Assembly: GCA_903952205.1 (NCBI GenBank)
Contig: CAJBEZ010000022.1
Span: 1 to 64,000, forward strand
Direction of reading: 5' to 3'
DNA length: 64,000 nucleotides
Source: an uncultured Desulfomonile sp.
GTDB lineage: Bacteria; Desulfobacterota; Desulfomonilia; Desulfomonilales; Desulfomonilaceae
Shown here: piece after piece, positions 1 to 64,000 of the stretch
Position numbering within the stretch: the stretch's first letter is position 1
Layout of the letters: each line of letters opens with the position of its first letter
Notes under the pieces: generated by a model
What the model saw: the letters and a program-made list of their open reading frames with translations, nothing else
The model's database searches: none
What the model was told of the DNA's origin: nothing
Position numbers and translations under genes: made by a program

Positions 1-356
1 GCTCCGAATAGACACGAAGGAAGCTTGCCTCCGGCCAAATCTTCCTTCATAACCGAATGGGCCTCTTCAGACTTCCCACAGCGCTTCCTATACCACCAGA
101 TTAACTCATCACCAGACAAGGCCTTCAAATCACTGACGCAATCTCCACCAGCCAGATTGAGCAATATCAGCGCCATCACAACCTGCTCGTCCGACCAACC
201 CTGATCGCCTCCACGTATCTTTAAACGATTCGAAATTGCCGCTCCTAATCCCATAACATAACCAAATTCCCGATACGGCGGTAACCCAGCCAAACCCGTC
301 ATTCCACCACTTCTCGTCTCAACTTCATACTGGAAATCAAATATACCTTGTGTCAT
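1..356 (-). CDS. IS1380-family transposase, N-terminal part, cut by window edge
   Basis: The frame opens at an ATG (354-356) behind a GAGGTGAAGG-like ribosome binding site and stays open to base 1, giving about 118 residues. The start FDFQYEVETRSGGMTGLAG, then PPYREFG, GGDQGWSDEQVVMALILLN and LAGGDCVSDL, matches the conserved N-terminal region of IS1380-type DDE transposases as I know the family. The catalytic DDE core should lie beyond base 1. The terminal inverted repeat on this side should fall between the ATG and about base 600, but I could not locate it. Whether the element is intact cannot be judged here. It is divergent from the PRTase-like gene, so it may alter that gene's promoter region. 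Confidence 0.85.
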   Translation of the reverse strand, partial: MTQGIFDFQYEVETRSGGMTGLAGLPPYREFGYVMGLGAAISNRLKIRGGDQGWSDEQVVMALILLNLAGGDCVSDLKALSGDELIWWYRKRCGKSEEAHSVMKEDLAGGKLPSCLFG

Positions 357-609
357 TATGCCTTCACCTCGTTGGTGATAGATTCTTTATACCAAATCAA
401 TTCTATCGTCTTGATTTATCAAGAACAACTAGGTTTGTTACTTTTTTTGATGCGCGATTAAGGTTTGTTTCCAATTCGATTATCACATAGGATTAAACTT
501 GATGATCAGGAGTTATAGACCGTATTCTGATGGCCATGGCTATCCAGGATAGCTGGGGCTGCAGACTTGATCCGTTTTTTTATGTCTTTTGGGACGAAAG
601 GAGGCAACA

Positions 610-1368
610 ATGTCATGGCTGGAAGAAAAGCCGGAAATAGCCGGAAGAATACTGCGCTTGCTTTACGAACACAAAATGATAAGGACCTTCTTCAGAGACA
701 AAGCGGACGGATGGACTCTTGTTTCGGGTATGTACAGTCCGCTGTATATTCAACTCCGTCCACTATTGTCTTATCCGGAAATTTTTGTAGAAACCTGTTC
801 AGCGCTGTCCAGAATGGCCAAGCATGAGGCCCCGGAAATAAACAGATTTGTCGGCATTGCAATGGCGGGAATCCCAATAGCGGCAGGGATGTGTTACGCT
901 GGAAATTCCCCAGGCTGCTTTACACGCAAGATGGAGGGTGTGAAATCGGTTGAAGGCTTTCGTGAAATGATAGTCGAATACGGTGAGCATTCATTGGTAG
1001 AAGGAGAAATTGAAGACGGCGATCATCTGGCTTTAGTGGATGATCTAGTTACACGATTTGACAGTAAATTGATTGCTTTCGAACAAATCAAACATGAGGC
1101 TGCAGTCAGAGGCTTGAAAAAAGTTTCATGCAGGACCGTTGTAGTGATTTTGGATAGGGAACAGGGCGCTAGTGAAACTGCTAAAGCCACTGGTTTCAAT
1201 ATCATTAGTTTGATTCCATTCAAGAGCATGGGGCTGGATTTGCTCAAGGGAAGCATGCATGACTCTGAATGGCGTGTAATTAAGGACTATCTCAATGATC
1301 CAGAAGCATTTCAGGATCGATCAGTTCAAGAACGTCTAGCTGTTATGGGCATGAACAGGAATCAATAA
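610..1368 (+). CDS. Orotate phosphoribosyltransferase-like protein (PRTase fold)
   Basis: A 252-residue type I phosphoribosyltransferase, most like orotate phosphoribosyltransferases, which make OMP from orotate and PRPP. I chose the ATG at 610 because AAAGGAGG ends 5 bases upstream; an in-frame TTG at 589 overlaps that site and is unlikely. Visible elements are an FVGIAMAGIPIA strand-loop near residue 80, the PRPP-binding segment LALVDDLVTRFDS near 140-151, and a VVVILDREQGA strand near 175, the last typical of OMP-forming enzymes. The PRPP loop departs from the usual acidic-acidic-VVTTGGS form by having LVTRFDS. True pyrE function is therefore probable but not certain. No other pyrimidine gene is adjacent. 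Confidence 0.7.
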   Translation: MSWLEEKPEIAGRILRLLYEHKMIRTFFRDKADGWTLVSGMYSPLYIQLRPLLSYPEIFVETCSALSRMAKHEAPEINRFVGIAMAGIPIAAGMCYAGNSPGCFTRKMEGVKSVEGFREMIVEYGEHSLVEGEIEDGDHLALVDDLVTRFDSKLIAFEQIKHEAAVRGLKKVSCRTVVVILDREQGASETAKATGFNIISLIPFKSMGLDLLKGSMHDSEWRVIKDYLNDPEAFQDRSVQERLAVMGMNRNQ

Positions 1369-1745
1369 ACATTTACAGCTTTTTTCTTGACCTGTGTATA
1401 GATGTCGATTAATATAAAAAGATTATAAAAATGCTCCTTTAGGAGTTACCTCCTTGGCATCATTTAGGTGTTTCCCATTATAGACTAATAGGTCCGGTTT
1501 CACCGAAACGAAGGGATTTGATAGTTCCGTCCATCAACATCCAGTAAACCCACAAGTGTTCAAGAAAATCCCATACTCGCTAGCCATATGCGTAGAGTGA
1601 GAAGATTTGGTTACAAAATAAGCCCTTACAAAGGTCGAATCACTCGAATTGTGTCAAAGTCGTACCTCCGGCTAGTTTTGAACATCAGAATTTGATTTTA
1701 GCCCTTTGTAGGTTAAGGTCTATTGAACGAAAGGAGCCTCTTTTA
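1369..1745 (+). other. Long non-coding leader before rpsU with SD/anti-SD-like segments
   Basis: No convincing reading frame lies here. After the promoter at 1387-1415 comes CTCCTTT (1434-1440) immediately followed by AGGAG (1441-1445), then ACCTCCTT (1448-1455). These can pair with each other, and CTCCTTT can also pair with the rpsU ribosome-binding site AAAGGAG around 1730-1736. That makes leader-based control of S21 synthesis conceivable. I do not recognise a known riboswitch or 6S-type RNA in it. Confidence 0.4.
1387..1415 (+). promoter_or_regulatory. Sigma-70-type promoter upstream of rpsU leader
   Basis: TTGACC (1387-1392) and TAATAT (1410-1415) are separated by exactly 17 bases. Transcription from it would start near 1422, about 325 bases before rpsU, implying a long leader or a separate small RNA. 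Confidence 0.5.
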
Positions 1746-1946
1746 ATGCCTGGAGTTTATGTCAAAGAAGATGAACCATTTGAAAACGCATTGCGAAGAT
1801 TTAAGAAACAGGTTCAAAAATCTGGGGTGCTCACGGAAACCAAGAAACGCCGAGCTTATGAGAAACCCAGTGTAAAGCGAAAAAGAAAAGCCATGGCAGC
1901 GCGCAAAAGACTCCTCAAGAAATTGAGAAGAATGCGCACCAGATAA
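1746..1946 (+). CDS. rpsU: 30S ribosomal protein bS21
   Basis: A 66-residue, very basic protein beginning [20 protein letters not shown], the standard start of bS21, with the usual lysine/arginine-rich second half ([19 protein letters not shown]). bS21 binds the 30S platform close to the 3' end of 16S rRNA and helps initiation. The ATG at 1746 is preceded by AAAGGAGCC at a good distance; an upstream in-frame start at 1692 lacks a site and would add residues foreign to the family. The gene stands alone, with its own long leader upstream and an inverted repeat just downstream. Confidence 0.97.
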
Positions 1947-1962
1947 ATACACTTCCTTGTAT

Positions 1963-1998
1963 AATTCGGCTTGAGTCCTTCTTGTCCCAAGCCGAATT
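1963..1998 (+). terminator. Stem-loop after rpsU
   Basis: AATTCGGCTTG (1963-1973) and CAAGCCGAATT (1988-1998) form a perfect 11-bp stem with a 14-base loop, 17 bases after the rpsU stop. No clear T-run follows, so it may be an inefficient terminator or an mRNA 3'-end stabiliser. Confidence 0.55.
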
Positions 1999-2057
1999 CA
2001 AATTCACAAATTGAAAGACCAACAGTGGGAGCGCTCGAATTTTACGAGAAATACGAG

Positions 2058-3365
2058 ATGCGCCGACCTCTGCTACTTATCTTCTACTTCTTGATGGTTG
2101 TCTGGTCGATCGCAGTTTGGTGTGAAACCGGTTTCTCATTTCAATCAATTGGAATTGGGAAATCGGCGGCTATTCTTTTGACCGGTACTATCGGGATTGT
2201 CTTGTTTATATTGTCGATTCTTGAGTTAGTTAGTTATCTGATTTTCCTTCCGATCGCAGGGGGCAGTATTCGTGCCCTTTCCCAAGTCCATGGGGAATCG
2301 CTTCTTATCCCTTTGACGGCTTCGATACTGTTTTTGGCCCTGGCTTCAAACATCTTAACTGGAAGCATATATGGCTGGGGCCTTTGGACACTTCTTTTTA
2401 TTACCCTGAGCGCTATAATATTCCTAGCGCTAAATTTCTCACGAGATTCAGTCGGAAAGTCGTCTGAAGCGAATGTTCCAACCCCAGAAACGAGCCTTAT
2501 AGCCCAACTAATGGGTTTGATTCTAGGAGCTGAGATTGTCACGGTATCCGCTGGAGCGACCCCCATATCACCATGGAGGGTAGACAAACTTCCGCAGGAT
2601 ACATGGGTCGTGGATGTTAGAACAAAAGCTGAATTCCAGTGGAACAGGCTTGATGGAGCCGATAATTTCCCCTGGGGCATTGGGCTTTACGATGCGGCCT
2701 TGGCTCACTCTAAGAGTCAGCCAGTGCTGGTGACCTGTTTATCTGGCCACAGATCACCGGCAGTGGCTGTGATGCTTCGAAAGATGGGCTTTGAGCAGGT
2801 GTACAATCTTCATTGGGGACTCATTTATTACATGATTCTGAACCGTGGCAAGAAACAATCAGGGACTTTCAGGTTGACCAGATCAAGTCGGGACACTAGC
2901 GGAAGAGGTAAAGACTACAAAGCTATATCCGTTGGATATGTAATGACGCAGGTTATTATACTGGCGTTGGCTCCTATCGAAAAATGGTCAACCGGGACTC
3001 AAGTATCGGGACTGCAGAAATGGATTGGTGGAACAATAGGTCTTAGTGGCTTTGTCGCAGCATACATGGCTTATCGGGTTCTTGGCAGGAACTTCAGAGT
3101 TTTTGCCGCTCCTCGCCGAAGCGGTACTTTAGCGACCAGAGGTATTTATTCCAAAGTCAGGCATCCAATGTATACGGCTGTAATATGCGCATTTCTAGGT
3201 TACGTTATTTATTGGGGAAGTAAATGGTCCTTTATTTTTTGGCTGGCAATGACCGCTCTATACGTAATAAAAGCCTGGAAAGAAGAGAGTGTGCTCGAAC
3301 AGCGGTATGCCGGCTATAATGATTACAGGAAGCGGACCTGGAAGTTCATACCTTACATTTATTAG
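2058..3365 (+). CDS. Membrane protein: rhodanese domain followed by ICMT/PEMT-like methyltransferase
   Basis: About 435 residues from the ATG at 2058, which leads directly into a hydrophobic helix after MRRP. Earlier in-frame starts (TTG 1971, GTG 2025) lack a ribosome binding site, and the first lies inside the rpsU stem-loop. In order: about four N-terminal membrane segments; a rhodanese domain (WVVDVRTKAEFQWNRL, and the active-site loop CLSGHRS with the sulfur-carrying Cys); then further membrane helices. The C-terminal block has GIYSKVRHPMY and a distal EE...RYAGYNDYRKRTWKFIPYIY, typical of isoprenylcysteine carboxyl methyltransferase/phospholipid methyltransferase families. The usual single-domain families are much shorter. 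The substrate is unknown; a membrane-bound thiol or lipid methylation linked to sulfur transfer is only a guess. Confidence 0.8.
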   Translation: MRRPLLLIFYFLMVVWSIAVWCETGFSFQSIGIGKSAAILLTGTIGIVLFILSILELVSYLIFLPIAGGSIRALSQVHGESLLIPLTASILFLALASNILTGSIYGWGLWTLLFITLSAIIFLALNFSRDSVGKSSEANVPTPETSLIAQLMGLILGAEIVTVSAGATPISPWRVDKLPQDTWVVDVRTKAEFQWNRLDGADNFPWGIGLYDAALAHSKSQPVLVTCLSGHRSPAVAVMLRKMGFEQVYNLHWGLIYYMILNRGKKQSGTFRLTRSSRDTSGRGKDYKAISVGYVMTQVIILALAPIEKWSTGTQVSGLQKWIGGTIGLSGFVAAYMAYRVLGRNFRVFAAPRRSGTLATRGIYSKVRHPMYTAVICAFLGYVIYWGSKWSFIFWLAMTALYVIKAWKEESVLEQRYAGYNDYRKRTWKFIPYIY

Positions 3366-3379
3366 ACTTCGTTTAAGAT

Positions 3380-4381
3380 CTAACCTAGCGCCCCAATTTT
3401 TTCGGTTCTCACAGTTCTTCTAATTTGAGAACTATGTTCCGACAAGAAACTTTCATTTTCTGGGGTTACTTTTTGAATCATCAGGTCTTCCAGACTCTCC
3501 ATACCATGGGCAATAAACGCGTGCGCTATCCATCCTATAGGATTGGCGTTCCTGGCCGTCAAGGCTATTGAGGCTTCCCTGACAGCCCAATGATTTCCAT
3601 TAAAGGAAACCGCAAGCCCTCCTCCAGTCCTGACGAGGCGGAAAGCTTCCACATCAGTTATGCTGTCACCGATATAGAGAACGTTTTCCAAATCCGCTCC
3701 TTCCTTTCTGACGATTTCCCATATCGCTTCAGCCTTTTCCCGGCCTCCTATTGGGTTAACTGACTCCAACAAGGCATAAATGTCCAATTGGGGAAGTTGA
3801 TCCCAGAATAAAGCGTCAAGTTTGCCGATCACTTCCATGTCGGACGCGGACATATCCGAGACCGAGTTGACGCATTCATCTATGGTGACGTCAGGTAGAT
3901 CAATTATTCTGGAGTGAGCTGTTTTGAGGAACTTCTTTTCGGATTCTGAAAGAATGAAGTTATCAAGGTTCATTTGGGTGGAGAAAGTAAAATGGAACGG
4001 AAAACCGATCACATCGCAGACTGCTTCAATGTATGGGGAATAACTTGTGCTGACAATGTATGCTGGGGCAATGTCCTGAATTTGTCTCAAGACCGTGTCC
4101 GCAAAAGGTATCATCTCAATACTGCGGCGAGAAAACTTCTGGATGGTTCTGTCGTCAACTCCAAATGCTTTAAGAAATGGAAGGATTAGCTTTAGAGTAT
4201 CTCCGGCCTTGTACCCCTGTTTATGGGAAATTTCAGCCAGGTAGTCATCATAAAGGCTTATTTTTCGGAAGAAGGCGGAACCTTGTGGCATAAATGCTTC
4301 TGCGAGTTCTGCCGCATTGTCATTTTTTGTAACAGGACCCTCACAGTCAGTTACAAAAATTCTTCTGGATGTTTGTGGCAT
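3380..4381 (-). CDS. HAD-superfamily phosphatase, EhaR-like
   Basis: A 333-residue haloacid-dehalogenase-fold protein. Motif I is FVTDCEGPV near residue 9 and motif IV is LYIGDSITDVEAF near 230-240, both with the Asp pairs needed for Mg2+ and phospho-aspartate chemistry. The start, with DCEGP followed by NDNAAEL, resembles the archaeal family annotated as energy-converting hydrogenase A subunit R; that resemblance is from memory, and the real substrate is unknown. The ATG has a strong TTAGGAGGCGCAA site. It is the last gene of a probable three-gene minus-strand operon after recD2 and the PfkB-type kinase, with a 73-base gap before it. No hydrogenase genes are nearby. Confidence 0.7.
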   Translation of the reverse strand: MPQTSRRIFVTDCEGPVTKNDNAAELAEAFMPQGSAFFRKISLYDDYLAEISHKQGYKAGDTLKLILPFLKAFGVDDRTIQKFSRRSIEMIPFADTVLRQIQDIAPAYIVSTSYSPYIEAVCDVIGFPFHFTFSTQMNLDNFILSESEKKFLKTAHSRIIDLPDVTIDECVNSVSDMSASDMEVIGKLDALFWDQLPQLDIYALLESVNPIGGREKAEAIWEIVRKEGADLENVLYIGDSITDVEAFRLVRTGGGLAVSFNGNHWAVREASIALTARNANPIGWIAHAFIAHGMESLEDLMIQKVTPENESFLSEHSSQIRRTVRTEKIGALG

Positions 4382-4454
4382 TTGCGCCTCCTAAATGTCA
4401 GGTCGAAAATGTTTGACTCACGAAAATATAGCTTTAGAGATAGACATTTTTGTT

Positions 4455-5444
4455 TTAATTGGCGAGAAAAGTTTTCAAGAACTGTCTATCCGGATATGAT
4501 AAACGTCCGTAATCTTGAATGCTGTATGATGCAGCGGCAGCGGCTAATTGGAGACAATCAGTAATTGATAGCCGAAGAATTCGGCCTGCCAGGAATCCAG
4601 CGGCCGCTACGTCTCCAGCTCCAGTTCGATCAACGACCTTCGCCGTAAGAATTGGTTCCTGGAACCATTGCCCGTTTGATTCAAAAGCAATGATTCCTTT
4701 TGGCCCCATTTTTACAACAACTGTTCTTATTCCAAGTTCCAAAGTAATGAGAGCTGCCCTATTCAGATCATCCAGACCGGTAATCGCAGAAAGCTCTTCT
4801 CTAGTTACAAAAAGGATTTCGCTTCTTGAGAGGATTGTTTCCAAAGCTTTGGCTCCCATTGCGCAATAGAGGGCCCCAGGATCAAAACTAACTCGTACCG
4901 TCTCTGGAAGTGTCTTAATTAATCTCTTCTGCGCCTCGAGTGGGCGCAAATCCACGAAAGATGTCATGTGAATCCATGACGATTCACAAAAGTACTGATT
5001 ATCTAAGGCGTCGAAATCAGCCAATTCATTAGCGTTAGGGAGAATAATGAGCGCACGGTCGCGATTTAAGTCCTCAGAATTAATCAAAGCAAGGCATCTG
5101 CCTGATGGTATGTTGACTCGGCGAATCTTGAGAAGATGTTTCGAACCAAGTTCTTCGAGATTCATAGCCGAATCCACGTCATTGCCGACAGCTCCGAAAA
5201 ATCCCGTCACGAATCCCAATCGACGCAGGGCCGCTATAGTGTTGGCCGCCGAACCTCCTGGCCCAAGCGCTTTCAAGGATCCGGTTTGTTTGAGTAACGG
5301 GTAGTACCGGTTGAACCATTCAACATTTCTAACAACTTCTTGCCCGGGATAAACACCTGCGAGTTTAAAGAATTCCTTGGGGACTTCCCAGAATTCATCT
5401 AAGTTTATAGAACCAAAACCTATGCAATCAAATTTCAAACCCAT
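4455..5444 (-). CDS. PfkB-family sugar/nucleoside kinase
   Basis: A 329-residue ribokinase-fold kinase that should transfer phosphate from ATP to a sugar or nucleoside hydroxyl. The first PfkB signature is seen as GPGGSAANTIAALRRLG with FFGAVGNDVD. The second is DRTGAGDVAAAGFLAG near residues 270-285, containing the catalytic Asp of GAGD. The substrate cannot be read from the sequence; adenosine-kinase-like or sugar kinases are the nearest known members. Its ATG lies 3 bases beyond the recD2 stop, with GTGAGG inside the recD2 end as binding site, so translation is probably coupled. Confidence 0.85.
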   Translation of the reverse strand: MGLKFDCIGFGSINLDEFWEVPKEFFKLAGVYPGQEVVRNVEWFNRYYPLLKQTGSLKALGPGGSAANTIAALRRLGFVTGFFGAVGNDVDSAMNLEELGSKHLLKIRRVNIPSGRCLALINSEDLNRDRALIILPNANELADFDALDNQYFCESSWIHMTSFVDLRPLEAQKRLIKTLPETVRVSFDPGALYCAMGAKALETILSRSEILFVTREELSAITGLDDLNRAALITLELGIRTVVVKMGPKGIIAFESNGQWFQEPILTAKVVDRTGAGDVAAAGFLAGRILRLSITDCLQLAAAAASYSIQDYGRLSYPDRQFLKTFLAN

Positions 5445-5447
5445 GCC

Positions 5448-7634
5448 TCACTTCAACAGAATTAATCTTTCTTTCAAGAAGGTGTAACGATTCTGCTGCC
5501 TGTCGTTATTTACTGCAATTGCCATCGCTTTCTTGCTCCCGACCACGATGACCAGCTTTTTGCCTCTTGTGACGGCTGTGTACAAAAGATTTCGTTGCAA
5601 TAAGACGTAATGTTGAGTCAGCAAAGGAATCACGACGCATGGATACTCGGAACCCTGAGACTTGTGGACGGAAACAGCATAAGCCAGGACGATCTCATCC
5701 AGGTCAGGGTAATCATAGGTTACGGCCTTTCCATCGAAGAGTATCGTGATTGCCTGATTAACTGAATCAATCTTTAAGATTCTCCCGATGTCGCCGTTAA
5801 ATACATCTTTGTCATAGTTATTTCTGATCTGCATGACTTTGTCATTGATCCTGAAACTTCTACCGCCTCTCATTATTCCGTCTTCGCGTGGATTGAGGGC
5901 TTTCTGGAATTCTACATTAAGGTTTGAAGTACCGACCGTGCCCCGATTCATCGGGGTGAGGATCTGAACGTCGTCAATCGGGTCAAGCCTAAAGGCCCTT
6001 TGTATCCTTATACAAACAAGTTTTAGAATGGTTTCGAGCGCTTCTTCAGGTTCTGTCTTCTCAATGAAGTAAAAGTCATGACCGGCGTCGTCGGAACTGT
6101 CCAGATTTGGTATGACTCCGCTGTTTATAAGATGCGCATTCATTATGATATCGCTGTTTTGCGCCTGACGAAATATTTCGGTGAGTTCCACAACAGGCAC
6201 CGCTTTGGATGCGATTATGTCCTGCAGGACGTTCCCAGGACCTACGGAAGGCAGTTGGTTGACATCTCCTATCAAGATTAATGTTGAATAGAGGGGTAGG
6301 GCCTTTAGAAGGTGATACATAAGGACAGTGTCAATCATGGAAGTTTCGTCCACTATCAGGAGATCGCACATCAATGGATGCTTTTCATCTCTTTGGAAAC
6401 CTCCCTTGTGAGCAATGAATTCAAGCATCCTATGGATGGTTTTTGCTTCATGGCCGGTTGTTTCACTCATCCTCTTGGCTGCCCTTCCGGTAGGCGCAGC
6501 CAGAAGAATGTGAATTTGAAGTCGATCAAAAATAGCCAACATGGCCTTGATTATAGTGGTCTTTCCTGTTCCTGGACCGCCCGTAATGACCATGATCTTA
6601 CTATCAATGGCTGTCTTGACGGCTTCGATCTGATTCTGAGCCAAGGACATCGAAATCTGCCGTTGCACCCATTCAACCGCTTTATCCGCATCTACTTTCC
6701 TTCTTGAATATGGTGTCCTGAGAAGAGTTTTCACCTTGGACGCTATGCCTGTTTCGCAAACGTAAAACGTGGAAAGATAAACGGCGGCGGTTTCGTTAGT
6801 TGATTCCTCACCTAGTTTCGATAGATTGTCAATCACTATCCTCTTTTCCGAACACAGGCTTTCCATCGCCTGTAAAATTACCTTCCGCTCAACCCCTAGA
6901 ATTTCTTGACACTTTTCTATGAGAGACTCAAGGGGGTAATAAACATGGCCCTCATCCGCCATCTGGCTCAGAACGTAAACGACACCCGCCTGCGCACGAA
7001 CCGGCGAATCTTTTTCAAAGCCGAGGTTTTCCGCAATTTTGTCGGCGGTAACAAATCCTATGCCGAAAATGTCCATAGCGAGGCGATAGGGATTTTCCCG
7101 GACCACTTCGATGGATCGGTTCCCGTAATGTTTATAGATCTTTGCAGCGTATCCTGCGCTGACATCGTGTCCCTGCAAGAAGACCATGACCTCACGGATG
7201 CGTTTCTGGTCCTCCCAGGCCTCACGAATCATACCCAAACGCTTCTCGCCAATGCCTTCGACTTCACAGAGACGGTCCGACGCCTCGTCAATGACGACTA
7301 GAGTTTCCTCTCCGAACAGTTTTACTATCCTTCTGGCCATGACAGGCCCAATTCCCTTCACGAGTCCTGAACCCAGATATTTTTCTATGCCGGTGACTGT
7401 CGCTGGAACGACCGTCTTGTATTGAACGACCTTAAATTGCGCTCCAAATTGAGGATGAGTAATCCATTCGCCGGTCGCGTTTACTATCTGGCCAGGCAGA
7501 GGTCCCATAAGATTGCCCACCAAAGTTACAAGCTCACGATGTCCCGGAACCTTGAGGCGAAGGATCGAGAATCCGTTCTCCTCATTGTGGAATGTAACCC
7601 GTTCTATTTGGCCTTGAATTGTTGAGAGCGTCAA
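5448..7634 (-). CDS. recD2: RecD2-type ATP-dependent DNA helicase
   Basis: A 728-residue superfamily 1B, 5'-3' helicase of the RecD2 type, which acts without RecBC in replication-fork repair. An N-terminal OB-like region is followed by tandem helix-hairpin-helix motifs (GIGPVMARRIVKLFG and GIGEKRLGMIREAW, about residues 94-140). Walker A GGPGTGKTT lies near 350, Walker B LLIVDETSMID near 430, and the C-terminal motifs YAVSVHKSQGSEYP and LLYTAVTRGKK close the protein. Length is normal for RecD2. The start is a TTG with TGAGGA 8 bases upstream. It heads the operon with the kinase and HAD genes; no functional link between them is obvious. Confidence 0.93.
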   Translation of the reverse strand: MTLSTIQGQIERVTFHNEENGFSILRLKVPGHRELVTLVGNLMGPLPGQIVNATGEWITHPQFGAQFKVVQYKTVVPATVTGIEKYLGSGLVKGIGPVMARRIVKLFGEETLVVIDEASDRLCEVEGIGEKRLGMIREAWEDQKRIREVMVFLQGHDVSAGYAAKIYKHYGNRSIEVVRENPYRLAMDIFGIGFVTADKIAENLGFEKDSPVRAQAGVVYVLSQMADEGHVYYPLESLIEKCQEILGVERKVILQAMESLCSEKRIVIDNLSKLGEESTNETAAVYLSTFYVCETGIASKVKTLLRTPYSRRKVDADKAVEWVQRQISMSLAQNQIEAVKTAIDSKIMVITGGPGTGKTTIIKAMLAIFDRLQIHILLAAPTGRAAKRMSETTGHEAKTIHRMLEFIAHKGGFQRDEKHPLMCDLLIVDETSMIDTVLMYHLLKALPLYSTLILIGDVNQLPSVGPGNVLQDIIASKAVPVVELTEIFRQAQNSDIIMNAHLINSGVIPNLDSSDDAGHDFYFIEKTEPEEALETILKLVCIRIQRAFRLDPIDDVQILTPMNRGTVGTSNLNVEFQKALNPREDGIMRGGRSFRINDKVMQIRNNYDKDVFNGDIGRILKIDSVNQAITILFDGKAVTYDYPDLDEIVLAYAVSVHKSQGSEYPCVVIPLLTQHYVLLQRNLLYTAVTRGKKLVIVVGSKKAMAIAVNNDRQQNRYTFLKERLILLK

Positions 7635-8025
7635 ATGGAATCCTCAGATGAGAATGTAAGGTCACAAAAAGAAGCCATGAAAAACAAGACCTGAGTCAGT
7701 TTAAAGCCGCAGCCTTTTGCAAGGACGGTTTTCAGTCCTGTTTCACAGAGAATCTGAACCAAATAATTCCCCTGAATAGAGACAAATAAATCAACTCTAA
7801 ACATCTACAATGTTTCCTATCATAAATCTTACAACAGACATTTGATACAGATAAGCTGTTTTTCTTTACGTCGTCTACCGGATGTCCTCCAAACCAGGGA
7901 CCGGCATGCTGGATTTAGAATGTACCCAAGGATGGCTAGCTAAAGTTCAGCGCTGCAGTCGACGTATCCCATATAACAATAGCTTTCCCAATTGGACAAC
8001 AATGATATCTAAACTTATATTTTAG

Positions 8026-8181
8026 GCTATCGGCTTCGATAATAAGACGTTCCTTTATGTTGATGAAGATGGTGTTATCGATGGGAAAATAATAAATAAC
8101 GACACCATAGAAGTTATATATAGGCACACTACCCCGGTCGACACAGTTCTGGGAGTAGGGGTTTGGACAAGAAAAAAATAA
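8026..8181 (+). pseudogene. Startless 51-codon coding remnant, unknown family
   Basis: Directly after an in-frame TAG, a frame opens with no start codon and runs 51 codons to TAA. The residues look like real protein rather than noise (FDNKTFLYVDEDGVIDGKI, then VDTVLGVGVWTRKK). A terminator-like hairpin follows about 40 bases downstream, consistent with the C-terminal end of a lost plus-strand gene. I do not recognise the family. Confidence 0.3.
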
Positions 8182-8220
8182 CTACTTAAGTTTCAGATTT
8201 TGTTGATAGAGCATTTCCAA

Positions 8221-8249
8221 TGGCCATGCCCGCACTCATGGCCATTTTT
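8221..8249 (+). terminator. Rho-independent-type terminator
   Basis: TGGCCATG (8221-8228) and CATGGCCA (8237-8244) pair over 8 bp with an 8-base loop, followed by TTTTT. The T-run is on the plus strand, so it serves plus-strand transcripts (the remnant at 8026-8181) rather than the minus-strand activator gene. Confidence 0.55.
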
Positions 8250-8293
8250 ATGGCATGCGTCTTTTCCCAAATTGATTCTTTGTCTTTTGGTCC

Positions 8294-9841
8294 TTATCCG
8301 TACATATCTATTTTCTTTTGTTTGAAATAGTTCTCCAGACCAAATTTCTTGACCCGGTAACCCATTTGCCGGAGAGTGATCCCCAATTCTCTGGCGGCCC
8401 TGGATTGGATCCAGTTGTTGCGTTCCAGAGCGGCCACAACTCCTCTCTTTTCCATTTCGGTCAGAGAATCGAGCCTCAAGAGCTTTTCCAGGCGCGTTTC
8501 GTTTATTGTGTGTTTAAGGTAGGGGGCAAGATCATCCACGTCAATAAGACCATTTTCGGAAATTATCGCAAGCCGCTCCAGCAGATTTTCCATCTCCCTG
8601 ACGTTGCCAGGCCAGTAATAGTAGATCAAAGCTGAAATCGCATTCGGCGAAAAATGGAGTTCTGAGCCATACTCGTGGGCAAGCGAGCGAGAAAAGAAAT
8701 TCAGCAGTCCAACGATATCTTCTTTTCTCTCTCTTAGCGGAGGGACAAGAATGGGAAATACATTTAGCCTGTAATAAAGATCATGCCTGAATTCCCCCAA
8801 GGAAGTGGCTTCAGTCAGGTCCTTATTCGTTGCGGCTATTATCCGGACATCAACCTTGCGCGTCTTAGAACTGCCCAGACGCTCGAATTCCTTGTCCTGC
8901 AAGAACCTCAACAGCTTTGCCTGAACTGGGAGAGACATCTCTCCGATTTCATCCAAGAACAAAGTTCCTCCCTCGGCTTCTTCCACTCTACCTATTTTAG
9001 CTTCTGTAGCGCCAGTGAATGCCCCCTTTTCATGTCCGAACAGTTCGGCCTCCAGCAGGTTTTCCGGCAGAGCCGCGCTGTTGACTTTGATAAAAGGATT
9101 TCTTGATCTGGCGCTAAGTTCATGAATTATTTGCGCTACCAGGGTTTTTCCAGTGCCCGATTCACCGAGTATGAGCACAGTAGCTCTTGTGGGAGCCACC
9201 TTCTTAACTAACTGTTGAGCTTCCAGTATCGCTGCGCTTCTAGCGATTGAAAAAAAGCCACTACTTTTTCTTGAAATCTTTTCTTTCAACAAAAGATTGG
9301 CCCTTACCAAAGTTTTCTCCCGCTCTTTCACCTGTTCATTCAAACTAAACAGTTGGGCGATAAAAGCAGCCAATATTGACAAAAACCAAACATCCTCCTC
9401 AAATGAAACGTCTTCATCGAACAGCCTGTCCACACTCAGAACCCCAATTGGGGAACCGTTGAGCGTTATTGGCACGCCGATGAATGAAATCTTGCCTTTT
9501 TCGCAATTTCTGGACCGTGTTTTGTTGAGGAAAAGAGGATCCTTACTAATGTCGGGAATCACAAACGGCTCATTGGAACTGAATATTTTTCCTGTGACCC
9601 CTTCATCAAACCTGTAAACCCCTCTTTTACGCTCCTGATAAGTTAAACCGTGAGACGCTCTGATTACCAACTTTCCTGTTTGAGAACTAATTATCGTTAC
9701 GGCGCCACGTTTCATTGTCAAATCTTCTGACAGAACGGAAAGAATTATTTCCAGAGTCTGGTCTAGATTCAAGGCTTGTCCGATTACCTGACTGATCTTG
9801 TATAAGGCATTAAGTTCCAGCTGGTTGATACGTGTCTTCAT
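8294..9841 (-). CDS. NifA-family sigma-54-dependent activator (GAF-AAA+-Fis)
   Basis: A 515-residue enhancer-binding protein that opens sigma-54 RNA polymerase complexes by ATP hydrolysis. A GAF sensor domain covers about residues 15-170. The AAA+ domain has Walker A GESGTGKT near 227, the sigma-54 contact loop GAFTGA near 272, Walker [12 protein letters not shown], and the R-finger region. A Fis-type helix-turn-helix ends the protein ([21 protein letters not shown]), which is especially like NifA and its relatives. No nitrogenase genes are in the window, so its targets are open. The ATG follows GAGAAGGAC. A 20-bp palindrome 180 bp upstream may be a binding site. Confidence 0.9.
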
Positions 9842-10019
9842 GTCCTTCTCACATAAATCTTGAGGTTACTTTTGAGACATACGCACACCAGGATTTGTCT
9901 GCAATAAATAAGCCAGGATTTGGTAAAACATGACAGACAAGCTAAAACAGACGGATAGGCCTTTTGAAGCGAGTGACACTTGAATCGGTTGAGACACAAT
10001 GGTATTGGTATTGAGCAAA

Positions 10020-10039
10020 TTACTACAAATATGTAGTAA
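10020..10039. promoter_or_regulatory. Operator-like palindrome between divergent genes
   Basis: TTACTAC (10020-10026) and GTAGTAA (10033-10039) form a perfect 7+7 inverted repeat with a 6-base spacer. It lies between the sigma-54 activator (minus) and the small secreted protein (plus). A TATAAT box (10090-10095) sits downstream on the plus strand. The bound factor is unknown; it does not fit the TGT-N10-ACA site of NifA. Confidence 0.4.
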
Positions 10040-10130
10040 AAACAGGCTGAGGATGTAATGTGTCAAACTTGTATTGTTGTTCAATTATGTATAATTTAGA
10101 GACGAGATTACGTGACAACAGGAATGCCAA

Positions 10131-10403
10131 ATGAGGACTATAACTATTGTGGCGGTATTTTTAACAGTGGCCTGCATTCTTCTTTCGTCAGTTGACAATT
10201 CGTCCGCTCAAGGGGGCAGATCCCCTGATGGAGAATTAAAACGGGCACGAGACGGAAGAGTAAACTATCCAGGTGGGGCTGTTAATTGGGGGTACGGCAA
10301 CGGTTATGTAAATTTTCCGGGCGGCAGCGTGGACTGGACAAACCGAGGCAACGGAGGAATACGCATAACTGTTCCCGGGTTCAACAGTCGTATACGATGG
10401 TAG
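10131..10403 (+). CDS. Small secreted glycine-rich protein
   Basis: A 90-residue protein with a clear Sec signal peptide: MRTITIVAVFLTVACILLSS, with likely cleavage at SSAQ near residue 26-27. The mature part repeats a short unit: INWGYGNGYVNFPGG-like and VDWTNRGNGG-like stretches in which GG(A/S)V(N/D)W occurs twice (GGAVNWGYG and GGSVDWTNR). AGGAATGCCAA precedes the ATG. I do not recognise a family; a small envelope or surface protein is the most that can be said. It is divergent from the sigma-54 activator and convergent with nagZ. Confidence 0.65.
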   Translation: MRTITIVAVFLTVACILLSSVDNSSAQGGRSPDGELKRARDGRVNYPGGAVNWGYGNGYVNFPGGSVDWTNRGNGGIRITVPGFNSRIRW

Positions 10404-10463
10404 TGGCGCCATGTCGCTTGACTGAAAATAAAACAGGCGATGCGCCGCCCCCGCTAGGCCGTT

Positions 10464-11534
10464 TTAGACTTTTCCTGGGGAGTGAGAGCCAAAGTAGTCC
10501 TTAACGCTTGCTATGTCAAAATGTCTGTGCACTTCATAAACCGTTGGAAATAGCCCCTCGATTGAGACCAGCGAATTTCTGAGACGGTCTTCAGCCTGTG
10601 GAACTTCGTTCATTGATTTGAATATTCCTTCCCGGGAGGAAAACACTTTTTCAGGGGAATTACATATCAGTAATATGTCTGACCCCGCTTGGTAAGCAAG
10701 TAGCGAAGCTTTCTCAGCGCTATAGTATTTCCCAATAGCCCCCATATCCAGATCATCCGTTGCCACGGGGCCTGTGAAACCCAACTCTTTTCGAAGCAAA
10801 CCTCCAACTATCGCAGATGATAGGGACGCAGGGTACAGTGAATCCAAATCCGGAAATTTCACATGAGCTGTCATGATAATGTCCGCGCCCTTTTTGATTA
10901 CTGATTTAAATGGTAATAAATCCCTATGCCTGATAGTCTCCTGCGGTCTGTAATCTATTGGAAGATCCATGTGAGAATCGACATCCACAGCTCCATGGCC
11001 GGGAAAATGTTTCGGACAGGCCAATAAACCTTTAGACCTGAATTCTTCTATTACAATCGTTCCGAAATTAGCCACTTCAATTGGATTGGAACCGAAAGAA
11101 CGGTCACCTATCACAGTACCTTGGGGATCTATGCCTTCTCCTAAAACATCCAGCACAGGAATGAAATCCAGGTTAAATCCTGCCAGTCTGAGTTCTTGCG
11201 CTGTTGTGGAGGCAAAATGCCGGATGGTGTCATTCGGATTGTCTCCAGCCGCTAAGGTCATGGCGGGGGCAAATTCAGAGAACGGTGTCTTGAGCCGTTT
11301 GACTCTTCCGCCTTCCTGATCCACTCCAATAAGGAGTGGATGGCCGAGTTTATTTATTGCGAATTTCTGTATGGAGAAATTAAGTTCCGCTACCTGCCGG
11401 GGTTCGATTATATTCCGGCTGAACAGTATAACTCCGCATGGATTTATAGCCTCGATGAATTCTCCCAGTTCTGGACAGAACTCGGTCCCATAAAATCCAA
11501 CCATGAAAAGACGGCCATAGTCGCGTTCCAGCAT
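10464..11534 (-). CDS. nagZ: Beta-N-acetylhexosaminidase NagZ (GH3)
   Basis: A 356-residue glycoside hydrolase family 3 enzyme that removes N-acetylglucosamine from 1,6-anhydro-muropeptides in the cytoplasm during cell-wall recycling. The hallmark KHFPGHGAVDVDSH, containing the catalytic His/Asp pair, is near residues 175-188. The nucleophile region is ATDDLDMGAI near 265. GVDQEGGRVKRL near the N-terminus is also characteristic. No signal peptide is present, in keeping with a cytosolic NagZ rather than a secreted beta-glucosidase. Length is usual for the family. It ends convergently with the small secreted protein gene. Confidence 0.93.
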   Translation of the reverse strand: MLERDYGRLFMVGFYGTEFCPELGEFIEAINPCGVILFSRNIIEPRQVAELNFSIQKFAINKLGHPLLIGVDQEGGRVKRLKTPFSEFAPAMTLAAGDNPNDTIRHFASTTAQELRLAGFNLDFIPVLDVLGEGIDPQGTVIGDRSFGSNPIEVANFGTIVIEEFRSKGLLACPKHFPGHGAVDVDSHMDLPIDYRPQETIRHRDLLPFKSVIKKGADIIMTAHVKFPDLDSLYPASLSSAIVGGLLRKELGFTGPVATDDLDMGAIGKYYSAEKASLLAYQAGSDILLICNSPEKVFSSREGIFKSMNEVPQAEDRLRNSLVSIEGLFPTVYEVHRHFDIASVKDYFGSHSPGKV

Positions 11535-11657
11535 TTGAACCTGAATCTCCTCGTGAAGATTGATGAATTAGATAGCGTCAATCATTGTGTAAAGTTGAGA
11601 GTAAAGAACGGCCTCATATGAATCTGAGTTAGCTGCCAGTAATCCGGAGATCGAATT

Positions 11658-12476
11658 CTAGAAATAGCTGTGAAGTCCTGGCAGATAATTCACACCAAAG
11701 TATGTGAACATAACAGCGAAGAAACCGATGACCGAGAGCAGAGCGGTCCTCCGACCAGACCATCCGCGAGAAAGCCTCGCATGAAGAAATCCGGCGTAAA
11801 CCAGCCATGTTATCAGAGACCATGTTTCTTTAGGGTCCCAAGACCAATATGAGCCCCAGGCGTGTTCCGCCCAAGCCGCCCCGGTAATTATGCCCAACGT
11901 AAGGAGGGGAAAACCTATAAGAATAGATCTATAAACAATTTCATCAAGAAGTCTTTTGTCGGGAAGCACGGAGGCTATATTCGCTGAGGCTCTTGAAACC
12001 AGTAGCAGGATCGCCGCCACGAATGAAACCGCAAACCCGGCGTAACCGAGAAAACATGTAAAGACGTGAGCAACCAGCCAGTTGGATTGAAGCGCAGGTA
12101 TGAGAGGTCTTATGTTTGGATCTATCAAAAAAGTCGAAGCAAGAATGAGAAAAACTATAGGCGCCCCGAAAAGAGGAACTAAATCCTCACCAAACTTTTT
12201 CCAAACAACTATCAGGCCCAGAGCAACCGACCAGGAGAAAAATACCAAGGATTCATAAAGATTGGAAAGGGGGGCGTGACCAATGCCCATCCAGTATGAT
12301 TCCGCCCACCTTAGCGCTATAGAACCGGTATGGACGAACCAAAGAACCAAGAGTGCCGTCCAGAAGATTATGCTGAGTCGGCTTCGATCTTTCAACGACA
12401 CATACGTGATCAGATATACAATTATCCAACCCAAATATCCAAAAGCCAAATACGTGTTTATTTCAACATTGGTCAT
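11658..12476 (-). CDS. ccsA: Cytochrome c biogenesis protein CcsA/ResC type
   Basis: A 272-residue integral membrane protein with about eight hydrophobic helices and the tryptophan-rich haem-handling motif WGSYWSWDPKETW near residue 210. With ResB it forms the system II haem transporter/ligase that attaches haem to CXXCH sites outside the cytoplasmic membrane. The likely haem-ligating histidines flank this motif (HVFTCFLGYAGFA region upstream, LHARLSRGW downstream). It lies 34 bases downstream of resB on the same strand, an expected operon pair. Confidence 0.93.
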   Translation of the reverse strand: MTNVEINTYLAFGYLGWIIVYLITYVSLKDRSRLSIIFWTALLVLWFVHTGSIALRWAESYWMGIGHAPLSNLYESLVFFSWSVALGLIVVWKKFGEDLVPLFGAPIVFLILASTFLIDPNIRPLIPALQSNWLVAHVFTCFLGYAGFAVSFVAAILLLVSRASANIASVLPDKRLLDEIVYRSILIGFPLLTLGIITGAAWAEHAWGSYWSWDPKETWSLITWLVYAGFLHARLSRGWSGRRTALLSVIGFFAVMFTYFGVNYLPGLHSYF

Positions 12477-12510
12477 AAACTAAATCCAATCCGGACATAT
12501 AGAAATATCT

Positions 12511-13881
12511 TTACTGATTATGATGATTCTGCCTTTTTAACTCGGCCAACCTTGCAAGTCCCAGTTCAATACTTTCCCTAAATTCTCTGCGGAGTTTGCG
12601 GCTACGCCCCGAAACTACAACAATGGAAGTACCTTCATGAGCTTTGATCTCAATTAAGAGTCTCTGTAAATTGGTAAAAAGAGTCAGAATAAAACCGAGA
12701 ACCAACAGTGAACATCCCAACCACACCACATAAACTCCAGGGTCATATCCTATTTGTAAACCAGTGGCGTACATGGGGGTGAAACCGATAAAACGGATTT
12801 CTGTTCCATCAACAGCCATTGGTCGGGTATCCTTTTCATACATACTCGACGACTCCGGCTCCCGAGTCTGGCCAACAACGCTGACCTGAATTCCAGGGCC
12901 CTTTGCAACCGTTCCAGGATCCAGGCTCCTGATTTTAAGTTTAGACTGAGATCCGGGGATGTCTATTTGCTGCCGTGGATCGACACTTTTTTCTTCCAAC
13001 GCTCCATCGCTTAGTTTGAAAGAGAGCTTCACTGTCTTGACACCGATGACCCTATAATCAGCCTGAAAAAGGGAAATCCCTTCGTAGGTCAAAGGATGAT
13101 TTACCCTTATCGATCCAGATTGAATGTCCTTGCCATTCTGTGACAACCTGACATCGCTTCGAAACTCTTTGGGTTCGCCTGTAGGATATTTGAGGAGGGT
13201 AAAATCATCCACGGTAATTGAGAATGGAAGAGTTTGAGTCTCCTGCGTGGGGATCAAAGTGAACTTATCCGTCGTGTCGCCTTCTCTGATCAGCGCATGG
13301 CCTTTGTAACCCCAGAGGCCTCCAAGAAGGCCTCCCAGGAGAATTACTATGATGCCGACGTGAATCAGAGGGAAACCCAGGAGATGAATCTTTTGCTTGT
13401 TCCATTTGCATGTAACCGTACCTGAAGATTCCGCAATCTCGGCGGATGAACCCATGATTGAACGACCGAAGTTCAGAAGTTGATCCTTAAGTTCGCTGGT
13501 CCCCAAAGATGAACTGAAGCGCAGGAGAAAGGACATTTTTGTATTTTCGCTGTGATATTCCTTCAAGAGCAAAGGAATTCTCTGGAACAAGCATCCGAAG
13601 ATGTTAAGGGTAAGAAGACTCAAGAGAGAAACAAACCACCAACTCCTGAAAACATTATTCAGGTCTATGATCACTGCGAGCCGGAAAAGGAAAGGATTTC
13701 CAAAAATCGCTATTCGATCCAGGGACTCCCCCTGGGGAATGACTGTACCCAAGATAGCTCCAATCGCAATAGCGAACAGAAGGAATATTGTTGTTCTAAC
13801 GGAAGTGAAGAAGAATTTTATTTCAAACAAAATGGAGACTGATTCTGAAGAACCGGTTTCCGAAGACTTCGGTTTACTCAT
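12511..13881 (-). CDS. resB: ResB/Ccs1-like cytochrome c biogenesis protein
   Basis: A 456-residue ResB-family protein, partner of CcsA in system II cytochrome c maturation. It has an N-terminal membrane helix followed by GTVIPQGES, a second and third helix (LLSLLTLNIFGCLFQRIP; LGFPLIHVGIIVILLGGLL), a large periplasmic domain of about 220 residues, and a last helix near residue 390 (VYVVWLGCSLLVLGFILTLF). The motif HPLTYEGISLFQADY in the soluble domain is typical. GGAG precedes the ATG. It is the first gene of the resB-ccsA pair, with the mutase gene 29 bases upstream on the same strand. Confidence 0.92.
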   Translation of the reverse strand: MSKPKSSETGSSESVSILFEIKFFFTSVRTTIFLLFAIAIGAILGTVIPQGESLDRIAIFGNPFLFRLAVIIDLNNVFRSWWFVSLLSLLTLNIFGCLFQRIPLLLKEYHSENTKMSFLLRFSSSLGTSELKDQLLNFGRSIMGSSAEIAESSGTVTCKWNKQKIHLLGFPLIHVGIIVILLGGLLGGLWGYKGHALIREGDTTDKFTLIPTQETQTLPFSITVDDFTLLKYPTGEPKEFRSDVRLSQNGKDIQSGSIRVNHPLTYEGISLFQADYRVIGVKTVKLSFKLSDGALEEKSVDPRQQIDIPGSQSKLKIRSLDPGTVAKGPGIQVSVVGQTREPESSSMYEKDTRPMAVDGTEIRFIGFTPMYATGLQIGYDPGVYVVWLGCSLLVLGFILTLFTNLQRLLIEIKAHEGTSIVVVSGRSRKLRREFRESIELGLARLAELKRQNHHNQ

Positions 13882-13910
13882 TAAAAGTGAACTCCAAAAT
13901 TACTTATGAA

Positions 13911-15572
13911 TCAACAATGGGATGCGTGCAAGTACTCACCAAACACCTGACGTAAGACATCGCAAATCTCCCCAAGAGAGACCCTCTTACGCACGGCGTC
14001 CAGGATTGTAGGCATCATATTGTCGCTTCCCTGCGCCACTTTTTTTAATGTATCCAAACAATCTCTTACCGCCGCGGAATCACGCTCGGCATAAATCTTT
14101 TGTAATCTTTGTATCTGGGTCTCTCTAACCATCGGGTCAACTTTCAGCAGGCCCTTGGGCGGAGCGCTACCTGTCTGGAAACGATTGACTCCGACAATGA
14201 CCTGGCTTCCAGATTCGACAGCCTTCTGAAATTTGTAGGCTGAGTCCTGAATTTCTTGTTCTATGAAACCACATTCTACCGCTCTGACGGCGCCACCCAT
14301 TTCATCGATCTTCTGAATGTATTCAGTCGCAAGTCTTTCAATCTCGTCGGTAAGCGCTTCGACAAAATATGATCCTGCGAGTGGATCAACTGTTTCAGCG
14401 ACTCCTGTTTCATATGCGACTATCTGTTGGGTCCTCAGTGCAATTTGTACAGATTCCTGTGATGGAAGAGCGTAAGCCTCATCCTTTGAGTTGGTATGCA
14501 ATGACTGGGTCCCTCCCAAGGCTGCCGACAATGCCTGGAAAGCGACGCGAACGATGTTGTTTTCCGGTTGAGGAGCAGTAAGAGTACATCCAGCCGTTTG
14601 GGTATGAAAACGAAGCATCATGGCTCGTGGGTTGGATGCTCCAAAACGTTCTTTCATTATTCGTGCCCACATACGCCTAGCGGCCCTGAACTTGGCGATT
14701 TCCTCGAAGAAATCCTGATGCGCGTTGAAAAAGAAACTCAATCGTTCACCGAAAGAATCGACATTGAGACCAGCCTTTATTGCAGCTTCTACATAGGCTA
14801 TGCCATTGGCCAGGGTAAAAGCCACTTCCTGAACGGCTGTAGAACCGGCCTCTCTAATATGGTATCCACTGATGCTGATGGTGTTCCACTGGGGAACGTG
14901 TTGATTGCAAAAGGCGAAAATATCGGTGATGATCCGCATTGATGGTTGCGGTGGAAATATATAGGTCCCGCGAGCGGGGTATTCCTTCAGGATGTCATTC
15001 TGGATAGTTCCCCGAATTTTAGTGACATCGGAACCCTGTTCTTCCGCCGTGACTATATACATGGCGAGCAAAATGGCCGCAGGGGAATTGATTGTCATGG
15101 ACGTGCTCACAACCCCGAGGTCGATTCCATCAAAAAGAAGCTTCATGTCTTCGATCGTGTCTATAGCTACTCCTACCTTGCCCACTTCGCCCGCTGCGAG
15201 TTCATGGTCCGAAGAATAACCAATCTGCGTAGGCAGATCGAAGGCAACTGACAATCCTGTTTGCCCCTGGTCGATGAGGTATTTGAAACGTGCGTTTGTT
15301 TCTTGTGCGCTACCGAACCCTGCATATTGTCGCATTGTCCAGAAGCGTCCCCGGTACATGTTGGGCTGAACCCCTCGAGTAAATGGATAGCTCCCCGGAA
15401 CCCCAAGGTCATTTTCCACATCGAAGTCGTTCGTGTCCCAAGGCCAGTAAACCCTTTTCAGGGGAATTCCTGAAACGGTTGTGAATTCAGTTCTTCGTTC
15501 AGGACGCTTGGCTAAGCTGTCCTTAACCTTTTGATCCGACTTGATGCATTTCTCTTGGAAATCTTGGCTCAC
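13911..15572 (-). CDS. Methylmalonyl-CoA mutase family, large (catalytic) subunit without B12 domain
   Basis: A 553-residue acyl-CoA mutase TIM-barrel chain. The substrate-channel start has [15 protein letters not shown], matching the RPWTIRQYAGFS block of methylmalonyl-CoA mutases with its key Tyr, and then [46 protein letters not shown] and the [12 protein letters not shown] segment follow. The protein stops at about 550 residues, so the C-terminal cobalamin-binding domain is absent and must be a separate small subunit, as in archaeal and many deltaproteobacterial enzymes. That subunit is not in the window. The start is GTG with GAGGTGCGTC. The epimerase and a biotinyl carrier lie 1.5-2.4 kb upstream on the same strand. 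An isobutyryl- or ethylmalonyl-type substrate is not fully excluded. Confidence 0.88.
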
Positions 15573-15696
15573 GACGCACCTCGCTTTTCAGAATTGAAAG
15601 AGAGAAACTGTGGATATCCGCCTAATAAACTCGATCCTCATTAACTTGTAAATATTTTGTCAGCTTTGAGAAGAATAACTGTTCTAAATCTTTATT

Positions 15697-16824
15697 TCAT
15701 GAATTGTCAGACGCTGCTTTTTCACTCTCAATCTTGCACGAAATGCCCATGCCTTTCAATCCAGATTCAAAACACCCATTACACGAAATACAAGTTGCCC
15801 TGGAAATGTTTCCGCCAAGCCATCTATTTACAAGACCAGGCTCCCTGATGAATGGTCGGGCCATTGAAACGTAATCAGCGCAATTGTTTTTGATGATTTC
15901 CCCAATCTTTTGCAGTGACCTGAAACCACCAACTGAAATAACGGGAACCTTGACCTTCTCTTTGAATTGAGCGGCTAGATCAGCGAAATAAGCTTCGTCA
16001 ATATCGTGGTTTATTTTTGTGCGAACTGGGCCCAGGTCTTTCGGAGACGATGCGCTGCCTCCGCTTATTTCAATGGCGTCAATGCCGTCATTTGCGAGTC
16101 GTTTTCCTATTTCAAGAGTTTCCCTAATTTCCAGGCCCTTCTCTACGAAGTCTACGGCGTTGAGCTTGATCATAATGGGCCAGTCTGCCCCAACCTCAGC
16201 TCGGACAGCCTCAAGCGCTTCCCCAAGAATTCGGTAACGGTTAGAAAGATTCCCACCGTAACTATCGCCTCTTTGATTCCAACATGGCGCCAGGAACTGG
16301 TTGATTCCGTAACCATGTGCTCCATGGAGCTGAACGCCATCAAATCCCGATTGTTTTAGTCGCCTGGCGGCATTGGCGTAAGCTTGTATCAATTCCAGTA
16401 TTTGATTCTTGGGCATTGCTTTCAGATTATGTTTGACAGTTGGGTCATTTGTTTCGGAAGGAGCCCAAATTTCACCTTCCTGAGGAAATAGCTTAGGGTT
16501 TGCCCTAAATCCCGTGTGGACTATCTGGCCCACCAGTTTCCCACCTCCCGCATGGACAGTCTCTGCCAGTCTCTTCAATCCGGGAACTTGAGCGTCATCA
16601 TAATTTCCTAACATGTAAGGCAACTGTACGGCATTGGGCAATATATATTGATAACCAGAGATGATAAGCCCCACGCCACCTCGAGCCAAGCGATCGTAGA
16701 ATTCACATGTGAGGGCGGTAACGAATCCTTTTTCATCACCTGTCCCTGTCCACGTAGCGGATCTCACTGTTCTGTTACTTAATTCAAGGGAACGAATCCA
16801 GCTTTTTTCGAATAGTTGAGTCAT
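15697..16824 (-). CDS. NADH:flavin oxidoreductase (old yellow enzyme family)
   Basis: A 375-residue FMN TIM-barrel oxidoreductase. The start at 16824 (MTQLFEKSWI) follows GGGGGTTG; an upstream in-frame start would add eight atypical residues. Family features are SNRTVRSATW near the N-terminus, and VQLHGAHGYGINQFLAP with QRGDSYGG near residues 170-195 (the substrate-anion histidines and the FMN/loop region). VISVGGFRS and MARPFIREPGL form the FMN-phosphate region. The C-terminus carries CISCNGC and a further Cys, resembling the Fe-S segment of 2,4-dienoyl-CoA-reductase-like members but without their extra FAD domain. It may reduce an enoyl-CoA or another activated alkene; the position between mutase and carrier genes suggests acyl-CoA metabolism. 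Confidence 0.85.
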   Translation of the reverse strand: MTQLFEKSWIRSLELSNRTVRSATWTGTGDEKGFVTALTCEFYDRLARGGVGLIISGYQYILPNAVQLPYMLGNYDDAQVPGLKRLAETVHAGGGKLVGQIVHTGFRANPKLFPQEGEIWAPSETNDPTVKHNLKAMPKNQILELIQAYANAARRLKQSGFDGVQLHGAHGYGINQFLAPCWNQRGDSYGGNLSNRYRILGEALEAVRAEVGADWPIMIKLNAVDFVEKGLEIRETLEIGKRLANDGIDAIEISGGSASSPKDLGPVRTKINHDIDEAYFADLAAQFKEKVKVPVISVGGFRSLQKIGEIIKNNCADYVSMARPFIREPGLVNRWLGGNISRATCISCNGCFESGLKGMGISCKIESEKAASDNS

Positions 16825-17099
16825 AGAGGCAACCCCCGATAACATCAAGTAAATATTTTACTTTCTATTGTTGAATCGCCTTAGAGTCATAAATGAAAGG
16901 CTTTCCGAAAATATCAATCCGGACAAAAATCCGGATGAGAAAATCCTGACTTTCCGTGAAACCAATCCTGACCTGCCAAGGAAGTCAAAGAGCAGATGAC
17001 ACGGACATTAAAATCCCTTGACATGAAGATTCAAACAAACTCACGCATCAGCGATGCGGATTCCCGTCCCTCGGAATAATTCCCCCCGAGTCGGCTACC

Positions 17100-17312
17100 T
17101 TATTCAATGATTACTAGAACATCTCCGACTTGGTACGAATCTCCGACTTTTGCTTTTATTTCTTTGATGGCTCCGCTCGCGACGGCAACTATTGGAAGTT
17201 CCATTTTCATAGCTTCAATTATGACGAGATCCTGATCTTCCTGCACGCTGTCGCCAATATTAACCAGCACATTAATAACCTTGCCATTCATAGGCATAGT
17301 AACTTCGGCCAT
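17100..17312 (-). CDS. Stand-alone biotinyl (biotin carboxyl carrier) protein
   Basis: A 70-residue single biotinyl/lipoyl-fold domain with the biotinylation motif EAMKM, the target Lys being residue 36. The ATG at 17312 lies 8 bases after AGGAGG; an in-frame GTG 6 bases earlier is less well placed. It would carry carboxyl groups between a biotin carboxylase and a carboxyltransferase, for example in propionyl-CoA carboxylase or methylmalonyl-CoA decarboxylase/transcarboxylase. Those subunits are not in the window. The neighbouring epimerase and mutase genes support a methylmalonyl-CoA role. Confidence 0.9.
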   Translation of the reverse strand: MAEVTMPMNGKVINVLVNIGDSVQEDQDLVIIEAMKMELPIVAVASGAIKEIKAKVGDSYQVGDVLVIIE

Positions 17313-17583
17313 GTTCACAACCTCCTGGGGGATGTTTTTAGACTAAGTGATTAAATGAATTATTTGAAAAGAACCCGAATACTGTCTGATAAACGAATTG
17401 AGGTATTATACGATTGCGCATTCGTAATTGCAAAGATAAACCTTACCGCCCATTGGCGCCTAAAACAAAAAAGGCCTAGCACAGTATCATCATAAATATT
17501 GAGATCTGTACAGACCTAATAATAATTTATCAAGCTTGCTATAGCTCAGACTTATTCAACTTATCGCAACGAAAAAGACCAAC

Positions 17584-17994
17584 TTAGTGATCGTCAGATG
17601 AAGTCTGGCACAATTCCATGAGAATACCGTGAGTAGCTTTGGGATGCATGAAGGCCACGGACATTCCATGCGCCCCCTGTCTCGGTTTTTCATCAATCAA
17701 CTTGATTCCCTTGGCCTTCAGCTCGGATATAGCCTGGTTGATGTCATCCACTTCGTACGCTATATGATGTATGCCCTCTCCGTTTTTATCCAGGAACTTC
17801 TTTATTGCCGAAGAGCCTGAAACATCCTGGAGTAGTTCAACTGAACTATCGCCAATTGGAATGAAGGCTATTTTCATTCCCTGGTAGTCTTCTGTGTGCG
17901 TCACTTCGAGAGGAAGTCCTTCAGTGAAAAACTTCATCGCTGAGTCCAGATCACTTACGGCTACTCCAAGATGGGCTATCCTCTTTATTTTCAT
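17584..17994 (-). CDS. mce: Methylmalonyl-CoA epimerase
   Basis: A 136-residue vicinal-oxygen-chelate fold protein that interconverts (R)- and (S)-methylmalonyl-CoA. The metal-ligand pattern is visible: IAHLGVAVSDLDSAM at the start (His near residue 8), a middle SSVELLQ strand, GIHHIAYEVDDI near 75, and GILMELCQ at the end (terminal Glu). Length is normal. GAGGTTGTC precedes the ATG. Same strand and same neighbourhood as the mutase large subunit and the biotinyl carrier. Confidence 0.93.
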   Translation of the reverse strand: MKIKRIAHLGVAVSDLDSAMKFFTEGLPLEVTHTEDYQGMKIAFIPIGDSSVELLQDVSGSSAIKKFLDKNGEGIHHIAYEVDDINQAISELKAKGIKLIDEKPRQGAHGMSVAFMHPKATHGILMELCQTSSDDH

Positions 17995-18044
17995 GACAAC
18001 CTCGGCAGATCAACAGCAAATATAATTAAAAGAATGGCAAAACA

Positions 18045-18317
18045 TTATTCAGAGGCTGTTGCGGCGCAACTGGACGTATCGGTTGAAGAAGTAGAGCTAG
18101 GCTTATCGACTGCCTTACCTGCAGATGATGCCGTGCTGCGCGTTCCATAATCGGTCACATACCAACCCGAGCCTTTAAGAACAAATGTGGACTGGGATAT
18201 CAATTTACTGGCCCTGCCACCACATTCCGAACAACTTTCAATAGGATCATCCGATATTCTCTGCCAAGCTTCAAATTCTTTTCCACACTTCTCGCAGCGA
18301 TATTCATAAACAGGCAT
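18045..18317 (-). CDS. FmdB-family zinc ribbon protein
   Basis: A 90-residue protein starting MPVYEYRCEKCGKEFEAWQ, with a second CSECGG; the two CXXC pairs (Cys8/11 and about Cys29/32) form a zinc ribbon. This is the FmdB/CxxC_CXXC_SSSS family, named from formamidase-regulon and methyltransferase neighbourhoods; its molecular role is not established. The C-terminal third is a low-complexity Ser/Thr/Ala tail ending in a Cys. The ATG has ACAGGAGG. A second, shorter family member is at 39400-39603. Confidence 0.9.
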   Translation of the reverse strand: MPVYEYRCEKCGKEFEAWQRISDDPIESCSECGGRASKLISQSTFVLKGSGWYVTDYGTRSTASSAGKAVDKPSSTSSTDTSSCAATASE

Positions 18318-18364
18318 AATACAAAAACCTCCTGTGAATTATGTTCTTCTTATAACATTAGATG

Positions 18365-18880
18365 CTAGAATTTCAATCCAGATTCATAGAGATTCAGCAA
18401 CTTGTCCGTATTTTCTACACCACTAAGAATTTCGCTCGTAACTTTGTGAACTACTTTCTCTTCATTGTTGCGATCTTCCTGCGACCCAAAGAAATCAACA
18501 GAGAACCTTCTAAACCGGACAATATGCACAAGTTCGTGAGTCAAGACGAAAAGCCCCAAGGTCCAAAGATCATGTTTGTGAGGTCTGAGTAATGCCCTCA
18601 AGATGGCGGGATCCTGAAGCAATACTCCGTAACATAATGTGTCGTCCTTGACCTGAGCGCTCTTTCGGTTCTTTTTCGATCCAATTCGAACCGTTTGCGC
18701 CAGAACGTTAGAATCTCTCAACCAGGGGGCCGTTTCTTTCCAAGTGAACAATGAATACGGATTCTTGACCCATTCATCTGGGGGCAAGTCGAAATAGCGC
18801 AAAACCAGGCTTTCCGCCAGGAGGGACGCTCTACTGACTGTAAAGCGATCAGACTCGGTGAAAAAACCTTCAGACGTCAT
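18365..18880 (-). CDS. Small HExxH putative metallopeptidase-like protein
   Basis: A 171-residue soluble protein with VLTHELVHIVRFRRF near residues 112-126, a good HExxH zinc motif. A downstream NNEEKVVHKVTSEIL about 15 residues later could supply the third (Glu) ligand, as in gluzincins. A family name is not recognised. Length is close to small minimal metallopeptidases, but no peptidase activity can be proved. AGGTTAAG precedes the ATG. It begins 11 bases after the 29-residue COX24-like gene, so the two are probably cotranscribed. Confidence 0.7.
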   Translation of the reverse strand: MTSEGFFTESDRFTVSRASLLAESLVLRYFDLPPDEWVKNPYSLFTWKETAPWLRDSNVLAQTVRIGSKKNRKSAQVKDDTLCYGVLLQDPAILRALLRPHKHDLWTLGLFVLTHELVHIVRFRRFSVDFFGSQEDRNNEEKVVHKVTSEILSGVENTDKLLNLYESGLKF

Positions 18881-18891
18881 TTCAACTTAAC

Positions 18892-18981
18892 CTATTTGTT
18901 CTTGTGTCTCTGCTTGGCGCGAAGCTTTTTGTGTTTATGCTTGCGCATCTTCTTTCGTCTCTTCTTTATAATACTACCCAT
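18892..18981 (-). CDS. AURKAIP1/COX24-domain-like basic microprotein
   Basis: A 29-residue frame, easily missed by gene callers: MGSIIKKRRKKMRKHKHKKL followed by RAKQRHKNK. The pattern (S)(I/V)xKKRRKKMxKHKxKK is the core of the AURKAIP1/COX24 (mitoribosomal mS38) family, whose bacterial relatives include the small ribosomal protein bS22 of mycobacteria (from memory). A small-subunit ribosomal or RNA-binding role is likely. GCGAGG lies about 5 bases before the ATG, and a promoter-like TTGACA-N17-TAGTAA lies about 30 bases further up. It is followed by the HExxH gene. Confidence 0.75.
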   Translation of the reverse strand: MGSIIKKRRKKMRKHKHKKLRAKQRHKNK

Positions 18982-19009
18982 TTTGACCTCGCCAAATTTC
19001 AAACTATCA

Positions 19010-19038
19010 TTACTATCATCTCATCGGGTACATGTCAA
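19010..19038 (-). promoter_or_regulatory. Possible promoter of the COX24-like gene
   Basis: Read on the minus strand: TTGACA (19038-19033), 17 bases, TAGTAA (19015-19010). The -10 is weak (3 of 6), but the placement about 30 bases before the ATG with a short leader is good. Confidence 0.4.
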
Positions 19039-19274
19039 TGATGCTGGTTTTAATTTGCTGGTAAAAACCGGCCAAGTTATCCATCTCGGTATTGTGATCT
19101 CGATTATTGTGTCAAGGCGCTGGCTTTTAGGTTTGAGTCAAATTCCGTTGAGAGCTAAATGTTGGTAAATTATCTTTTACATTAGGCAACGTATACCTCG
19201 AACGAGAATTTGACTTATCTCCAAATCTAAATTATCCGCAGGAAGAATACTCCGGTAAAATGCGTATAAATATC

Positions 19275-19303
19275 TTGACACTAATAGTAAAGTTATTTAT
19301 GAG
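19275..19303 (+). promoter_or_regulatory. Promoter of the Rrf2 regulator gene
   Basis: TTGACA (19275-19280), 17-base spacer, TATGAG (19298-19303), 50 bases before the ATG. The remainder of the 371-bp gap 18982-19352 shows only the minus-strand promoter candidate of the COX24-like gene. Confidence 0.55.
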
Positions 19304-19352
19304 TTAAACAGTTGATTCTTCTCATTCCAATCGTTTTTTGCTGGGAGAAAAG

Positions 19353-19820
19353 ATGCGCGTTACTACAACAAGTCGATATGGTGTTAGAGCATTGTTTGAC
19401 GTTTCATATCACGGAGGTGGCGAGCCCACTCAAATCAAGGACATATCGAGGCGTCAGAAGATTTCTCAGCGCTATCTAGAACAGATTTTCAACAGGCTGC
19501 TCAAGGCAGGCCTTCTCAAGAGCCGTAGAGGGCCTCGAGGCGGGTACATGCTTGCTAAGGACGCTTCCGAAATTACCGTGGGAGACATAATTCAGGCCGC
19601 TCAAGGTCCAATAATTCCTGTTCGGTGTCTCGGAGAGGATTTATGTAAACGCGGCAGTTGTGAGGTGTGCGATGGTTGCATAACCAGGCATGTATGGAAA
19701 AAAACTCAACAGATACTCGTTGATTACTATAATTCCGTGACCATAGCTGATCTTTGCGCCCTTGCGCGCAAGGAAGGTATCTCCAGAGAATTGGACCACA
19801 AGTATATGTACTTTATCTGA
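19353..19820 (+). CDS. Rrf2-family regulator with cysteine cluster (IscR/CymR-like)
   Basis: A 155-residue winged-helix regulator. The ATG at 19353 follows GGGAGAAAAG; an in-frame TTG at 19338 is rejected. MRVTTTSRYGVRALFDV is the standard family start, and the recognition region is SQRYLEQIFNRLLKAGLLKS with the wing RGPRGGY. Near residues 93-110 come Cys in CLGEDLCKRGSCEVCDGC, denser than the three Cys that hold the [2Fe-2S] cluster of IscR. An Fe-S or redox sensor is therefore likely. The cysteine synthase gene begins 38 bases downstream, as in CymR/CysK or IscR/isc arrangements, so control of cysteine or Fe-S supply is a fair inference. Confidence 0.9.
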   Translation: MRVTTTSRYGVRALFDVSYHGGGEPTQIKDISRRQKISQRYLEQIFNRLLKAGLLKSRRGPRGGYMLAKDASEITVGDIIQAAQGPIIPVRCLGEDLCKRGSCEVCDGCITRHVWKKTQQILVDYYNSVTIADLCALARKEGISRELDHKYMYFI

Positions 19821-19858
19821 GCGATTAGGAATGTTTTTTCTTCTGTTTAGGCGATTAT

Positions 19859-20767
19859 ATGAAAAATGATCCGACAATAATAGACTGTATTGGCAAGACT
19901 CCGATGGTCAAGCTCAGAAGGTTTCACTCTGAACAGAGAGCCGAGATTTGGGCAAAACTTGAGTTTTTGAATCCTGGCGCCTCATTGAAGGACAGAATGT
20001 GTCTTAACATCATTAAGTCCATGGAAAGGGATGGTTTTCTCAAACAAGGCTGGCGCCTCGTAGAGGCGTCATGCGGGAATACAGCCCTCAGTCTCTCTAT
20101 AATTGCTGCGGCGAGAGGTTACGCTTTGACACTTGTGATGCCGGAAACGGTTCATCATGCTCGAGTTCAGTTGCTTGCCGCGTATGGAGCGGATATAGTT
20201 TTTTCCCCCGCATCGTCAGGCATGAAAGGCGCTATTGATAGGGCTCATGAAATTGCGGATAAGTCAAACCGATGCTGCATGTTGAATCAATTTGAGAATC
20301 CCGCTAATCCGGAGGCCCATCGACTTACCACTGCGGTTGAAATTCTGAGAGGCTTGAAAAAAGTTCCTGACTCTTTCGTAATGGGGGTTGGCACCGGAGG
20401 CACGATCACAGGTGTAGGGGAGGTATTAAAGAAGAAAAATAAAGATGTTAGAATAATTGCGGTTGAACCTGCGGAATCAGCCGTTTTGCTTGGCGGAAAT
20501 CCTGGGCCGCACAACTTCTCAGGTATAGGCGCTGGTTTTGTTCCAAAGAACCTTAATGTTGGTTTGATAGATGAAATAGCCCCAGTCGGACATGATCAGG
20601 CTGAAGAGGCGGTCAGAACTCTGGCTATCCGGTATGGCATTTATGCGGGCCTTTCTTCGGGAGCGGCTTTCAGCGCATCTCTCCAGGAGGCTTCCAAGCT
20701 AGGGCCTGACAAAACGGTGGTCACGATTATTTGTGATTCCGGGGAAAGATATGTTCCATTTTTTTGA
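19859..20767 (+). CDS. Cysteine synthase (O-acetylserine sulfhydrylase family)
   Basis: A 302-residue PLP-dependent fold-type II enzyme making cysteine from O-acetylserine and sulfide. The PLP lysine is Lys44 in NPGASLKDRM. The phosphate loop is GTGGTITGVGE near residue 178. The substrate loop is SCGNTALSLSI near 73, slightly different from the usual TSGNTG. The C-terminal ICDSGERY is characteristic. Cystathionine beta-synthase or O-phosphoserine variants share these motifs, so CysK versus CysM cannot be settled. It directly follows the Rrf2 regulator and is probably cotranscribed with it. Confidence 0.88.
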   Translation: MKNDPTIIDCIGKTPMVKLRRFHSEQRAEIWAKLEFLNPGASLKDRMCLNIIKSMERDGFLKQGWRLVEASCGNTALSLSIIAAARGYALTLVMPETVHHARVQLLAAYGADIVFSPASSGMKGAIDRAHEIADKSNRCCMLNQFENPANPEAHRLTTAVEILRGLKKVPDSFVMGVGTGGTITGVGEVLKKKNKDVRIIAVEPAESAVLLGGNPGPHNFSGIGAGFVPKNLNVGLIDEIAPVGHDQAEEAVRTLAIRYGIYAGLSSGAAFSASLQEASKLGPDKTVVTIICDSGERYVPFF

Positions 20768-20968
20768 GGCCTGACGAATATTGCCAGAAATGATGAGACT
20801 ATCGGCCACCTGACCAGTGTTTTTTCTCACTGGCGCTTTCTCTTCGGAAACCTTTTCGGTTACAATGCATGTGTATGGGGGAAGGGTTAAGGCGCCAAAC
20901 TGTTGATAGTTCTTGCTAGACAGCCTTTGAGTCGCAATATTTCTCTTTAGTTTTGTCCGGAGGTCTGG

Positions 20969-22204
20969 ATGTCTTTTTTGCTGAAATTTATTCTGGCCTT
21001 TCTAATCGGAGTTCCAGTTCAGTTCGGAATCGGCTGGAGCGCACCGGATGACATTGACGGGGAAAAGTCTCGCATTTCCTCCCGGTTCACTATTGTTGCG
21101 GCTAAGTCTGAGTCGGAATCTGGTTTGAACAAAGGTCCGGCCGAAAAGTGGTGGAGGAGTCAAGAACTCAGTTTATTGGCGGTTGCTTTAGGCGTGGGCG
21201 ACGTAGATGGAGATGGAAAGAACGAAATAGTGGTAGCTGGTCCATCAACTATTTATCTTTATAGATTCTCAGATAACAACTTGAGTCCCATCACAGAGTA
21301 TTCCTCCGGGAACCTGGAGATAAAATCCCTGGACGTGGCAAAAACAACGAAGAATGGTCGAGCAAGGATTTTCGTGTCAGCTCAGAATAGGGGCTCTGTC
21401 GCCTCTTTCGTCCTGGAATACAAGAACGGCGCTCTTGTTCCGGCAGTCGAAAGCGTGGACTATTTCTTGAGGGTTATCAACTATCCGACACATGGCCCCA
21501 TCTTGCTGGGACAAAAAAAAGGACTGACCAGAATGTACGACGGTCCTATCTACAAAATGGAGGATCGGGGATCATCATTAGAAGCCAACGAACGTTTTGG
21601 CGTACCTCTGAAAATTCCAATTTTTGGTTTTACAATTGGAGATTTTGCTGGTAAACGCAACCCACTGATAGCGGTTTATGACAAGGAAGACCATTTGAGG
21701 ATATATGACCCAACAGGTAAGAGACTGTATGTTTCAAAGAATTATTTTGGTGGGTCCGATATAGTTCTAAGATGGTTTGGACCTGAGGAGATGCGAGACA
21801 AGGGCAAGGATTTTGCCATGGACCCGATTTACGTTAGACCCAGAGTCGCTTGGTGGACTCCTTCACAAGGGGCTCCGGCCCAGATTCTCGCAATATCACA
21901 TAGCTCTACAACAATGAGAATGCTCTCTAGGACCAAGATGTTGGAGGAGGGGCGCGTTAAGGGGCTGAGTTGGAACGGGGATTCGCTCGACGAACGCTGG
22001 AGTACCCCAAAAGCTCAGGGAATGGTCGCTGATTTTACTATAGATTCCCTTGCCGGCATGTCGGGAGAGAGATTGATAGTACTCGAACGTAAAAAAACCG
22101 ACTGGCTTGCATTCTTATTATCCAGAAGCCAAATAAAAATTTATGATTTGCAACAACTTGTTACAGAGGGCGGCAAAGGTGAGAGCAAAGAATCCAGCGA
22201 CTAA
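20969..22204 (+). CDS. Secreted FG-GAP/VCBS-repeat-like protein
   Basis: A 411-residue protein with a hydrophobic start (SFLLKFILAFLIGVPVQFGIG) that is a probable signal peptide cleaved near residue 23. The mature region has GVGDVDGDGKNEIVVAGPS near residue 77, a textbook FG-GAP calcium-binding repeat. Weaker repeats such as FTIGDFAGKRNPLIAVYD follow, suggesting a beta-propeller. The function is unknown; it should be periplasmic or outer-membrane associated. TCCGGAGG precedes the ATG. No partner gene is evident: cysteine synthase lies upstream, and the next gene is convergent. Confidence 0.75.
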   Translation: MSFLLKFILAFLIGVPVQFGIGWSAPDDIDGEKSRISSRFTIVAAKSESESGLNKGPAEKWWRSQELSLLAVALGVGDVDGDGKNEIVVAGPSTIYLYRFSDNNLSPITEYSSGNLEIKSLDVAKTTKNGRARIFVSAQNRGSVASFVLEYKNGALVPAVESVDYFLRVINYPTHGPILLGQKKGLTRMYDGPIYKMEDRGSSLEANERFGVPLKIPIFGFTIGDFAGKRNPLIAVYDKEDHLRIYDPTGKRLYVSKNYFGGSDIVLRWFGPEEMRDKGKDFAMDPIYVRPRVAWWTPSQGAPAQILAISHSSTTMRMLSRTKMLEEGRVKGLSWNGDSLDERWSTPKAQGMVADFTIDSLAGMSGERLIVLERKKTDWLAFLLSRSQIKIYDLQQLVTEGGKGESKESSD

Positions 22205-22285
22205 TCAAGATACAGAATAATTTGAAAACTTCTCTTAACCAGCTTAAACCAAATCCTGGCGGTTTTCCAGACCTGGTTCATAATT

Positions 22286-23857
22286 CTACTTGGCCTTCAT
22301 CTTGGTATAGCAATTGTTTCTCAATTCCGAAGACAGTTCTATCAATTGAGACTTAACGCTATTATCGATTTTAGCCTTAAAATCGTAATAATGCTCAGCT
22401 GTTATCAGTGCAACAACAAATCGGTCGATGCGGGTCGGAAAGTTCCAAAGCGCTTTAAGTAAATATTTCCAGAACATCAATCTTGTGGGGTACAGCGCCC
22501 CATTCCTAAAAATTGTTATGGCGACAGCTCTAAGTTCCCAAACGTAAAGCAGTTTAAAGGGTTGTTTATATCGAGGCGGGTTCATTTTAGCGAAATGATG
22601 ATAGGCCCTCTTTATGTACGTTTCTGGCTTGTACAATGATCTGTAAAGATTGATGAATTCATTTGCTATTTCTTCCAGGGGTCTAGTGGGCACGAAGTTG
22701 CAGAGACCTGTTTGGTTACTCAAATTTTTTTCTCCGATGTTCAGCAAACGATTTTCGGATTCAAGCCTCATAAAAAGATCCGTACCCTGCCCTGCCTGGA
22801 GAAGTGTGGTGAATAGTTCCGGAATATGATTCCTTTCGGCAAAACTGATCAAACGTTCGCCCGCCCCTTTTGCTTCTCCGTCGAAACCCAGGATTGTTCC
22901 GGCAATTATCTGGAATCCAGCTGTCGATATTTTTTGACAAACCTGATCCAAATCAACGTTGGTGTTCTGAAGTTTTCCGGCGTCCTTGAGGCATGCTTCA
23001 TCCTGAGTCTCCACGCCCACGAAGACCCTGTTGAAACCTGCCATGTACATGTCTTCCATCAGTTTCTCATCTGCGGCCAAATTTACGGATACCTGGGTAT
23101 AAAAGTTGAAAGGACGATTTCTAGATTCCATCCAAGGTATCAGCTCTTTGAGTAATGCTTTCGTCTTTTGAACGCTACCGATAAAATTGTCGTCAACAAA
23201 GAAAACGAGCCGACGCCAGCCCAATTTATATAGGAATTCTAGTTCATTAATGATCTGTTCAGGTTTTTTGGCGCGTACCTTCCGACCTAACATCATTGTT
23301 ACGTCGCAGAACTCACACTTAAACGGACAGCCTCTAGTGAATTGAACCTCCATGTCAATGTAGGCGTTCATATCCAGCAAATCGAACCTTGGAACAGGGC
23401 TTCTGGTCATGTCGGCCCGTTCCTCCGATTCTATAATACGTCCGAAATCCCTTTTCTTTAGACAGGCCAGAAGTTCATCTATGTGAACTTCGGCTTCTCC
23501 CTTTACAACGAGGTCAGCCCCTGCTTCAAAAGCCTGTTCAGGAAAGTGAAAAGACCATGGCCCACCCACCACTACAGTTTTACCACGTCTTTTTGCTTCT
23601 CTAATGACGTCCACTATACCTTCATGTTGCGTCACCATTCCTGAGACTAGAACCAATTCCGATCTATCCCATTGAGGTTCGGATATGACTTGAAAGACCA
23701 TATCGACAAACTCAACGTTCCAATCATTTGGTAGCAGAGACGCAAGGGTTATTAGTCCTAGAGGCGGAAGCCCGGCTTTCTTGCCGGTCATTTTCAAGAC
23801 CTTCTCGATAGACCAAAACGTCTGTGGATGTGTGGGATTCACCAAAAGAGTGCGCAC
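22286..23857 (-). CDS. B12-binding-domain radical SAM protein (DUF4070 type)
   Basis: A 523-residue protein. An N-terminal cobalamin-binding-like Rossmann region covers residues 1-140 (ends with VVVGGPWSFHFPEQAF and GEAEVHIDEL). The radical SAM core has the cluster motif CPFKCEFC near residues 177-184, preceded by VQFTRG. A C-terminal helical region matches DUF4070 as I recall it. Members carry out methylations or other radical modifications of lipids and natural products; HpnR/HpnP-type hopanoid enzymes are relatives. The substrate is not deducible here, and no hopanoid genes are near. Start is GTG after TTCAGGTAAG. Confidence 0.85.
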   Translation of the reverse strand: MRTLLVNPTHPQTFWSIEKVLKMTGKKAGLPPLGLITLASLLPNDWNVEFVDMVFQVISEPQWDRSELVLVSGMVTQHEGIVDVIREAKRRGKTVVVGGPWSFHFPEQAFEAGADLVVKGEAEVHIDELLACLKKRDFGRIIESEERADMTRSPVPRFDLLDMNAYIDMEVQFTRGCPFKCEFCDVTMMLGRKVRAKKPEQIINELEFLYKLGWRRLVFFVDDNFIGSVQKTKALLKELIPWMESRNRPFNFYTQVSVNLAADEKLMEDMYMAGFNRVFVGVETQDEACLKDAGKLQNTNVDLDQVCQKISTAGFQIIAGTILGFDGEAKGAGERLISFAERNHIPELFTTLLQAGQGTDLFMRLESENRLLNIGEKNLSNQTGLCNFVPTRPLEEIANEFINLYRSLYKPETYIKRAYHHFAKMNPPRYKQPFKLLYVWELRAVAITIFRNGALYPTRLMFWKYLLKALWNFPTRIDRFVVALITAEHYYDFKAKIDNSVKSQLIELSSELRNNCYTKMKAK

Positions 23858-24015
23858 GAAACTTACCTGAAAATTAAATTTTACTTAACTTAACAGAAAA
23901 TCACATCATCTACAACTTTCAGCGCTTCTGCCACATTTTCGGACATGACTTCGATTTACCCGGATGCGCTGACACTGGGCCGGATGATTCCGCCCTCCGA
24001 GCGGGGAAATTATCC

Positions 24016-24044
24016 TTGACACCGACGCGAGCCTCAATAATAAT
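24016..24044 (+). promoter_or_regulatory. Strong sigma-70-type promoter for the UPF0280 gene
   Basis: TTGACA (24016-24021) and AATAAT (24039-24044) with a 17-base spacer: a perfect -35 and a 5-of-6 -10. Initiation would be near 24051, about 55 bases before the ATG at 24106. This argues against translation starting at the in-frame TTG that lies inside the -35 box. Confidence 0.7.
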
Positions 24045-24105
24045 CCTTGACGAGTCAGATTCGGTTCTAACGCCGACGAAACATCGCTATTATCTGGAAG
24101 ACCGA

Positions 24106-24852
24106 ATGCCTGCCGTTCAAAACATTTATGAAGTAAAAGATTACAGAAATCGGATTCCTCTGGCCGATTCAGTAAGCTTCAACGTGGATGTTCGGGAAAC
24201 CAGCATTCATGTCCAGGCTAGAGCTGATCTTTCCGCAAAAGCCAAGGAATCGGTTTTCCGTTATCGTTATCAAATTGAAGAATACCTGAGACAGCATCCG
24301 GCTCTGAGAGAATCGGAGAGTCCCATTCAGATCTATGCGACAGCTCCCGATATTGTTCGTTATTGTGATTTGTCGAGCCGTAATACGGGAGTAGCTCCCA
24401 TGAGCTGTATGAGTGGCGCAATGGCAGATTTTGTGGGCCGTGATCTCGCATCGTCTTCGGACGACATTATCGTTTCAAGTGGCGCTGACTCATTTATTCG
24501 CGTCTCCAGACCCATTGAAGCCGTTCTCAATTCCGAGGGATCATCCTTGGATGGTCGTCTTGTGCTGAAACTTGACAATCTTAAAAATATTTTTGGACTG
24601 TCAACCTATTCCCCTGGAAAAGGAATCCAGGGGGTGACAGTGCTTTCAAGATCCGCCTGCTGGGCTTCTTCGTTTGCAAAAGACCTTGGGGTAAGGTTGG
24701 TTTCAGGCGAATCCCTTAAATCAACATTGAACAGGGCAGAAGCCTACTCTGATGTGGGGGGTCTAATAATAGTGGCAGGCTCCAAAGTAGTAGTGGCCGG
24801 GGCTTTTTCATTGGTCGCAATGAAAAAAAGTCCCTCGGAAGAGCTTTCCTAA
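24106..24852 (+). CDS. UPF0280 family protein (ApbE-related)
   Basis: A 248-residue protein of the UPF0280 family, distantly related to the ApbE flavin transferase fold; no reaction is established. Typical features are YRNRIPLADSVSFNVDVRET near the start, then LSAKAKESVFRYRYQIEEYL and HPALRES. The glycine-rich core TGVAPMSCMSGAMADFVG near residue 105 corresponds to the family's AGVGPMAAVAGAIAE block. The ATG at 24106 is chosen because a strong promoter lies immediately upstream, ruling out the TTG at 24016. The phosphodiesterase gene starts 9 bases after the stop. Confidence 0.82.
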   Translation: MPAVQNIYEVKDYRNRIPLADSVSFNVDVRETSIHVQARADLSAKAKESVFRYRYQIEEYLRQHPALRESESPIQIYATAPDIVRYCDLSSRNTGVAPMSCMSGAMADFVGRDLASSSDDIIVSSGADSFIRVSRPIEAVLNSEGSSLDGRLVLKLDNLKNIFGLSTYSPGKGIQGVTVLSRSACWASSFAKDLGVRLVSGESLKSTLNRAEAYSDVGGLIIVAGSKVVVAGAFSLVAMKKSPSEELS

Positions 24853-24861
24853 AGGTGGGGC

Positions 24862-25380
24862 ATGAAAATAGGAGTTCTGTCAGATACTCACATGAAGGGT
24901 CCAGATGAACTCCTGGACCGTATTCTGGATGACATTTTTCAAGAGACGGACCTCATATTACATGCTGGAGATATAGTTTCACTGTCGGTTCTACAAAGAC
25001 TTGAAGAAAAAAAAGCCCTTGCGGTATGCGGGAATATGGACGATTTTCAGGTGGCTGGGATACTACCTCAAACTAGAATCATTGAGGTTGAAAGCAGACA
25101 AATTGGTATTGTCCATGGATGGGGTTCCAAGGATGGACTCAGAGAGAGGATATTATTGAGATTTGAGCGCCAATCTCCAGACATAATTATTTACGGGCAT
25201 TCACATGCGCCGTTTTGGGGCGAAGTTGGAGGGGTTATGATGTTCAACCCCGGGTCCGCCTCCCACAACATGTTTTCCGATGACTGCACTGTCGGAATTC
25301 TTGAAATTCAGAATGACCGTGTTGACACCGAGTTCATTAAGGTTTCAACAAAAAATATCAAAAGAAGCTTTAACCCATAG
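24862..25380 (+). CDS. YfcE-type metallophosphoesterase
   Basis: A 172-residue calcineurin-like phosphodiesterase. All metal-ligand motifs are present: GVLSDTH (residues 4-10), HAGDIV near 37, CGNMD near 58, IVHGWG near 83 and YGHSHAP near 111, followed by FNPGSAS. Members hydrolyse phosphodiesters with Mn2+ in the cytoplasm; the physiological substrate is unknown. AAAGGTGGGG precedes the ATG, and 9 bases separate it from the UPF0280 gene, so the two form an operon. Confidence 0.92.
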   Translation: MKIGVLSDTHMKGPDELLDRILDDIFQETDLILHAGDIVSLSVLQRLEEKKALAVCGNMDDFQVAGILPQTRIIEVESRQIGIVHGWGSKDGLRERILLRFERQSPDIIIYGHSHAPFWGEVGGVMMFNPGSASHNMFSDDCTVGILEIQNDRVDTEFIKVSTKNIKRSFNP

Positions 25381-25462
25381 ACACTTAATAGTATTTTAGT
25401 CATGATTCGATGTTAACCTTTTGGAAATCGTTATTTGGAAAATGATCTAGAGTAAAGAAGAT

Positions 25463-25966
25463 ATGGAACGAATTTGGGCGCCATGGCGTATTGATTACAT
25501 TTTAGGCTCTGAGAAAGAGTCTGGTTGCATTTTTTGCATCAACCCCGAAGCTGAAAAAGATGAGGAAAATCTACTTGTTCATAGAGGGCAGGGCGCTTAT
25601 ACCATAATGAACAAGTACCCGTACAACAACGGACATGTCCTGGTGGCGCCGTACCGACACGCTCCTGAAATATCCGACCTGAGTGTCGACGAAAACAGCC
25701 TCCTGATTCAGGAAGTCCTCAAAGCTATCAGGGCGCTTAGGGAAGTGATGAAGCCCGACGGTTTCAACGTTGGGATAAATATTGGATTAATCGCTGGAGC
25801 GGGAATCACTGAGCACGTTCATTATCATATTGTGCCTCGATGGGCTGGGGACACTAACTTGATGCCGGTTTTGGCGGATGTCAGGGTGATCCCGGAGCAC
25901 TTGAGGCAGACGCGCGAAAAACTCGCTCTTGCCTTTCTCAACCTGTATCCACTGAACCAGACTTAG
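25463..25966 (+). CDS. HIT-family nucleotide hydrolase/transferase
   Basis: A 167-residue histidine-triad protein. The active-site motif HVHYHIVPRW (H-x-H-x-H) is near residues 119-128. An N-terminal CIFC near residue 24 suggests a half zinc site, as in Ap4A-phosphorylase-like HIT members starting MERIWAPWR. It likely acts on nucleotide phosphoanhydrides or phosphoramidates; the substrate is not defined. The LapA-like gene begins 12 bases downstream. Confidence 0.92.
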   Translation: MERIWAPWRIDYILGSEKESGCIFCINPEAEKDEENLLVHRGQGAYTIMNKYPYNNGHVLVAPYRHAPEISDLSVDENSLLIQEVLKAIRALREVMKPDGFNVGINIGLIAGAGITEHVHYHIVPRWAGDTNLMPVLADVRVIPEHLRQTREKLALAFLNLYPLNQT

Positions 25967-25978
25967 ATAGGAGATGTC

Positions 25979-26392
25979 ATGAGACTGATAAAAAGGCTTA
26001 TAGAACTGGCCTTTGTGATATTGATCATTTCGTTGTTCATGAAAAACAAGGATATTGAATTAAGTATCAATTATTTTGGTCTTAAAGAGCCAATTAAACT
26101 TGCCTTTTGGGAACTGGTGACCCTTTGCGTCTCCGTCGGCATAATCATAGCCGCCCTCGGTGATTTCATAACTCAACTGAAGTGGGTGAGGGAACGTCGC
26201 CGTATGGTTAAGACCGACCGCGAACATCTGGGAGATGTGGCTCGTTTAAACGAAAAGATTTCCGATCTGGAATCCCATGTCCAGAGAATCCAAAAAGAAT
26301 TAGACCAGAAGAACGCAAGGATCGCAGAGTTAGAAAAAGATCCCCCTCAGATTGAGTCCGGCGCCACTTCCAGCTTGCCATCTGATACCTGA
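25979..26392 (+). CDS. LapA-domain (DUF1049) membrane protein
   Basis: A 137-residue protein with two membrane segments (LIKRLIELAFVILIISLFM and LAFWELVTLCVSVGIIIAALGDF) separated by a short polar loop, NKDIELSINYFGL. A cytoplasmic coiled coil of about 50 residues follows (DVARLNEKISDLESHVQRIQ, then heptad-like repeats). This is the LapA/YciS layout; in enterics that protein joins LapB in regulating LpxC turnover. The role here is inferred only. GATAGGAGATGTC precedes the ATG. Confidence 0.78.
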   Translation: MRLIKRLIELAFVILIISLFMKNKDIELSINYFGLKEPIKLAFWELVTLCVSVGIIIAALGDFITQLKWVRERRRMVKTDREHLGDVARLNEKISDLESHVQRIQKELDQKNARIAELEKDPPQIESGATSSLPSDT

Positions 26393-26536
26393 TTAATCCA
26401 GGTCAAACCGTTATCTCTTTAGAAAATGGGACTGATGGGATAATGGACTGAGATTAGATTGGGTTGAGAATAGAAGGCGCCTGTTGGGTAGAATTCACTG
26501 ATCAAGGAGGGTGGCGTTTTACGCTGGTCACTGACC

Positions 26537-27481
26537 ATGGAAATAATTCGCGTTCGCGACAAAATATTTCAGACTTTTTTAAAACCGTCGGTAGCTCTCG
26601 GAAATTTCGACGGAGTTCATTTGGGACACCGCGAAATTTTGAGGAGGACGGTAGAGACTGCCCATTCAAAGGGAAGAGACGCTGTAGTCTACACGTTTGA
26701 TCCCCATCCTCGATTGGTGCTTAATCAATCCCCTGACATCCCGCAGATTACTACCGCTGATGAAAAAGCGGCCATACTTGAATCTCTCGGCATCGATGTT
26801 CTGGTCTTGGCTGAATTCACAAAAGAGTTCGCCAAACAAACGCCTGATAGTTTTATTCAGGATACCCTTGTAGAGGAACTGGCGATCAAGAACCTTTTTG
26901 TTGGTGAAAACTATCGATTTGGTAGTGGCAGAGCCGGAACTCCTGATCATTTGAGGAAAATGGGACAGGTTTTTGGTTTTGCGGCGAACATAGTCCCCTC
27001 TGTAAGGGTAGCGGGAGAGATTGTTTCTTCAACGTTAATTCGCAAATTGATTCAGGCGGGCAAGATTGGCCCCGCAAACGAAATGTTAGGCAGACACTTT
27101 TCGGTTCAGGGCAAGGTCATACACGGACATAGCCGTGGCAAAGGATTGGGATATCCAACTGCAAACATAAAGCCCGATAGAAAGCTGCGCCCGCCGGATG
27201 GCGTGTACGCAGTGTTCTGTAAACTCCGCGATCGTGTCTATCCCTCTGTAATGAACATTGGTATGAATCCAACCTTTCATGACCGCAAAACTTCATTCGA
27301 AGTTCATGTCCTGGATTTCTCTGATGAACTATATGGATCGACTATACAGATTTACTTTGTCGAAAGGTTACGTCCGGAATTGACCTTTGAATCAATTGAC
27401 GAACTCAAGTCGCAAATTGCCAAAGATGTTGAAAAGGCGAGGCTCATTCTAATTCACAATGAAGAAAGAATGCCCTTTTAG
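26537..27481 (+). CDS. ribF: Bifunctional riboflavin kinase/FAD synthetase
   Basis: A 314-residue RibF making FMN and then FAD. The N-terminal adenylyltransferase half has SVALGNFDGVHLGHREIL (HxGH nucleotide-binding motif) near residues 15-32, and SSTLIRKLI near 163. The C-terminal riboflavin kinase half has HGHSRGKGLGYPTANI near 190-207 and PPDGVYAV. The length is typical. The ATG has only a weak binding site. It is convergent with folD, with a shared stem-loop at the junction. Confidence 0.96.
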   Translation: MEIIRVRDKIFQTFLKPSVALGNFDGVHLGHREILRRTVETAHSKGRDAVVYTFDPHPRLVLNQSPDIPQITTADEKAAILESLGIDVLVLAEFTKEFAKQTPDSFIQDTLVEELAIKNLFVGENYRFGSGRAGTPDHLRKMGQVFGFAANIVPSVRVAGEIVSSTLIRKLIQAGKIGPANEMLGRHFSVQGKVIHGHSRGKGLGYPTANIKPDRKLRPPDGVYAVFCKLRDRVYPSVMNIGMNPTFHDRKTSFEVHVLDFSDELYGSTIQIYFVERLRPELTFESIDELKSQIAKDVEKARLILIHNEERMPF

Positions 27482-27493
27482 GGGGCACTCTTT
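27465..27493. terminator. Stem-loop between convergent ribF and folD
   Basis: AAAGAATGCCC (27465-27475) pairs with GGGCACTCTTT (27483-27493) over 11 positions with one mismatch; the loop is 7 bases. It overlaps the ribF stop and lies between convergent genes, so it could end both transcripts. Only a short T-run is present. Confidence 0.4.
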
Positions 27494-27513
27494 GCGAAAG
27501 ATTGTGTCTTTGA

Positions 27514-28395
27514 CTACTTCTTCACGAAAGACTCTTTTGCGGCTGTAAGAGTATTCTTCATGAGCATGGCGATGGTCATCGGACCAACACCTCCCGGCAC
27601 AGGAGTAATCGCTGCGGCTTTTTCCTTGACTTCATTGAACGCCACGTCTCCCACGAGCTTGAAACCCTTCTCGGTTCCGGGGGCGTCTACCCTGTTAATA
27701 CCTACATCAATAACTACAGCGCCTTCCTTGACCATATCCGCTGTCACGTATTCCGGGCGTCCGATGGCGCCAATAACTATATCCGCTTCCGCACAGCGAG
27801 CTTTCAAGTTCTTGGTTTTGGTGTGACACATCGTCACTGTGGCGTTCATATCTCGCTGGTCGAGCATATTCGAAAGGGGCCGGCCGACTATGTTGCTTCT
27901 TCCGAGGATAACGACATCCTTACCGGCGGTTTCGAAGCCTCCCCTCTTGATGAGCTCTATAACGCCCGCAGGTGTGCACGGCAGGAATCTTACTTCACCA
28001 ATGCTAATCAGGCCGACGTTAAAGGGATGGAAACAGTCCACATCCTTTTCGGGAAGAATGGAGCGCAAAATCTTGGTTTCCGGTATATGTTTGGGCAACG
28101 GCAACTGGCAGAGAATACCGTGAACGGTCTTATCCTTGTTGTAATCCTCGATGACCTTAATCAGTTCTTCTGTGGTGGTGGTCGCCGGCAGTCTGGTTTC
28201 CAGAGACTTGATCCCGATATACTCGCACGCTTTCTTCTTGTTCAATACATAGACTTTTGACGCTGGGTCTTCACCGACCAGAATAACCGCAAGACAGGGT
28301 TCCATACCCTGAGCCTTGAGCTTGACGACCTCTTCTTTCATTTCGTCCTTGAGTTGTTGAGAAACTTCATTTCCACTAATGATTTTGGCTGACAT
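27514..28395 (-). CDS. folD: Methylenetetrahydrofolate dehydrogenase/cyclohydrolase
   Basis: A 293-residue FolD interconverting 5,10-methylene-, methenyl- and 10-formyl-tetrahydrofolate. Visible are the catalytic YVLNKKKACEYIGI (Lys near residue 54), HGILCQLPLPKHI near 95-107, the DVDCFHP segment, the NAD(P) site VILGRSNIVGRPLSNML near 163-180, and TPVPGGVGPMTIAMLM at the end. The ATG follows TAGGAGG. It sits next to cooC and DUF3786, which suggests service in the methyl branch of the Wood-Ljungdahl pathway besides ordinary one-carbon supply. Confidence 0.96.
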   Translation of the reverse strand: MSAKIISGNEVSQQLKDEMKEEVVKLKAQGMEPCLAVILVGEDPASKVYVLNKKKACEYIGIKSLETRLPATTTTEELIKVIEDYNKDKTVHGILCQLPLPKHIPETKILRSILPEKDVDCFHPFNVGLISIGEVRFLPCTPAGVIELIKRGGFETAGKDVVILGRSNIVGRPLSNMLDQRDMNATVTMCHTKTKNLKARCAEADIVIGAIGRPEYVTADMVKEGAVVIDVGINRVDAPGTEKGFKLVGDVAFNEVKEKAAAITPVPGGVGPMTIAMLMKNTLTAAKESFVKK

Positions 28396-28526
28396 GCGGT
28401 CCTCCTAAAAGTTTTTTAGCTGATATCGACATGAGGGTCGTGTTAGCTACTTCACGGCCTATAATGAGCAATCAAAATTGTGACGCCAAATTGTTTAAAT
28501 ATTTCAGATCAACCAGTTAATATCGA

Positions 28527-29285
28527 TTAATTCTGTATGGCTGAAGCTATTTTCTCGATTGCCCTGAATATCTCAGGGTCATCGAGAGATGGTGGACGAT
28601 TTTCAAGGTCCGCGCGTGCGATCTCCTCGGAGAAAGGTATAATACCAATTAGAGGAATCTCTCCTAAATTATCTTTCAGGAATTTTTCCTGGTCTACATT
28701 GCGAACTTTGCTCCCCACCGCTGAAATGTTCTTGAGTCCTATGTCTTGAGTAAGTTGTCGAACTTTATCTGCGGTTTCTATGCTTCTTTGACCTGGCTCC
28801 ACAACTATTAGCAGGCGATCCACTCCTTGCGCTGTGCCGCGGCCTAAATGCTCAATACCAGCTTCCATATCCATTATGACGAGGTCTTTTTCATATAGAA
28901 CCAGATGATTAATCAGTGCCTTAAGTAATACACTTTCAGGACATATACATCCGCCGCCGCCTTTCTTGACCGTTCCCATCACCAGAAGCCTGACACCATC
29001 CTTTTCACGTCCTAACGCCTCCGGTAGATCATCCACCTTAGGATTCATTTTGAAGAATCCGCCAACGGTTCCCTTTTTACTTTCTGTCCGTTCATAAATT
29101 AGGTCTTCCATTTTGGCGATTGGCGTTAAACCATGAGTGTCAATGCCCAGAGCCGAACCAAGGTTGGCGTCCGGGTCAGCGTCAACAGCCAAAACCCTGT
29201 AACCTTTTCTAGCCCAATAACGCGCCAATAGGCTACTTAGAGTAGTCTTGCCTACTCCCCCTTTACCCGAGACAGCGATTTTCAT
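28527..29285 (-). CDS. cooC: CooC/AcsF-type nickel-insertion ATPase
   Basis: A 252-residue MinD/SIMIBI-class ATPase. The start KIAVSGKGGVGKTTLSSLLA is the deviant Walker A (GKGGVGKTT), followed by VLAVDADPDANLG and DLVIMDMEAGIEHLGRGT (Walker B). GGGCICPESVLLKAL around residue 115 provides the CXC that in CooC proteins binds metal between subunits; here it is C-I-C. Family members insert nickel into carbon monoxide dehydrogenase/acetyl-CoA synthase. The CODH structural genes are not in the window. Neighbours folD and DUF3786 agree with this role. TGAGGTCACT precedes the ATG. Confidence 0.9.
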   Translation of the reverse strand: MKIAVSGKGGVGKTTLSSLLARYWARKGYRVLAVDADPDANLGSALGIDTHGLTPIAKMEDLIYERTESKKGTVGGFFKMNPKVDDLPEALGREKDGVRLLVMGTVKKGGGGCICPESVLLKALINHLVLYEKDLVIMDMEAGIEHLGRGTAQGVDRLLIVVEPGQRSIETADKVRQLTQDIGLKNISAVGSKVRNVDQEKFLKDNLGEIPLIGIIPFSEEIARADLENRPPSLDDPEIFRAIEKIASAIQN

Positions 29286-29346
29286 AGTGACCTCAGCAGG
29301 TTCATTAAAAAAGTCATATAAATCATGAATAATTATTTTCTGGACA

Positions 29347-29994
29347 TTATTGTCGTTTGGAACGTCGCATTAATTCAAGGACAGCCATCTGCGCCGATAC
29401 CGCCATGTCTTCAGCGCTAAAATAAAATTCCGCGGTTTCATCAAACAACACACTCGCCTCCGGAGGAAATTCATCGTCCCCCTTCCAGACCACGCACGTA
29501 ATTGGAATGAACGGAAAGTATGGCAATTCTATGGCGGCGTCTCCATTGTCGAGGACCTTTCCTCCCAGAGCCAGCCCAGCCTCTATCATAGGATGAGGAT
29601 CCTGGCCAAACACCGCTATCAGGATCTCTTTAGTCCTTCTATTAAAAGCGGGTTCATAAAAAGCCCCATCCTTGAATTCCCGGAAATGTTTTAGCCGACC
29701 TCCTGGTTTTTCTCCAGTGGCGGAATTCAGATAATGTAAACAGAGAATCGATAGCCATATCGGCGCTTCTTCTGCAGTTTCCTGAATCGAGAATTTCTTG
29801 GTTTCGAGATCCAACTGTACGAGAGTGTTTAGATGAGGCACCAGGACATTCTTACCGGAAATTTTAGCTCCGGCGTGGTTTGCTATCCATGCGGGATCTT
29901 TCCTGGAAAAAATGTCCAGTCCAATCTCCAAAGCCTTTTCATAATTGTCCTGTTTGGGAAGATCCAATTTGTTGAAGTCCTTCACTGTTAACAT
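29347..29994 (-). CDS. DUF3786 domain protein
   Basis: A 215-residue soluble protein that I assign to DUF3786, a family of unknown function found mostly in anaerobes with corrinoid/CO2-fixing metabolism. Conserved-looking stretches are LVQLDLETKKFSI, EEAPIWLSILCLHYLNSATG, LKHFREFKDGAFYEPAF and ELPYFPFIPITCVVWKGDDEFPPEAS, followed by LFDETAEFYFSAEDMAVSAQM. The start at 29994 (MLTVKDFN) is preferred over an in-frame GTG 15 bases upstream. It lies 61 bases upstream of cooC on the same strand. Confidence 0.78.
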   Translation of the reverse strand: MLTVKDFNKLDLPKQDNYEKALEIGLDIFSRKDPAWIANHAGAKISGKNVLVPHLNTLVQLDLETKKFSIQETAEEAPIWLSILCLHYLNSATGEKPGGRLKHFREFKDGAFYEPAFNRRTKEILIAVFGQDPHPMIEAGLALGGKVLDNGDAAIELPYFPFIPITCVVWKGDDEFPPEASVLFDETAEFYFSAEDMAVSAQMAVLELMRRSKRQ

Positions 29995-30102
29995 GCCAGT
30001 TCCCGTCACTAGGGAAAGGGACCAGGTAAGATCAGCCGATGATACCCATCCCCTTGTTGATCAGATCAGAATCCTAATAAGTTACCTTATTGTTCGATAA
30101 GG

Positions 30103-31683
30103 CTAAATGGTGACTCGCCTAACCGACACAACATGACTAACCCCAAGCAGGTCATTCAATACTTCCTGGCCGGCCCTGGTGTCGGTCGTCAAGAATAGCA
30201 AAGCTTCTCCTCCGGGCTCGTAACGCGCAAACTGAAAATGCGAAATATTGATTCCAAGGGCTCCCAATGTAGATCCCACCTGACCGATCAGACCAGGTTT
30301 GTCGAGTCCATGAATCAGCAAGACTTCCCCTGATAGATCGAATTCCCCTCGGAACTGTCCATACCGCACCATGCGAGGTTCGGATTTCCCGAATAGCGTT
30401 CCCTCTACCAGGTGTTCACTGCTTTGAGTCGTTACCTTGAACCGCAAAAGAGAAATAAAATTTTCAGAACGACTCATTCTGGTTTCGGAAACGAGAATAC
30501 CTCTTTCCTCTGCTACCATAGGGGCATTAACCTGATTGACGTCATCCTGCATTATTGGTTTGAGTAATCCAGTCAGGAAACAGGTAGTAATTGGTTTGAG
30601 TTCCATTTCGAGCACGGCGCCGGAATATTGGCACTCTACGTTTGTGATTCCGGTTTGAATCATGGAACCCAGGAAAGTTCCCAGGCGTTGAGCTAGATCC
30701 AGGTAGGGTTTGAGGTTTTCCAGGGCTTCTCCGGATACTGCTGGAGCATTAACGGCATTCTGTATTGTGCCATCCACAAGGTAATCTTTGATCTGATTTG
30801 CAACGGCTATCGCTACGTTGTCCTGGGCTTCCCTCGTAGACGCCCCCAAATGCGGCGTGCAAATAACATTGTCCAACTGTATCAGGCGGCTCAGCCCGGG
30901 AGGTTCCTGCATGAATACGTCAAGCGCGGCGCCTGCAACCTTGCCTGATTCTATCGCGTCGGCAAGGTCATCCTCGTTAACGACCTGGCCTCGAGAACAA
31001 TTAACTATTCTCACCCCTGTCTTCATCTTTGCTATGTTCTTGGAATTCACAAGACCCCGGGTTTCATCAGTCAAAGGAACATGGAATGTAATTATGTCGG
31101 AATCCTTAAAGACCTCTTCCAGAGTCCCCAGTCTAATCCCCATCTGCTTGGCCTGTTCAAGGGAGAGGAAAGGATCGTAGGCCATTACCTTCATTCCCAA
31201 CCCTGTGGCCCTGTCGGCGACAACAGCGCCAATTTTTCCCAACCCGACAATCCCTAGGACTTTATTAAAAATTTCTGTGCCCGAAAATTTCTTTTTTTCC
31301 CATTTCCCCTGTTTCATTGACGCGTTGGCTTGAGCAATATTTCTGACCATACACAACATCATTGAAATGGCGTGTTCCGCTGTTGTTACGGTATTGCCTC
31401 CCGGGGTGTTCATGACGACTATTCCCCTTTTGGAAGCGGCCCTGATATCTACGTTATCGAGGCCGGTGCCGGCTCTACCGATCACCTTTAAATTAGACGC
31501 CGCAGCGATTACTTCAGCCGTAGCCTTTGTTGCGCCACGAACTACAAGGCCATGATAATCCGGAATAACTGCAATTAGTTCTTCCGGGCTCATTCCGACC
31601 TTAACATCCACTTCGATACCGGGCGCGTCCGCTAGAATTTGAACACCCAGTTCAGATAAATTGTCCGATACAAGGACTTTCAC
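30103..31683 (-). CDS. serA: D-3-phosphoglycerate dehydrogenase
   Basis: A 526-residue long-form SerA that oxidises 3-phosphoglycerate for serine synthesis. Present are GRAGTGLDNVDIRAAS near residue 73, the NAD-binding GLGKIGAVVADRA near 145, the catalytic Arg region NCSRGQVVNEDDL near 230, and HLGASTREAQ with the catalytic His near 278. An intervening domain and a C-terminal ACT domain (LLIHGLDKPGLIGQVGSTLG) complete the long form. The ACT domain predicts feedback control by serine. The start is GTG with GGGAGG. A promoter candidate lies about 195 bases upstream. Confidence 0.96.
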   Translation of the reverse strand: MKVLVSDNLSELGVQILADAPGIEVDVKVGMSPEELIAVIPDYHGLVVRGATKATAEVIAAASNLKVIGRAGTGLDNVDIRAASKRGIVVMNTPGGNTVTTAEHAISMMLCMVRNIAQANASMKQGKWEKKKFSGTEIFNKVLGIVGLGKIGAVVADRATGLGMKVMAYDPFLSLEQAKQMGIRLGTLEEVFKDSDIITFHVPLTDETRGLVNSKNIAKMKTGVRIVNCSRGQVVNEDDLADAIESGKVAGAALDVFMQEPPGLSRLIQLDNVICTPHLGASTREAQDNVAIAVANQIKDYLVDGTIQNAVNAPAVSGEALENLKPYLDLAQRLGTFLGSMIQTGITNVECQYSGAVLEMELKPITTCFLTGLLKPIMQDDVNQVNAPMVAEERGILVSETRMSRSENFISLLRFKVTTQSSEHLVEGTLFGKSEPRMVRYGQFRGEFDLSGEVLLIHGLDKPGLIGQVGSTLGALGINISHFQFARYEPGGEALLFLTTDTRAGQEVLNDLLGVSHVVSVRRVTI

Positions 31684-31877
31684 AAGGATATTCCTCCCTT
31701 AGTCATAAATAGCTCACACAGTGCAAGGATACGGGTCTACACTTATTTGTGGCGCCCACTGTCAAGCATCGAATTTCCCGCTAAATTGAAGATATTCGTA
31801 TGCCTCGCCTTTCCCTGTGGTGCTGTTTTTTGCTCTATAGTTAAAGGATCTGCCAGTTGGCTACAGCGCTCCGCTTT

Positions 31878-31906
31878 TTTCTATCAATAACAACAAGGTA
31901 TGTCAA
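31878..31906 (-). promoter_or_regulatory. Promoter candidate for serA
   Basis: On the minus strand TTGACA (31906-31901), 17 bases, TAGAAA (31883-31878). Transcription would give a leader of about 190 bases before the serA GTG. I see no recognisable riboswitch in that leader. Confidence 0.5.
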
Positions 31907-31952
31907 GAATTGGGTCCGGGTAAAACTTTCGTCGGACATGCCGCCAGCTTGG

Positions 31953-32312
31953 TTACGCACTGACCCATAGGGCCGCCAGAATCAACGCAAACAGGCCTAT
32001 GCTCATCGGAATCAGAGGCACAGGCGTCATTGTGTCCATTGGCGTAAGACCTTCGTCTTCCATCCAGGATGAGCCGACCCGGCGCTTTGAGTTCCCTGTT
32101 TCGATGGTTTTATCGTGAGAATCCAAACCAGTTTCATCTGACATGAAAGGGTTTGGACTTACTGCATTCGAATTGGGGTTAATCGACTCAGACTTTAGAA
32201 TTATAGCTTCGTCCAGGAGTTCCAGTTTGGTTAAATCGGTGTATTCGACCCTCCGAAAAACAGTCAGACTCTTAGATCCCGCTACTGAATCGCTCTCATT
32301 ATCGAAACTCAT
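31953..32312 (-). CDS. Small protein with C-terminal membrane anchor, unknown
   Basis: A 119-residue protein not recognised. It is polar and Ser/Asp/Asn-rich for about 95 residues, then ends with a single hydrophobic segment (VPLIPMSIGLFALILAALWV) close to the C-terminus, like a tail-anchored protein. The ATG has GAGGTGAG about 12 bases upstream, rather far. The gene lies between serA and the divergent helical protein gene, each about 300 bases away, and has no clear operon partner. Confidence 0.5.
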   Translation of the reverse strand: MSFDNESDSVAGSKSLTVFRRVEYTDLTKLELLDEAIILKSESINPNSNAVSPNPFMSDETGLDSHDKTIETGNSKRRVGSSWMEDEGLTPMDTMTPVPLIPMSIGLFALILAALWVSA

Positions 32313-32611
32313 GATTTGTTAAACTCACCTCTCTAGCAAAATAAAACGCGCCGCAACATAAACAGAACGAATCTATTTTATTAATAAATTATAATAAAAA
32401 CTTGAAAAAAGTCACTGTTTTTATTCTAACTACGTATAATAAAAAAAGATGGTTTCAATTTGCTATCTAATTTCGAAGCTTGGCGCCTAGCGCGGTTTCT
32501 GTAACACTTGTAAAATATCAACCAATCAAGTTATCTAAATTATCGCAACAAAGCGGTTGTAAACCCTGTCTAAACTTTGAAATAACGCACAACGCCGGCA
32601 CGGAGGATTCA

Positions 32612-33166
32612 ATGGACAAGAAATCACCGGATGTAAAAGACTCCATCTCTGAGTTGATGGGAAATATTGGAACAATAGGTGTTTTCATGTTGGGAGAAAT
32701 CAGAGTTCTTCTAAAAAAAAGTTGGGGTTCGTCCAAACAGGAATTCCGGACTGCGGTTGATCAAGCCGCCACCAATTTGAAACGCTCCGGAAAATTGGCG
32801 GTCAGCGACATAGAAACTGCGTCGACAAAAATCAAAGACGCATGGGAGACTCTTGATAAAGAGAGAAACCTTGATTGGGACAGTTTCATTGCGGATCTGA
32901 AGCAACGACTCAAATTGGTGGGATCTGTCAGCAAGGAAGCTTTCAGTTTATGCGTCAAACAGGCTTGGGAATTACTGGATAAGCAATGGACAGCTTTTGG
33001 TAGAATTGGGGAGGACCGGTTTAAAAAGGCCCACGAGCAGTCTGGGGAAATCGCAAAAACTGTCAAGGACGGGCTGGATAGTTTGTTGAACAACGTTCAA
33101 AAAACCGGAAGAAAACTTGATAAGGCTCTGGACGCAGCCTGGAATGAAATCAAGAAAAAGGATTAA
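32612..33166 (+). CDS. Amphipathic helical repeat protein, phasin-like, unknown
   Basis: A 184-residue protein, soluble and highly charged, predicted almost wholly alpha-helical. Degenerate repeats of IKDAWETLDKE, VKQAWELLDKQW and LDAAWNEIKKK recur near residues 75, 120 and 170, and a short hydrophobic stretch (MGNIGTIGVFMLGEI) lies near the start. The pattern resembles phasins or apolipoprotein-like surface-binding proteins, without a specific match. The ATG at 32612 follows CGGAGGATTC; an earlier start at 32480 lacks a site. The AT-rich gap upstream holds a perfect TATAAT at 32435-32440. coaE begins 75 bases downstream. Confidence 0.6.
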   Translation: MDKKSPDVKDSISELMGNIGTIGVFMLGEIRVLLKKSWGSSKQEFRTAVDQAATNLKRSGKLAVSDIETASTKIKDAWETLDKERNLDWDSFIADLKQRLKLVGSVSKEAFSLCVKQAWELLDKQWTAFGRIGEDRFKKAHEQSGEIAKTVKDGLDSLLNNVQKTGRKLDKALDAAWNEIKKKD

Positions 33167-33241
33167 CAGATCATAGTATTGTGGGTTAAGGTCAAACTTA
33201 GGCTTGGTTAAGAGATTTCTGCAAGGCACAGTTGAAGAAAA

Positions 33242-33859
33242 TTGAAAAAATCACTCACAGTTGGTCTTACAGGCGGTATAGCGAGTGGAAAAAGCGCGGT
33301 AAGCAGGATTTTCAGGGAACATGGAATCCCTGTAATTTGCGCCGATGAACTCGCTCGTGAGGTTGTAAAGCCAGGATCACGAGGAATCAGGGAAATATCG
33401 TCAGTTTTCGGGGATTCTGTTTTGGACCCTGATGGGGAACTCAACAGGCCCGAATTAGCGAGACGGGTGTTCTCAGACACTTCTAAACGTAAGATACTCG
33501 AATCGATAATCCATCCCAAAGTTTCCCAGGAGAAAGATCGCCTTGTTGATATTTACCACAAGGCAGGCCAGCACATTGTGGTGGTGGACGTTCCTTTATT
33601 GTTCGAAGCGGGCTGGGAAGGTTCTTTCGACCTTGTTATTCTTGTTTATGCGCCCCGGAAAGTTCAAAGAAAGCGGCTGATCAGCCGGGACAAGATGTCC
33701 AGCGATGAAGCTTCTTCAAGGTTAAACGCTCAAATGGATATCGAATCAAAAAGAACCATGGCGGATATAATCATTGACAACAGTGAATCACTTGTTGAGA
33801 CGGAAAAGCAGGTCGCCATGATAATAGAAAGGCTGGAAACGTCGCTTAAATCTGGCTAA
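33242..33859 (+). CDS. coaE: Dephospho-CoA kinase
   Basis: A 205-residue CoaE performing the last step of CoA synthesis. P-loop GLTGGIASGKSAVSRIF lies at residues 8-24. ICADELAREVVKPGSRG follows (Asp33-type catalytic region), then VVDVPLLFEAGWEGSFD near 115-131 and RLISRDKMSSDEASSRLNAQ, all usual. The start is a TTG (TTGAAAAAATCACTC) because no ATG lies in frame upstream of the P-loop; the ribosome site is weak. The gene is followed at 51 bases by the cupin gene. Confidence 0.95.
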   Translation: MKKSLTVGLTGGIASGKSAVSRIFREHGIPVICADELAREVVKPGSRGIREISSVFGDSVLDPDGELNRPELARRVFSDTSKRKILESIIHPKVSQEKDRLVDIYHKAGQHIVVVDVPLLFEAGWEGSFDLVILVYAPRKVQRKRLISRDKMSSDEASSRLNAQMDIESKRTMADIIIDNSESLVETEKQVAMIIERLETSLKSG

Positions 33860-33910
33860 TTACAGCAGTTAAAGATTTGATAAGATAACATTCATTCGCG
33901 AGGAGATTTC

Positions 33911-34669
33911 ATGGAAAAACGGTCATGGGACCTGATCAGAAAAGAAAAATTATCCGAGGATATCAGCCGTCAGATGCTTTGGGGCAAGAACCTAATGGCT
34001 GTTCGAATAGAACTTGCCCCCAATTCGGGGGTTCCTATTCATGAACATGAATCGGAACAATTTACCACGGTTCAGACAGGTCAGGTAACGCTTCATTTTC
34101 CGGAACACGGGGATTTTATATTGGGGCCGGGTGAGATGCTGATAATCCCGTCAATGGTCCCGCACAGCGCTTTAGCAGGACCGGAAGGCTGTCAGGTCAT
34201 CGATATGTTTTCCCCAATACGGCAGGATTTCATTGATGGTTCAACCAGTTACTTCAAGAATTCGCAGGAAGAATCCGGCTCTGAGCAGGTTGAACTGGAC
34301 AAGGCGGCAAAGACCTCACGGGAGGATCCATTCTCTGAACTCCACAGTTTTCTGGCGGGCGCGGGAATAAGAGTTCCTATCGAGAAGCTCAGGGAGTACC
34401 CTTTAGACACTATCGCACGATACACATACGAAAAAGAATGCATTACCATGGGGCAACTCCGGCAAATTCTGGGTTTCGACAAGAAGCAGGCCAAAGACAT
34501 GTTGAGGATCTGGAAGCATGGGGACGATCACAGCGAGTCGAGCTATAAACGAAACCTGGAACGCGTCGTTATCGTGCCCAACGTCTATGAGGCTCCGCGT
34601 CCAGTCACTGAATCGGAGTCCGAGACTGTAAAGGAAACAGATGGACGAAAAGAAGATCCTAAAGATTAA
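33911..34669 (+). CDS. Cupin-domain protein with C-terminal extension
   Basis: A 252-residue protein. Residues 25-115 form a small cupin barrel, with metal-type ligands in HEHESEQFTTVQTG (His-x-His...Glu) and PSMVPHSALAG (second His). The remaining 130 residues have no domain I recognise; residues 165-205 look like a small helical DNA- or protein-binding segment (YTYEKECITMGQLRQILGF, then KQAKDMLRIW). Cupin plus a helical tail may indicate a regulator or an isomerase; neither is proved. GCGAGGAGATTTC precedes the ATG. Its end overlaps the methyltransferase start by 29 bases. Confidence 0.75.
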   Translation: MEKRSWDLIRKEKLSEDISRQMLWGKNLMAVRIELAPNSGVPIHEHESEQFTTVQTGQVTLHFPEHGDFILGPGEMLIIPSMVPHSALAGPEGCQVIDMFSPIRQDFIDGSTSYFKNSQEESGSEQVELDKAAKTSREDPFSELHSFLAGAGIRVPIEKLREYPLDTIARYTYEKECITMGQLRQILGFDKKQAKDMLRIWKHGDDHSESSYKRNLERVVIVPNVYEAPRPVTESESETVKETDGRKEDPKD

Positions 34670-35441
34670 AAACGCAGTAAAGAGAAATTTCGAACAGAGT
34701 CCTGATAAATATTCGGAGTTTGAGAATAAATTCGGTTTTTTTTACTCTCTGAACTCAGTTCTGCTTGATAGGCTCAAAATTCATTCCAATGCCAGGGTCC
34801 TTGACATCGGGTGTGGCACGGGGGCCAGTTCGGTACAGATTCTGGAGACTATCCCCGGAGCTATGGTGTGGGGACTCGACAATTCTCCTTCCATGTTGGA
34901 TGTGGCGAGAATTAACAATCCGGATCCATCAAGGCTCAAGTTCATTGAAGGAGACGCCGGCGACCTGACGAGTTGTGTACATGATTCAATGGATGTCATT
35001 ATTTACAGCGCCTCGATATTTCTAATTCCGGATTACGAGGCTAGCCTTTCCCAGGCCTGGAAGCTATTGGAACCTGGAGGCGAGCTAGGTTTGACTTTTA
35101 TGGTGGGGGTTTATGGCGCCACCGACGAAAGCGCGTTTGTTTGTGCGGACCGGAATGCTCAGACGAATGTCAGTTCAAGGAAACCAGTCGAATTTGATAG
35201 CCTCGCTCTTTTCGTTCAGAATCTCTTTGGCTCCATCAATGTTGAAACCATAAACTTTCTTTACGATCTTGATTTATTGAAACAGTTCTTTTCTATTCCA
35301 GCCATGTCCGCCGGTTTGTATCCTGCGCTTGATTATCAGGACCGACTGAAAATGCTGGACAAATTATTTTCGAACTTGCCCTGCGAGAAATTGTCGTTCC
35401 GCTGGAATTTCATTACCGCCGTAAAACAAGAAACCTCTTAG
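34641..35441 (+). CDS. Class I SAM-dependent methyltransferase
   Basis: A 266-residue methyltransferase. The SAM-binding motif I VLDIGCGTGASSVQIL is near residues 53-68, the acidic residue of motif II is in VWGLDNSPSMLDVA near 78, and FIEGDAGDL follows. The overall form is like ubiquinone/menaquinone or malonyl-ACP methyltransferases, but the substrate is unknown. GTAAAGGAAACAG, inside the end of the cupin gene, precedes the ATG, so translation is coupled. Confidence 0.85.
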   Translation: MDEKKILKIKNAVKRNFEQSPDKYSEFENKFGFFYSLNSVLLDRLKIHSNARVLDIGCGTGASSVQILETIPGAMVWGLDNSPSMLDVARINNPDPSRLKFIEGDAGDLTSCVHDSMDVIIYSASIFLIPDYEASLSQAWKLLEPGGELGLTFMVGVYGATDESAFVCADRNAQTNVSSRKPVEFDSLALFVQNLFGSINVETINFLYDLDLLKQFFSIPAMSAGLYPALDYQDRLKMLDKLFSNLPCEKLSFRWNFITAVKQETS

Positions 35442-35628
35442 TGTGACTAGCTGATGGTCGCAGAGGCGGTGATGGACCGACCCTTTGTTAATGTCATCTC
35501 GAGTGAGCTAAGCAACTAGAGATCTAAATTCCCCGGCTCTAAACAACATTTTAACTAGAGTTGTCTGTTGAACCCAACTTCCAATGAAAAAAGCGGATTA
35601 CTTTATTCGAGTCTGATTTTTTGCCTGA

Positions 35629-35898
35629 CTACGGTTTTTGCTGGTGAGTCCTGGAGTGATTCCTGGCTTGAATTTCCTTTTCAGCCTCCAGGTAAAGTCG
35701 CTTAATTTCTTCAATCGTATTCTCTGAAAGTTTAGATCTTTCAGTATCAGGAGGCGGGGGCTGGAACATTTGATGGCTGACCCACCTCTGGGATGGGTCA
35801 TTTTCCCTATTAGACGCAGGCTGCGCCAATGCCTGTGAGTGTGTCAAAGCCGAGAAGAGAATTAATATCAGTAAAATAGGCAATGCCGCTATCCTCAT
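35629..35898 (-). CDS. Small secreted protein, unknown
   Basis: An 89-residue protein with a signal peptide MRIAALPILLILILFSALTH ending at QALAQ near residue 25. The rest is a polar, Pro- and Glu-rich 60-residue tail with a short helix, ENTIEEIKRLYLEAEKEIQ. The ATG at 35898 follows TTGGAGAGCC. No family is recognised. Downstream of it, 187 bases up to the methyltransferase stop hold no other gene. Confidence 0.55.
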   Translation of the reverse strand: MRIAALPILLILILFSALTHSQALAQPASNRENDPSQRWVSHQMFQPPPPDTERSKLSENTIEEIKRLYLEAEKEIQARNHSRTHQQKP

Positions 35899-35990
35899 TG
35901 GCTCTCCAATAATTATTAACTTACTGTGACAGCAACCAAGCAGGGGAAGCAATATCACACAACTATCGGGGCTGCAACAGCGCTGTTGTG

Positions 35991-36020
35991 AAAAAAGAAG
36001 TGACCCGTGGCCACTTCTTT
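35991..36020 (-). terminator. Rho-independent terminator of the acyl-CoA ligase gene
   Basis: AAAGAAGTG (35994-36002) pairs with CACTTCTTT (36012-36020), 9 bp, loop 9 bases. Read on the minus strand it ends in TTTTTT (35996-35991), 65 bases after the ligase stop. A 14-bp perfect palindrome, CAACAGCGCTGTTG (35975-35988), lies just beyond. Confidence 0.75.
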
Positions 36021-36084
36021 ACGAACAACAAACGCATGTTTGGACAAGCTATCAAAGGAGTTTTAAAGTTTTTTCAAGGCCGCT

Positions 36085-37674
36085 TTACTTCGCGTCACTC
36101 CATGTGCCGTAATGTTCTCGTAGAACTCTGTGAAGGATTTTCCCGGTTCCTGTTCGCGGCATATCCTCGTCCAAGATAAAATCAATAGATTTTGGAACCT
36201 TGTATCCCGCTATTTTTGTCTTGGCCAATCGCCTTATCTCGTCTTTTAGCCCATCAGAAGGTTCCACCCCAGATTTTAATATAATAAAAGCGTGGACAGA
36301 TTCTCCCCATTTTTCATGGGGTACGCCTATGACTGCGACATCTTTTACCGTAGTATGAGAAGCAAGCGCGTTTTCAACTTCCGATGGGAACACATTCTCT
36401 CCGCCGGTTATGATCATATTGGCCTTACGATCAACAAGGACATAAAAACCTTCAGAATCCCGGAAACACATATCTCCAGCTGTGAACCATTCTCCGTGGA
36501 AAACTTCTTTGGTCTTTTCGGGAAGGTTCCAGTATTCTTTGAAAAGCATCGGTGTTCGAGCGTAAAGTTCGCCCACCTGCCCATCTGGAACTTCGTTTCC
36601 TTCTTCATCAAGGACTTTTATTCGGTCAACACCAAAAATCTCCCGACCGATTGTCCCCAATTTTCTAAGTTGGTCTTCGGGGCGGCATAGGGTTACAAGC
36701 CCTGCTTCTGTTGATCCGTAGGCTTCCCACAACTCCGCGTTTTTGAAGAAATCCAGAATGGCCACCTTGGTTTCTTTTCTTGCGGGCGCGGACGAAATAA
36801 GAAGCTGCCTCATGCTCGATACATCGAACTGCGTTTTGACCTCGTCGGGCATCGACAAAATCATTATGTAGTGAGTGGGAACCAGCGATGTGAAGGTTAC
36901 ACGATAATCCTGAACTGTTTTAAGAAAGTCCTGGGGATTGAAGCTGGACTCGTTGTACACACAGACAGGAGCTGAAACCAGAGTGTAGGGAAAAGAATAG
37001 TATATGGAATTCACATGGCACATGGGCATCACCATGAGGGCCTTATCCGTGGGCCTTACTCCCATGTTCGCCACATCCAGATAATACATCGCGAGATAGC
37101 TCTCGTGTGTTCTGACTACTCCCTTCGGTTTGCCGGTTGTTCCTGACGTATACATGAAGGTCCAGGGATCAGCCGCGTCAACTATGAGATCAGGTTCCTC
37201 AATACTCGCCGCCATCAACCATTCCTCATAATTTACGTAACCATCTGGAGCTTTTTCTCCAGGGTCTCCCAGGTAAATGAAGTTTCCTTGAGGAACCGTC
37301 AGTTTTTCTCTAATGGAATTGATGGTTTCAACAAAGGGTTTTTCAACTATAAACGCTTTGCAGCCAGCGTCATTGGTGATGTATTCAATCTCAGGGCCGG
37401 CAAGCCGAAACATGATCGGCACACTTATCTGCCCCCCTTTGGCGCTACCCGCGTAAATCTCCATCCACTCGACGCGGTTGTACGCTATGACCGCAAATCT
37501 ATCCCCATGTCCACATCCGTTTGCGTTAAAGGCATTTGCTAACCGACAGCTCCTTTCATTCCACTGTTTGAACGTCAGGTCCCTGTTCTTGTCCTGGCAA
37601 CCAAGCTTGTCCGGATATTGCTCGGCCTGGCGGCTCAGAACAGTTCCCATGTCAATCCATTTACTAACGGTCAT
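36085..37674 (-). CDS. AMP-dependent acyl-CoA synthetase (class I adenylate-forming)
   Basis: A 529-residue ligase activating a carboxylic acid as acyl-AMP and then acyl-CoA. P-loop FMYTSGTTGKPKGVVRTH near residues 170-187, LWEAYGSTEAG near 315, GEWFTAGDM near 395, and the C-terminal catalytic lysine in RTGTGKILHRVL near residue 513 are all present. CaiC/long-chain or benzoate-type members look alike; the substrate is open. The ATG at 37674 follows TAGGAGGATTTG. A strong promoter lies 220 bases upstream and a terminator follows it, so it is likely monocistronic. Confidence 0.92.
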   Translation of the reverse strand: MTVSKWIDMGTVLSRQAEQYPDKLGCQDKNRDLTFKQWNERSCRLANAFNANGCGHGDRFAVIAYNRVEWMEIYAGSAKGGQISVPIMFRLAGPEIEYITNDAGCKAFIVEKPFVETINSIREKLTVPQGNFIYLGDPGEKAPDGYVNYEEWLMAASIEEPDLIVDAADPWTFMYTSGTTGKPKGVVRTHESYLAMYYLDVANMGVRPTDKALMVMPMCHVNSIYYSFPYTLVSAPVCVYNESSFNPQDFLKTVQDYRVTFTSLVPTHYIMILSMPDEVKTQFDVSSMRQLLISSAPARKETKVAILDFFKNAELWEAYGSTEAGLVTLCRPEDQLRKLGTIGREIFGVDRIKVLDEEGNEVPDGQVGELYARTPMLFKEYWNLPEKTKEVFHGEWFTAGDMCFRDSEGFYVLVDRKANMIITGGENVFPSEVENALASHTTVKDVAVIGVPHEKWGESVHAFIILKSGVEPSDGLKDEIRRLAKTKIAGYKVPKSIDFILDEDMPRTGTGKILHRVLREHYGTWSDAK

Positions 37675-37891
37675 CAAATCCTCCTAAAAAATTGAAATAC
37701 AGTCATAATTATTTCCGAATCATATTGATCGCCCAGGTTAGGGCGCCTGACAGTGAAACCGCCCGGCAAGGAAACTTCCGCGTATTTTAAGTTGCAGCGC
37801 GGTTGTAGAATCTGGTGAAAAAATCTATTCAACTTGACACAGTTAGTTTGTTAAGATTAACCTTGATTTATAAAATGATGAAATATCCGGC

Positions 37892-37920
37892 ATCATAAGC
37901 GGTCCCCAAATACATGTCAA
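37892..37920 (-). promoter_or_regulatory. Promoter of the acyl-CoA ligase gene
   Basis: On the minus strand TTGACA (37920-37915), 17 bases, TATGAT (37897-37892): near-consensus. The leader to the ATG is about 210 bases. The other half of this 369-bp divergent gap (to 38043) shows only a TTGACA without a convincing -10, and the GGAGGCG of the plus-strand gene. Confidence 0.6.
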
Positions 37921-38043
37921 TTGCCTTGGCGCACTGAGATATCCTAATATTCTAATCGCACTTTGTTCGTTGACATGAACTATTGGATCTGACCCGTTTT
38001 GATTGGTGAGGCTGTTGAATGTTTTTCATATACGGAGGCGTAA

Positions 38044-39318
38044 ATGGGGTTTGAGGATAGAAACAAGGGCCTATCAAGCACGGATGAGGCAATGTCGGGA
38101 CCCGACAGAAGACGGTACCAGGAAGAATTTCTAAAACAGATCATCGCCACGGCATATAAAGCGGGAACTCCGTTGAAGAAAACGATGGACGCTTTGGGGA
38201 TTGGCGTAGGAGACATCAGATCGCTGGAGGATCTAAGCAAGCTCCCCATTACCAAGAAAAAGGATCTGGCTGACGCACAGAAAGCCAGCATTCCTTTTGG
38301 CGGTTTCCTGACTGTTCCGATTAGCGATTTGGCGCGAATCCATCAGTCTCCTGGCCCAATCTACGATCCAGTCGGTAAAACGAAAGATTACTGGCGATGG
38401 AAATTGGCCCTTTACTCTGTTGGTTTTAGACCCGGAGATATAGTGGTTAACACTTTTGCTTATCACATGACTCCCGCGGGACACATGTTTGAAGAAGGCA
38501 TTGTAGAGTTGGGAGGGGTTATTGTTCCCACAGGTGTCGGAAACACCGATGCTCAGGTCGATATTATAAGAACTCTGGGAGCGACAGGATTTATAGGAAC
38601 ACCCAGTTTCCTGATGGCCATCCTGAAGAAATCAGGAGACATGGGATTCAAGCCGCGCAAGGACATCAAACTGGAAGTTGCTTTCCTTGCGGCCGAGATG
38701 CTTCCTGAATCGATGAGGAAGCGTTTCCTCGATGAATTCGGCATCGTGGCCCGGCAGGCCTATGGGACGGCCGATGTTGGCTGCCTGGCCTACGAATGTC
38801 CGGAGACCAACGGCATGCATATACATCATGACGTCATAGTGGAGATAGTCGATCCAGAGTCAGGCCTAACCCTCGGGGAAGGGGAGGTGGGAGAGGTAGT
38901 GGTAACCTGTAATAATAGGATTTACCCCCTGGTAAGATTCGGCACGGGCGACATTTCAAGTATTTCGAGCGCAGAATGCGTCTGCGGGAGGAAGGCCCCA
39001 AAACTGACTCGAATCATGGGGAGGGTGGATCAGGTCACTAAAATCAAAGGAATGTTTGTTCATCCATCCCAGGTTCAAAAGGTGGTCGAAGCTCATCCCG
39101 AAATAGCAAAGGCCAGGCTTATTGTAGAGCGACCGGATGATCAGGATGTAATGAAACTTGAGATTGAATTGAAAGGATCGATTGCGGAAGGATTCATTTC
39201 GAAAGTCGAAGCTACGATCAGGGATTCGTTACGGTTGAAAGGCTCTGTCTGTGTGCTTGACCCCGGAACGCTTGAAAGTGAACACAAGATAATAGAAGAC
39301 CGTCGCAAATGGGACTAG
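38044..39318 (+). CDS. PaaK-like phenylacetate/aryl-CoA ligase family protein
   Basis: A 424-residue adenylate-forming enzyme of the PaaK branch. The family start is recognisable (EEFLKQIIATAYKAGTPLKK, with a LEDLSKLPITKKKDL block near residue 60). VNTFAYHMTPAGHMFEEG near 138, RQAYGTADVGCLAYECP near 237, LVRFGTGDISS near 299 and GRVDQVTKIKGMFVHPSQV near 329 follow. The typical Ser/Thr/Gly-rich P-loop is reduced to a SPGPIYDPVGK-like stretch near residue 100, as in some PaaK homologues. Aryl or other carboxylates may be the substrate. TACGGAGGCG precedes the ATG. It is divergent from the acyl-CoA ligase. Confidence 0.85.
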   Translation: MGFEDRNKGLSSTDEAMSGPDRRRYQEEFLKQIIATAYKAGTPLKKTMDALGIGVGDIRSLEDLSKLPITKKKDLADAQKASIPFGGFLTVPISDLARIHQSPGPIYDPVGKTKDYWRWKLALYSVGFRPGDIVVNTFAYHMTPAGHMFEEGIVELGGVIVPTGVGNTDAQVDIIRTLGATGFIGTPSFLMAILKKSGDMGFKPRKDIKLEVAFLAAEMLPESMRKRFLDEFGIVARQAYGTADVGCLAYECPETNGMHIHHDVIVEIVDPESGLTLGEGEVGEVVVTCNNRIYPLVRFGTGDISSISSAECVCGRKAPKLTRIMGRVDQVTKIKGMFVHPSQVQKVVEAHPEIAKARLIVERPDDQDVMKLEIELKGSIAEGFISKVEATIRDSLRLKGSVCVLDPGTLESEHKIIEDRRKWD

Positions 39319-39332
39319 AAAATTGAATTCAA

Positions 39333-39367
39333 GGGCGGTAACATGGAGTTTAATCCCGTTACCGCCT
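39333..39367. terminator. Stem-loop between convergent genes
   Basis: GGCGGTAAC (39334-39342) pairs with GTTACCGCC (39358-39366), extendable by one G-T pair; the loop is 15 bases. It is placed between the PaaK-like gene and the second FmdB gene, and a smaller AAACGC/GCGTTT stem follows at about 39373-39390. No strong T-run, so efficiency is uncertain. Confidence 0.5.
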
Positions 39368-39399
39368 GTAACAAACGCTCACGGCGTTTTAGCTTAACT

Positions 39400-39603
39400 T
39401 CAAGAAAATCCCTTTGAACCACTGGATCCGCAAGAAGAACTCAAACTTTTTTCAATGCCGGTTCTTGCAAATACCGAAAAACTTTTTTTGGTTCGTTTGC
39501 TGTCACATGCTGGGCAGGATACATTTTCATCGCATTCTGATATGAAGCATATCCTCTCAAATTCTTTCCCACATTCTTCGCACACAAATTCGAATATAGG
39601 CAT
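39400..39603 (-). CDS. FmdB-family zinc ribbon protein (second copy)
   Basis: A 67-residue protein MPIFEFVCEECGKEFERI with CPAC further on: two CXXC pairs, at Cys8/11 and about 31/34, as in the FmdB family. The tail is Ser/Gly-rich with an extra Cys. The ATG at 39603 lies 10 bases after the selenoprotein stop, with GGGTGAG as site, so both are probably one transcript. Coupling of FmdB with a HesB-like selenoprotein is a useful functional hint. Confidence 0.88.
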   Translation of the reverse strand: MPIFEFVCEECGKEFERICFISECDENVSCPACDSKRTKKSFSVFARTGIEKSLSSSCGSSGSKGFS

Positions 39604-39613
39604 GTTGCTCACC

Positions 39614-39910
39614 CTAGCTGCAACTACAGCCCGAACCGCATCCCGTCCCCGCCAGTTCCGCCGTAGGTCCGAAAACGCTTGATCGTATATTTAATCCGCC
39701 AGATTCTTTTATGATCTTCATCGCGAAAGGATCCACGATAACTGGCACTTCGTTGATAGTGTGGTGTTCGTCAGCTTCTTTAGGCTCATCCAGAGCCAGT
39801 CCCATGTTGGGACCGCCTCACCCATAGCCGCCAAAGAATATCCTGACGTACTGATTTTCAGCAATTTTTTCCTGAAGAAATTTTTTAGATTCATCGTCCA
39901 TCGAAAACAT
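39614..39910 (-). CDS. HesB/IscA-like selenoprotein (in-frame TGA = Sec31)
   Basis: Reading from the ATG at 39910 (after AAGGGGTG), the frame encodes 30 residues, meets TGA at 39820-39818, and continues for 67 residues to TAG. Residues before the TGA are NQYVRIFFGGYG and after it GGPNMGLALDEPKEADEHHT, so the protein reads GYG-U-GGP. IscA/HesB-like proteins have GCGGPS/LGLALDEP here, with Cys at the TGA position. HesB-like selenoproteins with this exact feature are known in anaerobic deltaproteobacteria. The C-terminus GTGCGSGCSCS has the expected extra cysteines. Role: probably Fe-S or selenium/sulfur handling. Standard gene calling would start at the internal ATG (39805) and lose the first 35 residues. 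selA/selB/selC are not in the window. A frameshift-free single TGA in an otherwise normal frame makes a pseudogene unlikely. Confidence 0.88.
39783..39820 (-). promoter_or_regulatory. Bacterial SECIS-like tandem hairpins after the Sec codon
   Basis: Immediately 3' of the TGA in the mRNA, GUCCC-AACAU-GGGAC (39813-39799) forms a 5-bp hairpin, then GGCUC-UGGAU-GAGCC (39797-39783) forms a second. Bacterial SECIS elements lie in this window and are read by SelB; one of these, with its loop G residues, is the likely element. Confidence 0.5.
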
Positions 39911-39940
39911 GTTGCACCCCTTCACAATTAATATGTCAAT

Positions 39941-39969
39941 AGTATATTCATATATAAGTATATAGTCAA
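39941..39969 (-). promoter_or_regulatory. Promoter with internal palindrome for the selenoprotein gene
   Basis: On the minus strand TTGACT (39969-39964), 17 bases, TATACT (39946-39941): near-consensus, about 30 bases before the ATG. The spacer and -10 together form an imperfect palindrome TATACTTATATATGAATATA (39960-39941 region), well placed for a repressor. Confidence 0.65.
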
Positions 39970-40016
39970 GTGTTGTGGTAAAATGGAAAGCTATGATTAC
40001 TAAAAAGGAAGGAATG

Positions 40017-40592
40017 TCAATCGGGTCTGTCGTTTATGATCTTAATTTTGGGAGAATTCGCAGCTTCTTGTTGTCCGGATACTTCCGGGTCGTTTGGCTT
40101 GGCGCCAGAGACAACCTTTTTTCGCCCAATTTTTTCCGATGTATGGCGTCGCGAAGCGTCCAGCGTCAATTCTTTAATTAAAGGAACCGATTCCTTTGAA
40201 GTTTGGCAAAGCCTTATTGTCTTTTCAATTCCGCCATATATCTCTGACTGACCTATCATAACTTCATTGCCCACTATTACAAGCGGAACAGCAAAGCTCT
40301 TGTCTTTGTGAGCGGCTCCAACCTTGGAGAAAAGATCGTAGCCATCGGGCTGATTGATATCAAACACATCTGTTCTTATGGGAAATCTGGTTTTCAAGTC
40401 TTCAAGCAATTCCTTGACATTTTCACAAAATGGGCAGTCAGAAGACGTGAAGAAAGTAACCACAACCCAATGTTCCGAATTAGAATCCTTGGGCGGGCTA
40501 TTTTGGGCTAGCGCCTCAAAAGCCGGCAAACAACTCATGATCGCAAAGCTGATTAGGGTAAGTATGACTCTGGACAGGCCGCTTGACTTCAT
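40017..40592 (-). CDS. Secreted thioredoxin/glutaredoxin-like protein
   Basis: A 191-residue protein with an N-terminal signal (VILTLISFAIMSCLPAFEALA, cleavage near residue 29) and a thioredoxin-fold domain. The active site is FFTSSDCPFCENVKELL with CPFC near residue 54, and the cis-Pro region is AVPLVIVGNEVMIGQSEIYG near 115. The last 50 residues are charged and have no recognised domain. It likely acts in the periplasm as a thiol-disulfide oxidoreductase. Its ATG overlaps the stop of the upstream small protein (ATGA), so they are coupled. The selenoprotein downstream has its own promoter. Confidence 0.82.
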   Translation of the reverse strand: MKSSGLSRVILTLISFAIMSCLPAFEALAQNSPPKDSNSEHWVVVTFFTSSDCPFCENVKELLEDLKTRFPIRTDVFDINQPDGYDLFSKVGAAHKDKSFAVPLVIVGNEVMIGQSEIYGGIEKTIRLCQTSKESVPLIKELTLDASRRHTSEKIGRKKVVSGAKPNDPEVSGQQEAANSPKIKIINDRPD

Positions 40593-40939
40593 CGCTTCAC
40601 TGGAATGAGTCTTTTGGGGATTGGATAGAACTGATTGACATTTTTATGTCTCCTAAAACCGCACGCCTCTCTTTGGATCAGCAACCCTCTCAGAGCCTCT
40701 TCGCTCTTCTCGACTAAAGCGTTGTATTCGGCTATGCGTTGGTTCAAGTCCTGAATGAACTCCGCGGACGCGTCGGATTCACCATCCTTGTACTGATTCA
40801 ACAATTCTTTCGCTCTGGATCCAGCTTCCATTGCTTTTGCCAGAATGCCGTCCAGGATGAGCCCTGAACTTCCCAGACCTTCGGCCATCTCTTTGACAAA
40901 TTCTATTTCGCATTCAGAGATGTCGCGGCATACACCCAT
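40589..40939 (-). CDS. Small helical protein, unknown
   Basis: A 116-residue protein, not recognised. It is mainly helical (LSSSGLILDGILAKAMEAGS-like segment, then coiled-coil-like EFIQDLNQRIAEYNALVEKS and EEALRGLL). Two early Cys (MGVCRDISECEIEF) and one near residue 93 are present. The ATG at 40939 lies 8 bases after GGGAGG; an in-frame upstream start at 40960 is less likely. It overlaps the thioredoxin-like gene by 4 bases, suggesting a redox link. Confidence 0.6.
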   Translation of the reverse strand: MGVCRDISECEIEFVKEMAEGLGSSGLILDGILAKAMEAGSRAKELLNQYKDGESDASAEFIQDLNQRIAEYNALVEKSEEALRGLLIQREACGFRRHKNVNQFYPIPKRLIPVKR

Positions 40940-41071
40940 TACCGGAGCCTCCCTTGTCAATTCGCGATATATAACATAGAGTGTTTACAAAGACAATGCC
41001 GTGAATGATTGAATACAGAGATGTTTTTAATATAAAAAATCAACTGTATGTTTAATTAACCTCTAAATTAC

Positions 41072-41100
41072 TTGACATTTTATCAATAACCTACTATTAG
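41072..41100 (+). promoter_or_regulatory. Promoter for the duplicated-domain protein
   Basis: TTGACA (41072-41077), 17 bases, TATTAG (41095-41100), about 100 bases before the ATG. Confidence 0.55.
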
Positions 41101-41200
41101 TTTAACAACTTTCAGCTAATAGATGCTGGCGATGGCTAGTGGATTCCATCCAAAAAGCCTATCGTGAAAATCCTTACGCCCCCGAGTGAGGAGGTCCCTT

Positions 41201-42136
41201 ATGTCCGGGAAGAATCATGTTGTTATTTTTACGGTCATCGTTTCTTTGACTATGGCCATCGTTTTCATTGGAGCGGTTTCCGCCGACGCATACCGCATCT
41301 GCACTTTCAAAGGCACTGTCGTGGAGAACGGATGGAGAAACATGACAGTAAAATCCAATGGTCAGTGCGCCGAAGTCAATGTAGGGTGGCGCACAAAATA
41401 CGTTCCTAATCGGCGTCCCTGCATTGGAGAAATCGTCGCGGTTGATTTCACGCTTGAGGATGGCTACATGAAGGCGACGAAGGTTGTTAGCCTAACGCCT
41501 ACACCGCCTTCAATGCAATGCTTCCCGCCGGCGCCGCCCGCAAGCTCTGTTTGTAGGACGGTGGGAGAGGAAGGAACTTCGAATGGTTCCTCCAGCCTGG
41601 ATTCATGCGTCCCTCCCAAACCGGTTTTTTCCACCAAACCACCGGCTCATGTTTCTGACCGCAATTGGTCTCCGGATAAAAAAGAGGTAGCGCCCCAGGA
41701 TGTTTCGCCCAGGCCGCCTTCAGCCAAGGCCCCTCCTAAAACCTCAAAAGCTGAGCCTTCAGCGGTTCCCCCTTCTTCAACTTCTTCTAAGAAACCAGTT
41801 ACAAAACCAGAGGTTCCTGCGGAAAAAAAGGTTATTACTAAAACTTCTCCGCCAGAGAAGGTTAAGCCTGAAGTCAAGGAAGAAGTGACAGAGGAACCTG
41901 TCAAGGAAGAAAAGACAGTCAAGACACTAGTGGGAGAAGTCGTTGCTTCTTCGCCGAAGAGTCTGTCGGTCAGAAACGCCGGTGAAGGCGAAGCGGCTGA
42001 AGTTGTCAATATCAGAGTCGGTCTGAAAACGAAGTTCATACCGTTCAGAAGACCTGCCGTAGGAGAAAAAGTCAAAGTTGATTTTAGAGTCGAAAACGGC
42101 GACAAATTCGGATATACGGTTCAGGTAGTTCAGTAA
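41201..42136 (+). CDS. Secreted protein with two copies of an OB-like domain and Pro/Lys-rich linker
   Basis: A 311-residue protein with a hydrophobic N-terminus (VVIFTVIVSLTMAIVFIGAV, a likely signal peptide ending near ADA, residue 30). Domain 1 (residues ~32-97) and domain 2 (~243-311) repeat one pattern: GTVVENGWRNMTVKSNGQ, WRTKYVPNRRPCIGEIVAVDF versus GEVVASSPKSLSVRNAGEG, LKTKFIPFRRPAVGEKVKVDF. Between them is a 140-residue low-complexity linker rich in Pro, Lys, Ser and Glu. The domain looks like a small beta-barrel; I know no name for it. Domain 1 has paired Cys absent from domain 2. GAGGAGG precedes the ATG. It has its own promoter and a strong terminator, so it is monocistronic. Confidence 0.75.
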   Translation: MSGKNHVVIFTVIVSLTMAIVFIGAVSADAYRICTFKGTVVENGWRNMTVKSNGQCAEVNVGWRTKYVPNRRPCIGEIVAVDFTLEDGYMKATKVVSLTPTPPSMQCFPPAPPASSVCRTVGEEGTSNGSSSLDSCVPPKPVFSTKPPAHVSDRNWSPDKKEVAPQDVSPRPPSAKAPPKTSKAEPSAVPPSSTSSKKPVTKPEVPAEKKVITKTSPPEKVKPEVKEEVTEEPVKEEKTVKTLVGEVVASSPKSLSVRNAGEGEAAEVVNIRVGLKTKFIPFRRPAVGEKVKVDFRVENGDKFGYTVQVVQ

Positions 42137-42180
42137 GCCTTAACGAGCCTTCTTCCCAAAGGACCCTTCTCTCTGTAGAC

Positions 42181-42218
42181 AAACCAAAAAGGATAGCGTT
42201 AGCTATCCTTTTTGGTTT
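42181..42218. terminator. Strong bidirectional terminator, 17-bp perfect stem
   Basis: AAACCAAAAAGGATAGC (42181-42197) and GCTATCCTTTTTGGTTT (42202-42218) pair perfectly around a GTTA loop, with T- and A-rich arms. It serves the plus-strand gene before it and the minus-strand gene that ends at 42265. Confidence 0.9.
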
Positions 42219-42264
42219 AATCAATTGTTCGATCCAATATCGACGATAAAACTCAATCCCGCCT

Positions 42265-42798
42265 TTAAGAAGTTGATGTCATCTTAATTTTGACGTCCTT
42301 GAGCACTCTATCCAAAAAACTATTATACATGTTCTCAAATTCGGTTTTGTTCTCGGATTCAGTCTGCTCAAATCCAACGAGGAAATAATACATTGCGCGA
42401 TCAAAAAAAAGCGTGGTTCTATTATTTAAAGCTACGATCGATCTAACGTCAAATGGTTGTCCCGCGAAATTGCTTTCCTGAAAGAATAGCCATATATGGC
42501 GTTTCAATAGTATGAACACTCTCACCATCTCTGAGTAGCTCAAACCGTCATCACAACATCTTATTCCGAGCTGAACATATCGATCAGCTATTGTTTCCAC
42601 TGAGGTTTTCTTGTCGATGTTGACAGTGAATTCGGTTAGTACTGAGTCGGCCAGTTCCTCAAGCATTTCACGGGCAAGCTGATAATGAGCCAAAATTTCT
42701 CTTTTATGGAACGTATCTTCAATGAAGACGTCCCTAATCTCTTGATGAAATTTTTGAATGAATTTGGCAAATTCCATTTCAAAGGTTCTGGCTTCCAT
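42265..42798 (-). CDS. RsbRD N-terminal-like helical protein, unknown role
   Basis: A 177-residue all-helical soluble protein. The region LGIRCCDDGLSYSEMVRVFI and LLKRHIWLFFQESNF resembles the helical N-terminal domain found in RsbR/RsbRD stressosome proteins and in some sensor kinases, but this is a weak, by-eye comparison. No catalytic motif is visible. AGGAGG precedes the ATG. It stands alone between a terminator and the His-rich protein gene. Confidence 0.55.
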   Translation of the reverse strand: MEARTFEMEFAKFIQKFHQEIRDVFIEDTFHKREILAHYQLAREMLEELADSVLTEFTVNIDKKTSVETIADRYVQLGIRCCDDGLSYSEMVRVFILLKRHIWLFFQESNFAGQPFDVRSIVALNNRTTLFFDRAMYYFLVGFEQTESENKTEFENMYNSFLDRVLKDVKIKMTSTS

Positions 42799-42895
42799 GT
42801 ATGCCTCCTGCGGCCCTGAAACCGTTAATGTTCAAAAAAGTATGGTCAGTCTACAGACAATATCTTAATCGGGAAAATTCCACCGACACTTTATG

Positions 42896-43216
42896 TCAAG
42901 AATGCCTATGATGCAAAGAATCGCCATGTTCATGCGTGTGTTCGTGGGACCTGTCCGACGAATGAACGTTACGGGTTTCCCCGCAATCGTGACTATCCGA
43001 AACATGCTCCACTTTGGCTTCAATAACACTCAGGGCTTCCTGAAAGCTCTGATTTGCCTCGGAACTTAATTCGACGGCTCTCCGGATTTTAAGGGACGCG
43101 TCTTCCAGTCCCAGACCAAGCAATACTTCGGCTACCTCTTCATAAGACTTGACGTGTTCCAGGTTGTGTCCTGTCCAGTGTTTAAGTCTTATGGCTATTT
43201 TCTCCAGTTCGTTCAT
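42896..43216 (-). CDS. Small protein with histidine-rich metal-binding tail
   Basis: A 106-residue protein. The first 75 residues are helical (MNELEKIAIRLKHWTGHNLE, then EEVAEVLLGLGLEDASLKIR). The last 30 residues hold nine His within HDCGETRNVHSSDRSHEHTH, ending in EHGDSLHHRHS, as in nickel/zinc storage or chaperone tails. The ATG at 43216 follows AAAGGTCAC; an in-frame upstream start at 43231 has a poorer site. It is 58 bases downstream of the glutamine amidotransferase gene. Confidence 0.7.
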   Translation of the reverse strand: MNELEKIAIRLKHWTGHNLEHVKSYEEVAEVLLGLGLEDASLKIRRAVELSSEANQSFQEALSVIEAKVEHVSDSHDCGETRNVHSSDRSHEHTHEHGDSLHHRHS

Positions 43217-43274
43217 CAAGTGACCTTTCATGATAGGATGGCGCTGAAAACGCTGTTGGACATTGCCGAAAACA

Positions 43275-44030
43275 TCAAGCGATTACGGAACGCCTCTTTT
43301 TAGAATATGCCATTTTCAAGAAGTTTAACAGTATCCTTTTTCCGTCCGGCGCCAATGAGTCTTCCTCCTTACCATCCAAACGCCAGCCCCTCTCAGGATG
43401 AAACGCTAAACCGTACACAATTTTTCCAGGCAACCTTATTAGCTGGAATTGGGACAACCGGCTGCATGCGAGATTCATGAATCCTGGAGGGATGGTCTTG
43501 ATTTCCTCTATGTGATTTTCCATGGCTGAGAACTCTCCAGGATGAGATGTTACTCCTTCAAATATCGGGTCATGGCTCAAGGTGGTCAACGTAACAGCCC
43601 CCCTCTCCGCCAGGCAGTTGGCCGGATACGTCTCACCGGAAAAATCCGTTATGGAGTCATCAATGAAACCAAGTTCTCCGCCGAAAGCTGAAGCCAGAAA
43701 CTGGTGTCCTCCGCAGATCCCCAAAGTGGGAATATTCCGATCGAGAACAAGAGCGCGCAAAACACTAGCGGTATTCTCGATCGCCTGGCGAAAGGAGTCA
43801 CGATATGCGTTCCAAGGAGAGCCTTGAGGGCTGAGAATCAAAAAATCATAGCGTTCATACAACCTTGGTAGAAGGTCAATTTCAGTAAAATGAACGTATT
43901 CTATGTCTGTCAAAAGTGGTTTTTCGGAGGGTTCATCCATGGGCGCAGCGTTGAGTAGGCTGATCTTCAATTCCGCGTGACGGGCGGCATCCGGCAATTT
44001 ACGTTCGAGGTCGATAATCAACCCTAACAA
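43275..44030 (-). CDS. Class I glutamine amidotransferase-like protein
   Basis: A 251-residue protein with the triad of class I amidotransferases: Cys in GICGGHQFLASAFGG near residue 95, and His-x-Glu in FHPERGW near 220. No synthetase domain is fused, so it may be a stand-alone amidase or gamma-glutamyl hydrolase. The frame begins at a TTG (44030) with a weak site, AGAGAACGA; the true start is uncertain. The upstream secreted protein gene ends 47 bases before it. It is followed by the His-rich protein, which hints at metal-linked metabolism but nothing firmer. Confidence 0.75.
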   Translation of the reverse strand: MLGLIIDLERKLPDAARHAELKISLLNAAPMDEPSEKPLLTDIEYVHFTEIDLLPRLYERYDFLILSPQGSPWNAYRDSFRQAIENTASVLRALVLDRNIPTLGICGGHQFLASAFGGELGFIDDSITDFSGETYPANCLAERGAVTLTTLSHDPIFEGVTSHPGEFSAMENHIEEIKTIPPGFMNLACSRLSQFQLIRLPGKIVYGLAFHPERGWRLDGKEEDSLAPDGKRILLNFLKMAYSKKRRSVIA

Positions 44031-44077
44031 TATTCGTTCTCTATGATGCTGAAATTACACCCATAAAAGGTTCTATT

Positions 44078-44500
44078 TCAGTTATATGACCAGGGTTCCT
44101 GGGGAACACCCCAGTAGCTATTGTACGGGCGCTTGAGAAAAACCTGGTACGTGTCGCCATCCATGCCCTTAAAAACGCCTCGGATAGTCCAGTCTGGGTA
44201 AATGTAACCGTGAAATGAGTTGCCGTCTCTTGCTCCAAAAATGTAGTTACCCTGGATCCTTCCGCGGATTTCGAATTTCGCTTTTCCGAAAAAGTTGCCG
44301 CCCTCTATGATTCCTAAAATCTCCTCGCCCCGTTGAGAGGTTATGTTAACGGAACCTTCAGCGCCGAAGATTGAACCTTTGGCGTTGCCGACCCACATTC
44401 CCGTGATATCATAGGCATTGCAGGCGGAAGTGGACGCTAGTGGCAATACGACCAAGATAGCCAGAATAAAAAGAGTTTTTATATATGATGCTATATTCAT
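44078..44500 (-). CDS. Secreted small beta-rich protein, unknown
   Basis: A 140-residue protein with signal peptide (IKTLFILAILVVLPLASTS, cleavage near residue 26). The mature part is beta-strand-like with many Gly and aromatic residues, e.g. GMWVGNAKGSIFGAEGSVNI, NYIFGARDGNSFHGYIYPDW; short repeats of (N/S)(F/Y)xG occur. No family is recognised. It lies between the amidotransferase gene and the potassium channel gene, 18 bases downstream of the channel stop. Confidence 0.6.
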   Translation of the reverse strand: MNIASYIKTLFILAILVVLPLASTSACNAYDITGMWVGNAKGSIFGAEGSVNITSQRGEEILGIIEGGNFFGKAKFEIRGRIQGNYIFGARDGNSFHGYIYPDWTIRGVFKGMDGDTYQVFLKRPYNSYWGVPQEPWSYN

Positions 44501-44518
44501 ACTGCAATTATATCACAA

Positions 44519-45526
44519 TTACCATGAAGTTTGTAAGTGCGATTTTTTCTCGAGAGAGCTGAGGTTAGTTTTATCCCCCATGGCTATCAATGTGTCGTTT
44601 CCCTCGATAATTGTTTGCGGCCCGGGATTGAAAACCATTTTACCGGTGTTTTTCTTTATTGCTATCACGATCAGGTTAAGATCTTTCCTTATGTCTGTGT
44701 CTATGAGACTCATCCCCGCATACGCCGAGTCTTCGGCAACCTTGATTTCTTCTATCTCTATATTCATGTCCCTATAATCCATTACGACTTCCAGGAAATT
44801 CATCACTTCAGGCTTCAGAATTCCCATGACCATGCGCATTCCTCCAACCTGATAGGGACTGATCACACGGTTGGCGCCCGCGCGCAAAAGTTTTTTCTGA
44901 GCCCCTTCTTCGCCGGCACGGGCAATGATTTCAAGGGTAGGATTAACTTCTCGGGCAGTGAGCACGACATAGACATTGGCGGCGTCGGAATTCAGAACAG
45001 ACACCAGACCACGAGCTACCTTTACATTGGCTCCAAGTAATACGCTTTCCTGCGTCGCGTCGCCGGGGGAGAGGAAATAACCAGCTTCCAGAATCCTAAA
45101 CTGGCATTCCTGGTTATTTTCCACCACGACAAATGGAATTCCTCGCGCATGGAACTGCTGGCATACAAACGCGCCCATGCGCCCAAATCCGCAAACCACA
45201 AAATGATCCTTAATTTTCTCGATAGCTTTCATGGAACGCCGCCTGGTAAAAATCTTCTGGACTTCACCCTCTATGATAAATTTACTGCCCGAAACCAGCA
45301 CGTAACCAACAACGCCGAATCCAATTAAAACAAGTATCAGGGTGAAAACTCTTCCAGTGTCACTCAGAGGATGAACTTCTCCAAATCCTATGGAGGATAT
45401 TGTTATTACTGTCATGTAAAGACCATCAAGGAAAGACCATTTCTCAATTAGCATATATCCGAGCGTACCAAAGACAACGACCGAAACCAGTCCAATTATG
45501 GAACGCACCATGATATCAGTCTTCAC
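44519..45526 (-). CDS. Potassium channel protein with RCK (TrkA-N/TrkA-C) domain
   Basis: A 335-residue two-helix channel (first helix near residues 8-28, second near 60-80) with a pore loop reading TISSIGFGEVHPL. The usual filter TVGYGD is here SIGFGE. A TrkA-N/RCK domain follows, with DHFVVCGFGRMGAFVCQQFH near residue 113, and then a TrkA-C ligand-binding domain. The protein gates K+ in response to NAD(H) or a similar ligand. The start is GTG after AGGAGAG; an ATG 15 bases further in is an alternative. A short fragment resembling the start of such a channel is at 61112-61207. Confidence 0.9.
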   Translation of the reverse strand: MKTDIMVRSIIGLVSVVVFGTLGYMLIEKWSFLDGLYMTVITISSIGFGEVHPLSDTGRVFTLILVLIGFGVVGYVLVSGSKFIIEGEVQKIFTRRRSMKAIEKIKDHFVVCGFGRMGAFVCQQFHARGIPFVVVENNQECQFRILEAGYFLSPGDATQESVLLGANVKVARGLVSVLNSDAANVYVVLTAREVNPTLEIIARAGEEGAQKKLLRAGANRVISPYQVGGMRMVMGILKPEVMNFLEVVMDYRDMNIEIEEIKVAEDSAYAGMSLIDTDIRKDLNLIVIAIKKNTGKMVFNPGPQTIIEGNDTLIAMGDKTNLSSLEKKSHLQTSW

Positions 45527-45646
45527 AAACGGTCTCTCCTCAAAGCTGTTCCGTTTTTCAACCTTGTAAACCGGTGATTCCGGAGTATTTATTTAGTATA
45601 AAGCTTTTAAGATTAATTCAACAATCTAAATGAATGAGGCCTAGAA

Positions 45647-46225
45647 ATGAAATTAGCGTTTGATGTGGATGGAGTTGTTTTACGTTCGATAGAAGTCATA
45701 TTGGATTATGTGAACAGTATTACGGGACGAAACATCGCTCCCACTGATCTTTTGACATGGGATCTGGATCCACTGAAACTCAGTCCAAGTGTCTTGCGAG
45801 AGGCAGTGGATTATCTGTATTCGATGAAGTCGATAGATCCCTATGAAGGGGCCGTTGAGACCCTTGAAAAGATTTACGAAGTGTCCCCGCGACCGTTGCT
45901 TTTCATAACAGGGAGGGCTGATCCAAACACCGCAAAAAGGCAACTTGAGACTCTTCCGTGGAACCGTTCCGTTCCAGAGATGATTGTGATCGGAGGTTCC
46001 AGGGACAAACGCGCATTTCTTAAAGATTCCAAAGCCAATTTCATCATTGAGGATGATGAAATGCACCTTGGAGATTATCTCTCCGCCGGAGTTGGTGTAG
46101 GATTGATGCTTCAACCCTGGAACAGGAACTGCAAATTGCCTGTCAACGCTCGATTTGACGGATGGTCTGAAATAGAAGTATGGTTTACCAACAATCTGGA
46201 ACAAGGATTTGAACCAATCCGATGA
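45647..46225 (+). CDS. HAD-superfamily 5'-nucleotidase-like protein
   Basis: A 192-residue HAD protein. Motif I is LAFDVDGVVLRS (residues 3-14); motif II is LLFITGRAD near 85; a late acidic motif is FIIEDDEMHLGDY near 129-141. The layout resembles deoxyribonucleotidases of the NT5C type, which dephosphorylate dNMPs; the substrate cannot be assigned. The stop overlaps the tsaD ATG (ATGA), so both are translated together. AGGCCTAGAA precedes the ATG. Confidence 0.75.
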   Translation: MKLAFDVDGVVLRSIEVILDYVNSITGRNIAPTDLLTWDLDPLKLSPSVLREAVDYLYSMKSIDPYEGAVETLEKIYEVSPRPLLFITGRADPNTAKRQLETLPWNRSVPEMIVIGGSRDKRAFLKDSKANFIIEDDEMHLGDYLSAGVGVGLMLQPWNRNCKLPVNARFDGWSEIEVWFTNNLEQGFEPIR

Positions 46226-47277
46226 TCACGTTGGGTATAGAAACATCCTGTGATGAGACGGCCGCAGCAGTGGTGGTCGATGGGAAAAAGACCCTTTCTA
46301 ACGTGGTCGTGTCTCAGGTCGAATTCCATCGTGAATACGGTGGCGTAGTTCCGGAACTTGCCTCAAGAAAGCACATTGAATGCATATCTCTCGTTATAGC
46401 CAAAGCGATTAAAGACGCCCGGGTTAAATTCGGGGAACTAGACGCTATATGTGTAACAAGGGGGCCAGGACTTATAGGGGCTCTTTTGGTGGGGATAGGG
46501 GCGGCGAAAGGCATCGCCATGGCGCTTGACAAGCCGATATGCGCAGTCAATCATCTGCATGGGCACCTTTTTGCCGCGGCGCTGGAAAACGAAATTTTTC
46601 AATACCCATTCATAGGCATGGTTGTGTCCGGTGGTCACACCACGCTGTTTGATGTCCAGTCGCCATTAGATATTGAGGTTGTGGGTAAGACCCGGGATGA
46701 CGCCGCTGGTGAGGCGTATGACAAGGTGGCGAAACTCCTCGGTTTGGGGTATCCAGGAGGGGCCATAATTGAAAATCTCGCCAGCGGGATTACTGACGAC
46801 GGTCTCCGCTTTCCTAGAGCGCTTCTCGAAAATGGCAATCTTGACTTCTCTTTTTCGGGTTTAAAAACAGCCGTAAAGAGGCACTCCGAGAAGGTTTTTG
46901 GGTTGAACCGCAATCGGACCGGACCGGGCGGCTTTCGTCCAATCGTGCCGGCAAACCCATCGGCTGTCGACCATAACGAGATTCGCAGAATAGCGTCAGC
47001 CTTTCAGGCGGCGGTGGTAGACGTATTGTCGACCAAAATCTTCATGGCCTCCAAAATCCGTAACATTTCCCGAGTGGTTGTTTGCGGTGGAGTTGCTGCG
47101 AATCAGGCCCTTCGAGACAGGGTGGTTTCGGAGGGAAAAATCCTCGGTGTCGAAGTGATATTCCCTTCTATCGGGCTATGCGCGGACAATGCCGCCATGA
47201 TAGGAGCCAGGGGTTACACGCTGGTTAGAGCGGGTAAACTCGATTCGCTGGATTTTGGAGCCATGAGTCGCTGGTGA
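46222..47277 (+). CDS. tsaD: tRNA N6-adenosine threonylcarbamoyltransferase
   Basis: A 351-residue TsaD, which with TsaB/TsaE installs t6A at A37 of ANN-decoding tRNAs. GIETSCDETAAAVV is the N-terminal ATP-fold motif. The metal-binding histidines are in AVNHLHGHLFAAALE near residues 109-123. MVVSGGHTTLF near 133, GYPGGAIIENLA and VVCGGVAANQALRDRV near 291 are characteristic. The length is normal. It overlaps the nucleotidase-like gene by 4 bases and is followed by hpt 63 bases away. Confidence 0.97.
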   Translation: MITLGIETSCDETAAAVVVDGKKTLSNVVVSQVEFHREYGGVVPELASRKHIECISLVIAKAIKDARVKFGELDAICVTRGPGLIGALLVGIGAAKGIAMALDKPICAVNHLHGHLFAAALENEIFQYPFIGMVVSGGHTTLFDVQSPLDIEVVGKTRDDAAGEAYDKVAKLLGLGYPGGAIIENLASGITDDGLRFPRALLENGNLDFSFSGLKTAVKRHSEKVFGLNRNRTGPGGFRPIVPANPSAVDHNEIRRIASAFQAAVVDVLSTKIFMASKIRNISRVVVCGGVAANQALRDRVVSEGKILGVEVIFPSIGLCADNAAMIGARGYTLVRAGKLDSLDFGAMSRW

Positions 47278-47340
47278 ACCTTTTGTCGGTAATATCGGAA
47301 TCGAAATTCGCAAAGAGCTTCGACGGAGGAATCAGTTATT

Positions 47341-47868
47341 ATGACAACCATAACTAAAAAGAATGAGCTTTTTAGCCGAGAGGAGATCGCTCGCCGTGTC
47401 AGAGAGATCGGGAGTCAGATATCCAACGATTATAGCGGTCGGTCGGTCCTCCTGGTGGGAATACTAAAAGGCGCCTTTGTTTTCATGGCGGACTTGGCCA
47501 GACACATACAGTGTCCATGTCAGTTGGATTTTGCAAGGATATCATCTTACGGTGATAAAACTGTAAGCGCCGGCAGTCTTCAAATCATCATGGATGTCAG
47601 CATGTCCATTGAGGGTAGGGATGTATTACTTGTGGACGATATAGTGGATTCAGGGCTTACTCTACATAATTATGCGCAATATCTAAAAACAATGAATCCG
47701 GGATCTCTCAAGACAGTCGCTCTGATAGACAAGACGGCCAGGAGGGAAAAACTGGTTGAACTTGATTATTGCGGATTCAAGGTTGAAGATGGATTCATAG
47801 TTGGCTATGGACTTGATTGCGCAGAAGATTACCGGAACCTGGATTGCCTTTATTTACTTGATATGTGA
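47341..47868 (+). CDS. hpt: Hypoxanthine phosphoribosyltransferase
   Basis: A 175-residue purine salvage PRTase. The PRPP motif VLLVDDIVDSGLTL is near residues 96-109, and LLVGILKGAFVFMADLARHI near 39 and ARISSYGD near 66 are standard. It converts hypoxanthine or guanine to IMP or GMP. GGAGGAATC lies a little far (about 9 bases) from the ATG. It is probably cotranscribed with tsaD. Confidence 0.95.
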   Translation: MTTITKKNELFSREEIARRVREIGSQISNDYSGRSVLLVGILKGAFVFMADLARHIQCPCQLDFARISSYGDKTVSAGSLQIIMDVSMSIEGRDVLLVDDIVDSGLTLHNYAQYLKTMNPGSLKTVALIDKTARREKLVELDYCGFKVEDGFIVGYGLDCAEDYRNLDCLYLLDM

Positions 47869-47952
47869 GAATTTAGCCGATAAGACCCCGTTCGAAAACA
47901 TGGTTTTCAACGCGCTTCCTGATCGTTCTTTCTTTTTTCTGTATGTTCCGTT

Positions 47953-48261
47953 TCAGATTTGTAGGAAACTTCTCAGAAAGTTCTTAAACTGAGTGACAGA
48001 AAAGACCAAACTGGCCAGCCAACCTCCGACTACTCCTGTTAGGTATATTTGAGGGGACTCGAGACCAATTGATCTTATCTTAAAATGTAGAAGGGCGTAA
48101 ACGGTGGCGAAGGAAACAACGCAGGCCAGAAGATAAACTCTGTTAAATCTGTTCCTATGGATCTTTATCAGATATCCGGCGACCGCAAATACAAGGCTGA
48201 TCGCTCCGACGGATGCGGCGAATCCCATGAAACCCGCTTTTATCAACAAATTGTAATCCAT
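47953..48261 (-). CDS. Small integral membrane protein, unknown
   Basis: A 102-residue protein of three membrane helices (LLIKAGFMGFAASVGAISLV, YLLACVVSFATVYALLHFK, ILTGVVGGWLASLVFSVTQF-like), with a short basic loop (KIHRNRFNR) after the first. It is unnamed; no transporter signature is visible. It ends convergently with hpt. Confidence 0.6.
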   Translation of the reverse strand: MDYNLLIKAGFMGFAASVGAISLVFAVAGYLIKIHRNRFNRVYLLACVVSFATVYALLHFKIRSIGLESPQIYLTGVVGGWLASLVFSVTQFKNFLRSFLQI

Positions 48262-48364
48262 TATATTTTCTGTGGAAACCCGATATGAAGCGGTTTCCCC
48301 TCAGGTAGTCCCTCGGAGGAAACCGCTCCTATGCTAAATCCGGGAAATCGGACGAAAATAACTC

Positions 48365-49792
48365 CTAGCTAACGCCAAAAGTGTCCAGCATAGATAGGGC
48401 GGCTTTTCTGCCGGCGCCCATCGCCAGGATCACCGTCGCCGCTCCTGTCACAATATCTCCACCTGCCCATATCCTGTCACGGGATGTTCTTCCCGTTTCA
48501 AGATCGGCCACGATATTTCCCCACTTGTTGGTTTCCAGGTTTTTGGTGCTTGTTGGAACCAGAGGGTTCGCTCCATTGCCTATTGCTACGATTATGGTGT
48601 CACATTCTATAGTGGAAGTTTCACCGGGAATTACAACGGGTCGTCTCCGTCCTGACGCGTCCGGTTCTCCAAGTTGCATCTTCTGAAGATTCAGTCCAAC
48701 CGCCCATCCGGAGTCATTGCCCACTATTTCAGTAGGAGCGTGAAGAAGCATGAACTTCACGCCTTCTTCTATCGCGTGATGAACTTCTTCCGACCTGGCC
48801 GGTAATTCTTCCATGGTTCGTCGATAAACGATGGTCACTACTTCAGCGCCAAGACGCAAAGCGGTTCTTGCGGAATCCATGGCCACATTCCCACCGCCGA
48901 AAACTACTACTCTGCGTCCTTTCGCCACTGGAGTGTCGGACTCGGGAAATTTGTAAGCCTTCATGAGGTTTGCTCTGGTCAGGAATTCATTGGCAGAATA
49001 AACGCCATTCAAGTTTTCACCGGGTATCTTAAGAAATAAAGGGGCGCCTGCGCCCGAACCGATGAATACACCGTCAAACTTGCGTTTTTCAAGCATATCG
49101 TCAACAGTCTCAATACGGCCAACGACCCAGTTGGTCTTAAACTCAACCCCCATGTTTCTTAGTTCGTCTACCTCTGAACGTACAATCGCCTTTGGAAGTC
49201 TGAATTCGGGAATACCATAAACTAGAACGCCTCCCAGTTCGTGTAAAGCCTCAAAGACAGTCACAGCTACTCCCTTTTTGACAAGAGCGCCGGCAAGGGT
49301 AAGTCCAGCGGGGCCTGATCCAACCACGCCGACTTTAAGTCCTGTGGGTTTGGCAAGAGCGGGTCGTTTACCGTCGTCGTTGATGGCTGCGTAATCGGCC
49401 ACAAATCTTTCCAGTCTACCAATTGCGCAGGGTTCGTTCTTGCCTTTCGCCCCTACCACGCACTTGGACTCACATTGAGACTCCTGCGGGCAGACCCTCC
49501 CAGCGATCCTGGGCAAGCTGTTTTTTTCCTTGATCTTCCAGGCGGCGCCTATGTAATCGCCTTTCTTAACCAATTGGACGAAGTCTGGAATATCGACTTC
49601 AACTGGACAACCCTTAATGCATGACGGTTTCTTGCATTGAAGGCATCTGCTAGCTTCCAGCAGGGCCAGGTCGTTTTCATAACCAAGCGCCACTTCATAA
49701 AAGTTGTGAGCCCTCTCTATAGCATTCTGCTCCGGCATTTTTTGCCGGGGAGTTTTTGGTTTCTTGGCTGGTTTTACTTGTTCGTCACTCAT
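48365..49792 (-). CDS. nfnB: NfnB-type subunit (glutamate-synthase small-subunit-like)
   Basis: A 475-residue iron-sulfur flavoprotein. N-terminal cysteines CLQCKKPSCIKGCPVEVDIP and CPQESQCESKCV (residues ~50-100) carry the [4Fe-4S] clusters. The FAD site is GVVGSGPAGLTLAGAL near 155, and the NADP site is VVVFGGGNVAMDSARTALRL near 300. The sequence alone fits GltD-type proteins, but the partner NfnA lies directly upstream, as in electron-bifurcating NADH-dependent ferredoxin:NADP+ oxidoreductase. The first of two adjacent ATGs (49795) overlaps the partner stop; I prefer the second, 6 bases after GGAGGCTCATG. The oxidoreductase context of anaerobes fits. Confidence 0.88.
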   Translation of the reverse strand: MSDEQVKPAKKPKTPRQKMPEQNAIERAHNFYEVALGYENDLALLEASRCLQCKKPSCIKGCPVEVDIPDFVQLVKKGDYIGAAWKIKEKNSLPRIAGRVCPQESQCESKCVVGAKGKNEPCAIGRLERFVADYAAINDDGKRPALAKPTGLKVGVVGSGPAGLTLAGALVKKGVAVTVFEALHELGGVLVYGIPEFRLPKAIVRSEVDELRNMGVEFKTNWVVGRIETVDDMLEKRKFDGVFIGSGAGAPLFLKIPGENLNGVYSANEFLTRANLMKAYKFPESDTPVAKGRRVVVFGGGNVAMDSARTALRLGAEVVTIVYRRTMEELPARSEEVHHAIEEGVKFMLLHAPTEIVGNDSGWAVGLNLQKMQLGEPDASGRRRPVVIPGETSTIECDTIIVAIGNGANPLVPTSTKNLETNKWGNIVADLETGRTSRDRIWAGGDIVTGAATVILAMGAGRKAALSMLDTFGVS

Positions 49793-50652
49793 CATGAGCC
49801 TCCAGGGAAAGTGCATTGACACCCGCGAGGTGTCTCGCGGAAATTGTTGAGGGCGATCAACTCCGGCCCCTTATACATGGCTAGTCTCTTCATAAGGAGA
49901 TCAAAATCTACCTGCAGCCCATCAAATTCCGGCCCATCAACACAACCGAACATTGTTTTTCCGGCCACTTCTACCCTGCATGCTCCGCACATTCCTGTGC
50001 CATCGACCATGATGGGATTCAAACTCACTACTGTTGGGAGATTAGCCTTCCTTGAAACTCCAACAACGGCTTTCATCATAGGTACAGGGCCAATTGCGAC
50101 TACGAGATCTATTTTGGTTCCTTTGTCAATGAGCCCTTGGAGGACCTGGGTCACGAATCCGTGAACACCGAATGATCCATCATCTGTGGAAATAATAAGT
50201 TCATCGCTGACCTTTCCAATGTCTTCGGTCATGATGAGCAGTCCTTTGGTCCTTGCCCCTACTATGCTGATCACGTGATTGCCGGTGTCATGCATTCCCT
50301 TGGTAATAGGATACAGGGGGGCTACCCCTATCCCGCCGCCTATACCGACTACGGTACCGAATTTTTCTAAATGGGTTGGCTTTCCCAACGGACCGCAAAT
50401 ATCCTGAAATTTCTCGCCAACGCACATGGTACTCATGTAATATGTGGTTGATCCGACTTCCTGCCAGACCAAAGTGATTGTGCCTTTTTCCACGTCTTTG
50501 TCTGCTACGGTAAGGGGGATTCTTTCGCCCTCACTGTGAGTGCGCAATATTATGAACTGTCCAGGTCGGTGGGCCGACGCGATTTCCGGCGCTGAAATCA
50601 CGGCACGATTCACCCCCGGGCCTAAACGTTCTTTCTCAAGAATTTCAAACAT
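49792..50652 (-). CDS. nfnA: NfnA-type FAD/[2Fe-2S] subunit
   Basis: A 286-residue protein of the dihydroorotate dehydrogenase electron-transfer/ferredoxin reductase type. The FAD site (RIPLTVADKDVEKG and VGIGGGIGVAPLYPI) and a C-terminal [2Fe-2S] segment, GTGMCGACRVEVAGKTMFGC, are visible. With NfnB it would couple NADH and reduced ferredoxin to NADP+ reduction, or act as a sulfide dehydrogenase-like (SudAB) pair. TAGGAGGTAATTTC precedes the ATG. The last three bases (TGA) lie inside the downstream ATGATG, so the pair is tightly coupled. Confidence 0.88.
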   Translation of the reverse strand: MFEILEKERLGPGVNRAVISAPEIASAHRPGQFIILRTHSEGERIPLTVADKDVEKGTITLVWQEVGSTTYYMSTMCVGEKFQDICGPLGKPTHLEKFGTVVGIGGGIGVAPLYPITKGMHDTGNHVISIVGARTKGLLIMTEDIGKVSDELIISTDDGSFGVHGFVTQVLQGLIDKGTKIDLVVAIGPVPMMKAVVGVSRKANLPTVVSLNPIMVDGTGMCGACRVEVAGKTMFGCVDGPEFDGLQVDFDLLMKRLAMYKGPELIALNNFRETPRGCQCTFPGGS

Positions 50653-50931
50653 GAAATTACCTCCTAAGACTTGTATTCACGGAAATTTTCCAGGAAAACT
50701 CGCTCGGCAGGAATGATGTGTCGAAAGCAGAGTTATAGTAAAAATAAGTATCACAACAAAAGTATGAGTATCAACAAGTTTATCAACCTGAAATCATACC
50801 AATTGTGTGGAAAGTTCCCAGCGCCGACAATCACACCGGCAGGGGCGACGCCGGCGATTATGCAAAAATCCTTATGTTCATCATGATGAAATTTCAGGCA
50901 AGGACAAAATTGGCTTACACTTTTGGGGAGG

Positions 50932-53163
50932 TCACTGAAGACGAGCTTTTATTTTGTCGAATTCGGGTTCATTGCTTAATTCACTGAACACAGGGTCCCT
51001 CGAAATTTTCGCCAGATTTCTGTATCCTCTGTCAATGGCCATATTCAGGTTCCTGAAGGCCATTTCCTTCTGGTGAGTCAATGCGTACATTCCAGCCAGA
51101 TTGTAATAGTGACTTGGATCTCCAGGTTCCGCTTCAACTGCCTTACGCATCCATTTAATGGCCTCAATGGTTCGCCCGGACATTGCCAGTGAGAGCGAAT
51201 AGGGAGGGAACAATATAACTGAATCAGGGTACCTTGTTACCCCGGATCTGATTATATCGTCGGCCTGTTTTAAATTTCCTGTTTCAAGCAACAGCATTGT
51301 AAGGTTCGAGTACGCTTCCGGCATTGCTTTGCCTGACGCTATAATCTCCTCGTACACTTCTCCGGCTTCCTTGCTTTTCCCAGACCTGAAAAGGGCAATG
51401 GCGAGGGATAATTTCAGTTCAGGGTCTCCGCTGGAAAGTTTGACGGCCTGCCTGAATTCACTGATGGCCTCGGGGAACTCAAGGTCATCAAGTGCGAATG
51501 ATCCTAGCATCTTGTGAATTTCCGGATTGTCGGCTTCCCGATTGGCGATCCTCAAGAGAGCCTGTTTTGCTTCCCTTTTTTTGCCGGCCCATCTCAAAGT
51601 TTTTGCAAGATTTAAGTCTCTAACCGTGAAAACGGATTGGTCAAGGAGAGTTAAACCATTGGCCATGGTCGATTGGGTTTCCGCATTGCTTAACAATTTG
51701 CAGCCCTTAATCAAACCCATTTCATGGATTTGGGTCAGTAGCAATCGGGCCAACGCCTGATGCAATTCTATTGAGGGATGAACATGGTCCAGGAAACTTT
51801 CGTTGCCCGGAATTCCGGATTCATTTCCCTTCGTTGTGGAGTAGGAGTCTACAAAATCGCAAAAACTTATCAGTCTAACATCTTTTTCTCCGGCGACTTC
51901 CCTGATAGCCTGAATTATGGGCTCAGTGGCCCGTAACGGACAAACATCAAGGTCCTTGGCCTTGACAAAGCATGAGCGAGCTTCATCATAACGCTTTTGA
52001 CCACACAGCGCTTGACCTTTCAGGAAACAGGAGCGCGCGTATAATGGATCCATTGACTCGATCTCGGTGATCTTGTTATGGGCGAAGTCGTAATCGCCCC
52101 TTTGAATAAATGATTCAACCGTCTCAAGGCTGCTGTCAATATCGGTCTGCTGTGATTGAGTGAGCCTGGAATCGTGCTCTGACTTGAATGGAGAAAAATC
52201 CTTGAGATTGGACGGTGGTTCGACCAGAATTAGTGGCACACCGTCATTCTTGCACAGGGAAATAATCTTCCTCAGGTTGTACGCAAAATGCTCGACCACT
52301 CGCTTGGAAAATTCTTCATCCCGGAAATACAAATCCAAACCGGCGCTTTTGTCCAGGATCGCTGTTGTCTCCGAATTGAGGACAGTCCTTCCGTCCGGCA
52401 CAGTGGTCGATGAATTTCCTTGGTCGAAGTTGACTGACTTGGAGGGATTCTGTCCTTTTGGCGCCAAAGCCAGTGACACTTCCAAAAGCCTGTAGATGCG
52501 CAAATTTGCCAGATTTGACCTGATACGGATGACAATAGGACCTTGACTGAAGAGGTTCGCATAGCTTCGTCTTTCCAGGAATTCGTTGTGACCGGTATAG
52601 ACGATCATCAAATCAGGCTTGTAATGAAGAGCTTCTTTCACAAGGGAAACAACCCTGTACGACGCATAAGAAATTCCCCCAAGATTGAGTGTTTCCACAT
52701 GTTTGTCCGGGCACGAAGCCACCAGTAGATCTTGGAGCCATCTTGAAAATGATGTTCGCCCGTCGAATGGATGTCCGTAGGTTGTGGAGCCACCGAAGGA
52801 AAATATCCTCAGGCTGCCGTTAGGCTTTTTTTCGGAGAAAGAAACTTCATTGAAATACTTCAATCGATTGGGGGAAGTCGACACTACACCGTCTTTAGTC
52901 ACAAAAAGGGGCTCAATTCCTGCAAAACCAACGTACGGATCATTCGTATTTGGAGCGGGCGTCCATGCGATTCGAAGCCCCAATTCAACTAGAGCAAGGA
53001 TACAAAAGGCGGCTAGAATGCCAAGGAAGACATTTTTGAGCCACTCCCTGAAACGACTGGCGCCATTCGGGGCGGCTGATTCGGATGATGTCTGAGAATC
53101 GACTTTTCCAGACTGATTAACGGTTTTCTTTGAGACTAAGCGTTTTCTCGTTTTCTGGCGCAT
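50932..53163 (-). CDS. Membrane-anchored SGNH/GDSL hydrolase-like protein with TPR repeats
   Basis: A 743-residue protein. A basic cytoplasmic tail of about 35 residues precedes one membrane helix (VFLGILAAFCILALVELGLR). An SGNH esterase-like domain covers residues ~100-470, with the nucleophile in RIFSFGGSTTYGHPF near residue 120, GHNEF near 196 and DHVHPS near 447 (Asp/His). The last 250 residues are helical repeats of tetratricopeptide type, e.g. AIKWMRKAVEAEPGDPSHYY. The domain faces outward, presumably acting on cell-surface polysaccharide or acyl groups. Fusion of both is unusual. The ATG has no strong site (GATTCCCAA). Confidence 0.75.
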   Translation of the reverse strand: MRQKTRKRLVSKKTVNQSGKVDSQTSSESAAPNGASRFREWLKNVFLGILAAFCILALVELGLRIAWTPAPNTNDPYVGFAGIEPLFVTKDGVVSTSPNRLKYFNEVSFSEKKPNGSLRIFSFGGSTTYGHPFDGRTSFSRWLQDLLVASCPDKHVETLNLGGISYASYRVVSLVKEALHYKPDLMIVYTGHNEFLERRSYANLFSQGPIVIRIRSNLANLRIYRLLEVSLALAPKGQNPSKSVNFDQGNSSTTVPDGRTVLNSETTAILDKSAGLDLYFRDEEFSKRVVEHFAYNLRKIISLCKNDGVPLILVEPPSNLKDFSPFKSEHDSRLTQSQQTDIDSSLETVESFIQRGDYDFAHNKITEIESMDPLYARSCFLKGQALCGQKRYDEARSCFVKAKDLDVCPLRATEPIIQAIREVAGEKDVRLISFCDFVDSYSTTKGNESGIPGNESFLDHVHPSIELHQALARLLLTQIHEMGLIKGCKLLSNAETQSTMANGLTLLDQSVFTVRDLNLAKTLRWAGKKREAKQALLRIANREADNPEIHKMLGSFALDDLEFPEAISEFRQAVKLSSGDPELKLSLAIALFRSGKSKEAGEVYEEIIASGKAMPEAYSNLTMLLLETGNLKQADDIIRSGVTRYPDSVILFPPYSLSLAMSGRTIEAIKWMRKAVEAEPGDPSHYYNLAGMYALTHQKEMAFRNLNMAIDRGYRNLAKISRDPVFSELSNEPEFDKIKARLQ

Positions 53164-53323
53164 TTGGGAATCTTAAAAGCCCTTTCCATCGTTGGTGTTT
53201 TTAAAAGCGAGTTAGTCGGATAATTGACGTGAGGATCTTTTGCAATTAAAATTACGCATGATCATTTTCTCGAAGTATGGCTAAGGCCTAACAATGATCT
53301 CAACAAACCTTGAGAGAGGCGTC

Positions 53324-53623
53324 ATGATGAATAAGACACTTATCTTCGTGTGCTGGGTGTTACTGATAGTTTCCCTCAGTTCCGCAGCAGTCTTTGCGCA
53401 GGATCCGGTAAAGTGGTCCGCTCCGGCTGATCATTACCCTCAGCAATGGAGTCCGACGCCCGCTCCTCCGGTATACGACCCATACGGCTATTCACAATAT
53501 GTTTATGGGGCGTACGGCGGAGGATATGGACAGAACCAGGGGTATTCCTATGGCTATGGAATGCCCAACCAGAATTACGGCGCTGGTTATTATTCTGGAA
53601 ACCCCCACTATTACGGCAGATAA
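53324..53623 (+). CDS. Small secreted tyrosine/glycine-rich protein
   Basis: A 99-residue protein, signal peptide NKTLIFVCWVLLIVSLSSAA with cleavage after VFA. The mature part is rich in Tyr, Gly, Gln, Pro and Asn, with loose repeats such as YGAYGGGYGQNQGYSYGYG and NYGAGYYSG. The ATG at 53324 follows GAGAGAGGCGTC; an in-frame start 30 bases earlier is less likely. Low-complexity surface proteins of this kind are seen in many deltaproteobacteria. It is convergent with proS. Confidence 0.7.
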   Translation: MMNKTLIFVCWVLLIVSLSSAAVFAQDPVKWSAPADHYPQQWSPTPAPPVYDPYGYSQYVYGAYGGGYGQNQGYSYGYGMPNQNYGAGYYSGNPHYYGR

Positions 53624-53632
53624 GCCATTCCT

Positions 53633-55360
53633 TTATTCTGCATGAGGCAATTGGCCCCAGGACTCAATCAATTTTTGGACCTCTGAGACCACACGTTCCG
53701 GGGGTGCCAGAATCGTTTCCTTTGTCCGGCGGTTTCTTAGCTCCACATTTCCCTGGGACAGGGCCTTTTGGCCTATCGTTATCCTGCAGGGTATCCCGAG
53801 TAGATCCGCATCCTTGAATTTTACCCCTGGGCGTTCATCCCTGTCATCCATCAAGGCCTCTAAACCAGATTTCCAAAGGGCTTCATATATATCTCCCGCA
53901 ACTTTATTTATCGGTTCCGACTTAGCCCCCACTGGGGTTATAATGGCCGTAAAAGGCGCTATTGGTGGCGGAAAGATGATACCGTCGTCGTCGTGATTTT
54001 GCTCGATCGCCGCTGCAAGAACTCGGCTTACACCAATTCCATAACAACCCATTATCATGAATCGCTCCTTGCCTTCCTGGTCCAGGAAGCATGCGTTCAT
54101 GGCTTTTGAGTATTTGTCTCCGAGCTTGAAAATATGTCCAACCTCAATGCCTCTGTTAAGACGCAAAGTCCCTGAGCATCTGGGACAAAGATCGCCTTCC
54201 GTCGCAGCCCTAAAATCCCCAGAATCGTCAACCTTGAAATGATGACGAGGATCCACATTTATCAAGTGCGTTTCAGGCTTGTTTCCACCGACTACCGCCG
54301 ATTCGATATTGAAAATCGTCCTGTCGGCAAGAATACGGATGTTCTCTAGTCCGATAGGCCCTGAAAACCCCATTGGGCCTCCGGTAACTTGTTCGATCGT
54401 GGCTGCGTCAGCCATGTCAATATCTGCAACCTTGAGGAAGTTCTTGACCTTAACTTCGTTGAGTTCATGATCACCCCTGAGCAGAACCGCTACAGGGCCA
54501 TTTTCTGTTTTCAGGATCAAGGTCTTGATTATATTTTCAGCTTTCAATCCCAGGAATTTGGCTATTTGTTCAACTGTGCTTGCGCCCGGAGTTATGACTG
54601 GCTCTGGGGCTTTGGCGGGCGGAGGGAAAGAAACGCTCCGCGTTCCTGTCTCGGCTTTCTCCATATTGGCCGCGTAGTCGCAACTATCACAGGAAACGAT
54701 AGTGTCTTCACCCGTGGTGGCCAGGACCATAAATTCATGGGAGAAATTTCCTCCAATTGGCCCCGAATCGGCTTCGACCGACCTAAATTCCAGACCGCAC
54801 CTCGTGAAAATCTTCTGGTAAGCGTCTCTCATCTCAAGGTAGGTTCTTTCGGCTCCGTCTTCGGTTGTGTCAAACGAATAACCATCTTTCATAATGAATT
54901 CCCGTCCTCTCATCAGACCAAATCGAGGCCTAATCTCATCACGAAATTTGGTTTGTATCTGATACAGGTTTATGGGCAGGTCCCTGTATGAACGCGCCTC
55001 TCTTCTCACCAAATCAGTTATTACTTCTTCGTGAGTGGGACCAAGGCAGCATTCTCTGTCATGCCTGTCCCTGAATCTCAGTAATTCTTTTCCATAGATT
55101 TCCCAGCGTCCCGATTCTTTCCAAAGTTCGGCCGGCTGAACCACTGGAAGATAAACTTCTTGCGCGCCTGCGGCGTTCATTTCCTCCCTGACTATCTGTT
55201 CGACTTTCCTCAATGATCGATAGCCCAAAGGCAAGTACGAATATATTCCGGCGGTCAATTTCCTGATCATGCCGGCTCTAACCATAAGTTTGTGACTGAT
55301 GACTTCAGCGTCGGCCGGATTTTCCTTGAGTGTCGGGACGAGAAATTTAGACAGTTTCAT
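53633..55360 (-). CDS. proS: Prolyl-tRNA synthetase
   Basis: A 575-residue class II synthetase of the bacterial type, carrying an insertion (editing) domain between motifs 2 and 3. It attaches proline to tRNA-Pro. The start MKLSKFLVPTLKENPADAEV at 55360 follows GAAGGAAATTTTT; an in-frame start 105 bases earlier would add an atypical 35-residue extension. Motif 1 (LPLGYRSLRKVEQIVREEMN), motif 2 (FRDRHDRECCLGPTHEE, FRDEIRPRFGLMRGREFIM) and motif 3 (MGCYGIGVSRVLAAAIEQ) are clear. The cognate tRNA-Pro(GGG) lies 4 kb away. No neighbour genes of translation adjoin it. Confidence 0.97.
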   Translation of the reverse strand: MKLSKFLVPTLKENPADAEVISHKLMVRAGMIRKLTAGIYSYLPLGYRSLRKVEQIVREEMNAAGAQEVYLPVVQPAELWKESGRWEIYGKELLRFRDRHDRECCLGPTHEEVITDLVRREARSYRDLPINLYQIQTKFRDEIRPRFGLMRGREFIMKDGYSFDTTEDGAERTYLEMRDAYQKIFTRCGLEFRSVEADSGPIGGNFSHEFMVLATTGEDTIVSCDSCDYAANMEKAETGTRSVSFPPPAKAPEPVITPGASTVEQIAKFLGLKAENIIKTLILKTENGPVAVLLRGDHELNEVKVKNFLKVADIDMADAATIEQVTGGPMGFSGPIGLENIRILADRTIFNIESAVVGGNKPETHLINVDPRHHFKVDDSGDFRAATEGDLCPRCSGTLRLNRGIEVGHIFKLGDKYSKAMNACFLDQEGKERFMIMGCYGIGVSRVLAAAIEQNHDDDGIIFPPPIAPFTAIITPVGAKSEPINKVAGDIYEALWKSGLEALMDDRDERPGVKFKDADLLGIPCRITIGQKALSQGNVELRNRRTKETILAPPERVVSEVQKLIESWGQLPHAE

Positions 55361-55570
55361 AAAAATTTCCTTCAACGGAGGATTTTGGTTCTTAAACACC
55401 AGCGGCGAAGTGGTTTTGACTCTACCAATCTGAAGATTTTTAACAGAATAGCCTGAAATAGGCAACGCCGGCGACCCTAATCATCGTTGACGTAGATACT
55501 GATGGTAGCATAATGATTTCTCTCAGAAACAAACCTGTTTGAAAAGTTACCTGTTCAAACGCGAATAGGC

Positions 55571-56566
55571 GTGAACAATGATCACACGGAAAGGATTCGG
55601 CAGACTATGCGTCGTTCAGTAGACGAGATTCTCCAAATTGCTGAAGATCTAAAGCGAATGGGTTTTTCATGCCGGTTCTGTCCGCGCGAGTGCAAAGTAG
55701 ACAGAAGTCGTGGAGAGCGGGGCTTTTGCGGGGCAGGGTGGCTCCCGTCCATTAGTGGCGCAACCAGGCATTTTGGAGAAGAGCCGCCTCTGGTTGGCGC
55801 CGGGGGCGCTGGAACGATCTTTTTTACGAATTGCAACCTGCAATGCGTATTCTGTCAGAATCATCAGATCAGCAGGGGACTCATGGGGAGCGAGTTTTCA
55901 ATATATGAACTGGCCAGGGAGATGATACGACTTCAGGATGAGGGCAGCCTAAACATAGAACCGGTTTCGCCGACACACCAGGTCCACGCTTTCGTTGAGG
56001 CGTTAGGACTGGCCTGGTCCAAGGGGCTGGTATTACCAACAGTCTATAACTGCGGAGGGTACGAATCCCTGGAGGTCATAAAATTGCTGGATGGGGTCGT
56101 CGATCTCTATCTGCCTGACCTAAAATATGCGGACAATGAAGCCGCCTCGAAATATTCGAATTGCTCCGATTATGTTGAGCATGCCCGTGTGGCCATCCAG
56201 GAAATGTATCGGCAGGTAGGGGACCTGGAATTGGATGAGCTGGGAGTTGCAACAAAAGGGTTGATAATAAGGCACCTTGTGCTACCTGATAACGCTTCAG
56301 GGACTATAGAGACCTTGCAATGGATAAAACGAAATCTTTCCACTGAAGTTGCAATATCCCTTATGGCCCAGTATTCTCCATTGTTCGAGGCTCATAAGTT
56401 TGATGAACTAAACCGAAGGATCAACAGAGAAGAATATGATAGAATGATTGATGAATGCTGGGAACTTGGATTTGAGAACGTGTTTGTTCAGGACTTTGAA
56501 TCACAGGATGTTGGTATACCTGATTTCAGAGAGAAAGAACCATTCAACTGGGACATCGGAGGCTAA
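55571..56566 (+). CDS. Radical SAM protein, PflX/AmmeMemoRadiSam-like (COG1313)
   Basis: A 331-residue radical SAM protein. Before the core, CRFCPRECKVDRSRGERGFC gives four Cys typical of the family. The cluster motif CNLQCVFC (C-x3-C-x2-C) is near residues 90-97, after FFTN. SAM-binding GGYESLE is near 163. Members are thought to activate or modify partner proteins; the partner here is unknown. The start is uncertain: GTG at 55571, or ATG 36 bases downstream. The plsB gene lies 145 bases downstream on the same strand. Confidence 0.83.
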   Translation: MNNDHTERIRQTMRRSVDEILQIAEDLKRMGFSCRFCPRECKVDRSRGERGFCGAGWLPSISGATRHFGEEPPLVGAGGAGTIFFTNCNLQCVFCQNHQISRGLMGSEFSIYELAREMIRLQDEGSLNIEPVSPTHQVHAFVEALGLAWSKGLVLPTVYNCGGYESLEVIKLLDGVVDLYLPDLKYADNEAASKYSNCSDYVEHARVAIQEMYRQVGDLELDELGVATKGLIIRHLVLPDNASGTIETLQWIKRNLSTEVAISLMAQYSPLFEAHKFDELNRRINREEYDRMIDECWELGFENVFVQDFESQDVGIPDFREKEPFNWDIGG

Positions 56567-56711
56567 CGTAGGATATGGTTGGATGAGAACGCCCCTCAAA
56601 AGTGTAAATTTGAACTTGGCTGATATGCTAAAATGTTGGTTTGTTACCTGTTCAAACGTGGATCAGTATTATATCTGTTCAACTCAAATAATTTTGTGGT
56701 AGTAACGCCAA

Positions 56712-59303
56712 ATGACTCATCAATTAAGTCGAAAAACAGTTCCGGACTTTCTGAAGTCTGAAAAGTTTAGATCATTTCCAGGATTACTGGATCGAGAACC
56801 GTCCAGACTAACTAAAGGACTAGTGGGAATCCTTTCCTCGAGGGTAATAATTGACGATCAGGCCGTCAAACTCATTCAGGAGTTGTCACAAACCGGCCCA
56901 GTTGTCTATGCCTTGAAATACCCTAGTTACTATGATTTACAATATCTTCGCATGCGTTTGGCGGCATTGGGGCTTCCTCTTCCGTCTTTCCTGCTGGGCG
57001 GATCAGCAAGTTTCAGAAACATTATTTTCAAGGCGGCTCGTTTGTTCAAACGAGGCGCAAAGAGTCAACCTTCCGAAAAAGAATCAAACTTGGGGTCTAG
57101 TCTGGATTCGACGCTCGAGATTTTTGCGAACGGTGGAGCAGGGGTATTTTTTCTGATTGATGAAGGTTCTACCAGGGAAAGGTATCTTGCTCCGGAACAC
57201 GACCCAATAAGCATACTGTTGGAAGCCCAGGGTAAAATGCCTGAAACCATAGCGATAGTGCCGGTTTCCATCTTGAACTACAGAAGGCAGCCTCAGCAGA
57301 TAACCCCATTCTGGGAGACACTTCTCGGTGACCCGGACAGACCCGGCGCTATTCAGCGCATACTGATACGGCTCAGGAAGTGGGCGCTCCCCGAGTTGCT
57401 GGTAGGTTCACCGGTTCATCTTATTGCGGAGTTCGAAGAATTTGGGTCAGGCAAGGCCTGGGAGGATTTACCATTCGAGATCCGTCGGGAATTGATTGAT
57501 AACATCAATGACAGAATTCGCGTGAATCGCGGTCCTCAAAAACTCTCCCGGGTTGAAATCAAGGAGCTTGTTCTAAAAGATCCTCGTATGCAGAAAGCGG
57601 TAAGCGAATCAGCGGCTTCAGACAAAACCTCTGAAGAAATTACCCGTAAAAAGGCTGAGGATTACGTGGACGAAATCGCGGCGGATCAGCGAATCCAGAT
57701 GATTCATTTTCTGTATTACGTTCTTCGTGTACTCTTCAAGCGGGTCTTTGAGAGGCTGGATGTGCGGGAGTCTGACTTCGCTGTTCTAAAAAAGGCCAGT
57801 GGCAAAAATTCTCTCATATTTGTTTCATGCCACAAGAGCCATTTTGATTATCTTTTAGTGGGATATGTATTGTTCATGAACCAAATGCCCCTGCCGTTTA
57901 TGGCCGCCGGCAAGAATCTGAGTTTTTGGCCTGTTGGCTACATCTTGAGGAGAGGCGGAGGGTTTTTCATCAGGCGCTCATTCAGGGGGATGCTTCTATA
58001 CACCCGCGTTTTCTCCAGCTATGTGCAAGTACTTTTGAAAGAAAAAATAAATGTCAATTTTTACATCGAAGGAGGGAGGAGTCGTACCGGCAAATTCCTC
58101 CACCCCAAGGTCGGGATGCTGGGATTCATCCTGGACACGGTTTTTGAAGGGGCTGCGGATGACCTCACATTCATACCTACGTATGTTGGATATGACCAGA
58201 ATCCTGAAGAGAAGTCTTATCTTCAAGAGCTTCGCGGTAGGGAAAAGCAGAAGGAATCATTCTTTTCATTCCTTGAATCCAGAAAAGTCCTGAAGACCAA
58301 ATACGGGGCAGCTTATGTTCGGTTCCATCCAGCAGTGTCTTTCCGTGAATTTCTTTTGGCGAAAGGGATCAAGTCATCTCCAAAGGATTTGACTACGGGT
58401 GAACGGCGACAGGTAATCGAGGATTTTGCCTTCTACCTGATGACGGGTGTGAGCGGCTCGTCGGTTATTACGGCAATAGATCTAGTCGCCGCGGGACTTG
58501 TAAGCCACTGGCGCTCGGTAGTTCAAAAAGACAGTCTATTCAAATCCATAAATTTTATCCGAGCAGGACTAACCTACAATGGAATTGAAATCTCAGAAAC
58601 GAGTGGAGATCCAGTTCAAAGTTATGACCTTGCCATAGAAAAATTCAAATCCAGAAAATTCATCAATCTGGACGCTGACGCAGGGACAAATGAAAGTTAT
58701 GTCATAAGTGAATCGCGAAGGGTCAACCTGGAATTCTACAAGAACGCTCTTCTTAACTCTTTGTGGAGCCCGGCGCTCTTAGCCATGTCCATCTTGCAGT
58801 GTGATGACGGGCAACAAATCTCAATGGACCTAGTTTGTAAGAATTTCGATTACATCAAGGATTTGATGAATAAGGAATTCATATTTGATCCATTAACCCC
58901 GAACCAGAAGTTAATAGAGCGCGATTTGAAATTCTTCCAGGAATCTGGGTGGGTTGGTATGTCTGGTTTGTTGGACACCGTCGAGGTGCTTCAAAGAGAG
59001 GCGCTTGAAGTTTTCAGAGGTCTGATACTGGATTTGTTTGTGGTTTATAAAGCCAGTGCGGGAGCATTGGAAAGGATGGGCGATGAAACAGTTTCCGAGA
59101 AGGATTTCGTAAAACTGGCCACCAAGGTTGCGCAGGAACTCAATCTGTCTCCGGCGGGGCAGGACGTTACACTTCCCAGGGTTGCCGTAAGAAACGCCCT
59201 CGAGGAGTTTACAAGGCTTAAGATTGCACAATTTAACCATGCCAAGAAGAAGGTACAGCGCGGCAAAGTTCCGGCGAGCGAGGTCCTGGATTTCAAGATG
59301 TAA
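56712..59303 (+). CDS. plsB: Glycerol-3-phosphate 1-O-acyltransferase, PlsB type
   Basis: An 863-residue membrane-associated acyltransferase making lysophosphatidic acid, the first step of phospholipid synthesis. The catalytic HX4D box is VSCHKSHFDYLLVGYV near residue 376. Motif II (GGGFFIRRSFRG), motif III (FYIEGGRSRTGKFL) and motif IV (LTFIPTYVGYD) follow in order. The N-terminal 330 residues have the PlsB-type fold extension. The length agrees with PlsB rather than the shorter PlsC or the unrelated PlsY. The start is an ATG with a weak site. It is followed by tRNA-Pro. Confidence 0.95.
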   Translation: MTHQLSRKTVPDFLKSEKFRSFPGLLDREPSRLTKGLVGILSSRVIIDDQAVKLIQELSQTGPVVYALKYPSYYDLQYLRMRLAALGLPLPSFLLGGSASFRNIIFKAARLFKRGAKSQPSEKESNLGSSLDSTLEIFANGGAGVFFLIDEGSTRERYLAPEHDPISILLEAQGKMPETIAIVPVSILNYRRQPQQITPFWETLLGDPDRPGAIQRILIRLRKWALPELLVGSPVHLIAEFEEFGSGKAWEDLPFEIRRELIDNINDRIRVNRGPQKLSRVEIKELVLKDPRMQKAVSESAASDKTSEEITRKKAEDYVDEIAADQRIQMIHFLYYVLRVLFKRVFERLDVRESDFAVLKKASGKNSLIFVSCHKSHFDYLLVGYVLFMNQMPLPFMAAGKNLSFWPVGYILRRGGGFFIRRSFRGMLLYTRVFSSYVQVLLKEKINVNFYIEGGRSRTGKFLHPKVGMLGFILDTVFEGAADDLTFIPTYVGYDQNPEEKSYLQELRGREKQKESFFSFLESRKVLKTKYGAAYVRFHPAVSFREFLLAKGIKSSPKDLTTGERRQVIEDFAFYLMTGVSGSSVITAIDLVAAGLVSHWRSVVQKDSLFKSINFIRAGLTYNGIEISETSGDPVQSYDLAIEKFKSRKFINLDADAGTNESYVISESRRVNLEFYKNALLNSLWSPALLAMSILQCDDGQQISMDLVCKNFDYIKDLMNKEFIFDPLTPNQKLIERDLKFFQESGWVGMSGLLDTVEVLQREALEVFRGLILDLFVVYKASAGALERMGDETVSEKDFVKLATKVAQELNLSPAGQDVTLPRVAVRNALEEFTRLKIAQFNHAKKKVQRGKVPASEVLDFKM

Positions 59304-59383
59304 CCCCGTCTGCAGCGTAAACCTGGATATATTGATTGACACATTTGCATGATATGAGGTAAAAAATCTGGATATCTGATAGT

Positions 59384-59460
59384 CGGGGCGTAGCGCAGCC
59401 TGGTAGCGTACCTGAATGGGGTTCAGGTGGTCGCTGGTTCAAATCCAGTCGCCCCGACCA
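59384..59460 (+). tRNA. tRNA-Pro(GGG)
   Basis: A 77-base cloverleaf including encoded CCA. The acceptor is CGGGGCG with CGCCCCG, discriminator A, then CCA. The D arm is GCGC/GCGT-like, and the anticodon stem CCTGA/TCAGG flanks loop ATGGGGT (anticodon GGG at 59418-59420, reading CCC/CCU codons). The T stem is GCTGG/CCAGT with loop TTCAAAT. It marks the border to an accessory-looking stretch. Confidence 0.97.
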
Positions 59461-59570
59461 AAATTTCCTCAATATTTCCTGTCTGTTAACCATTAACAAC
59501 CGCTTCAGTTTATTCTTCAAAATCACTATTGCGCGAGATTTGCGTAAATTGTGGGTTACGGTTGCTGCTA

Positions 59571-59897
59571 TTATGGGCAATCCTGCCATTTTTCGTAAAC
59601 TTGATCATGGGGCCCAATCTCAACGAACTTGACCGTTTCGTCATCGTAATTTGAACAATCATGACAACGGACAATCTTGTTATCGCCTTTTCGTCTGCAA
59701 ATCAGACAGTAGAGGTAAATGATGAGAAAGTTTTTCTTTACCGAAGCGCTGTAATACCCGCGGAAATTTGCCTTCAGCGGTTCGCCGATTGCAATCGGAT
59801 TAGCAACAATCATGTCCACTTTCTTTTGGACAGCGCCCTTCAAGGCCGCATGTTTTTCCAGCGATTCAACAAAGTCGTCACTGAACAGGGAGAGCAT
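59571..59897 (-). CDS. RelE/ParE-superfamily toxin with a CXXC-CXXC ribbon
   Basis: A 108-residue small toxin-like protein. The order of strands and the stretch GEPLKANFRGYYSASVKKNF, IIYLYCLICRRKGD match RelE/HigB-type ribonuclease toxins. A zinc-ribbon-like insertion C-x2-C-x10-C-x2-C lies around residues 64-81, and FVEIGPHDQVYEKW at the end is conserved in the same subfamily. It overlaps the antitoxin stop by one base (TGATG), the usual antitoxin-first order. It likely cleaves mRNA on the ribosome when the antitoxin is degraded. Confidence 0.8.
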   Translation of the reverse strand: MLSLFSDDFVESLEKHAALKGAVQKKVDMIVANPIAIGEPLKANFRGYYSASVKKNFLIIYLYCLICRRKGDNKIVRCHDCSNYDDETVKFVEIGPHDQVYEKWQDCP

Positions 59898-60148
59898 CAG
59901 AAAACCTCATCGTCACTGGACCACTTCGTTGCGCCTGATTGAATCTTCAACATCGTCGCCATGAGGCTATCTCTAAATCCTGGATCGTCGAGGAAAATTC
60001 TCATTGGATCATCTTCGTTCACCCTCTTCAGATTGAGTATGAATTGTGTAAAGATTTCCGAGACCGTCGTCCTTTGTCTTGTAGCGTAAATCTTCGCATA
60101 TTCTATAAGGTCTTGATCCATAGTGACGTTGATCTTTCTTTTGGGCAT
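59897..60148 (-). CDS. Antitoxin, ribbon-helix-helix type (DUF6364-like)
   Basis: An 83-residue protein whose first 40 residues are KRKINVTMDQDLIEYAKIYA and RQRTTVSEIFTQFI, the beta-strand plus two helices of ribbon-helix-helix/DUF6364 antitoxins. The C-terminal tail (RVNEDDPMRIFLDDPGFRDS) would bind and block the RelE-like toxin encoded next. GGAGGCGCC lies before the ATG. The pair likely represses its own promoter; no clear operator was found. Confidence 0.78.
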   Translation of the reverse strand: MPKRKINVTMDQDLIEYAKIYATRQRTTVSEIFTQFILNLKRVNEDDPMRIFLDDPGFRDSLMATMLKIQSGATKWSSDDEVF

Positions 60149-60507
60149 AGCGATTGGCGCCTCCTGAAACCATACCTCTAATATACGCCTATTATGTGGC
60201 TAAATCAAGGACGGAAACATGACAGATGGACTATCCAACTTTACAACATATTGGTCAATTTGGAACCGATAAAGATGTGATAGATATGTCTAACCGGGTA
60301 ATGATGTCTGCCCAGGCGCTTTTCGACGTGACACCACCAATGGACCGGGAGATAAATTGCTGATAGCCGTCATCACAAAGAACTGCATTATTTGGCGCGA
60401 ACAGGAAATCATGGCCAGTTTCGACCAGAGCATCTGTAACATTTGCCGAGCTAAGGTCATGTTTTATATATTTAATCAAAAGACTTAGGAGAAAGATATA
60501 ATCCAAC
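60149..60507. other. Intergenic stretch of 359 bp without a recognised gene
   Basis: Short frames on both strands overlap here (about 84 codons on minus at 60255-60509, about 70 startless codons on plus ending at 60487), but neither matches a family I know and neither has a good start site. Treated as uncertain or decayed. Confidence 0.4.
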
Positions 60508-60687
60508 ATGAATCAACCATCCTATGAAATTTGTGCCAGAATTCGTATCCCGGTAAGTCAAGAAGAAGGTGAAATCGTAGATGTATTTGAAACTCAAAAT
60601 GGTGACTGGGAATACACAGTGATTTGTAACGATGGGCGAGAAGTTACCGTCTATGAATCAGAAATATCCTGCATCTGTTCAAGATGA
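60508..60687 (+). CDS. Small cytoplasmic protein, unknown
   Basis: A 59-residue frame, MNQPSYEICARIRIPVSQEE with VDVFETQNGDWEYTVICNDG, REVTVYESEISCICSR. The order of short beta strands and the ending ESEI resemble small SH3-like proteins, though no family is assigned. TAGGAGAAAG is about 15 bases upstream, further than usual. It overlaps the end of the opposite-strand gene by 9 bases. It is plausible but unproven. Confidence 0.45.
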   Translation: MNQPSYEICARIRIPVSQEEGEIVDVFETQNGDWEYTVICNDGREVTVYESEISCICSR

Positions 60688-60900
60688 CGAGGGGGATGTT
60701 ACAAATCTGATCCAAAGTTTAGGGCCATGTTGTTCGGTATAGTCCAATGACATTTTATTTTGTCTCAAAAATCCAGAAGGAATGAGCTGAAGGGGCTGAT
60801 TATAGGAAGCGGAGGAACCCCCAAAAGCTAACGAAATATCTTTGGGAGTGGTGGCAACCATGGCGCAATTACTGTAATAAATAGCCATTTGCCTGGACAT
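60679..60900 (-). CDS. Possible DUF3467-like small protein
   Basis: A 73-residue frame beginning MSRQMAIYYSNCAMVATTPK and continuing DISLAFGGSS. YYSN-x-AMV...TP.DISL.FG resembles the core of DUF3467 proteins, but the rest does not fit well, and it may be a shortened or drifting copy. CCCAGGATC precedes the ATG. It is convergent with the 59-residue plus-strand frame. Confidence 0.4.
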   Translation of the reverse strand: MSRQMAIYYSNCAMVATTPKDISLAFGGSSASYNQPLQLIPSGFLRQNKMSLDYTEQHGPKLWIRFVTSPSSS

Positions 60901-61111
60901 GATCCTGGGAAGTTGTCCTGGCCTATCTTCTTGGACGTTCTCCGTAGTTTCTTGAGCCTCTTTGTCTATCTCTCATTCCTCCTTGGATCTGACCATCTAA
61001 TACCACTTTAAACTCATTCAAAACATGATACCGCTGGAAAAAAGAAGCCACAAAGAATATAGTCCCGCATAAAAAGGCAGCGTTTAATTTATTACCGAAC
61101 GAGAATAACTC

Positions 61112-61207
61112 ATGGATTCTTTGAGTAGACGTCTTCGTCTTTTCTTAATCGTGATGTCATCGATCATGGTCGTTTCTGCTATTGGGCTTATGAGGATATC
61201 AAGATAA
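61112..61207 (+). pseudogene. Fragment of a K+ channel N-terminus
   Basis: The frame encodes MDSLSRRLRLFLIVMSSIMV, then VSAIGLMRISR and stop: a positively charged start and one membrane helix. The end SAIGLM-x-I resembles the first helix of two-TM channel proteins, such as the one at 44519-45526 (GTLGYMLIEK). The pore and RCK regions are missing. It is a likely truncated remnant 40 bases before the PAS-GGDEF gene. Confidence 0.35.
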
Positions 61208-61248
61208 CATCTCAGCTCAAATCCAATTTGTCGGGAGGATAACTACTA

Positions 61249-62151
61249 ATGGAGATAAGCACTGATTCTTTTTCATACATCGTTGATAACCTGTACGACG
61301 GTTTGTACGTTGTTGATAATGACCGCACGATAACCTACTGGAATAAGGCTGCTGAGCGAATATCCGGATTCAGCGCCGAAGAGGTTGTTGGAAGAAAATG
61401 CTCGGATAACATACTGACTCATGTTGACGCAGAAGGCGAAAGTCTTTGTCTTGGGAATTGTCCCCTAGCCAAGGGCATTCAGGATGGAGCGCCTCGGGAG
61501 GCTGAAGTTTACATGCATCACAAAGATGGACACAGAGTTCCGGTGTCGTGTCGATTTGGAGTGATGAGGGGCGCCGATGGCAAGATAATGGGAGGAGTTG
61601 AGTTATTCACAGACATCACAGGCAGGGAAGCTCGGGAAATCAAAATCAAAGAACTTGAAAAAATGGCCATGCTTGACAGGCTGACTCAACTTCCCAACAG
61701 AAACTTCATTGATAAGCAAATCGAAAGACGATTTGAGGAACTCCGACTTCACGGGATACCTTTTGGGGTTCTTTTCATGGACATAGACCATTTTAAGAAA
61801 TTTAACGACACATACGGTCATGACGTCGGTGATCTTGTCCTAAAGTTTGTCGCCAAGACCATGACTGGCTCTACCCGCTCTTCTGACGTGTTCGGTCGTT
61901 GGGGCGGAGAAGAGTTTATAGGGATATTATTAAATCTAACCAGAGAGGATTTGGAAATTCTAGCCAATAGAGTGAGGTTTCTTATACAAGATTCTTACAT
62001 TATCCATGGGGATCAGAAGTTGAACGTCACAATTTCCATCGGAGCGACTCTAGCTAAAGCCGAGGATACGACCGAGAGCCTTTTGAAAAGAGCGGACGAG
62101 CTTCTATACCAAAGTAAATCGGACGGAAGAAATCGTGTGACTGTGGGTTAG
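61249..62151 (+). CDS. PAS-GGDEF diguanylate cyclase
   Basis: A 300-residue signalling enzyme. A PAS domain (residues 8-125, YIVDNLYDGLYVVDNDRTIT, YWNKAAERISGFSAEEVVGR) contains a cysteine-rich loop, CSDNILTHVDAEGESLCLGN, then CPL. A GGDEF domain (residues 140-300) follows with LTQLPNRNFID, FMDIDHFKKFNDTYGHDVGD and the catalytic RWGGEEF near 222. It should make c-di-GMP in response to a signal at the PAS Cys cluster. GGGAGGATAACTAC precedes the ATG. No membrane segment is present. Confidence 0.92.
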   Translation: MEISTDSFSYIVDNLYDGLYVVDNDRTITYWNKAAERISGFSAEEVVGRKCSDNILTHVDAEGESLCLGNCPLAKGIQDGAPREAEVYMHHKDGHRVPVSCRFGVMRGADGKIMGGVELFTDITGREAREIKIKELEKMAMLDRLTQLPNRNFIDKQIERRFEELRLHGIPFGVLFMDIDHFKKFNDTYGHDVGDLVLKFVAKTMTGSTRSSDVFGRWGGEEFIGILLNLTREDLEILANRVRFLIQDSYIIHGDQKLNVTISIGATLAKAEDTTESLLKRADELLYQSKSDGRNRVTVG

Positions 62152-62247
62152 ACAAAAAAAGCTGCGCTGTGATAAGTGCGGGGGGCGCCCGTGACTAGTT
62201 TGGCCAACTTTGACTCTGGCATAGTCATGTCTCTACGGGAAAGCAGT

Positions 62248-62460
62248 TTAAGGCGAAAGGATATTGGGGCGCTTTCCACTTAGATTCTTCTCAATCTCCC
62301 GTAATCCTTCACTTTGTCGAAGGATCTTTCCGGGACCTAAACTCTTACCCTCAGCAGCCTCAAATTCGGCCACCTTACTGCGCATTTTGTTCAACTCATC
62401 GATAAGCTCTTGGTTTTGCCTTGGTCTTGCATGAAGGAAAACCTCGGAGTGGAAAACCAT
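62248..62460 (-). pseudogene. Remnant of a PAS sensor-kinase N-terminus
   Basis: About 70 codons with QNQELIDELNKMRSKVAEFE, a heptad coiled coil that typically precedes the first PAS domain of sensor kinases (compare the common ...ELIDEL..LR..VAELE.). It stops soon after and no PAS domain follows on this strand. It is the 3'-most piece of the decayed kinase region. Confidence 0.35.
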
Positions 62461-62498
62461 TGATATACTAAAATAGGATTTTCCACTCGATTTAAGGT

Positions 62499-63445
62499 TT
62501 AATCACTATCCAACACGGAACGCGACTGGTTCAGGAGTTCCTCTATCGCAAAAGGCTTATGCAAAAAGCCCTTAACAGGAGGATGGATCTCCTTATGTAA
62601 CTCATATTCCGGAGCATAGCCACTGGCTATAAGCACTTTGACTGATGGGTCGATCTTTACCAGTTTCATCAGACAGTCTCTGCCGGACATCTCCGGCATG
62701 AGAAGATCCAGAACCACCAGAGATATTTCTTCTCTTCTGGACCGATAGATTCCAGGGCTTCTCTTCCATTGGCGGCCATAATGACCGTGTAACCAGCGCT
62801 TGACCCTTTTGGGCTGTTGTCTGCGACAAATTGGTTTCAGAAGGCGCTCCGAAGAGTTCGTTAACCAACCGATTCCCTGTGATAACTCGGCATTCCGGAT
62901 CGAGACCTATCCAGACCATTGCTGGAATGGCGTTCAAAATGGTTGAGAGTTCCTCTTTTCGCTGACGTAATTCCTCCTCAATCCGCTTCCGTTCGGTGAT
63001 TTCGGAGATAACCCCGACCGTCCCCGTATGATTTCCTTTCGCATCTTTGATACCCCTCGGGATGATAGCGGCCAATAACTGAGTCCGACATGTAGCAGTT
63101 GGCCAAGCCCTTGTCAGTCCGGCGAATGATATCCCTGCATAGTCGGCAGAAGTTGCTGGGCCTGGTTATCGGCTTGCCGTCGGTATGCGTGATGATGGAG
63201 GCGACTCCAGCGGCTTGGGCAAACTGGTCCTGTAGCCTCTGAATGTCCTCAATATTGAAAAGCTCATCGAACTCGATGCAATTGGCCTGGTCCAGCGGAC
63301 CAGTTAGAGCGACAATGCGTTTTTCGAGAAACTCTTCCGCTTTCTTGCGGTCCGTAATGTTGGTGATATGTCCGGTCCAAACCACATCACCATTATCCAT
63401 TTGGGTTGGACTGGATTCAACTCTTATCCAGCGGATGTCCCCCCT
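62499..63445 (-). pseudogene. Decayed hybrid sensor kinase: PAS-PocR-PAS-(kinase lost)-receiver
   Basis: Read on the minus strand in successive frames. First is a PAS end (IRWIRVESSPTQMDNGDVVW, TGHITNITDRKKAEE), then the start of a PocR sensor domain (FDELFNIEDIQRLQDQFAQA, NFCRLCRDIIRRT), cut after CYMSDSVIG. Next, in another frame, come a second PAS end and a linker (GTVGVISEITERKRIEEELR) and a third PAS start (LSTILNAIPAMVWIG). A receiver domain follows in further frames, ending with VVLDLLMPEMSGRDCLMKLV and KPFAIEELLNQSRSVLDSD. The histidine kinase core and the rest of PocR are missing. At least two frameshifts and two internal deletions are needed, so it is not functional. Confidence 0.7.
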
Positions 63446-63845
63446 GAACTATGGCTCGGCCTTCCCAATTGGACAAAACTAATTTGTGAAACAATTCAAA
63501 ATAAAATGAATTAACAGAAATTGTTCCCTAAAAATCGACCACTATTCGGTTTTACGGTTCACACGTTACCGTGTTAGAGTCGGACTTTTTGCATGCAAAT
63601 ATGTAAGGCGCAGACTTATCTAATCCAATATTATTACTTTCTGCAATTTCAGAAAAATTGTGATACTCGATGGTTAAGTCTAGGCTTACATAAGCCAAGA
63701 TTGGCGTCAAGAGAAGATCACATTGTCCTTTAAATCCCAGACCACCTCTGCAATGACAGCGGTAACCAGAGGCGCCCAACAAACCAACTGATAAGTCTCT
63801 TCAATCCTTCGATACCCCCCGACCGTGTTCCATGGCGCCCGCCTC
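63446..63845. other. Non-coding 400-bp gap
   Basis: No credible gene between the truncated kinase remnant and the receiver-domain gene at the window end. It is AT-rich, with scattered short frames and no repeats of note other than a chance 15-mer (63462-63476). Confidence 0.4.
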
Positions 63846-64000
63846 TTAATCTTCATCAATAATCTCCCGGATCTTCTCGATGAGTTGTGGGGTATCAAAC
63901 GGCTTAGCGATAAGCCCTTTAGCCCCAATCTCCTTCAAATCCGCCTCGATTTCAGAGTTAAAAGCCTCACTTGCGATAAGGACCCTGACATTAGGGTCCA
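63846..64000 (-). CDS. Receiver domain C-terminus, cut by window edge
   Basis: The frame enters from the right edge and ends at TAA (63848-63846). It gives about 50 residues: DPNVRVLIASEAFNSEIEAD, then GAKGLIAKPFDTPQLIEKI, a typical receiver-domain half with the conserved Lys in AKPF, ending EIIDED. It is probably the last part of a response regulator or hybrid kinase. Whether the complete gene is intact cannot be seen. It resembles, but is not identical to, the receiver end of the decayed kinase at 62499. Confidence 0.75.
   Translation of the reverse strand, partial: DPNVRVLIASEAFNSEIEADLKEIGAKGLIAKPFDTPQLIEKIREIIDED

Follow-up and report, generated by a model that had tools for sequence, protein, structure and literature searches.

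We found that a 29-codon gene in the window, by which we mean the whole 64,000-nt stretch of the uncultured Desulfomonile contig analysed here, very probably encodes bS22. This small ribosomal protein corresponds to mS38 of mitochondria and, judging from other species, would sit in a 30S pocket formed by h27, h44, and h45. The kind of protein is already known, and the most novel part of the analysis is the set of copies found in phages; what we consider worth following are its distribution among lineages, the UUG starts conserved outside the window's lineage, the phage copies, and the under-annotation. The gene occupies 18892..18981 on the minus strand, exactly where an earlier note on this DNA had placed a 29-residue ORF, with its ATG at 18981 and a stop codon after 29 codons, and its product is MGSIIKKRRKKMRKHKHKKLRAKQRHKNK. 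Counted from the sequence, 16 residues are lysine or arginine and 3 are histidine, and the protein has what we looked for in a bS22/mS38 member, i.e. about 30 residues, a strongly basic character, and no other domain. At 90 nt, the gene is right at the lower length limit of common gene callers. An alternative in-frame TTG at 19002 would give 36 residues, and the ATG at 18981 is preferred because of its Shine–Dalgarno spacing and the homologues.

The GAGG site and the TTGACA that had been noticed upstream are both present on the minus strand. GAGG lies at 18987..18990, 5 nt before the ATG, and across the 16 aligned upstream regions of the family its GAG is invariant and the next G and T are nearly so. 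The −35-like TTGACA at 19033..19038 is invariant in 16/16 of these regions and stands 14 nt before the TG of an extended −10-like TG-N-TA (19014..19018, minus strand), whose TG and TA are invariant in 16/16 as well. The arrangement TTGACA-N14-TG-N-TA matches sigma-70 promoters of the extended −10 type, suggesting that this is the promoter of the gene. A generic promoter scan did not list the TTGACA/TG-N-TA site, and its matches were scarcely above those in shuffled sequences (4 versus 3.0), so the evidence for the promoter is its conservation and not the scanner.

The proposed AURKAIP1/COX24 (mS38/bS22) identity is supported by Pfam, by solved bS22 chains, and by profile matches to mS38, AURKAIP1, and COX24. 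A Pfam search, which the earlier note had named as a check on this point, matched residues 1–27 to PF08213 (COX24_C) with 29.2 bits and E 8.6e-7, above the gathering cut-off of 23 bits, and returned no other Pfam family at E ≤ 10; in the genome search, PF08213 gave one match in the 4.8-Mb genome (26.4 bits, E 4.7e-5). The NCBIfam equivalog NF047430 (ribo_bS22) scored 32.3 bits, 1.7 bits short of its cut-off of 34, and we therefore file the protein under the Pfam superfamily (mS38/bS22) and do not claim NF047430 membership. The current cut-off overlooks the whole Desulfomonilaceae clade, as all seven distinct proteins of the family (7/7) score between 29.0 and 33.8 bits and would be left unnamed by NF047430 alone, and all 34 phylum sequences match this model at E ≤ 0.1. 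Using the single sequence, phmmer against the PDB found Cutibacterium and Mycobacterium bS22 at E 0.0025–0.026 and mS38 chains at E 0.066 and 0.37. The same search listed chain x of PDB 9j1m, a 66-residue entry that reads as two tandem bS22 copies, at E 1.3e-6. With a profile built from the 34 phylum sequences and a limit of E ≤ 1, homology to the solved bS22 and mS38 chains was found, with bS22 at E 1.5e-10, mS38/AURKAIP1 chains at E 5e-5 to 0.0018, and full-length COX24 at E 0.015; human and yeast mS38 are among the chains reached.

Compared with the solved bS22 of M. smegmatis and C. acnes (5o61 and 8crx), the window protein has the same MGSxIKKRRKxM start, size class (33 residues in those chains), and basic core. 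It differs in being 29 residues long, in ending with RHKNK, and in having RKHKHKKL in place of the KKKHRKL-type letters of the actinobacterial chains. Its presence in the ribosome is predicted by homology. With mS38/AURKAIP1/Cox24 it shares the homologous C-terminal core (profile E 5e-5 to 0.015); the mS38 precursors are longer, 111–200 residues among the matched chains, whereas the window protein is the core alone. The bS22 proteins of Borrelia burgdorferi and Flavobacterium johnsoniae are described as short basic helical proteins in the same pocket, and the Borrelia gene was likewise unannotated and has a non-AUG start, GUG (PMC10618245). This likeness comes from the structures reported in that paper, as no chain labelled Borrelia or Flavobacterium bS22 was among the profile matches to the PDB at E ≤ 1. 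The eL41 protein of eukaryotic and archaeal ribosomes is reported to occupy the same pocket (PMC10085706). No eL41 chain was matched by sequence in the phmmer and profile searches of the PDB, and the resemblance is one of analogy. SRA/RpsV of E. coli, once called S22, presumably shares just that old name with bS22; the window protein matches COX24_C and no other Pfam family at E ≤ 10.

The usual picture of bacterial ribosome composition derives mostly from a handful of model organisms without bS22. Judging from the solved relatives, the peptide would fold into a bent, strongly basic helix that sits just beneath the decoding centre, where h27, h44, and h45 of the 16S rRNA form a pocket, and would make an additional intersubunit bridge by extending to the 50S subunit; in this position it may stiffen the top of h44 and so bias decoding and initiation. 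By homology to these relatives, we infer that it binds the ribosomes of this phylum. Several relatives are reported to hold bS22 in this h27/h44/h45 pocket, close to the decoding centre (PMC5876184, PMC10085706, PMC10618245). In Cutibacterium, bS22 is described as contacting h44 and h45 at the neck and reaching 23S rRNA (PMC10085706), and in Borrelia as filling a pocket of h2, h27, h44, and h45 and meeting H68, with its gene given as an essential-gene candidate (PMC10618245). In yeast, mS38 is reported to be necessary for stabilisation of H44, and efficient initiation of COX mRNAs to be lost without it (PMC6582356). The earlier note regarded a microprotein of this kind in a deltaproteobacterium, in front of an HExxH protein, as little described. 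We found no paper on bS22 in this phylum in the open-licence literature; the kind of protein is already well described in Mycobacterium, Cutibacterium, Flavobacterium, and Borrelia (PMC5876184, PMC10085706, PMC10618245).

The 29-codon COX24_C-family gene is real and under strong selection. Among 41 near-relative genomes, PF08213 was found in 16, all within the window's own family (16/18), and in the other family of the same class it was found in 0/23 near-relative genomes and in 0/24 genomes of a fuller search of the class. The named records of the window's family include Desulfomonile tiedjei and Desulfomonilaceae MAGs, in agreement with the deltaproteobacterial host assumed earlier, in the old sense of that name. 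The two family genomes without a match are MAGs that are 81–82% complete; in G008 the contig starts about 20 nt before the match to the HExxH gene that follows bS22 in this family, and in G015 (82% complete) the HExxH match is absent too. All 16 family copies are 29 residues long, with 16 distinct coding sequences giving 7 distinct proteins. Their pN/pS is 0.045 over 120 pairs, compared to 0.38–1.44 in 60 column shuffles, and the variable columns number 10, 2, and 26 of 29 at codon positions 1, 2, and 3. A low ratio (0.18) was likewise obtained for one of the antisense frames, which contains stops. The earlier note would have given up the gene had the frame been unconserved in related genomes or its substitution ratios typical of non-coding DNA; with 16/18 family genomes and a pN/pS of 0.045, neither was the case.

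The bS22 gene is the first of a run on the minus strand. An HExxH protein of 171 residues (18365..18880, motif THELVH), a putative zinc metalloprotein, begins 11 nt downstream of the bS22 stop and is followed by an FmdB-type zinc-ribbon protein (18045..18317, minus strand; PF09723 64 bits, TIGR02605 74.1 bits) and a methylmalonyl-CoA epimerase (17584..17994, minus strand; TIGR03081 151.2 bits, cut-off 114.95), the gaps in the run being 11, 47, and 50 nt. On the plus strand, divergent from bS22, there are an Rrf2-type regulator (PF02082) and a cysteine-synthase-type protein, the latter named from its translation alone. For comparison across lineages we used 80 named loci, the best 80 of 194, which were chosen by HExxH and not by bS22. 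In Desulfomonilaceae the clearly linked part of the run ends with the epimerase, which is a conserved neighbour in 14/80 named loci. The HExxH, zinc-ribbon, and epimerase genes are probably neighbours transcribed together with bS22 and not parts of a bS22 machine. FmdB lies near HExxH in 73/80 of the named loci, groES in 47/80, and groEL in 47/80. Outside the window's family a common order is HExxH, FmdB, groES, groEL (47 of all 80 named loci), and genes of HflK/HflC type stand on the other side of the HExxH run in 41/80, these gene names being read from translations.

The HExxH protein occurs in 136/296 genomes of the phylum, yet has no match in Pfam or NCBIfam at E ≤ 10 and no PDB relative by sequence. 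Across 18 aligned sequences its HExxH motif never varies, nor does an EE farther downstream, and its predicted structure has a pLDDT of 81 and a pTM of 0.80. Foldseek with this model returned nothing at E ≤ 0.001 (best E 0.14). The best VIA-align matches were YbeY, at Z 8.9 with an rmsd of 3.9 over 132 aligned positions, and selecase, at Z 8.6 with an rmsd of 4.0 over 107, scores near the range that VIA-align calls middling. The model thus suggests a small zincin-like metalloprotein; naming the fold as YbeY, minigluzincin, or SprT-like was dropped, as Z scores of 8.6–8.9 are too middling. YbeY is an rRNA-processing enzyme, and we do not claim a link between it and the HExxH protein.

The synteny with the HExxH gene, to which the earlier note had drawn attention, proved to be real and conserved, but neither obligate nor of a single form, with two orientations and adjacency in 9/49 genomes that have both genes (seven families, counted by eye). 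In Desulfomonilaceae the spacing between bS22 and HExxH is 6–11 nt in 16/16 loci. Within the best 80 of 194 HExxH loci, bS22 runs in the same direction in 13, all with ATG, and is divergent in 41, and hence is present in 54/80; in the other 26 there is no bS22 in the stretch examined, some of these stretches being cut by contig ends. Across the 296 phylum genomes, 49 have both genes, 33 have bS22 alone, 87 have HExxH alone, and 127 have neither, giving a Fisher odds ratio of 2.17 and p 0.004, not corrected for relatedness. HExxH as an obligate partner of bS22 was rejected, as 33/82 bS22 genomes lack HExxH and 87/136 HExxH genomes lack bS22. The linkage may reflect shared ancestry, and the shared neighbourhood in two arrangements is compatible with either shared control or old synteny.

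These data bear on what else the gene might be. One could suppose that a bS22-derived basic microprotein has left the ribosome and binds RNA or DNA in the service of the HExxH operon, e.g. as a regulator or substrate, as it is the first gene of the HExxH run in Desulfomonilaceae (6–11 nt apart in 16/16 loci) and a divergently oriented neighbour of HExxH in six further families. We regard this as improbable, since each gene is often found without the other (33/82 and 87/136 genomes) and the core matching solved bS22 is kept whatever the neighbour. A translated leader peptide, with coupling or attenuation of HExxH translation as its sole role, would suit an ORF this short that ends 11 nt ahead of the HExxH start. 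Against this, the amino acids themselves are kept although synonymous sites are almost saturated, and other families carry the same protein at unrelated loci, which makes such a leader very unlikely.

A similarly slight probability attaches to a secreted antimicrobial peptide. C. acnes bS22 added externally is reported to inhibit bacteria and cell-free translation (PMC10085706), but this activity also fits a ribosomal peptide supplied from outside, and the window protein starts straight at the ribosomal core, leaving no room for a signal peptide. That the ORF arose by chance might be considered from its 90 nt and its richness in lysine and arginine, but this is refuted by the pN/pS of 0.045 against 0.38–1.44 in column shuffles and is also at odds with a Pfam match above the cut-off, and we give it next to no weight.

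Within the phylum, bS22 is patchy and split at the family level, with 16/18 against 0/24 inside one class, a clean split that offers a natural experiment on bS22 function. PF08213 is found in 82/296 genomes (75/278 of good quality; 62/199 genera), so that this decoding-site protein is carried by 82 genomes of one large, mostly anaerobic phylum, with one match per genome except in G234, where a second match runs to the contig end. A profile from these sequences, which is not independent of the PF08213 search as it was built from the sequences found in that search, recovered the same 82 genomes and none further at E ≤ 0.05, and the gap below the weakest genome (44 bits) makes presence clear-cut. 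Its absence from the other family of the class (0/24) indicates that bS22 is dispensable for the ribosomes of that class. Mutual exclusion with bS21 was rejected: bS21 is present in 283/296 genomes, and being nearly universal in the phylum, it and bS22 are not replacements for each other. The window itself also carries a bS21 gene (1755-1913, plus strand; PF01165, E 5.5e-21).

We also compared 16S rRNA with bS22 presence. A 16S gene was found by search in 64/296 genomes, the window's own genome not being among them, and 53 genomes with the 16S 3′ part, 15 of them with bS22, entered the comparison; relatedness was not controlled, and G220, which belongs to a genus otherwise with bS22, was counted as negative. 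Among these 53 genomes, no 16S position in the reported pocket follows bS22 presence cleanly, and the strongest associations are at positions 1163–1173, outside the pocket, again with relatedness uncontrolled. The pocket pair 1511–1524 is G–C in 15/15 bS22 genomes compared to 24/37 others, with relatedness uncontrolled and G220 counted as negative.

The start codons of bS22 differ between the two arrangements. The 41 divergent genes (L063–L127) start with TTG in 38, ATG in 2, and CTG in 1, all with a Shine–Dalgarno-like stretch, and in 12 of them an ATG or GTG stands in frame no more than 30 codons upstream. As a control, the FmdB genes at the same loci start with ATG in 40/40, and groES does so in 34/34, though the start-choosing rule favoured ATG. 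A phylum census of 80 loci gave 65 ATG, 13 TTG, 1 CTG, and 1 GTG, with three loci read by eye as ATG; three genomes of the window's family lie outside this census and all three have ATG. In E. coli, rpsT also starts with UUG, and its product touches helix 44; autoregulation through that UUG is described as believed but unproven (PMC10931766). We infer feedback on bS22 through its UUG start in the lineages with the divergent arrangement. The window gene, with its ATG start, falls outside this proposal.

We then scanned a virus collection with a bS22 profile and DNA patterns, and bS22-like frames were found on 12 contigs (L264, L265, L266, L269, L267, L290, L291, L293, L296, L268, L272, and L286). 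The 96-nt genes of L264, L265, L266, and L269 are identical; in L264 the gene lies at 3554-3649 (plus strand), in L267 at 631-726 (minus strand), and in L268, which is the same contig as L263, at 8034-8129 (plus strand). PF08213 scored above its cut-off in 6/7 virus records searched and 15.9 bits in the seventh. T4-type replication genes are present in four records, those of L264 (helicase phrog_19, 3.7e-64; primase phrog_47; also a tail protein), L267 (helicase, 7.5e-65; single-strand binding protein), L268 (clamp loader phrog_168, 8e-81; sliding clamp, primase, and also ribonucleotide reductase), and L272 (helicase, 1.7e-55; primase). A phrog_2859 neighbour is common to L264, L267, L290, L293, and L296, and in the clade with this neighbour pN/pS is 0.106 over five distinct bS22-like genes. 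L293 also carries Hsp20 and a WhiB gene (PF02467, 47.5 bits); WhiB being an actinobacterial protein, the host is probably an actinobacterium. Leaving the tandem entry aside, the L264 peptide has Cutibacterium bS22 (E 1e-7) as its nearest solved relative. Pattern matches on L270, L271, L273, L285, L287, L288, L289, L292, L294, and L295 were rejected as not bS22. A second profile scan of the virus collection yielded no confirmed bS22. Two phage bS22 peptides gave no tblastn match among INPHARED phages, a search weakened by the low-complexity filter and the short query. In the open-licence literature we found no paper on phage bS22, and none with both words bS22 and phages; the term 'S22' does not occur in the main text of a survey of viral ribosomal proteins (PMC6375957).

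The phage peptides may enter host ribosomes. If phage copies of bS22 are confirmed, the ribosomal proteins known from viruses would come to include one of the decoding site. As a joint reading that is tentative and falls somewhat short of probable, we propose that bS22 is not a fixed part of the ribosome but a component of the decoding site that can be exchanged and regulated. Whole families would gain or lose it; in the divergent-HExxH arrangement (mostly Desulfobacterales-type) its synthesis would be throttled by a conserved UUG start, and feedback would arise if, as may be the case, ribosomes loaded with bS22 read that codon differently. T4-type phages, one clade of which probably infects actinobacteria, would bring a bS22 of their own, maintained by purifying selection, with which to rebuild the decoding site of the host during infection. 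The frame on L286 (5146-5187, minus strand) has no ATG, GTG, or TTG start and apparently begins with ATT. The viral status of this 87-kb contig is uncertain, and genes of TnpB and IscB type lie beside its bS22-like frame.

Follow-up and report, generated by a model that had tools for sequence, protein, structure and literature searches.

A divergent HesB/IscA-like gene with a predicted selenocysteine codon, an FmdB gene next to it and a conserved promoter in Desulfomonilales

Introduction

In the stretch of 64,000 nucleotides of an uncultured Desulfomonile sp. that was analysed here (the window), a short minus-strand gene carries an in-frame TGA at codon 31, which is very probably decoded as selenocysteine (Sec) in a small protein of the IscA/HesB type, the product itself being predicted from the DNA. 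The gene is a divergent new member, with a genetic setting of its own, of a kind that is already known. The HesB-like selenoprotein family, with its U-x-G-P motif, was described before (PMC1794560, PMC13188914), and such proteins were listed in surveys since 2005, including those of Syntrophobacter, Syntrophus and Desulfovibrio. The original prediction, made from the letters of the sequence, had called HesB-like selenoproteins established in anaerobes; the roughly 20 years of survey records agree with it, and the novelty of the finding is lowered for that reason. No established function for these proteins was found in the selenoprotein literature that was searched. What is particular here is the Sec-only, long-branched clade formed by the proteins of the order, the presence of an FmdB gene in 17/17 loci and of a promoter in 17/17 genomes. 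Taken as a whole, the locus is best explained by a Sec-containing A-type carrier that is transcribed together with FmdB, and we consider this explanation probable. The features discussed are collected in Table 1.

Table 1. Positions of the features at and around the HesB-like gene, numbered within the window.
Feature	Position	Strand	Basis
HesB/IscA-like selenoprotein gene (predicted), 98 aa, Sec at codon 31	39614..39910	-	family match, homologues, structure
TGA, very probably a Sec codon, at the site of the conserved ErpA/IscA Cys	39818..39820	-	frame, alignment
First hairpin GGUCCCA-ACA-UGGGACU, between UGA and SECIS	39798..39814	-	conserved in part
Predicted SECIS (hairpin GGCUC-UGGAU-GAGCC), 25 nt from UGA to the apical loop	39783..39797	-	covariation, published model
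Predicted promoter TTGACT-N17-TATACT of the HesB-like gene	39941..39969	-	conserved upstream block
FmdB-family zinc ribbon gene, 67 aa	39400..39603	-	TIGR02605, synteny
Upstream neighbour: glutaredoxin/thioredoxin fold, CPFC motif, N-terminal hydrophobic stretch	40017..40592	-	conserved
Upstream neighbour: 123-aa protein, weak DUF6665-like	40589..40960	-	conserved
Convergent neighbour: AMP-binding/phenylacetate-CoA-ligase-like enzyme	38044..39318	+	conserved position

Probable recoding of the in-frame TGA

The frame had been predicted with its ATG at 39910, TGA at 39820–39818 and stop at 39614, and these coordinates proved exact: it runs on the minus strand from the ATG (39910–39908) through the TGA to a TAG (39616–39614), and the product has 98 residues when the TGA is counted as a residue. 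A standard ORF listing of the locus returns as its sole ORF a frame of 63 amino acids (39614..39805) that begins at Met36, which is the mis-call of which the original prediction had warned. Since the gene scores under both curated selenoprotein models, automatic annotation would probably also give this truncated protein.

If the TGA were a true stop, the locus would hold either a 63-residue protein made from Met36 or a decaying gene, and we regard this as extremely improbable. Met36 is indeed conserved, and it is where ORF callers start the 63-aa frame, but the ribosome site GAAGGGG precedes ATG1, and inspection of the sequence found none like it upstream of Met36. Moreover, codons 1–30 are under purifying selection, which is equal on both sides of the TGA (pN/pS 0.25 upstream vs. 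0.28 downstream), the TGA and the SECIS hairpin are kept across the order and in distant families, and the forms in which Cys replaces Sec come without the hairpin. Conservation upstream of the TGA already refutes the reading as a stop in silico.

The presence of selA, selB, selC and selD, of which selB and selC were decisive for the original prediction, was examined in the host genome assembly (4.78 Mb, 120 contigs, 99.99% complete), and all four were found: selA with 595 bits, selB with 399 bits, selD with 364 bits and the tRNA-Sec gene selC with 70 bits and the anticodon UCA. The host selD (L042) has an in-frame TGA of its own and is thus a selenoprotein form of SelD. The HesB-like gene is present in 17 of the 18 genomes of the order, the one without it being an 82%-complete assembly, and the TGA stands at codon 31 in 17/17. 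The alignment of homologues shows both the TGA and the sequence upstream of it to be kept, and homologues with a stop at this place and no upstream similarity were not seen among them. The selenoprotein reading is in this way supported by the machinery, by the upstream conservation and by the SECIS hairpin alike.

In the wider phylum a relative of the gene was detected in 199 of 395 genomes, with TGA in most among the matches listed and with TGT or TGC at this position in others (Cys forms). In some families (G313, G057, G404, G294, G230, G373) Sec and Cys HesB-like genes adjoin each other within ~0.5 kb, and only the Sec copy of these pairs has the SECIS hairpin. In one relative (L013, around 1624) codon 42 is an in-frame TAG and the SECIS stem is disrupted by two changes; this copy has therefore either decayed or been misassembled.

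The SECIS hairpin

Two hairpins of 5 bp each had been predicted to follow the TGA. There are two, and the second has a stem of 5 bp (39797–39793 with 39787–39783), while the stem of the first was corrected to 7 bp (39814–39808 with 39804–39798); consistent conservation was found for the second hairpin only. The published model of the bacterial SECIS requires a loop of 3–9 nt, a stem of 4–16 bp, a distance of 16–37 nt from the UGA, a G within the first two loop positions and an MFE of at most -7.5 (PMC13188914). The second hairpin, with a 5-nt loop (UGGAU) whose second base is G, a stem of 5 bp, a distance of 25 nt and -7.6 kcal/mol, lies within these constraints and tracks Sec versus Cys, so that the SECIS modelling proposed in the original prediction gave a positive answer. 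The first hairpin was ruled out as a SECIS, its loop lying 10 nt after the UGA (outside 16–37 nt) and its stem being 74% paired. Rfam at a loose threshold returned no relevant match at the HesB-like locus.

Since ~4.5% of the synonymous recodings of this single gene form a SECIS stem by chance, the evidence for the hairpin comes from comparison and not from the single sequence. Among 49 distinct Sec-form sequences of the phylum the stem is paired in 99.2% of cells, as against 51.1% in the same columns of 18 Cys forms, and compensatory changes from C-G to U-A and from U-A to C-G occur among the Sec forms. Three codons that fall in the stem, GCT, CTG and GAG, show no synonymous variation in 16/16 sequences of the order; at most other invariant residues of the protein the synonymous sites vary. 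The motif UGGCUC-UGGAY-GAGCC, with its loop 25 nt from the UGA, is found phylum-wide and tells Sec forms from Cys forms. Rare stem variants, namely GGCCC/GGGCC, GACTC/GAGTT and a shifted stem in L139, were observed (L130, L141, L139) and may help in testing SelB specificity.

Judging by the anatomy of the hairpin, its covariation and the machinery present, decoding of UGA31 by the SelB/SECIS route is close to certain: SelB with Sec-tRNA(UCA) would decode the codon, guided by the hairpin that carries its loop 25 nt further downstream.

Relationship to A-type proteins

The best family of the HesB-like protein is TIGR01911 (HesB-like selenoprotein), with 49.0 bits (E 6.8e-13) against a curated cut-off of 66.35; by this cut-off the protein is related to the modelled group without belonging to it. 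It scores 41 bits with NF038090 (IscA_HesB_Se; cut-off 85) and lies under the cut-offs of both PF01521 and TIGR00049. Of the other Sec forms in the phylum six were scanned; they gave 60–122 bits with NF038090, three of them passing its cut-off, and all six were under that of TIGR01911.

Searching with a profile built from the clade recovers two A-type proteins of solved structure, HI1723 (ErpA-type) and AQ_1857, and in the profile alignment U31 stands at their conserved Cys, with the C-terminal Cys aligned too. The original claim that the flanks are IscA/HesB-like and that Cys stands at this place in such proteins is borne out by this alignment of U31 with the conserved Cys of ErpA/IscA. The AlphaFold model of the protein has a pLDDT of 84, with low confidence in the last nine residues, including the tail Cys; among its significant hits in the PDB are IscA, HI1723 and AQ_1857, followed by SufA, and the predicted fold is of the IscA/SufA type. 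U31, C95 and C97 align with the three ligand Cys of A-type proteins; the tail is poorly modelled, and the Cys pattern varies among relatives, so the three-ligand site stays putative. In a tree of 89 sequences the 17 proteins of the order form one Sec-only clade (100/100) with a branch length of 1.23 changes per column, the deeper placement of the clade being uncertain because the tree is built on ~107 columns.

The TIGR01911 family and the proteins described here have in common Sec at the first conserved HesB Cys (U-x-G-P, here U-G-G-P), anaerobic hosts (the kin of Syntrophobacter, Syntrophus and Desulfovibrio) and a SECIS just downstream. Unlike the members of that family, the genes of the order form a long-branched Sec-only clade, with FmdB fixed downstream and a conserved promoter of their own. 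NF038090 is alike in fold family and in Sec position, but the score obtained here is under its cut-off. The A-type carriers IscA, SufA and ErpA are alike in predicted fold and in the alignment of C-terminal Cys; they have Cys as first ligand, whereas here Sec takes its place.

Genetic context and promoter

The FmdB gene was predicted to lie 10 bases downstream of the HesB-like gene, and its ATG is indeed at 39603, ten bases after the HesB-like stop. With TIGR02605 it scores 51.1 bits (cut-off 31.3), and it has no in-frame TGA before its own stop. The arrangement is kept across the order, FmdB being directly downstream in 17/17 loci; at the 66 loci compared that are not the main copy of the order, it was never the immediate downstream neighbour, and these loci gave two other FmdB hits. 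FmdB-family selenoproteins were reported separately, from marine metagenomes, and a literature search on FmdB, zinc ribbon and selenium jointly found no paper. Counted in a span of 1.5 kb, the genes for the glutaredoxin-like and the 123-aa proteins precede the HesB-like gene in 16/17 loci of the order, and the gene for the AMP-binding enzyme is convergent with it in 14/17.

The gene was also said to have its own promoter and palindrome, and this holds throughout the order: TTGACT-17-TATACT, with the inverted repeat ATATA-CTTA-TATAT and then GAATA in the spacer, is conserved in 17/17 genomes. The conserved block, TTGACnATATn4-TATATGAATA, lies 59–88 bases from the start codon, and the remaining upstream sequence drifts. 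It was not seen at 65 wider HesB loci. In a regulon search of 18 genomes the promoter motif matched only this operon at 0–1 mismatches; at 2–3 mismatches further places appeared, chiefly a set of sites that precede a molybdopterin oxidoreductase and have the TTGAC.ATAT part without the ATATATGAATA part. A second, genus-conserved promoter, TTGACTATATATTGATATCTATATATA, precedes a gene for a molybdopterin oxidoreductase whose signal resembles the twin-arginine type (L097, L076, L094, L095, L102). The layout of the locus is best explained if the HesB-like gene and FmdB are cotranscribed from the conserved promoter; the partnership with FmdB, as well as the regulation of the gene, is what we infer from this context.

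Possible role in Fe-S metabolism

Profile searches of the host genome (draft, 120 contigs) detected no other A-type protein (IscA/ErpA) and no SufB/D (PF01458), and four NifU_N-type proteins were found in it. Fe-S assembly in the host seems to rest on NifU/IscU-type systems. In four relatives extra A-type-like open frames without in-frame stops were observed (L024, match 1501-1686; G008:C115; G005:C102; G013:C12; G006:C212), and in that of L024 Trp replaces the ligand Cys (GGWRGP).

In the proposed mechanism, Sec31 would occupy the place of the first cluster-ligand Cys of IscA/ErpA, Cys95 and Cys97 of the Cys-rich tail would be the other two putative ligands, and the protein would bind and hand on iron or an Fe-S cluster via this selenolate-plus-thiolate site. 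Such binding and transfer appears to be the most likely action, with odds moderately in its favour. Given that the searches found neither a second A-type protein nor SufB/D, while NifU/IscU-type scaffolds are present, the best guess is that the HesB-like protein serves as the cell's A-type carrier partner of the NifU/IscU-type system.

A genuine selenoprotein at this locus might instead be a thiol/selenol redox enzyme or an oxidant sensor, perhaps acting with the glutaredoxin-like neighbour, and no Fe-S carrier. Most bacterial selenoproteins without an assigned role are considered redox proteins (PMC13188914), and the glutaredoxin-fold gene lies upstream in nearly all loci of the order, yet the motif is U-x-G-P and not CxxU/UxxC, the nearest Cys is in the far C-terminal tail and the predicted fold is IscA-like. 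Furthermore, the hydrophobic N-terminus of the glutaredoxin-like protein points to export, so it may sit in another compartment than the selenoprotein. The redox role is on balance unlikely. Still less probable is a selenolate-based binder of a soft metal or metalloid, induced via a repressor that would act on the inverted repeat in the promoter spacer. The preservation of ATATA-N4-TATAT and GAATA in all 17 genomes amid drift, the restriction of the spacer motif, at ≤1 mismatch, to this gene and the FmdB zinc ribbon downstream are consistent with such induction; against it, the cluster yielded no regulator gene, the AT richness of the spacer may merely aid the promoter, and among the conserved neighbours no resistance genes were seen. 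Transfer of iron or an Fe-S cluster by a Sec-containing A-type carrier is kept as the preferred reading.

A bolder version of the carrier reading, which we hold to be rather doubtful, is that the only chalcogen-ligand A-type carrier of the order is an obligate selenoprotein, so that Fe-S maturation would be partly selenium-dependent, with FmdB as a dedicated partner. The clade is tractable, with a single detected A-type protein, a genome without SufB/D and a fixed partner gene and promoter. That the HesB-like protein is the sole A-type protein detected, in a genome in which no SufB/D was found, suggests a selenium-dependent Fe-S carrier.
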